A stretch of DNA of 42,764 nucleotides, from the IMG/VR virus record IMGVR_UViG_3300021964_006628, positions 1 through 42,764 of that record; one strand, written 5' to 3'. The position numbers were made by a program, and so were the translations under genes. The stretch is from a virus. The notes below the pieces were generated by a model, which saw only the letters and a list, made by a program, of their open reading frames with translations, was not told the origin of the DNA and did not search any database. Shown here in pieces: positions 1-42,764 of this stretch (its first letter is position 1; the number at the start of each line of letters is the position of its first letter).

Positions 1-739
1 AGATGTATTCATATACTGCTTGTGTCCCTGCGGCAATGTCAAACAGGTCTTGTTCAGATTGTAAATCTTGTCTCCACGATTTACAACCTCTGTGTAAATT
101 TTGTTTAAACTTTATTTTGGGAGAGCTAACACCCTGGGTTTCGAAGAAGTCGTCTAATATATCAGTGAACAATCTCATAGGGTCGCCATATGCTGCCATG
201 CCCATTAAAATGTATTCATCTTCATTGGGTTTTAGTCCTATACGTTGTGTCATAGCACTATACCATAATCCTAAACTGTGGGGGTATCTCTGCGAAAATA
301 ATTTAATTATATTTTGGCCTATACCTTGCCAAATAGTTAGCGTCTCAAATTCTCCAATCGAATCAATACATATGATCGAAGCGTCCATAAGCCCACTAGT
401 ATAATAACCGGCGGCAGCATGACTCCCATGATGAGAACTATACTTAATTGGAGAAGATAGTCCGTAGCCTTGTAGATATTTTTTAATATTGTTTTCATTC
501 CAAGTTAATCCTTGTCCTGCATAAAGTTGCCTTAAAGATTTTTTGTACGGATTTTCATACCAAACAATTTCGTCTGGTTCCCCGTACTCTAAAGCATCGT
601 CTATAATTTTTTTATTTAAATCCGGATCATTTTTTATGCCACTATAACGCTCGCTATGACTAGCAAACTGTAGATCGTTTTTATTAAACACTGCAAGAGC
701 AGCATCGTGACTGTTTGCACTTATTCCCCAAGTAATCAT
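1..739 (-). CDS. Carbamoyltransferase (NodU/CmcH family), C-terminus beyond window
   Basis: The minus strand from an ATG at 739 is open to the window edge (246 codons). It begins MITWGISANSHDAALAVF, the usual start of NodU/CmcH-type carbamoyltransferases (glycine-rich ASKHA-like ATP-binding N-terminus with the early SHDAA motif). Further in are SSHHGSHAAAGYYTSG (the paired-His region) and SIGEFETLTIW. Family members transfer a carbamoyl group from carbamoyl phosphate to a sugar or small-molecule hydroxyl. Such genes recur in marine T4-like phages, where the substrate is unknown; glycan decoration fits the glycan cassette farther right. The start codon overlaps the TGA of the upstream 48-aa gene (ATGA), so the two are translationally coupled in the primase operon. 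The family is clear; the acceptor is not. Confidence 0.85.
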   Translation of the reverse strand, partial: MITWGISANSHDAALAVFNKNDLQFASHSERYSGIKNDPDLNKKIIDDALEYGEPDEIVWYENPYKKSLRQLYAGQGLTWNENNIKKYLQGYGLSSPIKYSSHHGSHAAAGYYTSGLMDASIICIDSIGEFETLTIWQGIGQNIIKLFSQRYPHSLGLWYSAMTQRIGLKPNEDEYILMGMAAYGDPMRLFTDILDDFFETQGVSSPKIKFKQNLHRGCKSWRQDLQSEQDLFDIAAGTQAVYEYI

Positions 740-882
740 TTGTAAATGAAAGGATCCTTTTTTCTAATTTCAGCAATGCGTTTTTTAATTTCGCGATTCT
801 CTTTCCATTTGATATAGGGATATTTAATTATATCCATAATCTTTTTCCATAATTTTTTTAAAAAGTTTTTTACTCGAACCAT
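736..882 (-). CDS. Conserved small basic protein (48 aa)
   Basis: This 48-residue frame runs from ATG 882 to TGA 736. It is very Lys/Arg rich, with an amphipathic, helical look and the ending KRIAEIRKKDPFIYK. Its start lies inside the last codons of the primase gene, with AGAGGT as ribosome binding site 6 nt upstream. Its stop overlaps the carbamoyltransferase ATG. I recall a small protein with the same KKDPFIYK ending in marine T4-like phages, often beside a carbamoyltransferase. Function unknown; a membrane-surface or nucleic-acid-binding peptide is possible. The double overlap and good ribosome binding site make it a real gene. Confidence 0.7.
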   Translation of the reverse strand: MVRVKNFLKKLWKKIMDIIKYPYIKWKENREIKKRIAEIRKKDPFIYK

Positions 883-1853
883 TTTTTACCTCTCAATCTA
901 ATCTTTAACGGTGACGACTCTGCACTAACAGCAATACTGTGTAGTGTATATAGTCTGCCATACCGTTGTACAGCATCACCAATGTCAGTTATATCTTGCG
1001 ACCAATTAGGCATACTAACTGACCATCCTAATTCTATTGCACGTTCAATTAATTTTTGTCCTGCTTTATCTCTATCAGGCACAATAATAATTTCTTTCTG
1101 TAATCTATTTAACAACAGTGCCTGTTGATCAGATATTTCTGATCCACCCAATGCGCAGCCTTCTATGTGTATTGCATCTAGTTGTCCTTCACATACTATA
1201 GCAAACAATTTAGAATAATGTTGTTCGTCAAGACCGTATACAAAGCCAGGTTGTACTTCAGTCAAGTACTTGGGCTTTTTGTCCGGTACCACACTACGGC
1301 CTGTCCAACCTACTACCTTACCTTCAAAGTAAAAGGGTATAATCAACCTATCACGATATCCTAAGCTGGGGCTCCAGTAATAGTCTGTATCATCTACATT
1401 TAATCCACGTGATGCCATATACTCTAATATAGGCAAACTATATTTGTTGAAATCTGTAATATCAGCAATTTTAATTGCATCATCTGGCAACGGAACAGTG
1501 TTGAATGTAGGCATTTGGGCTATTTGTGTTTTGGCCTCAACACCTTCATTCTCTCTCATAACATCTAGTGCTACCTTGTTGATTACATCATCAGGTGCTC
1601 CCATCCATTGTAGGAGTTTACGCAGTTTATGTGAGAAGTTCCTGCCCGGTTGCCAGGACGCTTTGAAGCCGCAGTTAAAACAATGATAACTTATACCGCC
1701 GTCTGGATTGCTTATTAGGCCGCCGCGTTGTCTAGTGTCTTTTGAAGTACCATTATGATGACAACAGGGTGCATTAAAAGAAGTCCAACCACTAGGGGTT
1801 GTTTTCCTCTTAGGCGGCAAGTAAATCATAATTGTGTCAGAAACAGCACTCAT
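870..1853 (-). CDS. 61: DNA primase (T4 gp61-like)
   Basis: A 327-aa primase that would make RNA primers for lagging-strand synthesis with the gp41-type helicase. An N-terminal zinc site is visible as APCCHHNG (about residues 29-35) and HCFNCGF (57-63), typical of the zinc-binding domain of DnaG/gp61 primases. A TOPRIM domain follows, with IVCEGQLDAIHIEG (about 219-232) giving the catalytic Glu and IIVPDRDKAGQ (about 256-266) the Asp pair. An upstream in-frame ATG at 1880 exists, but 1853 is preferred: it lies 6 nt after a perfect -10 box (TATAAT, 1860-1865), so the mRNA would begin at or next to this ATG. No Shine-Dalgarno is properly spaced. An alternative start is 1829 (MIYLPP). Confidence 0.9.
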   Translation of the reverse strand: MSAVSDTIMIYLPPKRKTTPSGWTSFNAPCCHHNGTSKDTRQRGGLISNPDGGISYHCFNCGFKASWQPGRNFSHKLRKLLQWMGAPDDVINKVALDVMRENEGVEAKTQIAQMPTFNTVPLPDDAIKIADITDFNKYSLPILEYMASRGLNVDDTDYYWSPSLGYRDRLIIPFYFEGKVVGWTGRSVVPDKKPKYLTEVQPGFVYGLDEQHYSKLFAIVCEGQLDAIHIEGCALGGSEISDQQALLLNRLQKEIIIVPDRDKAGQKLIERAIELGWSVSMPNWSQDITDIGDAVQRYGRLYTLHSIAVSAESSPLKIRLRGKKWFE

Positions 1854-1859
1854 AGTAAT

Positions 1860-1888
1860 ATTATACCTGAGATATTGCAATTTGTCAA
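1860..1888 (-). promoter_or_regulatory. Sigma70-type early promoter of the primase gene
   Basis: Minus strand TTGACA (1888-1883), exactly 17 nt, TATAAT (1865-1860), then 6 nt (ATTACT) to ATG 1853. Both boxes match the consensus perfectly. Expected +1 falls at or within a base or two of the start codon, so the transcript should be leaderless. Confidence 0.85.
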
Positions 1889-1896
1889 CAAAAAAA

Positions 1897-2055
1897 TTAC
1901 CAGTGACGTATGGTGTTTGCCATTATAAAGAAGCACGTAATAAAGTTTACACCTACTATTAGTGTGCGAACTAGTGCAACCATATCCGCTTCTGTGTCAT
2001 CCTCAGCAGCTTTTTCGCCTAGGGCTTTTGCCCAAACTCTCCAAAGTGTTTTCAA
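1897..2055 (-). CDS. Small conserved membrane protein (52 aa), non-ATG start
   Basis: The reading frame starts at TTG 2055 (or ATT 2058) and ends at TAA 1897. The N-terminal half is amphipathic and charged (KTLWRVWAKALGEKAAEDD). A hydrophobic segment of about 20 residues (VRTLIVGVNFITCFFIMAN) is probably one membrane span, followed by TIRHW. I recognise the KTxWRVWAKALGEKA start from a small protein common in marine T4-like phages, where it begins ML. Here the equivalent Met codon is ATT, followed by TTG. AGGA lies about 6 nt upstream. Function unknown. It follows the radical SAM gene by 8 nt. Confidence 0.6.
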   Translation of the reverse strand: MKTLWRVWAKALGEKAAEDDTEADMVALVRTLIVGVNFITCFFIMANTIRHW

Positions 2056-2063
2056 AATGTTTC

Positions 2064-3035
2064 CTATTGTGAATAATCGTTTAAACTAAAATTTGTGCCT
2101 AACATATGATAGGGCGTTGCTGTTTTATCATTAGACCAAACAAGGACTTCCGGATCATCGTATAAGAAGTCACAGTTCTTGCAATATTCAATACTGTCAA
2201 AGTCCTTTGATCTATGTGCGCTCCTTAGCTGCTCGTACTTATCACCAAACCAAATTTCTTCAAGTGATTCTGTCTCAGTATGTCCTAATACACTTTTGCT
2301 TTCGTTAGGTGGTCCCATAGTTTGACAACAAGGTGTCACTGCTCCTTTGAGTCCTCCTATACCGCCACTACGTATTGTAATTTCTGGAGCAAACGGCCTG
2401 CCACAAGTTTTTCTAGTATTAGGATCTCTTTCGTAAGCCGGTGTGTAATTTCCACTCCAATTATGCATTTTCCAAATATATCCTATTGTGCTAGTAGGGC
2501 CTATAAAGTTATTTCTATATTGATCTACTTCGTATTCAACTTGTGTGTTATCTAATATTAAATGATAACTTGACAGAACACAAGAACTTTTTACTGAATT
2601 GATATATTCCTTTGCTTTTATTATATTTGTCTTTAACAGATCAAAATTATCAACAGCCATCCACTCTTTGTATTTTTCTTTGTTGTATCCGATACAACTA
2701 AATCTTGCAAAACTTAATCCTGCATCTACGCAGTCTTGCATGAAGTGTCCGCTAAAGAAACTTCCGTTGCTATACATAAAACTCGGAAAGCCTCTCTTAG
2801 TACATTCTTCAATATATAAAGGAAGGTCTTTGGCCATTGTAGGCTCACCACTGCCTTCTAAATTAATTACAGGATTACCCGGTAATTGATCTAATATATC
2901 AACAAACATATCCAATGGCATCTTACGAGTCCACTCTTTGCCTCGTCCTGTAGTTTGCGGACACATTTGACATTTGTAATTACAGCCGCCGAACACTTCA
3001 ACAACTGCTCTTTCTAGATTAGGTAATTGTTTCAA
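2064..3035 (-). CDS. Radical SAM enzyme with SPASM-type C-terminus
   Basis: 323 residues. The canonical radical SAM cluster motif CNYKCQMC (C18, C22, C25) would bind a [4Fe-4S] cluster and SAM. The GSGEPTM stretch near 60-66 resembles the SAM-contacting GGE region. The C-terminal third has further Cys groups (TCGRPF, TPCCQTMG, EYCKNCDF) typical of SPASM domains, which carry auxiliary Fe-S clusters in peptide- and substrate-modifying enzymes. The start is TTG 3035, supported by GGAG 6 nt upstream; no ATG fits. It overlaps the upstream gene by 17 nt, so it is co-transcribed with 3019-3834 and 3834-4619, which begin at a late promoter. Substrate unknown. Confidence 0.85.
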   Translation of the reverse strand: MKQLPNLERAVVEVFGGCNYKCQMCPQTTGRGKEWTRKMPLDMFVDILDQLPGNPVINLEGSGEPTMAKDLPLYIEECTKRGFPSFMYSNGSFFSGHFMQDCVDAGLSFARFSCIGYNKEKYKEWMAVDNFDLLKTNIIKAKEYINSVKSSCVLSSYHLILDNTQVEYEVDQYRNNFIGPTSTIGYIWKMHNWSGNYTPAYERDPNTRKTCGRPFAPEITIRSGGIGGLKGAVTPCCQTMGPPNESKSVLGHTETESLEEIWFGDKYEQLRSAHRSKDFDSIEYCKNCDFLYDDPEVLVWSNDKTATPYHMLGTNFSLNDYSQ

Positions 3036-3834
3036 TATGTACTCCGTGCCCGTGATATGTTCCGAAGGTAGGGGCTAAACAAAATGCAATTATTTGTTGA
3101 TTTAGGTCTAAAGGATTGTCAAGGGTAATATTAATAATTGTTTTATATTTTTTAGGTTGTTTATATTGGTACTCGCTAATAGGAAAATTTGTTTTTATTC
3201 TAGTGGTTTTATAAAATTGTACAACTTGATTATAAGTTTTTTTAACATGATCTAATATGTTAGCACCAGAGCTAAAATGTATATGTGGTATTAAAGTAGC
3301 ATGATCTGCTACAACTCTTATGTGTATCTGTTCGGGACCATACTGCTCTAGTACATCATACCAGCTGTTAAAGATTTTATCAAATGATATTTCTTTACCT
3401 GAAGTGTTAAATGCAATAGTGTCAATTATACTTTTTGCAAATAAGTGTAATATTTTTTGTCTAGAGCCTCCAGGATGTATCCTCCATTTTTTAACTTCAG
3501 GGTCATAGTGTACACCGATTGGATCTTTTAGGCCTCCTTCGTTAACGTAATCAGTAGCAAGCCAGACAAGTTTACAATAGTTTTCTATACTTAATCTATA
3601 ATGATTGTACTCTTTAGATGATACTGTGTAATTTTTATATAGGTAACTCCAATCAGGTGGATTATCTATTCCGCTAAGAAAAAAGTTTTTAATATCGTCT
3701 TCCATCTCATGAACAGTATCAAAGTATAGATCACCTTTGTTTAACTTAGCTAATCCTAAATGTTCGTTTTTTTGTTTGTAATCAAAAAATAATTTCGAAT
3801 GAAATTGAGGCTTAGGCAAGGGTGTTAACAGCAT
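3019..3834 (-). CDS. Conserved hypothetical protein (271 aa)
   Basis: No family recognised. The protein is polar and aromatic-rich, with no signal peptide or membrane segment. A noticeable stretch GVHYDPEVKKWRIHPGGSRQ (about residues 116-135) looks like an ordered core, and several His residues cluster in DHATLIPHIHFSSG (about 183-196) and the C-terminal YHGHGVHIE. Its ATG shares a base with the stop of the upstream structural gene (TAATG), and its end overlaps the radical SAM gene by 17 nt. The three are therefore one translationally coupled late operon, and it may supply or bind the substrate of the radical SAM enzyme (inference only). Confidence 0.6.
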   Translation of the reverse strand: MLLTPLPKPQFHSKLFFDYKQKNEHLGLAKLNKGDLYFDTVHEMEDDIKNFFLSGIDNPPDWSYLYKNYTVSSKEYNHYRLSIENYCKLVWLATDYVNEGGLKDPIGVHYDPEVKKWRIHPGGSRQKILHLFAKSIIDTIAFNTSGKEISFDKIFNSWYDVLEQYGPEQIHIRVVADHATLIPHIHFSSGANILDHVKKTYNQVVQFYKTTRIKTNFPISEYQYKQPKKYKTIINITLDNPLDLNQQIIAFCLAPTFGTYHGHGVHIETIT

Positions 3835-4619
3835 TAATTACGAACCAGTATTTTTGTAATTTTGTCTGCTGGGTTAGCGTCTGCTTTAAATCGTAAATGA
3901 TTAAATACACCGTTGAAGTTAATTGGTGTGGGTTCTGTTTCAGATCCAGTAAGTGTAAGTGTTCCTACATCAGCCCACACTGTAGCACCTGTTACTTGGT
4001 TATCTAGTGTTGCTTGTACTATGACATCACCTTCAAATGCATCAGTGTATACAACTGCTGTGTGTAACGCCTCGTTACCATTTATGCCAGGCTCAGCGTC
4101 AAGTGATTCACTATACCATATGCCGCTATCTGATTGTGATTGTACAAAAGTTGTAAGTGAGTATGTGTCACGAGGTCCTGGGAACATACCGCTGTCAATA
4201 TAAATTGTACCGTTATTGTGGAAATGGCTGTCTGTATATGTTAATACTTTGTCGCTATTACTGTCTACCAAATATACATTGTATGATATGTACTGTTGTG
4301 GAACATTTAGTAAATCATTTTCTGTAATGGTTATAGTAAACAAGCCCCGTGTTTGGCTAGACCCATCATCTTGCACAACACCGTCTCTTTCGATAATCAT
4401 GTTATTTTTTTCATCAAAAGCTACAAACTTGGGTGTATACAAATTTGAATTTATTGGTTTTTGATCTGCGTTTAATAATCGGAATTGGATATTGTTATCT
4501 ATTCCTCTATATACTTTTAGTTGTCTTTGGTACACTGGTCTATACTCCGTTACGAATCCTGCTTCATTAGAGATAATCTCTATTCTGTTATTGACTAAAT
4601 ATCTAGGTACAAGTTGCAT
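3834..4619 (-). CDS. Probable virion structural protein (261 aa)
   Basis: Starts MQLVPRYLVNNRIEIISN, and continues with GFVTEYRPVYQRQLKVYRGIDN. I recognise this opening from a structural protein of marine T4-like phages. The remainder is Ser/Thr/Asn-rich and beta-strand-like, with no enzyme motif. The open frame extends 33 codons upstream to 4718, but that part lies over the divergent plus-strand gene. ATG 4619 sits 5 nt after a late promoter core (TAAATA, 4630-4625), so 4619 is chosen. There is no Shine-Dalgarno, which fits a leaderless late mRNA. First gene of a late unit with 3019-3834 and the radical SAM gene. Confidence 0.75.
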   Translation of the reverse strand: MQLVPRYLVNNRIEIISNEAGFVTEYRPVYQRQLKVYRGIDNNIQFRLLNADQKPINSNLYTPKFVAFDEKNNMIIERDGVVQDDGSSQTRGLFTITITENDLLNVPQQYISYNVYLVDSNSDKVLTYTDSHFHNNGTIYIDSGMFPGPRDTYSLTTFVQSQSDSGIWYSESLDAEPGINGNEALHTAVVYTDAFEGDVIVQATLDNQVTGATVWADVGTLTLTGSETEPTPINFNGVFNHLRFKADANPADKITKILVRN

Positions 4620-4624
4620 ATAAG

Positions 4625-4631
4625 TATTTAT
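4625..4631 (-). promoter_or_regulatory. T4-type late promoter (ATAAATACTTAT) for 3834-4619
   Basis: ATAAATA on the minus strand followed by CTTAT and then ATG 4619, close to the T4 late consensus TATAAATACTATT. The core-to-ATG gap is 5 nt. A degenerate copy, TATAAGTA (4619-4626), points the other way toward the plus-strand gene at 4636. Confidence 0.75.
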
Positions 4632-4635
4632 TTGA

Positions 4636-5004
4636 ATGTTATTAAAAGATATACAAGAAAATTTTCCATTCGTTAGTGTTGTGTCATATGGTGACGCAGA
4701 ATACACCGGCATCATCATAAATCAGGACGCTCAGGTAACGTCTATGTATATGTTTGATCGTTTACGTACAGTTGAGGACAAACGTAAATTTATTGAGCTA
4801 GGAGAAATATGGTGGATGGAATCTAATAGATTAATACCTATTAGTATCTTTTTGCGAAAGGAAATGGAGCATTTTAGATATTCAATTCAAACTATGAATT
4901 CGAAAGACGTTCATGTAAAACTAGGTCCAGCAGTTAATCTAAATAATCTTTCTATTAAACGTATTAAACGTAAATCAGTTCAACTGGTTAGAAAGACTAA
5001 GTGA
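4636..5004 (+). CDS. Conserved hypothetical phage protein (122 aa), plus-strand island
   Basis: A soluble 122-aa protein with FVSVVSYGDAEYTGIIINQD (about 12-31), DRLRTVEDKRKFIELGEIWW (41-60), ESNRLIPISIFLRKEM (62-77) and a basic tail (KRIKRKSVQLVRKTK). I recognise the pattern YGDxEYxGIIINQD...ExWWxESNRxxPIxIFLxKEM from a protein of marine T4-like phages, function unknown. It is divergent from the structural gene at 4619, with only 16 bp between. Its last 30 bases overlap, tail to tail, the Bfd-like gene on the other strand. Only a degenerate late box (TATAAGTA, 4619-4626) could drive it, since no plus-strand gene precedes it. Confidence 0.8.
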   Translation: MLLKDIQENFPFVSVVSYGDAEYTGIIINQDAQVTSMYMFDRLRTVEDKRKFIELGEIWWMESNRLIPISIFLRKEMEHFRYSIQTMNSKDVHVKLGPAVNLNNLSIKRIKRKSVQLVRKTK

Positions 5005-5157
5005 TTTAACTTCCTCATTTATTTGTTTTAATGTCTCGCAACAAGTACAGCATTGCTGGCAAGCACCAGTTATACGTTTAATACTATCTAAATCGGTATA
5101 CTCTAACATTTCTCGTATTGTGCGATCAGTAATATTAGCGCAAATGCAAACTATCAT
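4975..5157 (-). CDS. Bfd-like [2Fe-2S] ferredoxin (60 aa)
   Basis: A short protein with CIC at residues 4-6 and CQQCCTCC at 33-40, giving the C-x-C...C-x2-C ligand set of bacterioferritin-associated ferredoxin (BFD-type [2Fe-2S]) domains, with the usual start MIVCICANITDRTIREM. In bacteria Bfd reduces and mobilises iron stored in bacterioferritin; in a phage it could supply electrons or release host iron, perhaps for the radical SAM enzyme nearby (inference). Its ATG overlaps the TGA of the upstream methyltransferase. Its 3' end overlaps the plus-strand gene by 30 bp. Two extra Cys (37, 40) are unusual. Confidence 0.75.
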   Translation of the reverse strand: MIVCICANITDRTIREMLEYTDLDSIKRITGACQQCCTCCETLKQINEEVKSLSLSNQLN

Positions 5158-5648
5158 CTTTTTCTATACCAAACATTGTTAGGTCCAATATCTATTAAGT
5201 CTACAAGTTCATTTACTGCTTGATTAACACCAACAAAATCGTAATCGTGTCCGCTGAATATTCCATTTGGTTTTACTTTAGATTGATATGCTAAGATATC
5301 GTTTTTACAGCCTTGGTAAGAATGATCACCATCTATAAAGATTAAATCGGCCTTTGGACAAAAGTGGGCAACTTTGGAACTGTTGCCCTGTATAGGAACT
5401 AACCTGTCACCGTATTTTTCTTTTACAGTATTATTATAGAATAAATTTATGTTTAAGTCCACACCATAAATTGTAAGGTTAGGAATTTTATCTAGTAGAT
5501 AAAAAGTAGTACGCCCGTCACGCACACCTACTTCTATCATACTAGAATAATTATTAGTTTCGATTAGGTGACGAAGAAAGTATTTTCTATTCTTCTTGCC
5601 CGGCCAGTCAATTGTCATTGACGGTGGAGGTTTAATCAGATTGGGCAT
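5154..5648 (-). CDS. Class I SAM-dependent methyltransferase (164 aa)
   Basis: Rossmann-type methyltransferase with motif I MIEVGVRDGRTTFYL (about residues 37-51), acidic strand-2 end YGVDLN (71-76), and LIFIDGDHSYQGCKNDI (about 104-120) with SGHDYDF downstream, the pattern of the Methyltransf_24 group. Its target is not evident. It shares the DGDHxY and GHDY/GDDY signatures with the products of 21623-22213 and 38897-39526. The start at ATG 5648 overlaps the upstream gene by 17 nt; ATG 5618 (MTIDWPGK) is an alternative. It is co-transcribed with the DnaE-like gene upstream and the Bfd-like gene downstream. Confidence 0.8.
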   Translation of the reverse strand: MPNLIKPPPSMTIDWPGKKNRKYFLRHLIETNNYSSMIEVGVRDGRTTFYLLDKIPNLTIYGVDLNINLFYNNTVKEKYGDRLVPIQGNSSKVAHFCPKADLIFIDGDHSYQGCKNDILAYQSKVKPNGIFSGHDYDFVGVNQAVNELVDLIDIGPNNVWYRKR

Positions 5649-6201
5649 TTAATTGTTCTACTAACAAATTCATATGTACTACACAAGCCATAGCATATGA
5701 TATAGCATGAGCTTTTTTAAAGTAGTAGGAACCGTCAGTAGGTTTAATCCATACTTCCTTCATTATTGTTTCCCAAGTCTCGTTGAGTAAATGCCTCTTC
5801 GCTGGGCGTATTATCGCTAATACTGCTGCCAGCTGCTCCACGTTTCTTGGACGCAAAGTGCGCAATACGTCGTTGTGATTGTTGAGATGAAAGACGTTTT
5901 TTGAAAAGTCGTCGTGCTCGAGAAGATCCCATAATGGCTCCTTATTGATTAGTTCTGTGAGATGATGTTCGTTCTTGATATCTTTATAAATTGAAACATT
6001 TAGAAAATCTAATTTAAAATAGCCGCGTTCTTCGGCAGTCTTGTGTTCTATTGTTGATAAATTGTCTATTGGGTTATGGGGAATCTCAGTAGCATATACA
6101 CCTGTATTGTGTTTTTTACCTGTATCTAATTTTGCAACACGATGTTGTATCTTATCTAAGATAACATCTCTATCTGCAAAATCTATATCGATATCTGGCA
6201 T
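5632..6201 (-). CDS. Miniature DnaE-like (family C polymerase palm) protein (189 aa)
   Basis: The protein starts directly at MPDIDIDF, which matches the PDFDxDF motif carrying two catalytic Asp of bacterial Pol III alpha. At GYFKLDFLN (60-68), D65 matches the third catalytic Asp in the VKFDFLGL motif. HNTGVYATEIPHNPI (31-45) resembles the conserved HxGGV segment between them. NVEQLAAVLAIIRPAK and FKKAHAISYAMA resemble the ALxRPGP and FNKSHAxxYA motifs. It is far shorter than Pol III alpha (over 1100 aa): no PHP, no OB fold, no beta-binding region recognised. A similar protein occurs in marine T4-like phages. Whether it polymerises DNA, repairs, or is regulatory is unknown. Coupled to the upstream gene by TAATG. 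Confidence 0.75.
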   Translation of the reverse strand: MPDIDIDFADRDVILDKIQHRVAKLDTGKKHNTGVYATEIPHNPIDNLSTIEHKTAEERGYFKLDFLNVSIYKDIKNEHHLTELINKEPLWDLLEHDDFSKNVFHLNNHNDVLRTLRPRNVEQLAAVLAIIRPAKRHLLNETWETIMKEVWIKPTDGSYYFKKAHAISYAMACVVHMNLLVEQLNAQSD

Positions 6202-6902
6202 TATAGGTTACTCTCTTTGGCAACGTCTTTGACTAGTTGCACATCCTTTGGCTGTCTATTAAATCTCATAGCCCAGTGTTCTGGATTCATTATATGATAT
6301 ACTATACTTAGTTGTTCTTCATTTAATTGTTGTAATAACTGTTTACCACTCTTACAATTTAGTAGCAACCAAGGAGATATCTTACCATCTTTAATATGCC
6401 ACACTGCTCTATTTAAAGATACGTGTTGAAAATAGTGATTCCACGGTGCAGGCGGATTCTCTTCAGCCCATTCCATCATAGTCATTATGCTTCTTTCTAG
6501 TGCTGTTTCAACACCTTCCTTACGTATAAGTTCAACAGCATACTTTTCATACATTTCTTCTCTACACCAATGATCGAGTTTGACACCGGATGTTACTACA
6601 TGATCAACATACTTTTCTGGATATAAAGGTCTAACGTTATTTACAAAACTGCCAAACTTTACAAACGCATTATAATAAGGACTTTTACAAAACTCTTCAT
6701 ATGTTTTGTCTTTCCTTGAGCCTGCACTCAGTGTATAAAATCGCTGGAATGCATAGAATCCTAACGTGACTCTTTTTTCATTTTTTTGTAAATGCCTTCT
6801 TTTTTGTTCGCATACGTGTACTGCTAAAGTTTTTTCTTTGCTATAACCAGTACCACAGTACTCGCACACATATGGTTTTTCAGAGGGCGTTTTCAATACC
6901 AT
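6201..6902 (-). CDS. Zinc-finger-bearing conserved hypothetical protein (233 aa)
   Basis: Near the N-terminus is YVCEYCGTGYSKEKTLAVHVC, a C-x2-C...H-x-C zinc finger of C2H2 style that suggests nucleic-acid binding. The rest is helical and Trp/Tyr-rich (FYAFQRFYTLS, WNHYFQHVSLNRAVWHIKDG, NPEHWAMRFNRQP) and matches no family I can name; similar proteins exist in marine T4-like phages. The open frame extends to 6950, but ATG 6902 (MVLKTPSEKPYVC) limits overlap with the upstream clamp-loader gene to 23 nt. It lies between the clamp-loader-like and DnaE-like genes, which suggests a replication or repair role (inference). Confidence 0.65.
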   Translation of the reverse strand: MVLKTPSEKPYVCEYCGTGYSKEKTLAVHVCEQKRRHLQKNEKRVTLGFYAFQRFYTLSAGSRKDKTYEEFCKSPYYNAFVKFGSFVNNVRPLYPEKYVDHVVTSGVKLDHWCREEMYEKYAVELIRKEGVETALERSIMTMMEWAEENPPAPWNHYFQHVSLNRAVWHIKDGKISPWLLLNCKSGKQLLQQLNEEQLSIVYHIMNPEHWAMRFNRQPKDVQLVKDVAKESNL

Positions 6903-7332
6903 GTTCTTCAGCCAATTGTTTGAGTTCTTTTTTTGTAGATAGTCTAGCAAGTATTTCTACCTCGTCTTGTTTCATATTTGGGAATATTTTTTCTAAGAGC
7001 TTAATTGCTTTGCTATTACTCTTGCCTTTTTGTTTAAATCCAATCCACTTATGGAATTCAATTTTGCCTGTGTTGCCTGCTTGGCACAACAACTGCCATT
7101 GCAACTTAGGATGACGGGTACCTAGCTCATTCCAATTTTTATTGTAATACTCGTTTGTTTTAAACACAGCAAGAGCTTGTTTTTCATAGTTTCCGTTTAT
7201 GCTAGACACATATCGATTCAGTAGCCAGTAATTAATTGACTTGCGCTCTTCGTCAGACAGTTCGTCATATACGGATTTGGCACCCATATCAATAGCGCCA
7301 AGAATATCTTTTAAAGGTAATTTATCACTCAT
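6880..7332 (-). CDS. 62: Probable DNA polymerase clamp-loader small subunit (gp62-like)
   Basis: 150 aa, beginning MSDKLPLKDILGAIDMGAKS, with a helical body (LSDEERKSINYWLLNRYVSS), AVFKTNEYYNKNWNELG, QLLCQAGNTGK, and a C-terminal helix LSTKKELKQLAEEHG. I recall proteins of this form being called gp62, the small subunit that works with the gp44 ATPase to load the sliding clamp, in marine T4-like phages; the match to T4 gp62 itself is faint. The frame extends 5 codons upstream, but ATG 7332 is chosen because it lies 6 nt after a sigma70 -10 box with no Shine-Dalgarno. Confidence 0.6.
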   Translation of the reverse strand: MSDKLPLKDILGAIDMGAKSVYDELSDEERKSINYWLLNRYVSSINGNYEKQALAVFKTNEYYNKNWNELGTRHPKLQWQLLCQAGNTGKIEFHKWIGFKQKGKSNSKAIKLLEKIFPNMKQDEVEILARLSTKKELKQLAEEHGIENAL

Positions 7333-7338
7333 ACATAT

Positions 7339-7367
7339 AGTATACACTAGGATTGTAGTGCTGTCAA
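7339..7367 (-). promoter_or_regulatory. Sigma70-type early promoter of the gp62-like gene
   Basis: Minus strand TTGACA (7367-7362), 17 nt, TATACT (7344-7339), then 6 nt (ATATGT) to ATG 7332. Predicts a transcript starting at the start codon. Confidence 0.8.
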
Positions 7368-7372
7368 GGTGT

Positions 7373-7597
7373 TTATGACAAGTCTGTAATTAATTCTTTA
7401 AGTTCGCCAACAGTTGTAATATTGTCTATAGCATCGTCGTCTATTTCAACATCAAATTCGGTTTCAAGTTCCATTACTATTTCGACAACACTAAGACTGT
7501 CTGCTCCCAGTTCCTCTACTAGCATTGAATCATTAGTAATGTCTGCACCTTTAACGCTAAGAATTTTTTCTAATATTTTATTTAATCTATCGTCCAT
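7373..7597 (-). CDS. Acyl carrier protein (74 aa)
   Basis: A complete ACP: MDDRLNKILEKILSVKG, then ELGADSLSVVEIVMELE, with the phosphopantetheine-accepting Ser34 in the ADSLS motif, and an acidic helix III region (DVEIDDDAIDNITTVGEL). ACPs carry acyl chains as thioesters on 4'-phosphopantetheine in fatty acid, lipid A, lipopeptide or polyketide synthesis; this one would need the host holo-ACP synthase. The start is ATG 7597: it lies 6 nt after a perfect -10 box. Nine in-frame codons upstream would overlap the promoter. It is a single-gene unit with its own promoter, 40 bp before the clamp-loader promoter. It could redirect host acylation, for example for envelope or glycan lipid changes (inference). 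Confidence 0.92.
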   Translation of the reverse strand: MDDRLNKILEKILSVKGADITNDSMLVEELGADSLSVVEIVMELETEFDVEIDDDAIDNITTVGELKELITDLS

Positions 7598-7603
7598 AAT
7601 ATT

Positions 7604-7632
7604 ATTATAACAAAAACAAAACAAGTTGTCAA
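7604..7632 (-). promoter_or_regulatory. Sigma70-type early promoter of the ACP gene
   Basis: Minus strand TTGACA (7632-7627), 17 nt, TATAAT (7609-7604), then AATATT and ATG 7597. Perfect consensus; same 6-nt gap to the start codon as the primase and gp62-like promoters. The -35 box overlaps the end of the upstream coiled-coil gene. Confidence 0.85.
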
Positions 7633-7835
7633 CTAGCTCTGTTTATTTTTACCTCCGATGTAAGCTCTCCAATTCGTTGAAAGGCTTTGTATTTTGCTTC
7701 TTCCAGTTGTCTTATCTCGTTGCGTAGTAATTTATTTTCAGATGTTAATTTTCTGCACTCATGGTTTAGTTTGATAAGTTCCCTACGTAGTTGTTCTTCT
7801 AGGGTATCGTTTAAGGATTCGTAATCAGTTTTCAT
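7629..7835 (-). CDS. Small coiled-coil protein (68 aa)
   Basis: A 68-aa, highly charged helix-only protein with heptad-like hydrophobic spacing throughout (LEEQLRRELIKLNHECRKL, ENKLLRNEIRQLEEAKY), so a parallel coiled-coil dimer is likely. No catalytic motif. Its start overlaps the preceding gene by 11 nt. Function unknown; it may be an adaptor. Confidence 0.6.
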   Translation of the reverse strand: MKTDYESLNDTLEEQLRRELIKLNHECRKLTSENKLLRNEIRQLEEAKYKAFQRIGELTSEVKINRAS

Positions 7836-8106
7836 TATTGTCTCGCAGTATATAGTATGTATTTACTAGTTTGGCTAACAATTTTTTTAAAGTAGGATTA
7901 TTTACACTACGCTCGCATAAATCTTTCCATTCACCGTAACTTAAAAACTCTCCTTTTGCTCTTGCAATGCCGGCAGGGTCTCCGCCAATTATCCATCTTG
8001 GTTTTGCATTATGAGGCGGGTCTCTATATCTTGCATATACTACGCCGTCAGCACGTTCATATATTAACGCTTCGTCTGGGATAAGTTTATTTTTTGATAG
8101 CGACAT
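7825..8106 (-). CDS. Conserved hypothetical phage protein (93 aa)
   Basis: Starts MSLSKNKLIPDEALIYERAD, followed by GVVYARYRDPPHNAKPRWI and IGGDPAGIARAKGEFLSYGEW. I recognise this Arg/Pro-rich composition from small proteins of marine T4-like phages; role unknown. ATG 8106 is used rather than the TTG at 8109. It overlaps the methyltransferase gene upstream by 20 nt and the coiled-coil gene downstream by 11 nt, so the genes are coupled. Confidence 0.65.
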   Translation of the reverse strand: MSLSKNKLIPDEALIYERADGVVYARYRDPPHNAKPRWIIGGDPAGIARAKGEFLSYGEWKDLCERSVNNPTLKKLLAKLVNTYYILRDNNEN

Positions 8107-8650
8107 CAAGTCTTCCTTTACTGTTTAATTTAGAATATTCTATTTTACCTAGAGAAGATATTTTACTAATCCACCAATCTTTGTTTTCTAAAATAAGATG
8201 TGCATTGCGCCCGTCTTCTAAAAATTTTCTAGCAGGCTGTGTATCTATTCTAAGCCATATAGATTTTGTAGCAAGACTATTAATGTGCTGTAATACATTA
8301 GACAAGTTTTCTGGTTCAATGTGTTCTAGTACATCGTTACAAAATACACACTCAAAGTTATCTTTAGTAATTTTGCTGAATTGTTTTACAGCAGGATCAT
8401 ATCCGTACCATTCTGACTGTGGAAACTTATTCTGCAAGTGTTCTAAAATATGTCCTTTGCCGCAGCCGTAATCTAGTATTGTTTTAGGATTCCATTTATT
8501 ATAGAAATGTAAAAACTTTCCTACGTTTTTTAATTTGCCGCCAAATCCCTGTTGACGTTTTTTGTCAACATGAACTTTTTGTAAAAGTTTTTTATAGGAA
8601 TCTGAAATTAGATTAGGATTCGGATCCAATTGTACGTCTCCAAATATCAT
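8087..8650 (-). CDS. Class I SAM methyltransferase (Methyltransf_11/12-like, 187 aa)
   Basis: Motif I is TILDYGCGKGHILEHL and the strand-2 acidic end is WYGYDP. CNDVLEHIEPENLSNVL is the classic post-IV D-V-L-E-H signature of small-molecule and sugar methyltransferases. The C-terminal half carries WLRIDTQPARKF. ATG 8650 (MIFGDVQ) is preferred to the upstream TTG. It overlaps the cupin gene by 38 nt, which suggests they act on the same pathway. Substrate unknown. Confidence 0.8.
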   Translation of the reverse strand: MIFGDVQLDPNPNLISDSYKKLLQKVHVDKKRQQGFGGKLKNVGKFLHFYNKWNPKTILDYGCGKGHILEHLQNKFPQSEWYGYDPAVKQFSKITKDNFECVFCNDVLEHIEPENLSNVLQHINSLATKSIWLRIDTQPARKFLEDGRNAHLILENKDWWISKISSLGKIEYSKLNSKGRLDVAIKK

Positions 8651-8963
8651 CGTGATTGAATTCTGCCCAGTAAAGTTCAAATGCTACTCCGTCCTCGACA
8701 CCTTCAAATTGATGAAACTTTCCTGGCTTAACTTGTGTAAAGTCGCCTGGTCCTAATATAGTTTCATCCACTAATCCGGTTTGTTCTTCGTCTTGCCAAA
8801 CTCGTACAATCATTTTTCCAGATTCAACATAGAAGCCATTCCATTTAAACTTATGCATATGTTCGGAACATTTATATCCTGCATTGTATTCAATCCTATG
8901 AAATTCTAATACACCGTTCTGATGTATTAATTCTGTTTGGCCCCAAATTTTTCCTGCTTTCAT
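8613..8963 (-). CDS. Cupin-domain protein (116 aa)
   Basis: A single-domain cupin. Motif 1 is seen as YKCSEHMHKFKWNGFYVESG (about residues 30-49), with two metal-ligand-type His and the closing Gly, and motif 2 as PGDFTQVKPGKFHQFEG (about 72-88) with the late His. Cupins of this size bind a metal and sugars or nucleotide-sugars as isomerases, epimerases or dioxygenases. A strong ribosome binding site (AAGGAG) lies 7 nt before the ATG. It resembles the cupin half of the 17007-17786 fusion. Precise reaction unknown. Confidence 0.8.
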   Translation of the reverse strand: MKAGKIWGQTELIHQNGVLEFHRIEYNAGYKCSEHMHKFKWNGFYVESGKMIVRVWQDEEQTGLVDETILGPGDFTQVKPGKFHQFEGVEDGVAFELYWAEFNHDDIWRRTIGSES

Positions 8964-8972
8964 TTTTACTCC

Positions 8973-9479
8973 TTATGTTAAAAGCGAATAATCAATTATT
9001 TCACTTTGTCTTGAAATATCTTTTACAAAATAAACGCAGTCTGGTTGTGACCCGTTTGTAAGAGGAACAGTTAGTAACTGACCATTCTTAAGTTTAGGAA
9101 AAAACCATTTTACATCATTGTAAAAGTTTATTATCTTTATATGTTTAAAATCTACTTTAAATCCCGTTAATGGGTTATAACAAAAAGCCTCAAAGCCACG
9201 ATCATTAATACTTGTAAGTGGTAGTACTTCTAGATCTAATCCACTGTAACCGTCGCCGACTACAATACTCCAATCAAGTGGCATAGTTACTTCGTGACCG
9301 CCAATATCTAAAACCATAGCCGGAGAACTAAACGATTCTAAGAATATCAAAGGTACAAAAAAGAAATCAGGGTCTTTAGGATCTGAATTATCTAGTACAC
9401 TGAATCGCACATCCTCGTCCAGTTCTTCTGGTAAGTCTTCCAGCATAAAACATTTATTTTCTAACGTTAAAATTTTCAT
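8973..9479 (-). CDS. Conserved hypothetical phage protein next to uvsW (168 aa)
   Basis: Features include MLEDLPEELDEDVRFSVLDN, DPDFFFVPLIFLESFSSPA, MPLDWSIVVGD and WFFPKLKNGQLLTVPLTNG, ending FVKDISRQSEIIDYS. It is acidic and beta-rich, with no signal peptide or membrane span. I recall a similar protein beside uvsW in marine T4-like phages, never assigned a function. It follows UvsW by 1 nt and precedes the cupin gene. Confidence 0.65.
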   Translation of the reverse strand: MKILTLENKCFMLEDLPEELDEDVRFSVLDNSDPKDPDFFFVPLIFLESFSSPAMVLDIGGHEVTMPLDWSIVVGDGYSGLDLEVLPLTSINDRGFEAFCYNPLTGFKVDFKHIKIINFYNDVKWFFPKLKNGQLLTVPLTNGSQPDCVYFVKDISRQSEIIDYSLLT

Positions 9480-9480
9480 A

Positions 9481-10944
9481 TTAATTCCAGTTTATTTTTT
9501 CTATTGTAAAGGGATATTGTGCTTCTTTATAGAATTTTTTTCGTTGAGTCAAATGTCGTTTTGCAAATTTGCACGTCGAAGTGATATCCCAAATTTGCAC
9601 AAAATCTTTGTCTTTTGCCTTTCTTACGCCTCTGCCTATACTTTGTATTACCCTGACAAAACTTTTGCCAGGCTCAATGAGAACAAGATTAAAAATACGC
9701 GGTATGTTAATACCAACAGACGCGACCCCGTATGTTGCGATAACCACGTGGTTAGTTCCTTCATTGATTTCATCATAAGCATCTTTCCTATCTTTTAATT
9801 TTACATCTCCCTTTACAAATACTGATCCTGGGATTAGTTGTTGTAATTTCTCGCCTGCACTAATTCTGTCCACAAGAATTAGAGTGTTGCCTGATTGTTT
9901 TACATTGGTTAATAGTTTTGCAATATATTCTATTCTTGCATCATCAGTTACTAGATATTTTAGTTCTGACTGATAGTCTCTATGTTCTACTACATCTAGC
10001 AATTGACATATGTTAACATGACACTGAGCAAGTACACCTTTGTCTTGTAATTCTTTTGCTGTTATATTACCAATAACAGGACCCAAACTTGCATGAATTG
10101 ATTCAAACTCAAATCGTTCTTTAGGCACTGTTCCTGTTAGTCCCCAGCGTATAGGTGCATTTTTTAAATTACGTGTAAGTAAATTCTTTAACACTTCTGC
10201 TTTAGCTTGGTGTACTTCGTCAACAATAATTGTACTAACACCTTCTAAAAATTCTGCCAAGCTCAATACATCCTCATAGTTTTTACTTTTCTTATCTAGT
10301 ATGTTTAGACTTTGCCAAGTGCATATTGTGTGCGTCTTGCCTATTTCTTTTCTATCGCCAAAGTATACACCGACATCCAACCCGCAGTTAATATAATCTT
10401 CTTCTGTTTGTGTTACTAATGATTTGTTTGGTACAATAACAAGACTGCGGCCATAGTCTTCAGTGATATGACTTAGTGTGGCTGTGGTAATTGTTTTACC
10501 TGCTCCTGTTGCAATCTCTTGTAAACTTTGTGGATTGTTTAAAAAGTTATTAATTGCTTCTACTTGGTAGTCACGTAGAATAATATCTTCGCCTTCTGCT
10601 GGATGTCCCTTGGGCCATACAACGCCCTGATCCTTCCAATAGTTTTCTGTTACTGGAGTAAAGTTTAGTTTAACTGGGTGTCGCCTGTCTTCTATGTCTG
10701 CAATTTCTACACCGTTTTGATTTAATATTTCACAAATAGTATCAAGATGATTAACATATCCAGTACCGCCAATTCCAAAGAATGCAACTTTACCATCCCA
10801 TCTACCTAACTTATACTGGGGCATATATCGTGCATAAGGAACTTCAAACTTTAGTGAGTTTGCTATTTTACGCCGTATCTCAACCGGCAGTCCTTCTAAT
10901 TTTACGTTTACTTCGTCTTCAACAATTATTCTACAGCTAGTCAT
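9481..10944 (-). CDS. uvsW: UvsW-type SF2 DNA/RNA helicase
   Basis: 487 aa. An N-terminal DNA-binding region (about 1-110) includes PQYKLGRWDGKVAFFG. The helicase core has ATGAGKT (146-152, Walker A), VDEVHQ (241-246, motif II, DEVH box), LTGTVP (motif III, about 274-279) and IQSIGRGVRKAKD (motif VI, near 445). UvsW unwinds branched intermediates and R-loops, driving the switch from origin- to recombination-dependent replication in T4. The length matches T4 UvsW (about 500). The start ATG overlaps the upstream stop (ATGA) with GAGG nearby, so it is translationally coupled to 10941-12176. Confidence 0.93.
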   Translation of the reverse strand: MTSCRIIVEDEVNVKLEGLPVEIRRKIANSLKFEVPYARYMPQYKLGRWDGKVAFFGIGGTGYVNHLDTICEILNQNGVEIADIEDRRHPVKLNFTPVTENYWKDQGVVWPKGHPAEGEDIILRDYQVEAINNFLNNPQSLQEIATGAGKTITTATLSHITEDYGRSLVIVPNKSLVTQTEEDYINCGLDVGVYFGDRKEIGKTHTICTWQSLNILDKKSKNYEDVLSLAEFLEGVSTIIVDEVHQAKAEVLKNLLTRNLKNAPIRWGLTGTVPKERFEFESIHASLGPVIGNITAKELQDKGVLAQCHVNICQLLDVVEHRDYQSELKYLVTDDARIEYIAKLLTNVKQSGNTLILVDRISAGEKLQQLIPGSVFVKGDVKLKDRKDAYDEINEGTNHVVIATYGVASVGINIPRIFNLVLIEPGKSFVRVIQSIGRGVRKAKDKDFVQIWDITSTCKFAKRHLTQRKKFYKEAQYPFTIEKINWN

Positions 10945-12176
10945 AGTTCCTCTATTGATGTTGTAAACTGACCCCTTCGTGTGCCTGCACCAAACTGCAT
11001 AATTGGGCTTTTGTCAGTATCGTAATGTATAATCATATCATGTCCGTCAAGATAAGATTGTACTCTATTATTATGTCTATTGCTCCTTAGGCATAATACA
11101 GTTTCAGCAGTAAAGGTAGACTTAATTAAAGGTTTTGAAATCTTATTACCACTAATATACACTATTTTTGTATTTTTTGCAATCGGATTATTTAATGCTT
11201 TTTCTTTTACAAATAAATTAAAAGCTTCGCCTTCTTGATGTGTATTATCTAATCTAAACATTACTGAACAATCTTCATTTGCTATAATATTTCTAAAAGC
11301 AGTATAACTAAACAAAAGATGGTCGTACGCTTCGTGTTCGGGTATAACTACAAGGAGCGGAAATCTATTTAATTCTAGTAAAGATTTTACAACAGCATCT
11401 AATTTATAATTATTAGAATTAATAAAAATATTACTTTTTGTCCGGTCAAGTATTTTTGTAGTAAGGTTGGTTAAATTTTTATAATTAGATGCTAATATTT
11501 GAGAATCAAAATTGTCTAAACCTAAAAGTTGTTGCCTGTCTTTAAATATGTATAAATTTTCTTCATTGGGCATACCATAATTTTCAGCAATATAATTCAT
11601 AGTAGACTGAGGGATGTTTTTAATTTCTAAGTTATATATTCCAGGAACATATTTTTCTTTTTCATTTAATATTTTTTCTACTTTTTTGCTATAGGTAATT
11701 ATTTCTTTATCTATCGCAAAATCTTTTTTTCCAAAGATCTTTACTATAGTGTAAGCAGTTATTTCGTCAATATCAAAATCGTGTTCATGCGTGGAATATT
11801 TTCTATACCCATTTGAAACTTCTTTTACTTTTTCAAGATCTATAATTAATTTTTTTGAAAAAGGAAATCGTATTCGAATTATTGGTCCGTGATCTTCTTC
11901 TATAATTTTAACAAACTTATCTCTATTAATAGAGCGCAACGGCATACGTAGATTTAATTTGTCAATCTCTATACCATTTAATTGATCTGCATACATAGAA
12001 AGTTTAGTTTTTACAAGGTCAAGTTGGCGGTCAGTATATGCCATGCCGTTGTATGTTTGTTTGGCGAGTGAATATATTAAACTAACATCAGACTTGTTGA
12101 TGTCAAATTTATTTTGAGCACTATAGATATTAGACTGAAGTCCTGCAAGAACTTCAATACAATCTTCGTATGTCAC
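10941..12176 (-). CDS. Unknown 411-aa protein coupled to UvsW, GTG start
   Basis: The start is GTG 12176 with AAGGAG 6 nt upstream, so MTYEDCIEVLAGLQ is the N-terminus. The first 60 residues carry AKQTYNGMAYTDRQLDLVKTKL, a pattern I have seen at the N-termini of phage proteins of unknown role. The middle is Lys/Ile/Asn rich. The end (LLVVIPEHEAYDHLLF, TKIVYISGNKISKPLI, HDMIIHYDTD) alternates strands and helices like a RecA-type or Rossmann domain, but no Walker motif is visible. Its own sigma70 promoter lies just upstream, and its stop overlaps the UvsW start. It may be a partner of UvsW (inference). Confidence 0.65.
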   Translation of the reverse strand: MTYEDCIEVLAGLQSNIYSAQNKFDINKSDVSLIYSLAKQTYNGMAYTDRQLDLVKTKLSMYADQLNGIEIDKLNLRMPLRSINRDKFVKIIEEDHGPIIRIRFPFSKKLIIDLEKVKEVSNGYRKYSTHEHDFDIDEITAYTIVKIFGKKDFAIDKEIITYSKKVEKILNEKEKYVPGIYNLEIKNIPQSTMNYIAENYGMPNEENLYIFKDRQQLLGLDNFDSQILASNYKNLTNLTTKILDRTKSNIFINSNNYKLDAVVKSLLELNRFPLLVVIPEHEAYDHLLFSYTAFRNIIANEDCSVMFRLDNTHQEGEAFNLFVKEKALNNPIAKNTKIVYISGNKISKPLIKSTFTAETVLCLRSNRHNNRVQSYLDGHDMIIHYDTDKSPIMQFGAGTRRGQFTTSIEEL

Positions 12177-12200
12177 TAGATTCTCCTTACTGTATAAACA

Positions 12201-12229
12201 ATTATACGTTAAGTAAGTTGATTTGTCAA
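12201..12229 (-). promoter_or_regulatory. Sigma70-type early promoter of the 10941-12176/uvsW operon
   Basis: Minus strand TTGACA (12229-12224), 17 nt, TATAAT (12206-12201). Here the start codon is 25 nt beyond the -10 box and a good AAGGAG ribosome binding site is present, unlike the leaderless class. The -10 lies in an inverted repeat GTATAA-TTGT-TTATAC. The -35 box overlaps the end of the upstream gene. Confidence 0.85.
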
Positions 12230-13084
12230 GTGTTTTAGCGGTATGCCTTGGGAAATTTCATCTATTGTGTATTCGGTGTGAGCATAATCATTCAGCCATT
12301 GCTGCCTGTCTGGCTTCAGCGGTTCATTAATAGTACTGAAATCTTTGTTGCCAACATCGTATGCTAAACTGCTTGGTCCAACAAATACTGGTATTCCTTT
12401 TATTACTGCTTGAACGGCAGGATTACTACTCCAATTTACAACAGCCCAGGCATTGTCAAATACAAGATCAAAGTCGTCATATGTTCCTGGCAACTTTTTA
12501 GGAACTTGTCTTTCTACATATTGATTGCCCTTTGGTAACGCTGGCACCGGACATCGCGGGTGTGTTCTAACTACAATCAAACGTTTTGTATATTTACGTA
12601 TTTGAGATATTGTGTCAACCACCCAAGAGGCTATGGGTGGCATATCTCGCCATTGTTCGCTCTTATCGTGTTGTGTACATATTAATATGCACCCGGTATA
12701 ATTAGTCTTCCAAGGTTCTAATTTTAACCCAAGACTATCAGCACGACTGCTATCTCTAGTGCCATGCCCAAAATAAGCATCTCGATTAATTCCATTTAAT
12801 CCTACCTTCCATGTTGTTCCTCGTTTAATACCGCCCACTTCTAACACAATAACTGGCCGGCTTGCTAGACGATTTTGCTCCCATACCGTCTTGTTCTTTG
12901 CCATTCTTCCATGCCATAGTACACTCCATATAACAGCAACATCGTAATTATTATAATGACTACCAACCTTATAAGGCTCATTATATATTACAGTATGACC
13001 TGCGTCTATAACACTTTTAGCAAATGCTTCAAAGACTGGTTTAGAATTTAAAGCACCATAGTCTGTGTATAAGCAAAAAATCAT
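12209..13084 (-). CDS. Glycosyltransferase-like (capsule-synthesis/GT-B type) protein, paralogue 1
   Basis: 291 aa. C-terminal features are IVVRTHPRCP (about residues 170-179), NAWAVVNWSSNPAVQAVIKG (216-235) and IPVFVGPSSLAYDVGN, the HP...S(N)...G-P layout of CMP-Kdo-dependent and capsule-type GT-B enzymes. The N-terminus starts MIFCLYTDYGALNSKP, Rossmann-like. The products of 14647-15567 and 15564-16337 share the RKYT-R-IVVR block, the NS-P-V-SAI-G-PVF block and the PDRQQW tail, so the three are paralogues. It is linked by an ATGA overlap to the GT-A gene upstream and is the last gene of the glycan operon before the next promoter. Donor and acceptor unknown. Confidence 0.7.
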   Translation of the reverse strand: MIFCLYTDYGALNSKPVFEAFAKSVIDAGHTVIYNEPYKVGSHYNNYDVAVIWSVLWHGRMAKNKTVWEQNRLASRPVIVLEVGGIKRGTTWKVGLNGINRDAYFGHGTRDSSRADSLGLKLEPWKTNYTGCILICTQHDKSEQWRDMPPIASWVVDTISQIRKYTKRLIVVRTHPRCPVPALPKGNQYVERQVPKKLPGTYDDFDLVFDNAWAVVNWSSNPAVQAVIKGIPVFVGPSSLAYDVGNKDFSTINEPLKPDRQQWLNDYAHTEYTIDEISQGIPLKHLTNQLT

Positions 13085-13830
13085 TCTTCATCTGCATCTG
13101 CAAACTCTTCCTCAAACGCACTTTGATCAATTCTATTTTTAAGACTTGATTTAAAATGCTGCATATAAGGAGCCATAACACTACGAGACATTGGCGTTTT
13201 ATGCCCTCCAGGATTTAGATCCAACATCTTTGCACCTTCCTGTTCTAAGATTCGAACAGTTTCTCCATACACTTCTCCGTCATAGAATCTACGCAAACGT
13301 AAGCCACCGTCGTTGTTATATAGATCCATATACACTTCTTTAAATCTTTCAAACATAGGATGTTTTTTGTTTAATACAAAAAATCCTGTTTCACAACTAA
13401 AGGAACGCCTGTCTGGATCATCGTCGCTGGGCCAATTATGCCATACACCAAAGTGTGTACTTAGTACGTCGGACGGTGCTACTAATTCAAGCATCTGTCT
13501 TGGAATTGCTTGTTTAACAACGCAATCTGCATCAATCCACATTAAGCGTTCAGTCTTAAGCCATTCCATTGCGTGTATTATACTATACGCCTTTTTTGAA
13601 AATTGTTTAATACGTCTGTTGTCATGTCTAACTTGAAATTTATCGTAATCTTTGGACAAGTTCCAGCCCATTGAGTGAACTGTTTTTACTTTTACTTCAA
13701 AGCCGTCCTCGTTGTAAACATATAAAGGTAGTATGCCATCCCAGTTTGCTTTATAACTGCGTAGCATATTTCTTCCTATATTATTGTAGTATGTTTTATC
13801 CATACTTGTAATGGCAGCATATTTTATCAT
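13081..13830 (-). CDS. GT-A type glycosyltransferase (249 aa)
   Basis: N-terminal IKYAAITSMDKTYYNNIGRN is the beta1 region of a nucleotide-sugar-binding fold. FSKKAYSIIHAM precedes RLMWIDADCVV (about 95-105), whose D-A-D is the DxD metal/UDP-sugar motif. SCETGFFVLNKKHPMFERF is a typical acceptor-side segment. The same layout (AHKVYSIFHC...VMWMDADM) is in the next gene, so the two are diverged tandem paralogues. GGAG precedes the ATG. The acidic tail EEEFADADEE is unusual. Acts in the cytoplasm, probably on a lipid-linked or LPS acceptor. Confidence 0.75.
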   Translation of the reverse strand: MIKYAAITSMDKTYYNNIGRNMLRSYKANWDGILPLYVYNEDGFEVKVKTVHSMGWNLSKDYDKFQVRHDNRRIKQFSKKAYSIIHAMEWLKTERLMWIDADCVVKQAIPRQMLELVAPSDVLSTHFGVWHNWPSDDDPDRRSFSCETGFFVLNKKHPMFERFKEVYMDLYNNDGGLRLRRFYDGEVYGETVRILEQEGAKMLDLNPGGHKTPMSRSVMAPYMQHFKSSLKNRIDQSAFEEEFADADEE

Positions 13831-13831
13831 G

Positions 13832-14650
13832 TTATCTCCAATAAGCCTCTGATCTAGGCTGTAATAAATCTTTTTGCATACTTTTTCCTAACCGCTTACG
13901 GCCTCCCTTTAGGTGATCTAAATATTTCCCCCAATCGCAATTTATAAGAGGATGTCCTTCACCTACAACTAAGCCTTCAGCCCAATTACAACATACCGGT
14001 TGTGTCATTCGACGTACTTGTTCAAATACAAAACTATCATGCCATTCATCCATTGTAAATATTCCTTGCTCTGCATTTTCATATGCCCATTCAAATTTCT
14101 TTAAAAAACTTTGTCCACCTACAGATTTTAGATTAATTGTGTATAACCCGCACTCTGGCCATTTACGTTCTCTTCCGACATAACATAAGTCTGCATTTTC
14201 AGGTATCATAGCAGATACTTCATCGTATGTAATTGGACTATGACACAACATATCTGCGTCCATCCACATTACTATATCAGCATCGGTGTGTTTTGCACAA
14301 TGAAAAATAGAATAAACTTTGTGTGCAAATCTTACAGCGTCCCACTTAAATCCCTTGCCAGCATCTTTTCTTTTTCCCCTTACAGGATCTCTGCTAACAT
14401 CACCGTTAGCATACGGAACCTTGCCCCATTTCTTTTTGAATTGTACAAGTTTAGGCACACTAGTATTCATATCGAACATTTCTATACGTTCGTGGTAATG
14501 TTCTTTTAATCTTGGATTGCACTCTTCTGGATATATCCACAACTTGATTTCTGCTGGCCAGTTTTCCATATAAGAATCAATCATTTTTTGAGCATATTCT
14601 GATAGTCCTCGTCTATTAAACGTAGTAACTACACTAATTTTTCTTGTCAT
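13832..14650 (-). CDS. GT-A type glycosyltransferase (272 aa)
   Basis: Starts MTRKISVVTTFNRRGLSEYA. AHKVYSIFHCAKHTDADIV is followed by MWMDADMLCHSP with the DxD motif, and CGLYTINLKSVGGQSFLKKF and MDEWHDSFVFEQ follow. ATG 14650 is chosen over 14674 because AAGGGA lies 6 nt before it and it overlaps the upstream stop by 4 nt (ATGA). Closest relative in the window is the 13081-13830 product. Substrates cannot be told from the sequence. Confidence 0.75.
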   Translation of the reverse strand: MTRKISVVTTFNRRGLSEYAQKMIDSYMENWPAEIKLWIYPEECNPRLKEHYHERIEMFDMNTSVPKLVQFKKKWGKVPYANGDVSRDPVRGKRKDAGKGFKWDAVRFAHKVYSIFHCAKHTDADIVMWMDADMLCHSPITYDEVSAMIPENADLCYVGRERKWPECGLYTINLKSVGGQSFLKKFEWAYENAEQGIFTMDEWHDSFVFEQVRRMTQPVCCNWAEGLVVGEGHPLINCDWGKYLDHLKGGRKRLGKSMQKDLLQPRSEAYWR

Positions 14651-15567
14651 ACGTAATCCCTTATTATATTCCATGCAGTACCATCTTGAAGATCTTGGAA
14701 ATTAAAATGGGACATTGATATTTTTTCTATCCATTCTTGCCTCTCTGGCCTGTTAGGATTTTCTATGTTTGATAAATTTGTATTAGCAATATCTGCTGCT
14801 TGACTTTTACGATAATCAGGGTCTGTTACAAAAACAGGAACACCTTCAATTGCACTAGCGACTCCTGGACTGCTATTATATGTAACAGTTGCCCAGGCGT
14901 TGTGTAAGTCTGCTTGGATAGTAGACTGTGTACTTATTGACACACCTGGATAAGCGGGTAGTTTCAAATACTCTCGAACTTTTCCGTCGCCTGGATGTGG
15001 TCGTACTACAATAGGTCTGTTAGTATGTTTGCGTATGTCTGCTATAGTTCTATTTAACCAGTCCATTACAGGGACACCTCCCATACTCCATCCTTTGTTT
15101 CTTTGTAAACATATAAGAATATGCTCTCCTTTTGTGCGCCACGGCTGAAGTGAAACATTTAAATCTGAACTTATTTTTTTCCATCTTGCCGGATCTACAC
15201 GGTCGGTAAAATATATACCAGTAGTTGGAAAAACATCATTTAGGCTGAAACGTAAATAGTGCAATGGATTGCCAGGCGTTTTGTATAAAAATAAATTACT
15301 GTCAATAGCAATAGTGTGTTTTCCTGCTGCTCTTTGGTTTGTAATTATGTGTCTACGAAAACTTAGATGAGGAACACGTTGACTTCCTTCGTGTACCCAT
15401 CCTTGTATAACTGCAAGATCACTTGGACGATAATCCATGTCTGAAATTAAATTACACACAGCCTCTTTTCGGTCTACGCCGGCATAAAAAAACTTTAAGA
15501 CATCAATTTTTTCTTTTTTATTATTCTTAGGAGGTATCCCTGCCAAATATACTCTTACTGATTTCAT
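14647..15567 (-). CDS. Glycosyltransferase-like (GT-B, capsule type) protein, paralogue 2
   Basis: 306 aa. DIRKHTNRPIVVRPHPGD (the HP motif), LHNAWATVTYNSSPGVASAI (donor-site Ser-Ser-Pro segment) and EGVPVFVTDPDYRKSQAADI are present, followed by NRPERQEWIEKISMSHFNFQ. Each matches a block of paralogues 1 and 3. The N-terminus (MKSVRVYLAGIPPKNNKKEK) is its own. The HP motif and double Ser are intact, so it is likely active. It overlaps its neighbours on both sides by 4 nt. Confidence 0.7.
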   Translation of the reverse strand: MKSVRVYLAGIPPKNNKKEKIDVLKFFYAGVDRKEAVCNLISDMDYRPSDLAVIQGWVHEGSQRVPHLSFRRHIITNQRAAGKHTIAIDSNLFLYKTPGNPLHYLRFSLNDVFPTTGIYFTDRVDPARWKKISSDLNVSLQPWRTKGEHILICLQRNKGWSMGGVPVMDWLNRTIADIRKHTNRPIVVRPHPGDGKVREYLKLPAYPGVSISTQSTIQADLHNAWATVTYNSSPGVASAIEGVPVFVTDPDYRKSQAADIANTNLSNIENPNRPERQEWIEKISMSHFNFQDLQDGTAWNIIRDYV

Positions 15568-16337
15568 TGGTTATCCATTAAAATTTTATATGCTGTTCCG
15601 TCTTTAAACTCGTTAATATGAAATTGCCCGTATGCTAAATGACAGGCCCATTTATATATTTTATCCTTATCTTGCACTGTAGGGGCTTCAATTAGACTTA
15701 GATCCTTATCACATACTGGATCAGCTGCTGTAGGTGCTGTAGTAAACGCTGGGACACCATATAACACACTTTCTATTGCTGCAATGCTTTGGTAAGTGAC
15801 CAATGCATGACAGTTTAATAGATCATCAAAAATTGTTTTAATTATACGTTGCGGTCGAGGTGCTTTATCCCTAACTATAACGGGCCTGTCTGTATATGTT
15901 TTTATTTCTTTAATTGTTTTGTCTAACCAGTCGTTTTTATTTACACCATAAAATTTACAAGGTTTTTCGCTAGGAGTAACTAGTAATATATGTCTGCCTT
16001 GTTTGCGATCATGTATCGGATAATCTAATTTATTCCATCGATCATTTGGTCTGTCAATTATAGTAGAATGTTGCACATCATTTTTTACTATTCTATGATA
16101 AAGTTTAAAGCCGCTTTTATTGGCTGCACATTTATAATTCCCAACATACCCGCTATCCATATAATAAAATGGTTTGTTATTCTTCCAACAATCCCAAATT
16201 AATTTTCGTTTGGCCATGCTTCTGATTAAAATTGGATCGTCACCTGTGTCAGCACCATAATTGCAAATAGGCAAGTCTGCCCCTTTTGCAAACATATTAA
16301 TGTATTCGTCTTTTAAATTTTTACTTAGACAGATCAT
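15564..16337 (-). CDS. Glycosyltransferase-like (GT-B, capsule type) protein, paralogue 3 (divergent)
   Basis: 257 aa. Shares EIKTYTDRPVIVRDKAPRPQ, LLNCHALVTYQSIAAIESVL and YGVPAFTTAPTAADPVCDKD with paralogues 1 and 2, and the FHINEFKDGTAYKIL tail with paralogue 2. The R-x-HP motif of the other two is replaced by RDKAPRP, so the His that usually contacts the donor phosphate is absent; its activity or donor may differ. It begins MICLSKNLKDEYINMFAKGAD. ATGA overlaps join it to both neighbours. Family assignment rests mainly on the paralogues. Confidence 0.65.
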   Translation of the reverse strand: MICLSKNLKDEYINMFAKGADLPICNYGADTGDDPILIRSMAKRKLIWDCWKNNKPFYYMDSGYVGNYKCAANKSGFKLYHRIVKNDVQHSTIIDRPNDRWNKLDYPIHDRKQGRHILLVTPSEKPCKFYGVNKNDWLDKTIKEIKTYTDRPVIVRDKAPRPQRIIKTIFDDLLNCHALVTYQSIAAIESVLYGVPAFTTAPTAADPVCDKDLSLIEAPTVQDKDKIYKWACHLAYGQFHINEFKDGTAYKILMDNQ

Positions 16338-17005
16338 TGCATCATATCAAACAATTCGTCCTTCCACAATTTGCTGTATTCACAATCTCTATAATTTTCG
16401 AACCACGGGCCACCTTCTGTGTAGTGTATTAGGTTTGGTTGCTTGATGTCATCATATACACCTACTAGGTAGTTCCACGTGTGGTCTAGTGACCCTATTT
16501 CACTGTCATCTAGCCAACTAAACCTATGCAAAAATGCTCCTGTTTTTTCTGGATCATTTACAAAGTCTTTAGTAACTACTTTATTGCTAGGATGGCCGCA
16601 GTTCCATAGTACAACACTTGACCAATTTTTTCTAGGATAGATAGTTTGCTTTTGTCCGTCCATTTTAATTCCTTCTCGTGGAGTATAATCATGTTGTACA
16701 CACATTACTGCATACTGGTCATCGACTTGATCAAACAGCTCTTTTATGTCTGTTGTTAGTATCATGTCACAATCCATAAACAGTGCCCAGCCATTAAAAT
16801 TAGATAATTCTGGAATTAAAAATCTTGTAAATGTAAATTCTGTTGATGCTAGTTTATCAAGAGGCCTATTATACCAACCAGTATCTCGCAGTTCTTGTTG
16901 GTTTAAAGCTCGAACATCTGCTTTTGGTTGCTTACTAACAATACTGTGCTTGCAAACTTGATATGCAATATCTTCCCTAGTGTCATATCCTACAAATACT
17001 TTCAT
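16334..17005 (-). CDS. Glycosyltransferase, GT8-like GT-A fold (223 aa)
   Basis: Begins MKVFVGYDTREDIAYQVCKH, the usual start of GT8-like and related transferases in which VGYD begins the nucleotide-sugar fold. STEFTFTRFLIPEL (the FxRFLIP motif) is followed by WALFMDCDMIL with the DxD Mn-binding motif, and SSVVLWNCGHPSN and SLDHTWNYLVG follow. ATG 17005 is used: GGAG lies 9 nt upstream and the gene upstream ends at 17007; the longer frame to 17032 would overlap it. Likely adds a hexose or similar. Confidence 0.85.
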   Translation of the reverse strand: MKVFVGYDTREDIAYQVCKHSIVSKQPKADVRALNQQELRDTGWYNRPLDKLASTEFTFTRFLIPELSNFNGWALFMDCDMILTTDIKELFDQVDDQYAVMCVQHDYTPREGIKMDGQKQTIYPRKNWSSVVLWNCGHPSNKVVTKDFVNDPEKTGAFLHRFSWLDDSEIGSLDHTWNYLVGVYDDIKQPNLIHYTEGGPWFENYRDCEYSKLWKDELFDMMQ

Positions 17006-17006
17006 G

Positions 17007-17786
17007 CTATTCTTCTCCGTCATAATATTCAAGACGTTCTATATCGTCCTCAGTAGTTTCTTCACCATACTGTATTTCTATAATATGACAAGGTTCATCG
17101 AATGGATTAAATGCTTGATGCCAATCGCCTTGTTTCACATGAAAGAATTCATCCTTTTGAATTGTGTGTATTTGAAACGTGTCGGGCGAGCTGAAACTGT
17201 GTTTAATGTTTATCATGCCTTTACTTACAAACCACATTTCTGATCTTTTGAAGTGGCGCTGATAACTGATGCCTTTGCCTGGTTCAATTACAAGTTCTTT
17301 TACTCTAACAACATCGTCCTGAAACAAGTCTGAAAACTCGCCCCATACTCTGCGTTCTGTTGGATACTTCCATTCCTTTAGTATCCAACTACTGCTATTG
17401 GCTTTGTTATTGCCACCAACACCAAATTCAAACGTATAACCGTCAACGGCCATTTCAGGTATGTTATCTTTTCCTCTATCACCTCCGTTACAGAATACAT
17501 AATCATGATCGTGTCCGAATGCATCTCGAACTTGAATAAGTCCTTTAGTTACACTGCCATCACTGTCATCGACAGCATATACATTGTCTACCATATCCAT
17601 GCGTTGTACTATCACTGATCTTTCTTCAAAAGGTAAAAAAGGTCTACCCTTTTTTCTGGTAAGCCAGTCGTCGCTGTTTACTAATACAACAAGTTTATCA
17701 CCGTATTTTGCGGCACTTTCTAAGTAATTTATATGTCCTGAATGTAGAGGATCAAATCCACCACTGACTACAACAATCTTGCTCAT
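17007..17786 (-). CDS. Fusion: cytidylyltransferase-like nucleotidyltransferase + cupin (259 aa)
   Basis: The N-terminal domain (1 to about 130) is a nucleotidyltransferase fold with VVSGGFDPLHSGHIN; the HSGH (15-18) is the HxGH motif of TagD/RfaE-type enzymes that form CDP- or ADP-activated sugars or glycerol. The C-terminal domain (about 150-259) is a cupin resembling type II mannose-6-phosphate isomerase: VIEPGKGISYQRHFKRSEMWFV, then HVKQGDWHQAFNPFDEPCHIIEIQYGEE. The fusion would couple activation and isomerisation of one sugar. ATG 17786 is 5 nt from a late TAAATA; the alternative 17792 overlaps that box. Confidence 0.85.
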   Translation of the reverse strand: MSKIVVVSGGFDPLHSGHINYLESAAKYGDKLVVLVNSDDWLTRKKGRPFLPFEERSVIVQRMDMVDNVYAVDDSDGSVTKGLIQVRDAFGHDHDYVFCNGGDRGKDNIPEMAVDGYTFEFGVGGNNKANSSSWILKEWKYPTERRVWGEFSDLFQDDVVRVKELVIEPGKGISYQRHFKRSEMWFVSKGMINIKHSFSSPDTFQIHTIQKDEFFHVKQGDWHQAFNPFDEPCHIIEIQYGEETTEDDIERLEYYDGEE

Positions 17787-17791
17787 AGTCA

Positions 17792-17798
17792 TATTTAT
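17792..17798 (-). promoter_or_regulatory. T4-type late promoter inside the glycan cassette
   Basis: Minus strand ATAAATA then TGACT and ATG 17786. It overlaps the TAA stop of the pyruvyl transferase gene (CAATAAATA). Genes 17007-17786 through 12209-13084 could therefore be transcribed late, separately from the genes to their right. Confidence 0.6.
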
Positions 17799-18565
17799 TG
17801 AGATAGGATATCCATCGTCTTATTATAGAAATCAATATTTAATTCTCTACACTCTTCTAAATATCCATCTGGTGCTGACGAAGGTTTTGTAGTTGCCCAT
17901 GTTGTAATGTGATCTTGTATAATACTAGGTTGATATTTAAAATAATTAAATTTTACAGACCAGCTTATTATTCTAACATCTTTACCTAACAGTAGTCCCC
18001 AATATGCTCCGTGATAACTATCTGTTATTACAGTATCTGCACTGCCTAAAAAGTCTATTACTTTTTGAAAATCCATTTCTTTATTTGTCATGTGAGGATC
18101 GTTTTGTTTTGGAATAAATTTTGATTTAAAGTCGTGTGTGTAAAATACAAAGTCCTGTGTTGACTTATATTTTTTATCAAACGCTGGGTGCATACAAGTT
18201 ACACACGGCAAATACCGTTCTTGATTAATGTAATCCCTTACACCAACTAAGTCACAACGATCTAAAAAACTAGGATAAAAGACGTCGCCCTTTGTTTTGT
18301 GAATATGTTTCTTTCCAAAATTATGTCCAATACCCCATATAATTGCGTGTTTAGGATTTTTATTTAATAACTTTTCAATATGCAAGGAAAACTTTTTATG
18401 TATTAATCCGCCGCCGCCAACAATTAATGTTTGATCTTTAATATCAAATTGATTATGCATTAGCTCACCAGATTCTAAATTTTTAAATTCAAAATACCGA
18501 CTAGGATTACAATAGTAATCTCCTACATTATTTTCGACTTTTCTGTGAACTTCGTAAATTTTCAT
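17795..18565 (-). CDS. Polysaccharide pyruvyl transferase family protein
   Basis: 256 aa. Features of the PS_pyruv_trans family are TLIVGGGGLIHKKFS (about 47-61), HAIIWGIGHN (73-82), RCDLVGVRDYIN and, near the C-terminus, SADTVITDSYHGAYWGLLLG, the donor-site S-x-H-G block. These enzymes add pyruvate ketals from PEP to sugars in exopolysaccharide, introducing negative charge. The start codon lies 38 nt inside the upstream GT gene. Intact motifs suggest an active enzyme; the acceptor is unknown. Confidence 0.9.
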   Translation of the reverse strand: MKIYEVHRKVENNVGDYYCNPSRYFEFKNLESGELMHNQFDIKDQTLIVGGGGLIHKKFSLHIEKLLNKNPKHAIIWGIGHNFGKKHIHKTKGDVFYPSFLDRCDLVGVRDYINQERYLPCVTCMHPAFDKKYKSTQDFVFYTHDFKSKFIPKQNDPHMTNKEMDFQKVIDFLGSADTVITDSYHGAYWGLLLGKDVRIISWSVKFNYFKYQPSIIQDHITTWATTKPSSAPDGYLEECRELNIDFYNKTMDILSQ

Positions 18566-19151
18566 TATATTTGTATATCTCTTTTTTTAGATCATTTGTA
18601 AAATGCATTACATATGATTTGTGTTTATTTCTAGGGGAAGTACAATTCCATCTATTAGATATTTCTTGAAATATTTTTGATTTTTGATCTTTGTATTCTG
18701 TCATAACCCATATTATATGTCCATTCTCTCCTTCGGGTGTTACAAAGTAACCTTTCCCTTTTGGAACTGGGTAATCAAATCTTTCAATTACATCATTAAC
18801 ATATTTTAAAGATTTAGAATTGTTTTTAAAAAACATAAATCCACTGTTGCATCGACCACTTTTTCCGTTTGCATAATATATGCTTTTCTTCTTTGAAATA
18901 AATTGAGTTAGTGGTGGACAAGTTTTTTTAATGTAACAGTCGCCGTCTATAATTAAAACATGATTATCTGTTGTTGTTAATTCTTTTTGCACTTCGAACA
19001 TTTTTGTTCTTTTCCAATTACGTGAAGATTGACTACCAGTAATCAACTTATATTCATAACCTTGTTTTGCACAATATTGTTTATGCGTATCAATACAAGG
19101 AAAATATTTTGCAACATAATCATCCGAAGCGGTGCATACAACTGTTATCAT
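18528..19151 (-). CDS. Glycosyltransferase-like protein, GT-A fold (207 aa)
   Basis: MITVVCTASDDYVAKYFPCI starts a Rossmann-like half. RTKMFEVQKELTTTDNHVLIIDGDCYIKK includes DGD as the DxD motif. GRCNSGFMFFKNNSK matches the NxGxF/MFFKN segment of small GT-A enzymes. EGENGHIIWVM may hold the catalytic region. It overlaps the DUF579-like gene by 4 nt and the pyruvyl transferase gene by 38 nt. Shorter than the paralogues at 13081 and 13832. The Lys-rich tail could contact membranes (inference). Confidence 0.7.
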   Translation of the reverse strand: MITVVCTASDDYVAKYFPCIDTHKQYCAKQGYEYKLITGSQSSRNWKRTKMFEVQKELTTTDNHVLIIDGDCYIKKTCPPLTQFISKKKSIYYANGKSGRCNSGFMFFKNNSKSLKYVNDVIERFDYPVPKGKGYFVTPEGENGHIIWVMTEYKDQKSKIFQEISNRWNCTSPRNKHKSYVMHFTNDLKKEIYKYNENLRSSQKSRK

Positions 19152-19705
19152 TTTTTCACGTGTCTTAGTTTTGTTAAATCTTTAACAACATGAGAAAACA
19201 TTGTACGACTGTAAACATCTTCTACAGTCCTATCAACATCATGAACAAAAACATCAGTGTGCTGTTGTGCAAAAAGCCAGGCTGCAAAAATGCTTTGCAT
19301 ACGCCCAGGTTTTTTATCAGTTGTTCCTACAGGAGAGTCAACAAAAATACAATCCCATCTAGTATTGTGTACTTCCGGAGGAAGTTCCATTTGTAATCTT
19401 GAATAATCGCCCTGATGAAATTCTGTTAATAATTCTTGATACTGTCCTCTACGAGTAGTATACGTAACTTTAAAAACATCAGTGTCTTCTTTTCTAATCC
19501 ATTTAGCCTTGTTTTCTAAAAATATAGTCTTGCCATTTTTATTTGCATATCGCCACAATGGAGTATCGTGCCCTGTACCAAATACTAAAAAATTCTTATC
19601 ACCAAGAAAATTTCCTATATATCTATATTCTTCAGCTTCCATCTGGCCATGATTAGACTTAATCATTTTTTCTTGCAATAACTCTTCAAACTTGCTATCA
19701 ATCAT
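19148..19705 (-). CDS. DUF579/GXMT-like sugar O-methyltransferase (185 aa)
   Basis: The protein carries the signature series of the plant glucuronoxylan 4-O-methyltransferase/IRX15 family (DUF579, Polysacc_synt_4): LVFGTGHDTPLW (40-51), TIFLEN (60-65), MELPPEVHNTRWDCIFVDSP (106-125), PGRMQSIFAA (133-142) and DVFVHDVDRTVEDVYSRTMF (151-170). The family uses SAM to methylate a glucuronic acid or similar sugar. The order and spacing match; plant members are longer mainly through an N-terminal membrane anchor, which is missing here. A cytoplasmic phage glycan-methylating enzyme is the natural reading. It sits amid glycosyltransferases, overlapping upstream by 8 nt and downstream by 4 nt. Confidence 0.75.
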   Translation of the reverse strand: MIDSKFEELLQEKMIKSNHGQMEAEEYRYIGNFLGDKNFLVFGTGHDTPLWRYANKNGKTIFLENKAKWIRKEDTDVFKVTYTTRRGQYQELLTEFHQGDYSRLQMELPPEVHNTRWDCIFVDSPVGTTDKKPGRMQSIFAAWLFAQQHTDVFVHDVDRTVEDVYSRTMFSHVVKDLTKLRHVKK

Positions 19706-20354
19706 CTATTATATCCTCAGGACCGCGGCCGTCTAAATGTTCAACTGTTTGCGGGTAACCTAGTGGTCCGTATATAGCCCCTGTTAAACTTTTTACTCTT
19801 TTTAATCTTTGTTCTACGCCTAAAGAACCTTCTTCAATTTGTACGTATTGCAAAGCATTATGTATGTATATATCTCTTTTTATTATATGAGGATTATTAC
19901 TAAGAAAAGGAGTAACACAATAATTAATATTAGCAAAACGTTCTTGTAATCTTTTATCTAAAAACATTGATTCATTAGTTCTTTTATTAAATCTTAAATG
20001 TACTAAATTTTCTTCTTCTATAACATTACAGATTTCAGTAAGAGAATGCGTTAGAGTAGGAAGAAATTTCCAATCATGTTCTAGCATAAACAAAAAATCG
20101 CTTGTAGAACTTTTTACTGCTTGCACATAACCGTCACTTAACGATGTAGTAATGTTAACTGTATTAAAAATATTTGTTAAGTTATGTAAATATTCTTCTG
20201 CTTGTTCTGTATTTGGTTTAGGATCATACCAAACAGTTACTTTACCATCATAGTTAAATTTGTCTACAAAACTATTATATGTTTCAGTAATAATATCAAC
20301 TGACGGTGCATATTGGGTTGCATTAGTAAAAATATGTAATTCTATATTTGTCAT
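19698..20354 (-). CDS. Glycosyltransferase-like protein (GT-A fold, 218 aa)
   Basis: N-terminal MTNIELHIFTNATQYAPSVD fits the first strand of a GT-A fold. The core TSDFLFMLEHDWKFLPTLTH (about 83-102) has EHD in place of DxD, as in some GT2-like enzymes. The C-terminus contains GAIYGPLGYPQTVEHLDGRG. This is assigned by pattern and context only. It overlaps the FkbM gene by 4 nt and the DUF579-like gene by 8 nt. Confidence 0.55.
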   Translation of the reverse strand: MTNIELHIFTNATQYAPSVDIITETYNSFVDKFNYDGKVTVWYDPKPNTEQAEEYLHNLTNIFNTVNITTSLSDGYVQAVKSSTSDFLFMLEHDWKFLPTLTHSLTEICNVIEEENLVHLRFNKRTNESMFLDKRLQERFANINYCVTPFLSNNPHIIKRDIYIHNALQYVQIEEGSLGVEQRLKRVKSLTGAIYGPLGYPQTVEHLDGRGPEDIIDD

Positions 20355-20980
20355 TTTATAAAAATTATATTATACTGTTCTGGATATTCCTGATCTCTAG
20401 CAAGCAAAGTAAAGCCTTTATTTTGTAAAAAATCTATAACAATAGTATCTAGTTGTTGGTCCTTCCAAAACTCTTTTGATTCTACTTCAATAAAAATTAT
20501 TTTTGTATTTGTTAATACGTTGGCGCTTTTTTCTAATATTTCAAAACCGTGGCCTTCTGCGTCTATCCATAGTGCAAAACTTCCTTTAGAGTCATGAAAC
20601 ATATTATCTAAAGTGTCGCATTTAACTGTAACTTCTTCGTATATAGTTTTTTCATCATTGCGTTTTAACAAAGAATTATTACCTCTTACATACTTTGTTT
20701 TTTTTGGATCGCGTTTTGTTTGTAAATAAAAAGTAGTATTACCTGTATAATTTGAAACTGCTTGATGAATGTATTGTAAATTGTTTTTACTTACAGCATA
20801 TTTTGCATAATTATAAGGATTAGCTTCGTATGCAAAAACTTTTGTATCTGGTAGTTGTTCAGAAATGTATATAGACTGTTCACCGGTGTACGCACCAATT
20901 TCTAAAAAATAATTAGGAGCAATATCTAAAACAGAATTGTTAAATAATTCAACTAGCTCTTTGTTAGATAAAATATCCAT
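20351..20980 (-). CDS. FkbM-family methyltransferase (209 aa)
   Basis: YFLEIGAYTGEQSIYISEQL (motif I, about 19-38), TKVFAYEANPYNYAKY (motif II with acidic Glu), QAVSNYTGNTTFYLQ, VKCDTLDNMFHDSKGSFALW and IDAEGHGFEILEKSANVL are all diagnostic of FkbM methyltransferases, which O-methylate sugars or polyketides. The I-D-x-E-G-x-E/G-x-x-x-L block is nearly canonical. Co-transcribed with a sulfotransferase 4 nt upstream and a GT gene downstream. Substrate unknown; a surface sugar is likely. Confidence 0.88.
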   Translation of the reverse strand: MDILSNKELVELFNNSVLDIAPNYFLEIGAYTGEQSIYISEQLPDTKVFAYEANPYNYAKYAVSKNNLQYIHQAVSNYTGNTTFYLQTKRDPKKTKYVRGNNSLLKRNDEKTIYEEVTVKCDTLDNMFHDSKGSFALWIDAEGHGFEILEKSANVLTNTKIIFIEVESKEFWKDQQLDTIVIDFLQNKGFTLLARDQEYPEQYNIIFIK

Positions 20981-20984
20981 ACTA

Positions 20985-21626
20985 TCAAAACGTATATTTA
21001 AAAACGTCTATATCCTCTTCGTACAATGACTGTATTAGCTTTTTAGATTTATCTGAATATAAAGATTTCCAATCTAACTTGGAGTTTTCTGATAAATGTC
21101 TATGAGGTAAATTATCTATTTGTAAATGCTTTATGTCTTGATCTAAATTTTCAAATTTTATTATTAAATCAAAATCTCCTCCTTTTAGCCAGTGCGACTG
21201 GTTAAATGCAAGAGAAAACCAAGTATGGTCCCATGGTTTATTAAAATACTTTTGCAACCATGGGTCAAATCCGTCACACATTATGTCGTATTCAGTTTGT
21301 ATAGTTTCGTAGTCGTCAATTAAAAGACGAAACTTTTTTCCTATACTAAGTTTTTTTATACCGTCTTGGAGAATACGCTTTCTAAAAAAGTAATAACTAG
21401 TAGCCCTATTCCAAGGATTTCGAACAATAGAAAATTTATAGTAATGTTTTAAATCTCCAATGTGCTCTACACAATCCAAATATGTACTATGCCAATTATT
21501 GTTGTTGGTTCTGTTGTTAGGAATTTGGCAAACATTATTTGCTGTTTTAATTGCATCTATAATACTTGCGCCAGCCGTTTTAGGAATGTGAACAAATAAA
21601 AGTTTGTCTTTAACAAAAACACTCAC
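20985..21626 (-). CDS. Sulfotransferase family 2-like protein (213 aa)
   Basis: Begins with KDKLLFVHIPKTAGASIIDA: HIPKTAG.S is the 5'-phosphosulfate-binding loop for PAPS. FSIVRNPWNRATSYYFFRKR (about 64-83) is the 3'-phosphate-binding motif (RNPxxR). SLAFNQSHWL and DLIIKFENLDQDIKHL complete the family pattern. It would add sulfate from PAPS to a glycan hydroxyl. The phage must rely on host PAPS. ATGA overlap with the methyltransferase gene downstream of uvsY. A second sulfotransferase-like gene is at 27383-28009. Confidence 0.87.
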   Translation of the reverse strand: MSVFVKDKLLFVHIPKTAGASIIDAIKTANNVCQIPNNRTNNNNWHSTYLDCVEHIGDLKHYYKFSIVRNPWNRATSYYFFRKRILQDGIKKLSIGKKFRLLIDDYETIQTEYDIMCDGFDPWLQKYFNKPWDHTWFSLAFNQSHWLKGGDFDLIIKFENLDQDIKHLQIDNLPHRHLSENSKLDWKSLYSDKSKKLIQSLYEEDIDVFKYTF

Positions 21627-22213
21627 AGCGTTTCCATTAATGATAAAATTTCTTTGTTCTTACTCCTAGTTTTTGTAATTATAAATGAAGGGTATTTTTC
21701 TTTTGTAACTACTGTTAGGAAGTAATTATTTTCTGCAACAAAATCATTAACAGACTCTACTACACCCCAATCAGATCGTTTTTTCCATGCTGGCCTGTAA
21801 TCGTGACCTAAGATCATTCCGTTGTCTTTAACTAGAGATTTTACTGCTTGCAAGTCTTTCATGCACCCGTCATATGTATGATCGCCGTCTACATATACCC
21901 AGTCTAAAGTTTTTTCTGCACAATAGTTTGGTAAGTTGTAGGTAAGATCTCTAATAAATGTTACAGGCTTCCCTAAAAACTCTTTTTGTATATCTTCAAA
22001 TCTTTTATCCCAATCATTTTGATCTGTATAATATTTTCCCTGAATGTTTGTTGCAATGGGTCCCCATAGATCAACACAGTATAAAAAACTTGGATTTGCT
22101 ACTTTAAGTATTTCTTTGCTGAATACTCCTCTACCTACACCCAGTTCAGCACATACGCTATTAGCTGGCATTAGTTTAAGTAGGTCTTCGCGTTTTACAT
22201 TAAATTGAGGCAT
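21623..22213 (-). CDS. Class I SAM methyltransferase (196 aa)
   Basis: Motif I is VCAELGVGRGVFSKEILK (about 19-36) and CVDLWGPI is the acidic strand-2 region. DWVYVDGDHTYDGCMKDL (about 110-127) and MILGHDYRPAW are the same blocks as in the 5154-5648 product. It belongs to the Methyltransf_24-like set and is the first gene of the glycan cassette. It overlaps uvsY by 14 nt, so the glycan genes appear to be read from the recombination operon. Confidence 0.8.
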   Translation of the reverse strand: MPQFNVKREDLLKLMPANSVCAELGVGRGVFSKEILKVANPSFLYCVDLWGPIATNIQGKYYTDQNDWDKRFEDIQKEFLGKPVTFIRDLTYNLPNYCAEKTLDWVYVDGDHTYDGCMKDLQAVKSLVKDNGMILGHDYRPAWKKRSDWGVVESVNDFVAENNYFLTVVTKEKYPSFIITKTRSKNKEILSLMETL

Positions 22214-22655
22214 CTTCCATTCCTGCTACTCTTAATTTCACAACATTGGTTATTTGCCATTGTTTTTGATCAAGACCTTTTAGTAGTCCTAACCACTTGT
22301 TACGCATAAGTGCAAATTCATTAATAATTTTTTCGTAGTCAACTACGTCTGATTCACCGTCAACATATTTTTCTACGTCACGACTTGATAAAGCTCGTTG
22401 GTAGTTTTCAAGATATTTTTTAAAATATGAGCTACGCAATCTACGTAGCTCAATATTAAGATAGTTTAGAATTGCTTCAATTTCTTGAAGTTGATTAAAA
22501 CGATGTTCGACTATACCGGGCATTTCTGATGCAGCCTTTTCTACATTTCCATACAGTTTAACTTCTTGCCTTGCTTCTACTAGTTCGGCTTCAAAGTGTG
22601 CAACTGCATTAGGAATTCTAGAAATATCTCTCGATACTTCGCTATACCATCCCAT
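22200..22655 (-). CDS. uvsY: UvsY recombination mediator
   Basis: 151 aa, similar in size to T4 UvsY (137). The pattern WYSEVSRDISRIPNAVAHFE, VEHRFNQLQEIEAILNYL and RRLRSSYFKKYLENYQRALS is the conserved helical core of UvsY-type proteins in marine T4-like phages. UvsY loads UvsX onto gp32-coated single-stranded DNA. All three partners (UvsX, UvsY, gp32) are in one operon here. The ATG overlaps the preceding stop (TAATG) and has GAGG upstream. Confidence 0.85.
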   Translation of the reverse strand: MGWYSEVSRDISRIPNAVAHFEAELVEARQEVKLYGNVEKAASEMPGIVEHRFNQLQEIEAILNYLNIELRRLRSSYFKKYLENYQRALSSRDVEKYVDGESDVVDYEKIINEFALMRNKWLGLLKGLDQKQWQITNVVKLRVAGMEDASI

Positions 22656-22885
22656 TAATAATCCTCGTCATATTCATCTTCGTCAATTTCTGAGTCCATA
22701 TCTAAATAATACATTATAGCATGATCAAGTAATGCATCATTGCCTATACAAGATTCTAATATTTGATCACTAACACCGTAGTCTACAAGTAAGTCAACAA
22801 AGTTTTCTGATGCTATAGTACCTTGCTTCTTGTCAATGTAATTTTTAAATAAATTCCAAATATCAACAATTTGACTTTCGTCCAT
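22655..22885 (-). CDS. Small acidic protein between uvsX and uvsY (76 aa)
   Basis: 76 aa beginning MDESQIVDIWNLFKNYIDKK, with the C-terminus a run of Asp/Glu (EIDEDEYDEDY). I recall a similar small acidic gene between uvsX and uvsY in marine T4-like phages. Function unknown; an acidic tail like this often binds basic protein surfaces, such as gp32 or recombinase partners (inference). GAGGAA lies upstream of the ATG. It shares a base with the uvsY start. Confidence 0.7.
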   Translation of the reverse strand: MDESQIVDIWNLFKNYIDKKQGTIASENFVDLLVDYGVSDQILESCIGNDALLDHAIMYYLDMDSEIDEDEYDEDY

Positions 22886-22888
22886 TAA

Positions 22889-23974
22889 TTATTCCTCAAT
22901 TGGTTGTTCTACTTCTAGGGCATCCTCTTCGTCTGCCATATCGATATTTACCTCATTGAGTAATTTCTGTTCGTAATCAGACATAACTGTATCGAGTAAT
23001 TCGCCAGTCCACTTCTTACGATAATCTAGTAGTTCTTCGCCTTTGCTTGTTACGTATTTGAGTCTATTACCACTCTTTTCAATAACACCCTTTGCTTCAA
23101 ACAATTCTACTAGACCACTGTAAGGATTCATTCCTGTCTCGTATGGAATCTTAACCTGTACACCCTCGAACGGTTTTGCATAACGTGTCTTCATAACTTT
23201 ACAGCCAGCACGGATACCCATAACTTGACTGATCTTGTTACCATCTTCGTCTTCTTTGAGCTTTAACTTCTTCATTGCTACAACTATGCTAGAAGCGTAT
23301 ATAAAGCCCTGTCCGCCACTTATTTTATCATCTGGATCAAACATATCCTGTGAAGCATAAGTATGGTTTGTACATACTAGTCCTACGTTATGAGACCCAA
23401 ACATATTTACTGAGTTACGTACAAGTGCTGTTAGTGCCTTAGGCTTACGACCCATATCACCTTTCATATCACCCTTGTTAAACTGATCAACATCTGTTGG
23501 TGTTAATAGCATACCTAGTGAATCAACTACAAACAATACTTTAGGACGTTCCTCCTCAGCCATTTCTTTGTAGTCTGCCATAAACGTACTAATAGTCTTT
23601 GCTACATCGTCAATCATTGACATATTAAGTTTTAGTAGTTTATCTTCTGATGTATCAACATCAAGTGCGTGTAGCCAGGCTTCGTCAAGTGCATTCTCTG
23701 AGTCAATAAGAACTACAAAGATACCTTGTTGCTGTGCTTCTTTTACAATATTACCAGCACAGATATAACTTTTACCTGCACCAGATTCTCCAGCAAACAC
23801 TGTTACCTTGCCTAGCGGTACACCTCTATTGAAGTCTCCACTAATAAGGTAGTTAAGTGCAAAGTTGCCAGTACTAATCCAGTCTGTAGGATCGTTAAAT
23901 CCTGCACTCATACCTGAAATAGACTTTGTCAAAGAATTTCTAAACTTTGACGGATCGAATGATTTTGTTGCCAT
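22889..23974 (-). CDS. uvsX: UvsX RecA-like recombinase
   Basis: 361 aa. VFAGESGAGKSYI (Walker A, about 59-71), VVLIDSENALDEAW (87-100, RecA strand with catalytic Glu) and KVLFVVDSLGMLL (Walker B, about 145-157), then NHTYASQDMFDPDDKISGGQ (L2/DNA-binding area). UvsX forms filaments on single-stranded DNA and drives strand exchange. Length is near T4 UvsX (391), with an acidic C-terminus (DEEDALEVEQPIEE). A good AGGAG ribosome binding site lies upstream, directly after the structured leader at 23999-24065. Confidence 0.95.
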   Translation of the reverse strand: MATKSFDPSKFRNSLTKSISGMSAGFNDPTDWISTGNFALNYLISGDFNRGVPLGKVTVFAGESGAGKSYICAGNIVKEAQQQGIFVVLIDSENALDEAWLHALDVDTSEDKLLKLNMSMIDDVAKTISTFMADYKEMAEEERPKVLFVVDSLGMLLTPTDVDQFNKGDMKGDMGRKPKALTALVRNSVNMFGSHNVGLVCTNHTYASQDMFDPDDKISGGQGFIYASSIVVAMKKLKLKEDEDGNKISQVMGIRAGCKVMKTRYAKPFEGVQVKIPYETGMNPYSGLVELFEAKGVIEKSGNRLKYVTSKGEELLDYRKKWTGELLDTVMSDYEQKLLNEVNIDMADEEDALEVEQPIEE

Positions 23975-23998
23975 TTTATTCTCCTATCTGAAATAGCG

Positions 23999-24065
23999 CC
24001 TCTACTAGCGTTTGGAGTGTTGACAGGTAAACCATGAATCTCTGCTCCGGTTTAACTAGTAGAGG
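23999..24065 (-). promoter_or_regulatory. Structured RNA, possible pseudoknot, between gp32 and uvsX
   Basis: A 10-bp perfect stem pairs 24065-24056 with 24008-23999 on the minus strand (CCTCTACTAG/CTAGTAGAGG). Inside, TAAACC (24054-24049) pairs with GGTTTA (24033-24028). GGAG (24048-24045) in that loop can pair with CTCC (24017-24014) outside it, which would form a pseudoknot. It ends 24 bp before the uvsX ATG and has no T run, so it is not a simple terminator. It could be a gp32-binding operator, an RNase processing site or a ligand-sensing leader. I recognise no known riboswitch. Confidence 0.6.
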
Positions 24066-24073
24066 TTATTTGT

Positions 24074-25057
24074 TTATTGTCCTTGACGTGCTCTGATCAT
24101 TTTAAGAATGTCATTTGCATCACCACCGCCCGAAGCTGGTGCTTCTTCTGCTACTGGAGCAGTTGCCGGTGCTTCTTCTGCTACTGGAGCAGTTGCTGTC
24201 TCAGGTGCTGGTGTAGCCGCTGGTGCAGGAGTCGATGCTGTTGGAGCAACCGGATCGCCTGTACGTTGTGCCATGCCTGCTGGACGGAAGTATTGACCAA
24301 ATCTATCCATGTCATATGCTTCACCATCTACTGATGCTTCAAACATTTCCTTAATAACCTTAACTGCCAATTCATCTGGCTTTTTAGGAAGGAAATCACC
24401 CATATTAAACAAGCCGTGTGTATTAACAGCAGCCATTTCTTCATCACTAAGTGGACGTTCTCTACGAGCCCAGTTAGATGTTGAATAGTCTGCATAACCA
24501 CCTTTCGTAGTTTTGTTTAATCTAAAGTCTACACCTGCTGTGTAATCTGTTGGCATTTCTTCCATATCAGGGTCCATTAGTGCAGCCTTGATAATTTGGA
24601 AAATTTGCGGACCAATAATAAATCTACGGATTGGATTCTCTGGAGTAGTGTCCTCTGCTAGTGGATTATCAGTTACAAAGCCTTGGAAAATGTACGAACG
24701 CTTTTTCCAGTATTTTCGACCCATATCTTCTAATGAAGGGTCCTTAAACCAAGGACGTACTTCACTTAGTACTGGACAAGTTTCACCATACATTTCCATA
24801 CATGGTACTTGCACTTGTACTGGACGTGAGTCAGTTTGTCCTTTCACACCAGCAAACGGTAGTTTGATCATCAAACGTTCTTGCCAGAAGAAAGTATTAT
24901 TTTCATCTCCATCAGGAAGGAAACGTAGAGTTGAACTCTCGCCTTCTTTCATATTCCAAAATGGATAAATTGCGTTGTCCCCGCCGGAGCTTTGAGAACC
25001 ACCTGTGCGTGATTCTTGTTCTTTCAGTTTTGCTCTGATTTCTGCTAAAGATGCCAT
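24074..25057 (-). CDS. 32: gp32-like single-stranded DNA-binding protein
   Basis: 327 aa, near T4 gp32 (301). N-terminal basic segment ASLAEIRAKLKEQES resembles the LAST-type self-interaction region. The core has YPFWNMKEGESSTLRFLPDG and MEMYGETCPVLSEV with part of the zinc-type Cys set. The C-terminal tail is Ala/Pro/Glu rich and ends GGGDANDILKMIRARQGQ, a flexible tail for binding partners. The tail contains a DNA-level duplication (24138-24197). GGAGG is 8 nt before the ATG. Driven by the overlapped early/late promoter at 25136-25164. Essential for replication, recombination and repair. Confidence 0.93.
   Translation of the reverse strand: MASLAEIRAKLKEQESRTGGSQSSGGDNAIYPFWNMKEGESSTLRFLPDGDENNTFFWQERLMIKLPFAGVKGQTDSRPVQVQVPCMEMYGETCPVLSEVRPWFKDPSLEDMGRKYWKKRSYIFQGFVTDNPLAEDTTPENPIRRFIIGPQIFQIIKAALMDPDMEEMPTDYTAGVDFRLNKTTKGGYADYSTSNWARRERPLSDEEMAAVNTHGLFNMGDFLPKKPDELAVKVIKEMFEASVDGEAYDMDRFGQYFRPAGMAQRTGDPVAPTASTPAPAATPAPETATAPVAEEAPATAPVAEEAPASGGGDANDILKMIRARQGQ
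24138..24197 (-). repeat. 30-bp direct repeat in gp32 C-terminal tail
   Basis: Two near-identical 30-bp copies in tandem (24138-24167 and 24168-24197) encode a repeated TAPVAEEAPA decapeptide. The second copy differs at its last base. Probably slippage expansion in a flexible linker. Confidence 0.85.
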
Positions 25058-25089
25058 AGTTATGCCTCCTAATTGTTATGCCTATGTGC

Positions 25090-25107
25090 AGTAGCATTAT
25101 TGCTACT
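25090..25107 (-). promoter_or_regulatory. Hairpin in gp32 leader
   Basis: AGTAGCA and TGCTACT form a 7-bp perfect stem with a 4-nt loop in the 5' leader of gp32 mRNA, about 34 nt before the ATG. T4 gp32 represses its own translation through leader structure; this could be the equivalent site. Confidence 0.5.
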
Positions 25108-25126
25108 AGTGCCTTTAAAGTTTAGC

Positions 25127-25145
25127 ACACTATTAATTATAGTGT
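25127..25145. promoter_or_regulatory. Palindrome over the gp32 -10 box
   Basis: ACACTAT-TAATT-ATAGTGT, a perfect 7-bp inverted repeat overlapping the TATAAT -10 box. The same core (ACACTATAAT...AGTGT) covers the -10 of gene 1 (38865-38883), so a common operator is possible. Confidence 0.5.
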
Positions 25146-25164
25146 CTAGTATTTATAAAGTCAA
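25136..25164 (-). promoter_or_regulatory. Sigma70-type promoter of gp32
   Basis: Minus strand TTGACT (25164-25159), 17 nt, TATAAT (25141-25136). The late-promoter element TATAAATA at 25157-25150 lies inside the spacer. Confidence 0.8.
25150..25157 (-). promoter_or_regulatory. T4-type late promoter of gp32, inside the early promoter spacer
   Basis: A perfect TATAAATA followed by CTAG, the T4 late consensus. Transcripts from it would begin about 85 nt before the gp32 ATG. It cannot be bound at the same time as the sigma70 promoter, so early and late use are alternatives. Confidence 0.7.
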
Positions 25165-25188
25165 GTGTTTTTTTTGACTTTTTTTGAA

Positions 25189-27363
25189 TTAACGTAAACC
25201 TGCTAATTCTTTTATTCTATCAAACTCAGAATCTGTTTCCATTTGCTGTGGATTTTGTACCATATCAAATGCTTCGCAAGTTTGGTAGACTTTTTCAATG
25301 AACTGCTTTGCAGGTTCAATGAACTTGTCGCCATAGTCTTTTTCAACCATGGTTAATACTGCTGTTTCACCTTTTGGGAACTCGCCTGTTTCTTTATCAA
25401 AGTGGCTTAGTATAAATTCGCCTAATGGTGTCTTTTTGTCTTTTTCTAGTGTAATCTCGTCGCCGTCTGGGCCTTGTATCTTGTCGCCTTTTTTCTTGCC
25501 ATCTTTTTTGGCTTGACGTACAGCGTTAGCATATGCATTGCCTTCGTCCATATTATCAAGTACTAGTTCTATATAACCTTGAACTACTTCATCTCTGTCA
25601 TCGTCCATGTGTAAGTTATGGTCTCTACCATACTCGCTCATTTCCTGATCAAGTTCTTCCTCGCTCATGCCCATTGCTTTTGCTAGTGCTGGTTCTCCAC
25701 CTTTTTCATATGCTGACATAAATTCGTCTGCCATCATATCTGCTTTGCTTGGCTCTGCCTGTGGATCAAAACTTTCATCTTCGTAGTCCTTTGCAATTCC
25801 AGTGTCATTACATTCTTCGCAGCCGGTGCCTTTACATGATTGGCAATGGTGCTCTTCGCCGTCACCTTCGTCCATTGATTCGTCTGCTGACGCATCTGCT
25901 ACACCCATTCCTTTATGGAACCAGGATTCTAATTCTGCTTGTAGTTCTTCTGGGTCTTCAGTATCAAAGTATGTGAAGTCGTCAGCAACTACTTTAGTCT
26001 TTCCTTCTGGAGATGTAATAGTGAGTTTATGTTTTGCATAACCATTTTCTTCACCGTTATATTCTAATGTATAACTGTATTCACCTGCACCTTCGGCAAA
26101 CTGACCCATCATTTCTTCAAAACCTTTTTCTAGTTCTTCGTCATAAACAGATTCTTGAACTTTACCGGAGCCCCCACAAGTACCACATACTTCTTTTCCA
26201 TGCGAGCAAGTTCCTCTGCCACCGTTACAACATGGACAATCTGATTCTTTTATTGTTGCTTCATACATTCCCTTGCCGCCGCATTCTGGACAAGATTCGT
26301 CACAGGAGCAAGGTGTATCACCGCAGCAAGAGCACTTTTTATCTTCGCCTTCGTAAACAGTATAGCCTTCTAAATCTAAAGGACCTAATTCTGTCGCTCT
26401 TGTATTTTCACTTACTAACTTATAAATGTACGGAAATACATCTTTTAATTCTTCGTTAAACTGACGTATAGTTAATTCATCAATCCAATTTTCAGCAACA
26501 TCACTTGGTACTTCTTCTAGTACTGGTGCTTCAAAAGAATCAATAGTTTCTGCATAAAAAGACTTTTTCTGGAGAGATTCGATTGTCTTTTTAACAGTAG
26601 CAACTCTTTCTTTAACTACGTCCATATAATCAGTAAGACCTTCTGCCATTACTGCCGAACGTCCCATGTAACTTTTAAACTTACGTAACTTTGAAAGTTC
26701 TTCTGATAATCCAATAATATGTTTACCAAAATCATCGTGCGGAATACCGCCTTCTGCTACGTGACGAGCCATTGCTCTTGCACCTGCTATATGTTTATAA
26801 GGATACTTAAACCTTTCGCCTTGTGCGTTATCAACAAAGATAGAACCAATTTTTTGTGTCCTGCCTGTTGGAATTTCTGAATTAACACTTTCTGTGTGTT
26901 TAATTACTAGTCTTGCGTTATCTATATCTTGATAACTTACACGGCTTGTTCCGTATAACTTTGACTCATTCATGTTGTTCTCTCCGGATTTATTCTTTGC
27001 TAAAAACTTGTAATCTCTTTTGTTTAAATTTGATTTAGTTATATCTCTGGTATTAAAATTTAGTAATCTTTTTTTAGAAAAAGTTCTTAATTCTTTTAAA
27101 AAATCATACCAGGTGTTTCTAGTTTTATTGTCTTCATTAGCAACTAAATCGTTACTGTATAATACTGTAACACCTTTGTCTTCATCTATACTAACACTTA
27201 CTGAGCCTAAATCTATGCCACCTGTTTTAAACTTAAAATCAAAAAATCTAGACGCCGTTGGGATATTTGTTACATTCCCTTCTTCATCGCCTATTGTAAT
27301 ATTAGGAAATCGACCCCTAATTTTATTAAAAAGCTCTTCGGCTATTTTATCTAAGTTTTTCAT
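25189..27363 (-). CDS. Late protein with DnaJ-like zinc-finger repeats (724 aa)
   Basis: A 724-aa acidic protein. Residues about 344-400 are packed with Cys: KCSCCGDTPCSC, then CPECGGKG, CPCCNGGRG and CGTCGGSG. A second cluster at about 507-521 has CQSCKGTG and CEECNDTG. These are the CxxCxGxG repeats of the DnaJ central zinc-binding domain, but there is no J domain (no HPD) and no usual DnaJ C-terminus. The N-terminus is MKNLDKIAEELFNKIRGRFP. The start is ATG 27363, 5 nt after a late core with no Shine-Dalgarno; the 34 upstream codons overlap the sulfotransferase. Possibly virion- or assembly-related. Function not known. Confidence 0.75.
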   Translation of the reverse strand: MKNLDKIAEELFNKIRGRFPNITIGDEEGNVTNIPTASRFFDFKFKTGGIDLGSVSVSIDEDKGVTVLYSNDLVANEDNKTRNTWYDFLKELRTFSKKRLLNFNTRDITKSNLNKRDYKFLAKNKSGENNMNESKLYGTSRVSYQDIDNARLVIKHTESVNSEIPTGRTQKIGSIFVDNAQGERFKYPYKHIAGARAMARHVAEGGIPHDDFGKHIIGLSEELSKLRKFKSYMGRSAVMAEGLTDYMDVVKERVATVKKTIESLQKKSFYAETIDSFEAPVLEEVPSDVAENWIDELTIRQFNEELKDVFPYIYKLVSENTRATELGPLDLEGYTVYEGEDKKCSCCGDTPCSCDESCPECGGKGMYEATIKESDCPCCNGGRGTCSHGKEVCGTCGGSGKVQESVYDEELEKGFEEMMGQFAEGAGEYSYTLEYNGEENGYAKHKLTITSPEGKTKVVADDFTYFDTEDPEELQAELESWFHKGMGVADASADESMDEGDGEEHHCQSCKGTGCEECNDTGIAKDYEDESFDPQAEPSKADMMADEFMSAYEKGGEPALAKAMGMSEEELDQEMSEYGRDHNLHMDDDRDEVVQGYIELVLDNMDEGNAYANAVRQAKKDGKKKGDKIQGPDGDEITLEKDKKTPLGEFILSHFDKETGEFPKGETAVLTMVEKDYGDKFIEPAKQFIEKVYQTCEAFDMVQNPQQMETDSEFDRIKELAGLR

Positions 27364-27368
27364 ATTAG

Positions 27369-27375
27369 TATTTAT
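27369..27375 (-). promoter_or_regulatory. T4-type late promoter of the DnaJ-like zinc-finger gene
   Basis: GATAAATACTAAT directly before ATG 27363 (core TAAATA, 5-nt gap). Matches the T4 extended late consensus almost throughout; no Shine-Dalgarno follows. Confidence 0.75.
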
Positions 27376-27382
27376 CAATAAA

Positions 27383-28009
27383 TCATTTACGTAAGTATTT
27401 AGTATACATGGTAAGGTAACCCTTTGCACGATGAATGCGCTTCCATAGATAAAAATCCAATTCATATAGTTCTTTTACAACTTGGTCTAACAATGCTTGA
27501 TCAACATCTGGTCCTTCTATAGGGGTTTCTTGGTGTTCTCCGCAAACGCGATGAACACAGTCAATTTTTGCTGGTATATCTTGCAGGAACTGTTGGAGTG
27601 GACTTCCGGCATTTTTAAGTCCAAAATTATCTTCTAGTGTATATAGATGTAACGTACTAGGTGTTGGTACATTATGTAAAAACCAATGCTGTGTTTCTAA
27701 ATGACAATCGTATTCTTTCGGATTGTGTAATAATCTCGATAGTTCTAAATTAATATCTGTAATTTTATTTTTAATAAGTTTGTTATGTGTAAGTAGCCCT
27801 CTTAATACTCTGGTATAAGGATTGCGTATAACAGTAAACCAATTACCTGTTTGATTAGGAACATCACTTTTAGTGTTTTCGCTGGTAAAACCGAGTCTTA
27901 AATTAGTACTGCCAGTTTTTGGTATGCTTATATAATTATATACTGTATCCAAATATTGTGTACTATATAGACACCGTTGATAGTTTTGCAGATTACTTAT
28001 AGGCTTCAT
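27383..28009 (-). CDS. Sulfotransferase-like protein beside the terminase gene (208 aa)
   Basis: YNYISIPKTGSTNLRLGF (about 25-42) holds the P-loop-like PKTGSTN segment that binds the 5'-phosphosulfate of PAPS. WFTVIRNPYTRVLRGLL (58-74) is the 3'-phosphate-binding RNPxTR motif. The rest is less conserved. It is therefore a sulfotransferase-type fold, unrelated in detail to 20985-21626. It follows terminase without a gap, so it is probably late-expressed. Sulfation of a virion or host-surface glycan is the obvious guess; a purely structural role is also possible. Confidence 0.8.
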   Translation of the reverse strand: MKPISNLQNYQRCLYSTQYLDTVYNYISIPKTGSTNLRLGFTSENTKSDVPNQTGNWFTVIRNPYTRVLRGLLTHNKLIKNKITDINLELSRLLHNPKEYDCHLETQHWFLHNVPTPSTLHLYTLEDNFGLKNAGSPLQQFLQDIPAKIDCVHRVCGEHQETPIEGPDVDQALLDQVVKELYELDFYLWKRIHRAKGYLTMYTKYLRK

Positions 28010-29590
28010 TTAATAACTGCTGCTAACAAAGATTGGCATGGGTGCTTCGTACTCGTCCTCTGATTCTGCTTGCGTAAAGGTATCATATATTCTAGGATCC
28101 CAGTCTTTTAATACTGACATCATTCTAAGTGCAAGTAACGTTGCACTTACTAAATCATCAGGCTGACCGGCTTTTGCCCTAAAACTAGATCCTGTTGCAA
28201 CAAAGTTTTTTAGTTCTGATATCAACGGCTTTGAATGCACAGTCATTTTACTGTTTTCTATCATGGTTTTTAATCTACTACAGGCAGTTATTTTTGTGCC
28301 GTGTGTAGTGTTAAATCCTTTGCGAAACTTTCTTACGTGTCCTTTTCGAATAGGTTCAGAAACAAATAGTCCTGGTATATTCTCTTCCCCAAAATCGTTT
28401 ATAACGATTAATGCTGCTTCGCCTATAGAATTATTTTCTATGCTCCAATATATTCCTTGCGGATTTTCTGTTTCACTTTCTATGTATTTACAGATGTCTG
28501 CAAGTACTCTAATTTGTCCGGGTATTGCTGTTTGATTATGTTGCCATTCTGCTACTTGTTCATACGATGGTAATTCATAAACTTGAATTGCAGCATTATC
28601 CCCTCCGGTACCCATACTAGGATCAACTGCTACTGCATATGTATATTGACTTGTCGGTTTTTTATACCAACGAGTTTGTCCCATATTCAGTATCGGTTTT
28701 TTGCCCTCCATTTGAGCTAAGTGTATTGCTGATATAAGAGTTTCGTCAAATACCAAAAACTCACAGCCGTATTCTCTTCTAAATCGTTCTTCACCAATAC
28801 GCCCAATTTCTGCTTCTTTCCATTCTTCGTCTCTATCAGGATGTTCTTGCCATTCTGCTACAAAACTGTGAAAGCCATTTACCCCTAGTTCTTGTTCATT
28901 ACCGTGTGCATCAAACTTTTCTTCTGCTTGTTTCCAAATATTAGCAAACGTATCTTCATCTGAGTTAGGCGTACTAGTAATAATAGCACGACCACCTGTT
29001 GCCAGTGTAGGCGATATTGAAGTCCAAAATTCGTCTGCAATATTAGGTTGCACAAACGCAAACTCGTCACAGTACAATAATGATATGGACATACCACGTC
29101 CTGTATTGCCTGTTGTTGTAGCACTAACAATACGCGAACCGTTTTCAAATTCAATAGAGCCTTTGTTATAGTTTGTAACACCTGCTCTAATATGATCTGG
29201 GCATAGTTCGTACACATATCGTATACGTTGCATAATTTCTTGAGCACCTGTGTATTTGTGTGCCGCAATTAGTATAGTTTGATCAGGTACAAACATTGCA
29301 TACCATGCAAGGTATATTGCCGCACAAGTAGTTTTACCTGTTTGTCTAGGCATCATGTTTATATTAAAACGATAGCTGTGATATGAGTGCATCAAACGTA
29401 ACTGATACTCATAAGGATCAAACAAAAGTTTACCTTTTACAGGGTGTTGTATGTAAGCAAACTTACGTGCAAAATACAAGTAACCGTCATCAGGGTCCAT
29501 ACATTTTGCTAGATCTTCAATCTGCGCATTTGTATAAGTTTCTTTTGTATTGGCTTTTTTTGTTAAAACGCCGTCAAGTGATTTGCTCAT
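28010..29590 (-). CDS. 17: Terminase large subunit (gp17)
   Basis: 526 aa. ATPase motor: PRQTGKTT (about 81-88, Walker A) and SLLYCDEFAFV (about 170-180, Walker B with catalytic Glu). TSTPNSDEDT (206-215) is the coupling motif region. The nuclease domain has YAVAVDPSMGTGGDNAA (about 318-333) with the first metal Asp, and WSIENNSIGEAAL further on. It cuts concatemeric DNA and drives it into the prohead. The ATG is 4 nt after a late-promoter core (TAAATA), without a ribosome binding site. Confidence 0.96.
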   Translation of the reverse strand: MSKSLDGVLTKKANTKETYTNAQIEDLAKCMDPDDGYLYFARKFAYIQHPVKGKLLFDPYEYQLRLMHSYHSYRFNINMMPRQTGKTTCAAIYLAWYAMFVPDQTILIAAHKYTGAQEIMQRIRYVYELCPDHIRAGVTNYNKGSIEFENGSRIVSATTTGNTGRGMSISLLYCDEFAFVQPNIADEFWTSISPTLATGGRAIITSTPNSDEDTFANIWKQAEEKFDAHGNEQELGVNGFHSFVAEWQEHPDRDEEWKEAEIGRIGEERFRREYGCEFLVFDETLISAIHLAQMEGKKPILNMGQTRWYKKPTSQYTYAVAVDPSMGTGGDNAAIQVYELPSYEQVAEWQHNQTAIPGQIRVLADICKYIESETENPQGIYWSIENNSIGEAALIVINDFGEENIPGLFVSEPIRKGHVRKFRKGFNTTHGTKITACSRLKTMIENSKMTVHSKPLISELKNFVATGSSFRAKAGQPDDLVSATLLALRMMSVLKDWDPRIYDTFTQAESEDEYEAPMPIFVSSSY

Positions 29591-29594
29591 ACTG

Positions 29595-29601
29595 TATTTA
29601 A
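29595..29601 (-). promoter_or_regulatory. T4-type late promoter of gp17
   Basis: TTAAATA followed by CAGT and ATG 29590. It overlaps the TAA stop of the upstream gene (AGT TAA ATA). Match to the late consensus is slightly weaker at the first base. Confidence 0.6.
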
Positions 29602-29936
29602 CTTATTAAATCGTCGTAGTATCCTGTATCGAACCTTAAATCAAACAGTTTTCGCCTATCTTGCTGTATAAGTATAGGAACTGGAGAAGCATAATCACCG
29701 TGTGTAGGTTCGCTCCATAACCATTCGTACTGTTCGCTTACATCAACTTTTTTACAAAGTTTTTTAAGACGTCTACGATTGTATCCTTTGCATATGTATA
29801 TAATAGCCTGATTGTTACCTAGTTCTTCTATTTTGCCGTTCCAAGATCTTACTTTTATTTCGCCCTTTTTCCATGCCGCTCCGCTCCACGGACACACAGG
29901 CTTTATGTGTTCAAAATACTTGGTCCAATCTGTCAT
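29598..29936 (-). CDS. Conserved hypothetical phage protein upstream of gp17 (112 aa)
   Basis: TDWTKYFEHIKPVCPWSGAA, then KKGEIKVRSWNG, and a basic helix YNRRRLKKLCKKVD, ending FDTGYYDDLIS. I recall a similar small protein upstream of gp17 in marine T4-like phages. It could be a packaging accessory, given the basic segment and location (inference). Starts 5 nt after a late-promoter core with no ribosome binding site, and is separated from the upstream gene by a terminator. Confidence 0.7.
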   Translation of the reverse strand: MTDWTKYFEHIKPVCPWSGAAWKKGEIKVRSWNGKIEELGNNQAIIYICKGYNRRRLKKLCKKVDVSEQYEWLWSEPTHGDYASPVPILIQQDRRKLFDLRFDTGYYDDLIS

Positions 29937-29941
29937 AAAAG

Positions 29942-29948
29942 TATTTAC
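29942..29948 (-). promoter_or_regulatory. T4-type late promoter for 29598-29936
   Basis: GTAAATACTTTT then ATG 29936; 5-nt gap. The first consensus bases are weaker, but the spacing fits the other late starts. Confidence 0.6.
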
Positions 29949-29955
29949 AGAAAAA

Positions 29956-29977
29956 AATAGGCTCCTAAGAGCCTATT
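29956..29977 (-). terminator. Rho-independent terminator after 30002-30658
   Basis: AATAGGCTC-(4 nt)-GAGCCTATT, a perfect 9-bp stem, followed on the minus strand by a T run. Ends the gp19-to-30002 late transcripts just before the next late promoter. Confidence 0.85.
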
Positions 29978-29981
29978 TGAA

Positions 29982-30000
29982 TTTACTAAAGTTTAGTAAA
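29982..30000. repeat. Perfect inverted repeat next to the terminator
   Basis: TTTACTAAA-G-TTTAGTAAA lies 4 bp from the terminator stem and just after the stop of 30002-30658. It may be a second stem of the same terminator or a protein site. Confidence 0.6.
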
Positions 30001-30001
30001 A

Positions 30002-30658
30002 TTATTTCTTTTTACCACGGCCTCTGCCTGCCATTAATTTACCACGGCCTCTGCCTGCCATTAATTTACCACGGCCTTCAGTTGCTTTTTTATCTTTTTT
30101 CTTACCGCGGCCGCGACCTTCAGCCATCTTAGCCATTAATGCTTTATAAAGTTGTTCTTTAATGCCTTCGACTGCCATTGGATTATCACCGTCTTGTGCT
30201 TTTGCATACATTTTTTTCTTTCTGTTCAAGCCACCTGACAAATCATTTACCATTGTGTTGTGATCTGAATATTGCTCTTCTGGTTCGTTAGCATATTCTT
30301 CAATACCTTCTTCACCGTCTAAATCAATATCATCTGAACAACCACTTGCCTTAACATCTTTATCGCCTTCAACATCGTCTTTACCTGGAATCTTTGGATC
30401 ATCCATAATACCTGCTAAACGCTCCATGTCCATACGTGGCGAAAGCATTTTTGCATCTACTGGTTGTGCATCGCCTAATCCTGCATTTTTCATCATATCT
30501 AATAAATCAGCTACGTGTTCTTTGCCAGTTGCATTCATTGATACATTTACACTTACTGGATTGCCTTTATCTTCTTGTGGCATAGGTGGAACAGGAGGTG
30601 CCATTGGCATTCCTTCTTCTACGCTATCAATCGATTCTAATAATTTTTTCATATCCAT
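30002..30658 (-). CDS. Probable head/core-associated protein with GR-rich basic tail (218 aa)
   Basis: N-terminus MDMKKLLESIDSVEEGMP is followed by a Pro-rich stretch, NPVSVNVSMNATGKEHVADL (about 32-51) and an acidic middle (DDIDLDGEEGIEEYANEPEE). The last about 45 residues are Gly/Arg/Lys only (GRGRGKKK, ATEGRGKLMAGRGRG), with a 9-residue repeat encoded by a 27-bp DNA repeat. I recognise the SVNVSMNATG and NDLSGGLNRKKKMYAK segments from structural-region proteins of marine T4-like phages. The tail is nucleic-acid-binding in style. It lies in the gp16-gp17 region, so a packaging or scaffold role is likely. GGGAG precedes the ATG. Confidence 0.7.
   Translation of the reverse strand: MDMKKLLESIDSVEEGMPMAPPVPPMPQEDKGNPVSVNVSMNATGKEHVADLLDMMKNAGLGDAQPVDAKMLSPRMDMERLAGIMDDPKIPGKDDVEGDKDVKASGCSDDIDLDGEEGIEEYANEPEEQYSDHNTMVNDLSGGLNRKKKMYAKAQDGDNPMAVEGIKEQLYKALMAKMAEGRGRGKKKDKKATEGRGKLMAGRGRGKLMAGRGRGKKK
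30011..30078 (-). repeat. 27-bp tandem repeat (about 2.5 copies)
   Basis: Two exact copies (30011-30037, 30038-30064) plus a partial third encode the repeated GRGRGKLMA unit at the end of the 30002-30658 protein. Copy-number change would alter the basic tail in 9-aa steps. Confidence 0.9.
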
Positions 30659-30660
30659 AA

Positions 30661-31230
30661 TTAACTCCCTATTGGACTGGTTGCGTTTTCTTCGTTTGTA
30701 ACGTCTTGAGATTCGCCTTTTGGAGCACTCTCCATAGGGTCATTTTCTCTTTCTTTACGAGCTTTTTCTAACTCTGCAAGCAAGTCCATTACTTTGTTTC
30801 CGCCAACATTTTGTTGAGCTGCATCTGAGCTTACTGGATCTTGGTATTCGTTATCTAGTAGCGGCTCATAAGGAGTATTTTTCTTTATTTCTACTCCATC
30901 GGCTATATCTTGTGCATGAGGGTTAACTACTCTTATATGATCCACTGCGCAATCACAACAATTAGCAATGTATTCTTGCAGTACATTGTCTATTGTAGGA
31001 TAGTTTAGTGTAACTTCAAAGTAGTGAACTTCTGTGTTTTGTAAATGGGGGAAATCTAACGGACGTTCTTGAATTGGAGTTTTCTTTGCTGTTGACATAT
31101 TCGCAACTGAATATTTTTGCAAACAAGACTCTAAATTATCTTCGAAGTTTTCAGGTAGTTCACCTGCAACACCAATTTTAAATTGATATTCTTTTTTTGC
31201 TTCTGTTAAAAATTCACCAAAACGTTTCAT
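30661..31230 (-). CDS. Conserved late protein with capsid-targeting-like N-terminus (189 aa)
   Basis: Begins MKRFGEFLTEAKKEYQFKIG. The first 11 residues resemble the capsid targeting sequence of T4 internal proteins (MKTYQEFIAEA), which is cut by the prohead protease after the Glu. After that comes a compact ferredoxin-like alternation (EVHYFEVTLNYPTIDNVLQE) with NCCDC in the middle, and a charged C-terminus. Known in marine T4-like phages between the terminase subunits, function unassigned. A weak ribosome binding site precedes it, and a late box lies at 31253. Possibly packaged into or cleaved in the prohead (inference). Confidence 0.65.
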   Translation of the reverse strand: MKRFGEFLTEAKKEYQFKIGVAGELPENFEDNLESCLQKYSVANMSTAKKTPIQERPLDFPHLQNTEVHYFEVTLNYPTIDNVLQEYIANCCDCAVDHIRVVNPHAQDIADGVEIKKNTPYEPLLDNEYQDPVSSDAAQQNVGGNKVMDLLAELEKARKERENDPMESAPKGESQDVTNEENATSPIGS

Positions 31231-31250
31231 AGATATTTTCCCATATACAG

Positions 31251-31760
31251 TTATTTATCTTTATCGAGTCCTTTAAGTCGCTCTATTAGACTATTTCTGT
31301 CAGTGACGACATATCCTTCGCCGTTAACTAGGCCGCCGTCATCAGGAGAAAAATCTCTATCCTGTTTCTCTTTTTTTAATTGCAGCTCGATCATTTTTAG
31401 TTTTTTATCTAATTTTGCAGTTTTAGCATCAAGACTGGTTTTTAACATTCCGCCTGCAACTTCAAATACTCTACCACTATAGCGACTCTCAACGTTCATA
31501 CCTAAATCCATAAGATCTTCATATGCGTCTAATGCTCGCCGTGCTATATCTTCTAATTCTGTATCTGCTTTGTCGCCTAGACCTTTTACAGCAGGTAATG
31601 CACTAGCAATTTTGTCTAGCTCTGCTAGATCACGAACAGTGTCTTGCTGTTGAACTACTGCTTGTTCTGCTTTTTCTTTGTTTTTAAGTTCTTGCTCAGT
31701 TTCTTTAACAAGTTCTTTATTGTCAGGTAGATTGAGTAATTCTTCTAATTTTTTAGTCAT
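31251..31760 (-). CDS. 16: Terminase small subunit (gp16-like)
   Basis: 169 aa, close to T4 gp16 (164). It is predominantly helical: LEELLNLPDNKELVKETEQE, ELDKIASALPAVKGLGDKAD, IARRALDAYEDLMDLGMNVE and a coiled-coil TAKLDKKLKMIELQLKKEKQ. This layout, particularly DALPxVxGL and YxDLMDLGMxVxSR, is the marine gp16 pattern. gp16 recognises DNA and stimulates gp17. A late box lies upstream, and it is followed by genes leading to gp17. Confidence 0.75.
   Translation of the reverse strand: MTKKLEELLNLPDNKELVKETEQELKNKEKAEQAVVQQQDTVRDLAELDKIASALPAVKGLGDKADTELEDIARRALDAYEDLMDLGMNVESRYSGRVFEVAGGMLKTSLDAKTAKLDKKLKMIELQLKKEKQDRDFSPDDGGLVNGEGYVVTDRNSLIERLKGLDKDK
31253..31259 (-). promoter_or_regulatory. 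T4-type late promoter for 30661-31230, over gp16 stop
   Basis: GATAAATAACTG: the AAA TAA at the end of gp16 is also the promoter core. The ATG at 31230 is 22 nt downstream. Confidence 0.5.
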
Positions 31761-31788
31761 AGTTTCACCATTAACTGCTACTATTATT

Positions 31789-31795
31789 ATTTATC
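31789..31795 (-). promoter_or_regulatory. T4-type late promoter for gp16, over gp4 stop
   Basis: GATAAATAATAAT; the TAA stop of gp4 forms part of the core. ATG 31760 is 28 nt downstream with a GGTGA ribosome binding site. Confidence 0.55.
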
Positions 31796-32228
31796 TTCTG
31801 CGTCCTTGATGGAAAATATCACCTTCGTTTACAACGCGAAAAAATATACCTTTTTGTTTACACCAAGCAGCAGCAGCCTCCCACTTGGCTTGATTCTTAA
31901 TCCAGCTGGCTTGATTGTATTTACTGCGACCTAGTTTTTCTTTGACTGTTTGGTTTTCAGGTTTAACTTCTATTACTTCTACTCGTTGTCTACCTTTTGC
32001 ATCTGCATAAGCAATAAAAAAGTCTGGAACATATATAGTTTGTCTATTAGTTAATGGATTTCTGTACGGAATTTTTATAGGTTCTGAAGCCCAATGTATA
32101 ATTGATTTGTGTTCGTCACAAAAACGCATAAACGCAAACTCCCAACTTGATCTATAAGTTGGAGTTTTTGTTCCAACATATTTGTCAGGATTTTTTAGAT
32201 TATATTTGCCTTGTGCAAACTTAGCCAT
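31791..32228 (-). CDS. 4: Head completion nuclease-like protein (gp4)
   Basis: 145 aa, like T4 gp4 (150). YVPDFFIAYADAKGRQRVEV followed by IEVKPENQTV is a PD-(D/E)xK-type nuclease core: a PD, then E-x-K. The conserved RSSWEFAFMRFCDEHKSI precedes it, typical of gp4 family proteins. gp4 completes the packaged head before tail joining. Very basic tail (HQGRRR). It follows 32230-32595 with 1 nt between. Confidence 0.85.
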   Translation of the reverse strand: MAKFAQGKYNLKNPDKYVGTKTPTYRSSWEFAFMRFCDEHKSIIHWASEPIKIPYRNPLTNRQTIYVPDFFIAYADAKGRQRVEVIEVKPENQTVKEKLGRSKYNQASWIKNQAKWEAAAAWCKQKGIFFRVVNEGDIFHQGRRR

Positions 32229-32229
32229 G

Positions 32230-32595
32230 TTATACCACTATGTTACGTGCTTCGGTAGTATTTTGTTCAGGAGTAATTCTATAACCTAGTGTGCTTATTT
32301 TATCTCGATTATAATTTAAAACTTCAGTTACTACTGCTGATAACTGTACATCGTTAAGTCCTCGCAACGTATCAAGTAACTTAAAAATCTTTACGTTATC
32401 TAATTTTGCTTGCTGTAGTAATATAACAGCGGTAGAAGTTGCAGATATTTTATCAAAACCTCTTTTTTCAAAAAAGCCTACTACTGAGTCAACATCATTT
32501 GCAGCAAATGATATTTCTTCTGTAAAATATCGATTAAAAAATTTCTTTACTCTGTCAGAGCTATCTGTGCTTGATTGTTTAGGTAAATTGCTCAT
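32230..32595 (-). CDS. Conserved late structural-region protein (121 aa)
   Basis: MSNLPKQSSTDSSDRVKKFF, then FTEEISFAANDVDSVVGFFE and LDTLRGLNDVQLSAVVTEVL: a small helical protein, similar to ones between gp19 and gp4 in marine T4-like phages. Role unknown. Its ATG overlaps the upstream stop, and the glycine codons of the upstream tail (GGCGGAGGAGGA) form its ribosome binding site. Confidence 0.7.
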   Translation of the reverse strand: MSNLPKQSSTDSSDRVKKFFNRYFTEEISFAANDVDSVVGFFEKRGFDKISATSTAVILLQQAKLDNVKIFKLLDTLRGLNDVQLSAVVTEVLNYNRDKISTLGYRITPEQNTTEARNIVV

Positions 32596-33797
32596 TATCC
32601 TCCTCCGCCTCCTTCTACTATTTCAGTATTGCCAACTGTATTACCGTTAGAAACTTTTTCTGCATATAGATCAGAACTTGTATCTACATTGCCGCCTGCT
32701 GTTGCACTGGAGCCGCTTTGTGTATTAGTAGCAGCAGATCCGCCTGTACCTGTGCTTTTAGGAAATACTGAATCAAGTAATCCTGAAGATTGGCCGCTTA
32801 CTATTGAACTTACAGAATTAACTGCTAATCCGCCGAGTACACCTGCCGCAATGTTAATACCTTCTTGTCTAATACTTTCTGAATCTAGATTTTTTGCATT
32901 TTGATAGGTATTAATAGCAGTAACTACAGTGCCCAGACCAAAGGTTCCGCTTGCAATATCTCCAAAAATGTCTCCTAATCCATCTAAGACGCCGCCGCGG
33001 CCAAATATGTTTTCGACACCACCGCCTCCAATTCCTAACGGACTCGGAGTTTGATCATAGTGATCTGTTCCAAATCCTTTTGGCTCGTCTGTACCTGTTC
33101 CGCCTCTAGTATAAATTACGCCTTCGTATGCAAGAGTAATAGTATTTTGTGCAATTCCTGTAGCATCCGCTTGATCCATTGTATCGTGTTGAATGCTTGT
33201 TATAATAGGATTAACTAGGGTAAACCCAGTATACTGATGTCTACTTAGTTGGTAAATTGTAATCTTATCAAAAAACGGTCCGTCGCTGTCGTTGTCAAAA
33301 CCATACCTAAAACCGTGTGCTGTATCGTTTTTATATAAGTTTCTTGGATCATAAACTAATCCACCGTCTATGCTATGATTGCCGTCTTTAAAGTAATATC
33401 TATAGTATCCTTCTAACAATGCTGTAGTTATACCTAAGTTGTCGTCATGAAAGGTTATGTTTACAGGATCATACTCTATTGCAGTTTGAACATTCTTTTT
33501 TCTGTTGTATTGATTTTTTGTTGCAACATTATAATTCATTTTAGGCAAGTCTGCACTTTTAACTAGTAAATTAACTTCGTTTTGCAAACTGGGATTTGCA
33601 GCAAACGTATTCATTATGCCTAGCCCGTCTGAACTTAATTCGAATACACAATGATATAGAAATTTAGTTTTTGGTGCTAATCTAAATGCAGCGTCATTGT
33701 ATAAATTTGCAGCATGAGAAAAGTCTCCCATATTACCTTTGGGATTCAATATGCCTTGTGCAATGTTATTTAGATATTGTTCGAATAGATTTGCCAT
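32595..33797 (-). CDS. Tail-tube-like structural protein with Gly-rich C-terminus (400 aa)
   Basis: Residues about 40-240 resemble a tail-tube fold: TKFLYHCVFELSSDGLGIMN, LVKSADLPKMNYNVATKNQY, EYDPVNITFHDDN and QNTITLAYEGVIYTRGGTGT match in layout the gp19 segments (VTLEGFGV, WDPITLNLRED, PVTITLAIRYDN). The C-terminal part is Gly/Ser/Asn rich and ends with EGGGGG. Candidates are a baseplate-tube initiator (gp54-like) or a second tail-tube protein. ATG 33797 lies 5 nt after a late box with no ribosome binding site. It follows a terminator, so it is a separate late transcript. Confidence 0.75.
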   Translation of the reverse strand: MANLFEQYLNNIAQGILNPKGNMGDFSHAANLYNDAAFRLAPKTKFLYHCVFELSSDGLGIMNTFAANPSLQNEVNLLVKSADLPKMNYNVATKNQYNRKKNVQTAIEYDPVNITFHDDNLGITTALLEGYYRYYFKDGNHSIDGGLVYDPRNLYKNDTAHGFRYGFDNDSDGPFFDKITIYQLSRHQYTGFTLVNPIITSIQHDTMDQADATGIAQNTITLAYEGVIYTRGGTGTDEPKGFGTDHYDQTPSPLGIGGGGVENIFGRGGVLDGLGDIFGDIASGTFGLGTVVTAINTYQNAKNLDSESIRQEGINIAAGVLGGLAVNSVSSIVSGQSSGLLDSVFPKSTGTGGSAATNTQSGSSATAGGNVDTSSDLYAEKVSNGNTVGNTEIVEGGGGG

Positions 33798-33802
33798 ACT
33801 AA

Positions 33803-33809
33803 TATTTAG
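33803..33809 (-). promoter_or_regulatory. T4-type late promoter for 32595-33797
   Basis: CTAAATATTAGT then ATG 33797 (core-to-ATG 5 nt). Located directly after the gp19 terminator. Confidence 0.7.
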
Positions 33810-33836
33810 CCGAGTAAATTAAGTGCGTACAAAATA

Positions 33837-33861
33837 AAAAAGGAGCACAAGGCTCCTTTTT
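33837..33861. terminator. Rho-independent terminator after gp19
   Basis: AAAAAGGAGC-(5 nt)-GCTCCTTTTT, a 10-bp stem whose A/T flanks make it usable in both directions. It lies 22 bp after the gp19 stop. Confidence 0.9.
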
Positions 33862-33883
33862 CATTTAGTTTATGGTTATGCTA

Positions 33884-34531
33884 TTAACCTGGGTTACCGC
33901 CACCAGTAATAAGTGTACCAATGGTTCTACCTACGTCTGTACCAATACCAATCTGCTTGTTATCTGCTCCAAACTGTACAGCATTATCATAGCGTATTGC
34001 TAAAGTAATTGTAACTGGTTCGTTTGTTGCATATGCTAAAGTATTGTAGTTAGCGTTTTGAATAAAGCAACCGTACAATTCAAATGTTTCAAGTGTTTGT
34101 ACACCGCCAGCTGCTTCACCGTTACCGCCATCTAGTATTTCAATTCTTGTAGTGAATTTATAATCAATACCTGATGCAGCACTTGATTGTTCAAAGAAAT
34201 CAAACTGCTTCTGCATTTGCTCACCTACAAGTTTCTGCACTCCGCCAGTTACATCTTCACGTAAGTTCAATGTAATTGGATCCCAAGCGTGTTTGCCTGC
34301 TAGATATGCTCTTGAGTTGTAAGCGTGTACTTCAATCTCTTCGAAGTTAACAACCGGACGAGTCACATCAACCACTTGTTTTGTAAGCTCTGTTACTTCA
34401 CCAGCACTGACTCCAAAACCTTCCAATGTCACCCTAAAGCGATACTGGAGCTTTGGCATTAGCAAACTTTGGTTTTGAGGCTGTCCGTCTGCTAATGGAA
34501 CCGATATTTTTGATAGTGTTGAAATTGACAT
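33884..34531 (-). CDS. 19: Tail tube protein (gp19)
   Basis: 215 aa; T4 gp19 is 163. YRFRVTLEGFGVSAGEVTEL (31-50), PVVNFEEIEVHAYNSRAYLA (about 74-93), HAWDPITLNLREDVTGG (95-111) and VTITLAIRYDNAVQFG are characteristic. The protein stacks as hexamer rings forming the inner tube. It has a strong TTAGGAG ribosome binding site and a late promoter, and ends at a strong terminator, so it is a single-gene, highly expressed transcript. Length fits marine relatives. Confidence 0.92.
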   Translation of the reverse strand: MSISTLSKISVPLADGQPQNQSLLMPKLQYRFRVTLEGFGVSAGEVTELTKQVVDVTRPVVNFEEIEVHAYNSRAYLAGKHAWDPITLNLREDVTGGVQKLVGEQMQKQFDFFEQSSAASGIDYKFTTRIEILDGGNGEAAGGVQTLETFELYGCFIQNANYNTLAYATNEPVTITLAIRYDNAVQFGADNKQIGIGTDVGRTIGTLITGGGNPG

Positions 34532-34555
34532 TCTATTAACTCCTAATTATAGTAT

Positions 34556-34562
34556 TATTTAT
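34556..34562 (-). promoter_or_regulatory. T4-type late promoter of gp19
   Basis: GATAAATAATACT, 24 nt before the gp19 ATG with TTAGGAG between; a leadered late mRNA. Confidence 0.75.
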
Positions 34563-34566
34563 CATA

Positions 34567-37500
34567 TTATAGACCTGCAATTTCGCCAGTATTCTTAAGT
34601 CTCAGCGGAATGTAAATAAATTCTACTGCCTTAACTGGTTCTATAGCGATATCTAAGTATAGTTCGTTACGATCTATTCTTCCTGGTGTGTTGTTACTTT
34701 CGTCACAAACAACTAAGAAGTCATAAAGTGCTCTTTGACCTACAAGCTCAATAAGTAAACTTTCTGCTGCTTGTTTGATTTGATCACGTGTGACCTTATC
34801 ATTTGGTTCAAAGATATAAGGTTTTGCAAGTTTCTTAAGCTGGCTGCGTAAGTGAACTACCAAACGTGCTACGTTAATTCTATCAACTGCACTAGCACCT
34901 CTAGCTCTAGTCTTTTGACCAAAGTTAACAAGGCCTGCACCTGTTAAGAATGTTAATGGGTTAACATTAACACCATACAGTGTATCACGTTGTCCTTCGT
35001 TAAGTGCTACTGACTTAAATTCGCCTTCGTCAGTAACATAACCTACTGCTGTAGCATTTGTAATGCCACCACGTCTTGTACCTGCTGGTGCAAACCATGG
35101 ATAACTTACCTGATCACTTAATGCAATAGTTCTTAGCATCATGTGCGAAGCTGGAACTACAATGTTGTTACCAAAGTTATCACTTGTAAATCCTGCTGGA
35201 TAAAAGATGCCTAAATATTCATCTGATGTTGCCAAACCGTCGTCATTATCTTCAACTGCAACTGCTATGTTATTACCCCAGTTATTTAAGGTAGTAGCAT
35301 CTGATGTTAATCTAAATGGTGAATCACCAACAACAAAAGCACTAAGATTTCTGTCATAGTTTAATGTTACCATTTCACCAATAAGTTCTGGATAACCAGG
35401 TGTTGCCATTAAGTTAAAGATTCTTGATTCGTCATCTCTAATATCTTGGTTACTGTTAACTAGTGATTGCAATCCTTGTACAACAACTTTGCGCTGAGCT
35501 TTTCTACCAAATGAACCTGATCCGTCATCTTGGTTTCCTGACTCAGTTACCCATCTGTGTGGATAGTAACTTGCCATTGACTCGTCACTGTTTCTTTCGT
35601 TGTCAGCAGTTAAGTCAATGTAATTACGTACAAAACGCTTAACATTAAAGCCAGAACGTCTTAAGTTCCAAAGCAACATACCTTTTGGATATAGTGCAGG
35701 ATCTGGAGCGTCTGGATCTAAGTAATTGCTTGATAATAGATCTACAATTGCTGCATCGTCTGATGCTGCGCCTGAAGCTGCCCATCTTGCGTCTGCAAAA
35801 AGGATACCTTCTTCTGTTGTTTGGTCTCCACTATCTACTAATTCCCAACGTGTAAAGTTTTTGTTATACTTGTAAACTGATGGATAGTTATCTAAGTCTG
35901 ATGTTGAAATCCAAATGTCACCTGTTACTAATGGTGTTGCATCTGATTGCTCAGTTGGCTCACTAGCAGAAACAATAGGACCTTCTGGGTCTGTTTTGTC
36001 TCCGTCTACAAGTGTGTAATATGGACTTGTGCTGTGTTGCATTCCAACCCATGAAGTTCCGTTGTGTACTAACATATCAACTTCGTCAACTACTGAGCTG
36101 TACCATAATGCGCCGTTTGCAGCAAGTGCAGCTGGAGCAGTTCCTGAAGCAGTATAAGTTAATGGAATCCAAAGACTTGCAACAAAGTCATTTACTGTAT
36201 CGCCTGTAGGAGCAGCATAAAGGTTAGTTGTTCCTGTAGCAGATGATACGTTATAAGCAGCAAAGCCTATTTCATTTAAATGACCAGTTGTATCTGCAAG
36301 ACGGAAGTCGCCGCCTGTGCTATGCTTAATAACTAATTTGTTATCTGTAGTTACAGATGCTTCTATATGTTCTAAACCAGCGCCGTTGATTGCACCTGCA
36401 ATAACGTCTGCGTCTGTGCTCGCACCAGTTACAGAACCTGCTACTGTTACAGCAGTCTGTAATGCTTGTGCGCCAATGTCGCTTTCTGAAATAGTAAAAC
36501 TAAATGCGCCTGATGATGCTTGTTCATCAATGACTGCACTAGTAATAGTAGTAGCACCTACAGCACTTCTTTTATAAATTTTAAATTCTGCTATTGGATC
36601 ACTTGCTTCACCAACGTTTGACTTAACATATAAATTACTAACTGCTAAGTTTGCACCGCCACCTGATTTATCTAAGCCGTACAATGCTGAATGGCCGTTA
36701 TCATAAATCGGTGCTGAAAACTCGTCAAATAGTGCTGTATCTGAATTAAACTGTTTTACTCTCCATCTAGCACCACTGTTTGGTTCTGTAGTTTTTAACC
36801 ATACAGAGCCAGTTGGTCTTGGGTTAGCGTCACTTGTTTTGTATTCAGGTATTAATGTGTGTGGTTGAATAACAAGATCTGGTGCATAAAAAGTACCAGC
36901 TGTTAAACCTAAGTCTGTTAACAAACTGTCACCTGATTCTGCTGCAAGCAATAAATTAACGCCTTCTGAATAAATTTCTAATGCGCCGTTGACTGCTGCT
37001 GCTGTAATACCTTGTGCAACTAATGCAGATTCACTATTGATTTTTCCTGCTATTTCAGTTACAGTATCACCTGGATCAGCAGTAATAGTGTAAGCACTAT
37101 TAAGTTGCATAGATGCGCCTGAAGTAATTGTTGGATTAGCAATTGAGCCTGTTACTACAGGATGGCTTTTTGCCCAATCTGTCGAGCCAACTTGCACCCA
37201 TGTACCCGAACTATTCTTATACCAAATAGTGTTCAGTGTTGTAATAGCAACAATAGCATATTGTCCTATTGTGCCTACTGAAGTTTTAGGAGCACCTGGA
37301 GCTGATGATGTACCAGTTACTTGACCTACTGTTGTAATTACTATAGGAGTTTTAACTGTAAAACTTTGTCCGCCTACAACTGTTGCGGCATTTCCGTTCC
37401 ACTCAAAAATACCATATGCAGTATTTGCTGTGTCGAACCACCATGTTCCGTTTGCAGGGTCAGCAGTTGGAGCAGAACTTGATGCTTCAAGTTGCCCTAA

Positions 37501-37845
37501 ATCTACGTCTGATCTAACAACATATGCTCTGTTACTAACACCTAGTAATGAGTATGCTGCTTGTAATCCATATTCGTTTGTTTCACCTGCGTGTATTGGA
37601 TTATTGTTGTTGTCCACTTTGAAGACAGGGTCTCCAAAAGTTTCTACTAAATCACGCTGCGATGTAATTAAGTAAGGTACGCCTGCATTTGCTTTTAATG
37701 TTCCCGGCGCAACTCCTGTGCCACTTCCGTTTTGTTTGTTTTCGGCGGAAGTAACGAAAATCATTGGTACGGTGCCTGGTTCAGCTGGGGTGTAAAAACT
37801 TTCGTCTATTACCTTAACTTCAACACCTGGTGATGATAATGCCAT
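34567..37845 (-). CDS. 18: Tail sheath protein (gp18)
   Basis: 1092 aa, much longer than T4 gp18 (659). N-terminal MALSSPGVEVKVIDESFYTP and PMIFVTSAENKQNG, and C-terminal ITNATAVGYVTDEGEFKSVA, NVNPLTFLTGAGLVNFGQKT and IDIAIEPVKAVEFIYIPL are the sheath core. A large insertion (about 120-680) holds repeated Trp-rich modules: GTWWFD (133), NTIWYKNSSGTWVQVG (205-220), GSVWLKTTEPNSGARW (346-361), GALWYSSVVDEVDMLV (578-593) and GDIWISTSDLDNYPSV (642-657), probably exposed Ig- or beta-type domains. AGGAG precedes the ATG. It follows a late promoter and reads toward gp19. Confidence 0.95.
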   Translation of the reverse strand: MALSSPGVEVKVIDESFYTPAEPGTVPMIFVTSAENKQNGSGTGVAPGTLKANAGVPYLITSQRDLVETFGDPVFKVDNNNNPIHAGETNEYGLQAAYSLLGVSNRAYVVRSDVDLGQLEASSSAPTADPANGTWWFDTANTAYGIFEWNGNAATVVGGQSFTVKTPIVITTVGQVTGTSSAPGAPKTSVGTIGQYAIVAITTLNTIWYKNSSGTWVQVGSTDWAKSHPVVTGSIANPTITSGASMQLNSAYTITADPGDTVTEIAGKINSESALVAQGITAAAVNGALEIYSEGVNLLLAAESGDSLLTDLGLTAGTFYAPDLVIQPHTLIPEYKTSDANPRPTGSVWLKTTEPNSGARWRVKQFNSDTALFDEFSAPIYDNGHSALYGLDKSGGGANLAVSNLYVKSNVGEASDPIAEFKIYKRSAVGATTITSAVIDEQASSGAFSFTISESDIGAQALQTAVTVAGSVTGASTDADVIAGAINGAGLEHIEASVTTDNKLVIKHSTGGDFRLADTTGHLNEIGFAAYNVSSATGTTNLYAAPTGDTVNDFVASLWIPLTYTASGTAPAALAANGALWYSSVVDEVDMLVHNGTSWVGMQHSTSPYYTLVDGDKTDPEGPIVSASEPTEQSDATPLVTGDIWISTSDLDNYPSVYKYNKNFTRWELVDSGDQTTEEGILFADARWAASGAASDDAAIVDLLSSNYLDPDAPDPALYPKGMLLWNLRRSGFNVKRFVRNYIDLTADNERNSDESMASYYPHRWVTESGNQDDGSGSFGRKAQRKVVVQGLQSLVNSNQDIRDDESRIFNLMATPGYPELIGEMVTLNYDRNLSAFVVGDSPFRLTSDATTLNNWGNNIAVAVEDNDDGLATSDEYLGIFYPAGFTSDNFGNNIVVPASHMMLRTIALSDQVSYPWFAPAGTRRGGITNATAVGYVTDEGEFKSVALNEGQRDTLYGVNVNPLTFLTGAGLVNFGQKTRARGASAVDRINVARLVVHLRSQLKKLAKPYIFEPNDKVTRDQIKQAAESLLIELVGQRALYDFLVVCDESNNTPGRIDRNELYLDIAIEPVKAVEFIYIPLRLKNTGEIAGL

Positions 37846-37879
37846 TTTTATTCTCCTATAGTAAAAGTACTGTTATGTA

Positions 37880-37886
37880 TATTTAG
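37880..37886 (-). promoter_or_regulatory. T4-type late promoter of gp18
   Basis: CTAAATATACAT, 34 nt before the gp18 ATG with AGGAG near the start. Confidence 0.75.
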
Positions 37887-37943
37887 CAAAGTCATCTGAA
37901 AAGTTGTGTCTAAAGCCTATGAAAAAGGGGTAAAAAAGGTGAG

Positions 37944-37950
37944 CTAAATA
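37944..37950 (+). promoter_or_regulatory. T4-type late promoter for 37955-38290
   Basis: Plus strand CTAAATA then CAAT and ATG 37955 (4-nt gap). Divergent from the gp18 late promoter about 60 bp away. Confidence 0.65.
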
Positions 37951-37954
37951 CAAT

Positions 37955-38290
37955 ATGAGACCTTTGTGTAAATGTAAACAGCGTCCTGCCGCAATTAACT
38001 ATTATAAAAACGGCAAAACGTACTATAGAAAATTATGTGAAGTATGTTTAAAGTATGGCAAACCGGTTGGAATGCCTAGATGGAAACAAGCGGGTTATGC
38101 AAAAAAGGATACCTGCGAAAAATGCGGATTTAAATCAAAGCACTCTGAACAGTTTAATGTATTCCATATTGACGGTGTATTAACAAATTGTAGACACACC
38201 AATCTAAAAACTATATGTGCTAACTGCCAGCGACTTTTGCAAAAGGAAGGTTCTCGTTGGAAACAAGGAGATCTACTACCTGATTTCTAA
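37955..38290 (+). CDS. Zinc-binding HNH/endonuclease VII-like protein (111 aa), plus-strand island
   Basis: Cysteine sets at CKCKQRP (5-11), CEVC (28-31), CEKCGF (54-59) and ICANCQ (87-92). FNVFHIDGVLTNCRHTNLKT (about 68-87) matches the ββα-metal HNH layout (H-x-D-G...N...N-L). I recognise it from marine T4-like phages. A small zinc-dependent nuclease in the EndoVII style is plausible, but the short size leaves this open. The last 71 bp overlap gene 1 on the opposite strand. Directly preceded by a late box and no ribosome binding site. Confidence 0.75.
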   Translation: MRPLCKCKQRPAAINYYKNGKTYYRKLCEVCLKYGKPVGMPRWKQAGYAKKDTCEKCGFKSKHSEQFNVFHIDGVLTNCRHTNLKTICANCQRLLQKEGSRWKQGDLLPDF

Positions 38291-38846
38291 GTTCAGTTAC
38301 TGTTTCATTATTATCTATAATTTGATCAAATGAAGTTCTACCCCACGCCCATTCTGAGCTATGTATGTCTGCAGGCTCAACAGCACTAATTCTATAGTCT
38401 ACGAACCAGCCCGGTAGTTTGCCTCTACGCACCCACCAAACATTGCCGCTAAGTTCTTGAATCATTTTAATTTCGTTAGGAAAACGTGTATCAGGAATAA
38501 CAAAGTTTGTTGTAGGATTATCTAATATTCTCTTTTTAACTAGACTTACCCATATGCCGTCGTAAAATCCTGCTCGCATACATTCGGTTCCAAACTCTTG
38601 TAGTACAAGTCGAGGTGTAATATCTCTGCCTGTTTCTTTAGTCCAGAATGTGTCTAGTTGTTCTCGCCATTCTCTTGATTCGTTAGTATCGCCTTCGACC
38701 ATATCTCTTGGCCAATCAAACATTTCTGCAACAGCATCTTTCAGTTTGTCAGCAAATGATAGTTTTACAAATCCGTGCTCTGCTACAAGCATATCCGCTA
38801 CTGTGCCTTTGCCGCTGCCTATTAGACCACATACACCAATAATCAT
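38220..38846 (-). CDS. 1: Deoxynucleoside monophosphate kinase (gp1-like)
   Basis: 208 aa. MIIGVCGLIGSGKGTVADML contains the P-loop (7-15). KLSFADKLKDAVAEMFDWPR (28-47) and FVIPDTRFPNEIKMIQEL are typical of T4 gp1 and related dNMP kinases, which phosphorylate dGMP, dTMP and (in T4) hydroxymethyl-dCMP for DNA synthesis. T4 gp1 is 241 aa. It has its own sigma70 promoter and a GGAG ribosome binding site that sits in a large inverted repeat (38853-38895). The 3' end overlaps the plus-strand HNH gene by 71 bp. Confidence 0.9.
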   Translation of the reverse strand: MIIGVCGLIGSGKGTVADMLVAEHGFVKLSFADKLKDAVAEMFDWPRDMVEGDTNESREWREQLDTFWTKETGRDITPRLVLQEFGTECMRAGFYDGIWVSLVKKRILDNPTTNFVIPDTRFPNEIKMIQELSGNVWWVRRGKLPGWFVDYRISAVEPADIHSSEWAWGRTSFDQIIDNNETVTELRNQVVDLLVSNENLPFAKVAGS

Positions 38847-38852
38847 TAAGTT

Positions 38853-38895
38853 ATCTCCACGCTATTACACTATTATAGTGTAAAACTGTGGAGAT
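38853..38895 (-). promoter_or_regulatory. Nested dyads over gene 1 promoter and ribosome binding site
   Basis: Outer 8-bp arms ATCTCCAC/GTGGAGAT (38895-38888 with 38860-38853 on the minus strand) enclose a symmetrical 4x4 internal loop and inner 8-bp arms TTACACTA/TAGTGTAA (38883-38876 with 38872-38865) with a 3-nt loop. The outer 3' arm holds the GGAG ribosome binding site. RNA read through from upstream would hide it; RNA started at the local promoter lacks the 5' arms and leaves it free. Confidence 0.65.
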
Positions 38896-38900
38896 GTCAA
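38872..38900 (-). promoter_or_regulatory. Sigma70-type promoter of gene 1
   Basis: Minus strand TTGACA (38900-38895), 17 nt, TATAAT (38877-38872): full consensus. The -10 box lies inside the inner palindrome; the start codon is 25 nt downstream with a GGAG site. Confidence 0.85.
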
Positions 38901-39526
38901 GTATAAATTATAAAAAACTCGTTGACAGTTTCTAATTTATAATTATTTATTTGTACAAATTCATCGACTGCGGTACTTACAGATGGCCAAAGATAATCAT
39001 CTCCACATATGCAGGGACAATCAGAAAAGTACTTTAATTGATTGCTTACTTCATCATAGTTATGATCTCCATCTAAATAAACTAGATCAAATTTGATGTT
39101 GTTTGTTTTTCTCCATTCATGAAATTTGCTGTCAAAAATATCTTTTATTAAATTAAATTTAGGATGTTGTTGTATAACATTATAAAAAACAGTCTTTTGA
39201 TCTGCATTAAAATGTTTTTTTAAATATTTTCTAGTCATACTAACCTTTTCACTGCTAAACTGTCGACTATAGTGTAATTGGAGTGCTCTAGGTGTTGATG
39301 AACTATATGGAGGCGGCAAAACAAATGCGTCTAACACATAAAAATTAGTAGTTAAAGGTAAAGCATCTAGCCAAGCCCATGTGCTTTTTCCGTATCCGCA
39401 ACCTACTTCTAATACATTTGCTGATTTGTTTAGTCTTTTTGCTAGTAGCCTATACCAATTATGCTGTCGTGGGGAGGTTAAGCCGGGGATTTGTGCTTTG
39501 TCTGTTATTTTTAGTTTACTAGCCAA
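38897..39526 (-). CDS. Class I SAM methyltransferase (209 aa), probable TTG start
   Basis: Motif I ANVLEVGCGYGKSTWAWLDA (about 36-55), FYVLDAFVLPPP, and FDLVYLDGDHNYDEVSNQLK (about 145-164) with CICGDDYLWPSVSTAVDEFV. The DGDHxY and G(H/D)DY blocks relate it to the 5154-5648 and 21623-22213 products. No ATG lies near the start; TTG 39526 just inside the gp13 end is the best candidate. It is co-transcribed with gp13. Target unknown. Confidence 0.75.
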   Translation of the reverse strand: MASKLKITDKAQIPGLTSPRQHNWYRLLAKRLNKSANVLEVGCGYGKSTWAWLDALPLTTNFYVLDAFVLPPPYSSSTPRALQLHYSRQFSSEKVSMTRKYLKKHFNADQKTVFYNVIQQHPKFNLIKDIFDSKFHEWRKTNNIKFDLVYLDGDHNYDEVSNQLKYFSDCPCICGDDYLWPSVSTAVDEFVQINNYKLETVNEFFIIYT

Positions 39527-40277
39527 TAGTAAACCCGTATCCTACGCCACCGGGTATTTGCGTTGAAACTTCAGCTTCTAGTTTTTCCATTTCAGCTTGT
39601 GCTTCAGATTTTAGTGTATCACCGTTTAATTGTGATCCACCTTGCGGTCCTGCAATAGTGGCAAACTTTGAACGTGCTTCACCTAACATATATTTGCAGG
39701 CTGCAAGAGTATAATCTTTAATCCATTGTTTTGCAAGATAGTCGTCTAATAATTGCTCATTCGGTCTGTAATTATAGCAATATAATAAAAGCTCTTCTTC
39801 TGCTCGAGGACGTTGTAACAAAGTAAGTTTTTTAGTTGCAGTGTTCCATTTGAACTCGATAAAACTACCAAACATTCTTCCTACTAATTCTTGATATTGC
39901 GAAAAGAAATCGTATGTTGCTAATCCGCCCATGTTTGAACTAGCCAGCAAATATGTGTTTGTGTATGCTAGGTTAAACGGTTCGAACAATGTGCCGCCAT
40001 CGCCTCCTCCGCTTCTAGAACCTATGCTTCTTCTAAATAGTTTTCTTACTTCAATAACTTCGTTAGGCAAAACATAATCATTTTGATCAACTACAGTTGG
40101 CATAAACACATACGATTCTTCAACGCTGTTGTCGCTTCTCTGCCTAAATTTAGAAAATGCTTTTTCTAATGCAGTTTCGTAATGTATAGGGTCTAGTTCT
40201 ACGTCAACCATCCCTCCGCCAAGGAATGTATTCACATAATCAAATATTTCTTGCTTTTTTGTTACTAAGTTAGACAT
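39519..40277 (-). CDS. 13: Neck protein (gp13)
   Basis: 252 aa. MSNLVTKKQEIFDYVNTFLG, DVELDPIHYETALEKAFSKF, VLPNEVIEVRKLFRRSIGSR and the Gly/Ser block GGGDGGTLFEPFNLAYTNT, followed by KWIKDYTLAACKYMLG-type residues, are the marine gp13 pattern. gp13 with gp14 caps the portal and joins head to tail. ATG 40277 is used (GGAG 9 nt upstream) rather than the TTG at 40292. A late promoter lies 19 nt before the ATG. The 3' end overlaps the methyltransferase start. Confidence 0.9.
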   Translation of the reverse strand: MSNLVTKKQEIFDYVNTFLGGGMVDVELDPIHYETALEKAFSKFRQRSDNSVEESYVFMPTVVDQNDYVLPNEVIEVRKLFRRSIGSRSGGGDGGTLFEPFNLAYTNTYLLASSNMGGLATYDFFSQYQELVGRMFGSFIEFKWNTATKKLTLLQRPRAEEELLLYCYNYRPNEQLLDDYLAKQWIKDYTLAACKYMLGEARSKFATIAGPQGGSQLNGDTLKSEAQAEMEKLEAEVSTQIPGGVGYGFTIG

Positions 40278-40295
40278 AAGTTTATTCTCCAATAG

Positions 40296-40302
40296 TATTT
40301 AT
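40296..40302 (-). promoter_or_regulatory. T4-type late promoter of gp13
   Basis: Minus GATAAATACTATT, a near-exact T4 late consensus. A second promoter faces the other way at 40306-40312, 3 bp away. Confidence 0.8.
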
Positions 40303-40305
40303 CGA

Positions 40306-40312
40306 ATAAATA
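40306..40312 (+). promoter_or_regulatory. T4-type late promoter of gp14
   Basis: Plus ATAAATA then TGTGT and ATG 40318, a 5-nt gap with no Shine-Dalgarno. Together with the minus box it forms a perfect inverted repeat (TATTTAT-cga-ATAAATA). Confidence 0.75.
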
Positions 40313-40317
40313 TGTGT

Positions 40318-41445
40318 ATGCCAAGAATAAGTTTATACAAACCAGAGAAAGGTAAAGACTACGAATTTTTAGATCGTCAGATTGAAGAAATGTTTACTGT
40401 GGGCGGCACAGACGTATACGTACACAAGTACATTGGTACCGATGATGGTACAACTGTTAAAGATGAAACACAGATTCAAGACATGGTGTTTTTAGAAAAC
40501 AGAGACAGAAAGTACGATCAAGACATTTACAAACTTCGTGGGATTTATAACGTTCAAGATATTGATTTTGATTTAAGCCAATTTGGTTTATTTTTATCTA
40601 ATGATACATTGTTCTTAACTATACATATACGCAGTTCTGTAAAATCATTAGGTCGAAAAATTATGCCTGGTGACGTAATTGAATTGCCACATTTAAAAGA
40701 TGAATATGCAGCAAATGATTATAGTGTAGCACTAAAAAGATATTACGTAGTAGAAGATGTAAATCGTGCTGCTGAAGGATTTACACAAACTTGGTATCCA
40801 CACTTATACAGATTAAAGCTCAAACAAATTATGGACAGTCAAGAGTACAAAGATATACTCGACTTACCTATGGACGAGGAAGCACCAGGTGAAGGTACAT
40901 TACGTGATTTATTAAGCACATACGAAAAAGAAATGCAAATTAATGAGGCTGTAATATCTGAAGCGGAAGCAGATGCTCCAAAAAGCGGATATGACATCAG
41001 TCACTTTTATACCTTAAATACTGATGACGATGGTAGAGTAGAGCTTACTACAGCAGACGAAACAGAAATTGACGCAAGTGGCTTAAGAGAAACAGACGAA
41101 GTGCAATCACCACCTGATAGGTCGGGCTACTCAGGATATTTATTAGGTACTGAAGATGCTCCTAATGGTGCAGCATTTGGATCAGGAATAGGCTTTCCTA
41201 GTGAGAATGAAGAGGGAGATTACTTTTTAAGGACAGACTTTATGCCTAAAAGATTATTTAAATTCGATGGCACTAGATGGGTCAAAGTACAAGACGGAGT
41301 GCGTCATACTCTTACAAATACAGATGCAAGAAATACTGTTGTTACATCATTTATTAATAATAGTAATACAAACACAATTGGTGGTGAAGAAGTTACTGAA
41401 AAACAAACTATATCAAAGGCTCTTAGGCCAAAGGCAGATAACTAA
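40318..41445 (+). CDS. 14: Neck protein (gp14)
   Basis: 375 aa; T4 gp14 is 256. MPRISLYKPEKGKDYEFLDR, QIEEMFTVGGTDVYVHKYIG, IYKLRGIYNVQDIDFDLSQF and FTQTWYPHLYRLKLKQIMDS are the marine gp14 signature. A C-terminal extension with GDYFLRTDFMPKRLFKFDG (about 300-318) and TRWVKV echoes the Trp-rich modules in gp18. gp14 forms the neck with gp13. ATG 40318 is chosen over 40312 because the latter overlaps the promoter core. Stop overlaps the next ATG (TAATG). Confidence 0.9.
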   Translation: MPRISLYKPEKGKDYEFLDRQIEEMFTVGGTDVYVHKYIGTDDGTTVKDETQIQDMVFLENRDRKYDQDIYKLRGIYNVQDIDFDLSQFGLFLSNDTLFLTIHIRSSVKSLGRKIMPGDVIELPHLKDEYAANDYSVALKRYYVVEDVNRAAEGFTQTWYPHLYRLKLKQIMDSQEYKDILDLPMDEEAPGEGTLRDLLSTYEKEMQINEAVISEAEADAPKSGYDISHFYTLNTDDDGRVELTTADETEIDASGLRETDEVQSPPDRSGYSGYLLGTEDAPNGAAFGSGIGFPSENEEGDYFLRTDFMPKRLFKFDGTRWVKVQDGVRHTLTNTDARNTVVTSFINNSNTNTIGGEEVTEKQTISKALRPKADN

Positions 41446-42764
41446 TGCAACATTTTTATGATGGTCAAATAAGACGATACGTTACTCAGTATACAAGAAT
41501 GATGAGTAACTTTTCTTACAAAGATGCTAAGGGCAATTTAACACAAGTACCTGTTTTGTACGGTGATTTAACAAGACAAGTAGCTCACATACTTAGAGAC
41601 AATAGTGAAAATAAAATTCCTAGTGCTCCGAGGATGGCTGTGTATATTACAGGTTTAGAATTAGACCGTGCTAGAGTAAGCGATAAAACTTACAGCAATA
41701 AAGTTAATATCAGAGAAAGAGCATATGATGCAGACGGAAAAGAATATCTTAATTTGCAAGGTAAAAATTATACCGTCGAACGTTTAATGCCAACTCCTTA
41801 CAAGTTAACAATGAATGTTGATTTATGGTCAACAAATACAGATCAAAAACTACAAATTATGGAGCAAATTTTAGTTCTATTTAATCCTAGTTTAGAAATA
41901 CAAACTACAGATAACTATATTGATTGGACCAGTTTAAGTGTTGTAGAATTAGAACAGGTAAACTTTAGTAGCAGATCCATACCAGTAGGAACTGACTCGG
42001 AAATAGATGTTGCAACTATGACGTTTAGTAGTCCTATATATTTAAGTGCTCCAGTTAAAGTAAAACGTCTAGGTGTAATTACAAACATTATCACAAGTAT
42101 CTTTGACGAATCACAAGGAACAATAGACTTAGGAGTAAGCGGACCAATTGTAAATGCATTTAACGATGACAAAATTGGTGCAGTTGAAACTCCTGGAAAA
42201 CGATTAACTGCTAGTGAGGTTCTTGATGTTGACAAGATTGTTACAGTTAATTACCAGCAATACGGTGTCTATGTGTCAGGAAACAGTGTACAAGTAATAG
42301 ATAAAAATGTTGTAGGCACTGTTAACTGGCGAGAAATACTTGAAACAGAACCAGGAGAATACGAGCCCGATATTAGCAGGATATATGTTAACAAGTTAGA
42401 CAGTGATTTAGAAATGACTGGTACTATTACTCTTAACGAACTAGACGAAACCAAATTAGTAATAAACTGGGACGCAGATAGTTTTCCAAACGATGATGTT
42501 ATAGCAGGTAGAACCAGCATAGACTATATTATTGATCCTACTACTGTAAACCCAACAGATTTAAAAACTACAGGACTGCGTATTTTATTACTAGGTAGTA
42601 TTGGTTCTTCATCTAATGCAGACGGTCCTGACGCTTGGAAAAACGTAGATAATACAGACTTTATAGCAAACGAAAATGATATTATAGAATGGGATGGTGC
42701 AAAATGGAACGTAGTGTTTGATGCATCGGCAACTTCGACTATAACTCATACAACAAATCTTAAT
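41445..42764 (+). CDS. Tail sheath stabiliser/completion protein (gp15/gp3-type), runs off window
   Basis: At least 440 residues; the frame is open to the window end. MQHFYDGQIRRYVTQYTRMM, NKIPSAPRMAVYITGLELDR, YTVERLMPTPYKLTMNVDLW and QIMEQILVLFNPSLEIQTTD form a core of about 215 residues matching the protein that follows gp14 in marine T4-like phages, assigned to tail completion or sheath stabilisation (T4 gp15 or gp3). Beyond that the protein continues in Ser/Thr/Asp-rich repeats, ending near IIEWDGAKWNVVFD. T4 gp15 is only 272 aa, so this is markedly extended. Late-expressed with gp14. Confidence 0.65.
   Translation, partial: MQHFYDGQIRRYVTQYTRMMSNFSYKDAKGNLTQVPVLYGDLTRQVAHILRDNSENKIPSAPRMAVYITGLELDRARVSDKTYSNKVNIRERAYDADGKEYLNLQGKNYTVERLMPTPYKLTMNVDLWSTNTDQKLQIMEQILVLFNPSLEIQTTDNYIDWTSLSVVELEQVNFSSRSIPVGTDSEIDVATMTFSSPIYLSAPVKVKRLGVITNIITSIFDESQGTIDLGVSGPIVNAFNDDKIGAVETPGKRLTASEVLDVDKIVTVNYQQYGVYVSGNSVQVIDKNVVGTVNWREILETEPGEYEPDISRIYVNKLDSDLEMTGTITLNELDETKLVINWDADSFPNDDVIAGRTSIDYIIDPTTVNPTDLKTTGLRILLLGSIGSSSNADGPDAWKNVDNTDFIANENDIIEWDGAKWNVVFDASATSTITHTTNLN

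Follow-up and report, generated by a model that had tools for sequence, protein, structure and literature searches.

A 189-residue DnaE-like protein of an environmental phage is probably the C-terminal half of a split, minimal C-family DNA polymerase

The window, i.e., the whole stretch of 42,764 nucleotides analysed here (IMG/VR record IMGVR_UViG_3300021964_006628), carries replication and recombination genes in a T4-like context, as well as a T4-type terminase and a sheath-like protein. The question raised by this locus is why such a phage encodes a very short protein resembling the alpha subunit of the bacterial DNA polymerase III. A first reading, made from the sequence only, recognised five motifs of the Pol III alpha palm and fingers including three catalytic aspartates, and left open whether the product is a minimal enzyme, a decoy for the host clamp or tau, or a polymerase relic. 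We consider an active two-subunit, thumbless auxiliary polymerase to be the most likely explanation, and the product of the ORF (C-half) to be probably the C-terminal subunit of this minimal, C-family enzyme.

The ORF was confirmed on the minus strand with an ATG start, encoding 189 amino acids. The motifs PDIDIDF, HNTGV, FKLDFLN, AIIRPAK and FKKAHAISYA were all found where they had been reported, starting at residues 2, 31, 62, 129 and 161, and their order is that of DnaE. The C-half matched the family PHROG_11778, annotated as DNA polymerase (E=3e-59), and the full DnaE family phrog_405 (E=4e-7); Pfam alone was weak, with the fingers domain at E=0.03. In tblastn searches near-full-length relatives were obtained from 63 phage records, the 60 records listed being genomes of jumbo phages or shorter entries from these phages. 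Among the matches listed, identity was 54% to PA5oct-like phages, approximately 50% to Phosso and Atu_ph07, and 31-37% to RaK2/GAP32/121Q/Munch-like phages. The window protein was aligned with those of Atu_ph07, GAP32 and RaK2. Pattern searches built on single sequences (SCTP-2, Vibrio phage proteins) gave no matches; patterns built on alignments were successful. A wider family in environmental phages had been anticipated, and at least 548 IMG/VR stretches indeed contained relatives of the C-half, including a close one with 74% identity on contig G003. Given the PHROG_11778 match and the near-full-length homologues in both phage records and IMG/VR, the ORF is not a product of chance.

Table 1. 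Positions of the C-half, its motifs and neighbouring genes in the window.
Feature	Position	Strand	Remarks
CDS of the C-half (split minimal Pol III alpha)	5632..6201	-	189 aa, phrog_11778
PDIDIDF, catalytic Asps	6178..6198	-	D3=E. coli D401, D5=D403, D7=D405; invariant in 152 distinct relatives
HNTGV	6097..6111	-	H31=H511, G34=G514 of E. coli DnaE HAGGV
FKLDFLN	5998..6018	-	K63=K553, D65=D555 (third catalytic Asp)
AIIRPAK, fingers	5797..5817	-	R132=R639, P133=P640
FKKAHAISYA, fingers steric gate helix	5692..5721	-	H165=H760
C2H2-like zinc-finger protein, phrog_11058	6201..6950	-	upstream, overlaps C-half (TAATG stop/start)
Methyltransferase (Methyltransf_24)	5154-5648	-	directly downstream of C-half, overlapping
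Small convergent gene, phrog_11637, no assigned function	4636..5004	+	conserved near C-half
DNA primase, gp61-like	870..1880	-	same replication module; 139/173 loci
UvsW helicase	9481..10944	-	same replication/recombination module
UvsX/RecA-like recombinase	22889..23974	-	T4-like context
gp32-like single-strand DNA-binding protein	24074..25057	-	T4-like context

A search with PF07733 detected a second, separate gene (N-half) in each of Atu_ph07, PAC2, Phosso, GAP32 and the 237-kb IMG/VR contig G003. All five also encode a family B polymerase, which had been expected to accompany the short protein and was found in genomes of related phages, not within the window. The N-half belongs to the phrog_11127 family, is 170-185 aa long and stops just past GRGS...EFL, the segment found ahead of PDFDVDF in DnaE; in the large-genome relatives it is usually encoded far from the C-half. 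Since these genomes carry the N-terminal, GRGS-containing part of the palm on another gene, the C-half is not a lone mini-enzyme, and the suggestion of a stand-alone minimal enzyme was abandoned. The N-half recovered the same phages as the C-half in tblastn searches, with 59 of the 60 records listed for each being common. The sole listed record with only the C-half was a 109-kb entry, and the sole listed record with only the N-half may sit among three unlisted C-half records. Fourteen large IMG/VR contigs were chosen for carrying either half; seven had both halves, all seven together with PolB, and the other seven, which may be fragments, had one half each. The L023 contig (G002, 261.8 kb) contained a C-half with no detectable N-half or PolB, being either a fragment or a real exception. 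No fused ORF was observed among 175 + 175 matched ORFs. Neither a match to the N-half nor a GRGS segment was found within the 42.8-kb window, so the window's own N-half and PolB are placed outside the contig and the pair is deduced from its relatives.

AF2 models of both halves were built from the family alignments, with pLDDT of 93.2 for the C-half and 92.1 for the N-half. The similarity to the family C palm, previously read from the motifs, was recovered in the C-half model, which aligned to Pol III alpha over 185 of 189 residues (Z 9.6, rmsd 3.7; VIA-align). All its matches above Z 4 were Pol III or PolC, the best unrelated chain reaching Z 3.5. The C-half model covers residues 461-841 of the Taq enzyme, 400-784 of E. 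coli DnaE, 419-811 of MTB DnaE1 and 970-1301 of PolC, and residues 73-183 of the N-half model cover 279-393 of E. coli DnaE, 305-413 of MTB DnaE1 and 824-965 of PolC (VIA-align). For the N-half the best match had Z 13.0 and the next 2.0; its first approximately 72 residues are outside the structural matches. The two ranges do not overlap on DnaE and are separated by 4-6 residues, and a profile search of PDB sequences gave the same boundaries. As modelled, the two halves are one DnaE palm cut in the six-residue loop before the catalytic aspartates (equivalent to 394-399), and the split removes the conserved FLNPER-linker Arg. The thumb insertion of DnaE and much of the fingers are deleted in the C-half, the spacing from PDIDIDF to H31 being around 22 residues versus around 104 in E. 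coli. The PHP and (HhH)2 domains are nearly universal among bacterial Pol III alpha members, and the C-half family is without them. In profile searches of 17 genomes, with positive controls, HhH_6 (PF14579) was found in none and PHP (PF02811) gave no match over the cut-off. Sequence comparison and modelling together establish the homology, the fold, the complementarity and the co-occurrence of the two halves.

Residue equivalences were set by alignment to E. coli DnaE (Table 1). All three catalytic aspartates proposed at the outset are present, but the numbering D5/D7/D65 was shifted by one aspartate, the triad by alignment being D3/D5/D65. In DnaE the catalytic metals are coordinated by D401, D403 and D555, while D405 is kept in DnaE and replaced by Asn in PolC (PMC3919608). 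This DnaE-specific fourth aspartate, D7, was present in 152/152 C-halves, which makes the C-half DnaE-like rather than PolC-like. The equivalents of D401, D403, D405, H511, G514, K553, D555, R639, P640 and H760 were invariant in all 152 distinct C-halves, and GRGS in all 137 distinct N-halves, with the limit that some search patterns included DIDID, IRP or GRGSS and conservation at exactly those positions is thus partly ascertained; the equivalents of K553, H511, D555 and H760 were absent from the patterns of the second C-half search. The aspartates were therefore conserved among homologues, as had been supposed, in a set whose pairwise identity goes down to 29%. H760 is the predicted steric gate (PMC8485763), and the retention of its equivalent favours use of dNTPs. 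Median dN/dS was 0.105 for the C-half (56 pairs) and 0.114 for the N-half (61 pairs), every pair being below 1 in both cases; both halves evolve under purifying selection.

The explanation which we consider most likely is as follows. By sequence and model, the C-half carries the catalytic strand, on which the equivalents of D401, D403 and D405 lie, as well as the K-x-D strand (K553, D555) and shortened fingers that retain the steric-gate His; the N-half carries the stretch of palm that comes before, GRGS included. We infer that the two subunits come together to form a single active site, in which the N-half would hold the triphosphate and the C-half the metals, the template and the sugar. As PHP, thumb, HhH, clamp-binding and OB parts are all lacking, a weakly processive, template-dependent DNA polymerase is to be expected. 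It may work beside the phage family B replicase on short stretches, with primer extension, gap filling and recombination-coupled repair as candidate tasks. The two-subunit polymerase is supported by the complementary coverage of DnaE, the confident models, the invariant active site, the co-occurrence of the halves, the low dN/dS and the synteny. The same prediction was reached independently by Iyer et al. 2021 (PMC7824862), which also counts in its favour. Counted against it were the missing thumb, which leaves the holding of duplex DNA unexplained, the loss of the FLNPER Arg, and the weak sequence similarity to full DnaE. That the thumbless two-protein palm is a dedicated primer-extension or gap-filling polymerase handing over to the family B replicase is a tentative suggestion only, and so is the parallel that such a hand-over would have in Firmicutes, where DnaE passes synthesis on to PolC.

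The gene context fits an auxiliary role, with primase, helicase, UvsW, UvsX/UvsY, clamp loader and often a DnaQ exonuclease. In several isolates, a GroES-like gene and that of the gp44 clamp loader lie downstream of the N-half. A DnaQ-like exonuclease was located approximately 2-5 kb from the C-half in 6/10 isolates, several of the phages bearing it being related so that the cases are not independent, and approximately 2 kb from the N-half in G003. The gene for the C2H2-like protein of phrog_11058 was present at 153/173 C-half loci, and its product is a candidate partner. The phrog_11637 gene was near the C-half in 165/173 loci, always on the opposite strand and at a median distance of 5 bases; a profile search found it in all ten isolates examined. 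The context fits all candidate tasks, and does not choose between primer extension, gap filling and repair.

Several other explanations were weighed. The halves could be a non-catalytic, DnaE-like scaffold, able to bind primer-template, or else the replisome of host or phage, and performing no synthesis, in the manner of ImuB, the inactive Y-family homologue. The small size, the loss of thumb, clamp-binding, HhH and OB parts and the complete PolB in the same genomes speak for such a scaffold, but inactive homologues usually lose exactly those residues (metal-binding Asps, Lys, fingers Arg and steric-gate His) which are invariant here even at 29% identity, and we regard it as unlikely. The pol-beta-like nucleotidyltransferase fold includes non-templated transferases, and the pair might accordingly reuse the DnaE palm for end-tailing, primer initiation or nucleotide modification. 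The DnaE palm does belong to this fold (PMC7824862), and there is no thumb; the fingers have nevertheless kept the conserved IRP segment and the steric-gate helix, as expected for templated dNTP selection, and a non-templated or special nucleotidyltransferase appears somewhat less probable still than a scaffold. The proposal of a polymerase relic or a host-replisome decoy could draw on the 189 aa of the C-half against the 1160 aa of DnaE, and on the lack of a pairing partner within the window. It is disfavoured by the invariant active site, K553, R639 and H760 included, by dN/dS around 0.1 in both halves, by hundreds of intact copies and by the conserved partner half; moreover, the clamp- and tau-binding parts, which a decoy aimed at these proteins should have retained, are absent. 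We therefore hold a relic or decoy to be very improbable. Joining of the halves into a single polymerase by a split intein or at the RNA level, which the intein-split cyanobacterial DnaE (PMC3919608) and the intein in PolB of the related phage MIJ3 bring to mind, is the least credible of all, as the boundary of the palm is where both ORFs start or end, with ordinary start and stop codons and without an extra domain, the stop-to-stop lengths of 154-232 aa (one of 310) leave no space for intein segments, and the six-residue linker is simply absent.

The two-subunit polymerase has a place in the literature. A split minimal Pol III alpha was already described in the 'group 2.2' jumbo phages by Iyer et al. 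2021 (PMC7824862), who proposed that the two halves rebuild the enzyme and may cooperate with PolB in one-strand synthesis or repair. The window ORF belongs to the same protein family, the C-half being phrog_11778 and the N-half phrog_11127. The likeness extends to the replication-module setting and, as judged from the relatives of the window, to the division into an NTP-binding N part and a metal- and template-binding C part, the distant genes and PolB in the same genomes. The window differs in that it is an IMG/VR contig whose protein is at most 54% identical to those of isolate phages, and in that the 42.8 kb include neither its N-half nor its PolB. Earlier genome papers recognised no more than a 'truncated' alpha subunit in CBB and one alpha subunit in Atu_ph07. 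Passages of a study on marine jumbo phages (PMC9123017) present PF07733 as the sole cluster-specific gene in more than half of the members (51.9%) of cluster PGC_A; this is the same model that detects the N-half, the passages tie it to no second half, and the PGC_A gene is presumably the N-half of this pair. With bacterial DnaE (E. coli DnaE, MTB DnaE1) the split polymerase has in common the palm and fingers fold, the motif order and the D405-type aspartate, but it consists of two chains and is without PHP, thumb insertion, HhH, clamp-binding, OB and tau-binding regions. The DnaE proteins of Streptomyces phage Caliburn and Enterococcus phage VPE25 are also phage-borne C-family polymerases, but unlike the split halves they comprise approximately 1180-1290 aa in one gene. 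A literature search, with most subscription journals outside it, found no experimental study of split Pol III alpha. The window is a further member of this known, widespread and apparently uncharacterised split polymerase, which occurs on hundreds of environmental contigs. The present analysis adds a junction placed by structure, an active site found invariant in hundreds of environmental sequences, the tight co-occurrence of the two halves and a set of conserved neighbouring genes. It is rare for the active site of a polymerase to be shared between two genes. Were this pair active, it would represent a very small C-family polymerase and help to explain why giant phages equipped with a full family B replicase retain a second, bacterial-type enzyme.

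Some further DnaE-like genes were encountered during the searches. The families phrog_7513 and phrog_13169 (461-463 aa) match the N-half near their C-termini, and may represent a further DnaE split at about this position, here with an N-terminal extension. The distant N-half tblastn matches of VPE25, ATCCB and MA9V-3, considered as another split, were all single-chain DnaE. IMG/VR contig 3300032334_001259 (G011), which carries PolB and both split halves, has in addition a third DnaE (L358:1644-3338, plus strand), a single chain of 565 aa with no PHP domain; it adjoins a DnaB-like helicase, and its nearest phage relative is LR756508.1 at 37%.

The remaining observations concern the minus strand of the window. 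The Methyltransf_24 gene was matched in 7/173 loci and is thus probably a local insertion. At 4975-5157 there is a small BFD-like [2Fe-2S] ORF with a Pfam match just below the cut-off (E=2e-5). Within the phage replication region an acyl carrier protein-like gene (PP-binding, E=5e-13) is found at 7373-7624. A cupin or cysteine dioxygenase-like gene (phrog_7851, E=7e-14) is located at 8613-8963. The ORF at 34567-37845 encodes a protein of 1092 aa with a tail-sheath C-terminal domain, an unusual length for a sheath protein.

Follow-up and report, generated by a model that had tools for sequence, protein, structure and literature searches.

The gp32 gene of the window (the whole 42.8-kb stretch of viral DNA that was analysed) is probably served, together with uvsX and uvsY behind it, by a composite early/late promoter in which a T4-type late promoter is woven into the spacer of a sigma70 promoter; judged from the sequence and its conservation, this reading can be given a probability of roughly three in four. 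The minus strand reads TTGACT-TTATAAATACTAGACAC-TATAAT from 25164 to 25136, with the -35 hexamer TTGACT at 25159-25164 and the -10 hexamer TATAAT at 25136-25141. The two are separated by 17 nt, which agrees with the definition of a sigma70 promoter as a TTGACA-like -35 and a TATAAT-like -10 lying 16-18 nt apart, and with a score of 11/12 this is the best sigma70 match within positions 20000-30000. The spacer contains TATAAATA (25157-25150), i.e., the complete 8-bp T4-type late promoter, lying ahead of a gene on its coding strand; it is the sole occurrence in the whole window, against a chance expectation of 6.7. Both elements had been named in the original prediction, and both are found to be exact in the sequence and recurrent among relatives.

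The gp32 start codon (ATG at 25057) lies 78 nt past the end of the -10 hexamer, with the Shine-Dalgarno sequence AGGAGG at 25065-25070 on the same minus strand. The gene itself (24074-25057, minus strand; phrog_1192, E 9e-64) encodes the single-stranded DNA-binding protein, an abundant replication protein, and is followed, likewise on the minus strand, by the genes for the uvsX recombinase (22889-23974; phrog_97, E 7e-69) and the uvsY recombination mediator (22200-22655; phrog_231, E 4e-16), which bears out the earlier claim that these two lie behind the gp32 promoter. Ahead of gp32 are terL and a virion structural gene (listed ORF 25189-27465, minus strand; phrog_13484), the true start of the latter probably lying about 100 nt inside the listed ORF.

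From viral contigs, 80 related gp32 loci were gathered, yielding 65 distinct upstream regions; of the 80, the truncated L074 alone was unscorable. TTGAC[AT] is present in all 65 and TAnnnT at exactly 17 nt in 60, while a late core of the form [AC]TAA[AG]TA falls within the spacer in 43, where shuffling of the spacers yields 1.2 (at most 6 in 2000). The exact ATAAATA is found in 21 of the 65 spacers versus 0.6 in shuffled ones, the late form in the relatives often being CTAAATA or ATAAGTA instead. Further, in L052, L054 and L058 the core stays whole though it is displaced by 1-2 nt relative to TTGAC. By these measures, the weave of a late box into the sigma70 spacer is not a product of chance. 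About 20 of the 65 regions are devoid of the core (the count with it being 43-45), and on the gp32 tree it occurs on both sides of the midpoint root, with at least seven changes on supported branches; hence, it is not essential. The core was probably ancestral and often lost, and it is a useful yet dispensable companion of a sigma70 promoter that is retained throughout.

The late motif has a distribution of its own. In the 357-kb relative G001, 35 of 58 NATAAATA sites are located 8-60 nt upstream of same-strand starts, whereas the corresponding share for its single-base variants is 0-24%, the highest being CTAAATA with 21% and ATAAGTA with 24%. The related GATAAATA occurs 50 times on one strand versus six times on the other in four larger relatives (in G001 the favoured strand is the main gene strand). 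All five of its window sites belong to the minus strand, and three of them lie 18-24 nt upstream of the predicted starts of a structural gene, a tail tube gene and a head-tail adaptor gene. This positional pattern identifies NATAAATA as the late motif of these phages. The gp55 late sigma family has members in G001 and G002 (E 9e-24 and 2e-24) and in three more contigs (G005, G006 and G008); none was seen in the window record, which is a fragment. For the sliding clamp gp45, the activator of T4-type late promoters, the family phrog_223 gave no match in G001-G004, and the control likewise gave no match there. Finally, CTAAATA, the main late-core variant in the relatives' spacers, is the late promoter of Aeh1, unlike the window, which carries the T4-type TATAAATA (PMC1524935).

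The arrangement suggests a simple course of events. As sigma70 transcripts start about 7 nt after the -10, the host sigma70 polymerase would use TTGACT-17-TATAAT early in infection and start near 25130 (predicted at 25128-25131, minus strand). Once a gp55-type sigma is made, the late polymerase would use the TATAAATA in the spacer and start near 25145 (predicted at 25144-25145, 5-6 nt past the box), given that T4 late transcripts start 6 nt after the late box, which spans -13 to -6 (PMC1524935). Because the two footprints overlap, only one polymerase form would be at the site at a time; this mutual exclusion is very likely on steric grounds, and gp32 would stay on throughout infection. The dual-promoter reading is well supported, since its elements are conserved, the late motif is genuine, gp55 is present in relatives and the weave recurs in cyanophages. 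From it we infer that both starts are used, that they differ in timing and that the two polymerases exclude each other. The earlier claim of two start sites about 15 bp apart stands insofar as motif spacing predicts a 15-nt offset, both starts themselves being predicted positions.

What had been overlooked in the original prediction, along with the core's repeated disappearance, which leaves about a third of the relatives without it, and the weave in cyanophages and at other genes, is an RNA hairpin, here termed H1: an inverted repeat extending over the -10 and the start region (e.g., GTGTAGTAT...GTGCTACAC). In the window it is a modest hairpin of 7 bp on the minus strand, whose 5' arm ACACTAT (25139-25145) runs from the predicted late start into the -10, and whose 3' arm ATAGTGT (25127-25133) contains the predicted sigma70 start. 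An arm-swap test in the relatives gave a mean duplex energy of -11.95 kcal/mol for a locus's own arms as opposed to -8.6 kcal/mol with another locus's arm, a difference reached in 0/10000 permutations. Mismatches in the main set are far more often G-U (134) than A-C (40), which marks the pairing of H1 as that of coding-strand RNA; for the cyanophages, the same comparison (28 G-U versus 24 A-C) does not decide. Further, H1 is placed with respect to the core: it begins 1-6 nt past it in most core-bearing loci of the main set and 3-6 nt past it in 38 of 41 cyanophage-type loci (0/5000 permutations), and across phylogenetically independent pairs, core presence and H1 position change jointly (median p 0.03).

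On account of the T4 rule that late transcripts start 6 nt past the box (PMC1524935), the late mRNA should begin with H1. Conversely, the sigma70 start falls at the 3' arm or loop, so the early mRNA should be unable to form the hairpin, and folds of the predicted leaders agree. Less certain is the further step that promoter choice sets leader structure, with early mRNA devoid of H1 and late or read-through mRNA carrying it. The likeliest role of H1 would be translational autoregulation of gp32 or protection of the 5' end. Taken together, it is tentatively proposed, with rather less than even confidence, that the interleaved promoters give rise to two gp32 mRNAs whose starts differ by about 15 nt, the complete 5' hairpin being confined to the late one and acting as a gp32 operator or a 5' shield, such that early mRNA would be freely translated and late mRNA controlled.

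The foremost competitor to this proposal is that H1 serves only the read-through RNA of the upstream structural operon, in processing or silencing, its alignment with the late start being a by-product. Relatives that have lost the core do retain a strong H1, in most of them with the 5' arm farther upstream, near +6, ahead of any near start. H1 in these relatives would hence be part of read-through RNA or act differently, and it is not tied to the late promoter alone. However, a by-product would not readily account for H1 starting just past the core in core-bearing loci and cyanophages, and in several relatives the promoter is preceded by terminator-like hairpins (a visual reading). The read-through explanation is thus somewhat doubtful, though it remains the strongest of the alternatives. 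A DNA operator, at which a repressor shuts off the sigma70 promoter while the late promoter is secondary, is improbable: the repeat does cover the -10 and the sigma70 start, a classic operator position, in both gp32 families, but its arms vary widely in sequence, length and spacing (22 distinct octamers at +20..+27) and the excess of G-U over A-C mismatches in the main set is not favoured by an operator.

Other potential structures lie close by. The element H2 consists of GTGC (25125-25128, minus strand), which could pair with GCAC (25112-25109), the latter being inside a conserved AGGCAC; H2 does form in folds of the relatives' sigma70-type leaders. It could be an alternative to H1 or a pseudoknot partner, as the second stem of an H-type fold. 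GTGC and GCAC are nearly invariant, and matched versus mismatched H2 arms do not differ significantly overall; seven loci show GTA-type exchanges on both sides (a visual reading). In a third element, H3 (25090-25051, minus strand), a conserved GCACATAGG pairs with CTATGGC across the gp32 start codon, which places the Shine-Dalgarno sequence in the loop; it is found in most folded leaders. Masking of the Shine-Dalgarno sequence was rejected as a difference between early and late leaders, as the computed accessibility hardly differs. Upstream of H1, a second inverted repeat, AAAGTCAA...TTGACTTT (25181-25157, minus strand), has its right arm on the -35, and repeats like it but of different sequence exist in L001, L044 and L056; covariation is weak (26/2000), and an upstream hairpin with its right arm on TTGACTTT (H0, e.g., in L001 and L044) is no more than a candidate.

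Returning to the composite promoter, its phyletic spread extends to cyanophages. A sigma70-type promoter is present in 85 of 103 distinct cyanophage-type upstream regions, and in 30 of these 85 its spacer holds the core; when the -10 is not required, TTGAC and the core are found together at 41 loci. The latter include two cultured cyanophages, P-SSM4 (TTGACA-cttGATAAATAgtatgg-TACGAT) and S-RIM2 (TTGACC-gcgACTAAATAgtatgc-TACGAT), both with a 17-nt spacer. The weave is absent at gp32 of KVP40, PA5oct, RaK2, GAP32, PBECO4, Munch, BF, CBB and XaC1, isolates outside the family of the window's relatives that include enterobacterial jumbo phages; PA5oct has a sigma70 promoter alone and the RaK2 group neither element in this form. 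At gp32 of Atu_ph07 (GATAAATA-8-GATAAT) and Phosso (TATAAATA-9-TACAAT), a late box stands beside a -10-like hexamer with no consensus -35.

The pattern is also not confined to gp32. In G001, five of 129 sigma70-like sites have the core in the spacer, where about 0.4 would be expected from its genome-wide density; they belong to gp32, folE, two sites upstream of tRNA arrays and one small gene. A search for the composite pattern in 12 contigs recovered 13 distinct sites, versus two for the reversed pattern. Upstream of folE, the GTP cyclohydrolase gene, in other phages (L268-L347), the core is present in 23 of the 28 sigma70-type promoters found, the pattern in many of them being TTGAC-N4..6-CTAAATA-N-TAnnnT. 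These sequence matches suggest that cyanophages and giant T4-like phages share one module at gp32 and that G001 has it at folE as well. They also bear on the supposition that only the sigma70 promoter is functional, with the TATAAATA in its spacer an A+T-rich accident or a spacer-DNA effect. This would be in line with the greater conservation of the sigma70 elements (65 versus 43-45 of 65 relatives) and with the absence of the core from a third of the relatives. Against it stand the 43 cores where shuffled spacers yield 1.2, the roughly 0.4 expected for the five of 129 sites in G001, and the return of the same core in cyanophages and at folE, which together make it a poor account of the data. 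Equally hard to favour is a dedicated middle promoter, at which one modified polymerase would require both elements. Similar TTGAC-N3..7-[AC]TAAATA-N-TAnnnT arrangements at gp32, at folE and near tRNA arrays would agree with this, as would the putative middle promoter reported for P-SSM4 and Syn9 (PMC2984593); however, the distance from TTGAC to the core differs by several nucleotides among loci, and the core is lost in places while the sigma70 elements persist.

A few further features of these genomes were noted in passing. The two tRNA-array composites of G001 (L112:4333 and L112:12737, i.e., G001 284333 and 292737, minus strand) are followed by two large tRNA arrays, with 24 tRNA genes in 20 kb. 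At 12-24 kb of G001 (L098, L099), a run of small genes has near-identical early promoters of the form TGGTTGACA-16-TATAAT-like, several of whose spacers look dyad-symmetric (e.g., ACACGAGTccaaACTCGTGT), an impression that is statistically weak; as a rule for early promoters such symmetry did not hold up (4.12 versus 3.70 in G001, with nothing clear elsewhere). A hairpin as a general sigma70-promoter trait was likewise set aside, the two strongest of 78 in G001 being the folE and gp32 composites. In the window, the promoter of a dNMP-kinase gene (38220-38846) is inside a long imperfect dyad around its -10 (38900-38850, minus strand), CTCCAC..TTACACTA-TAA-TAGTGTAA..GTGGAG, with AATAAATA about 45 nt upstream.

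Among known systems, a close parallel is that of RB49, S-PM2 and Syn9, T4-like phages that lack motA, whose middle mode has been proposed to consist of early and late promoters that overlap, with early sigma70 and late NATAAATA promoters sharing the same replication genes. The review in question also mentions Q-PCR results that conflict and, for P-SSM4 and Syn9, a putative middle promoter (PMC2984593). At gp32 of the window, both promoter types likewise stand on one replication gene. The MotA and AsiA families gave no match in G001-G004, where the control gave none either. The idea of overlapping early and late promoters is already known in outline, and the putative gp32 composite fits that class. 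What differs from the systems as reviewed is the position of the late box, inside the 17-nt sigma70 spacer and with conserved geometry, and the alignment of a covarying RNA hairpin to the predicted late start. The apparently new elements are this spacer geometry and the covarying hairpin, with its 5' arm running from the predicted late start and overlapping the -10; neither is described in the review (PMC2984593) or in the other papers compared.

The second point of comparison is T4 gene 32, the mRNA of which has an autoregulatory leader pseudoknot (PMC3014915). The gene is the same and so is the general layout, a structured 5' part of the leader, set off by a linker from the ribosome site (PMC3014915), and in the present gp32 leaders the conserved paired element is the covarying H1. 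In T4, however, the TATAAATA precedes the pseudoknot, at about 150 nt before the start codon, with no sigma70 promoter interwoven; a further difference is that an Rfam search of the phage gp32 leader studied here returned nothing at gathering level. As the T4 pseudoknot autoregulates (PMC3014915), autoregulation is the natural hypothesis for H1, and a kinship between the two, binding and repression by gp32 included, is suggested as a hypothesis by this analogy.

Late transcription of T4 gene e, soc and I-TevI begins at a point that leaves the 5' half of an inhibitory hairpin out of the mRNA (PMC3014915), and there as here promoter choice decides whether the mRNA has both hairpin arms. The two cases are mirror images: in T4 the late mRNA is devoid of the hairpin, whereas here the early mRNA is predicted to be; the alternative in which H1 serves only read-through RNA has likewise been likened to gene e in mirror image. 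For T4-like phages lacking motA, it is an open question how the middle genes are run (PMC2984593), and a 29-bp promoter whose two readings would differ by one RNA hairpin, and which is present in the cultured P-SSM4 and S-RIM2, has a direct bearing on it. If the proposal is true, the logic of gene e would have a mirror image here, and structured gp32 leaders would come in a second form.
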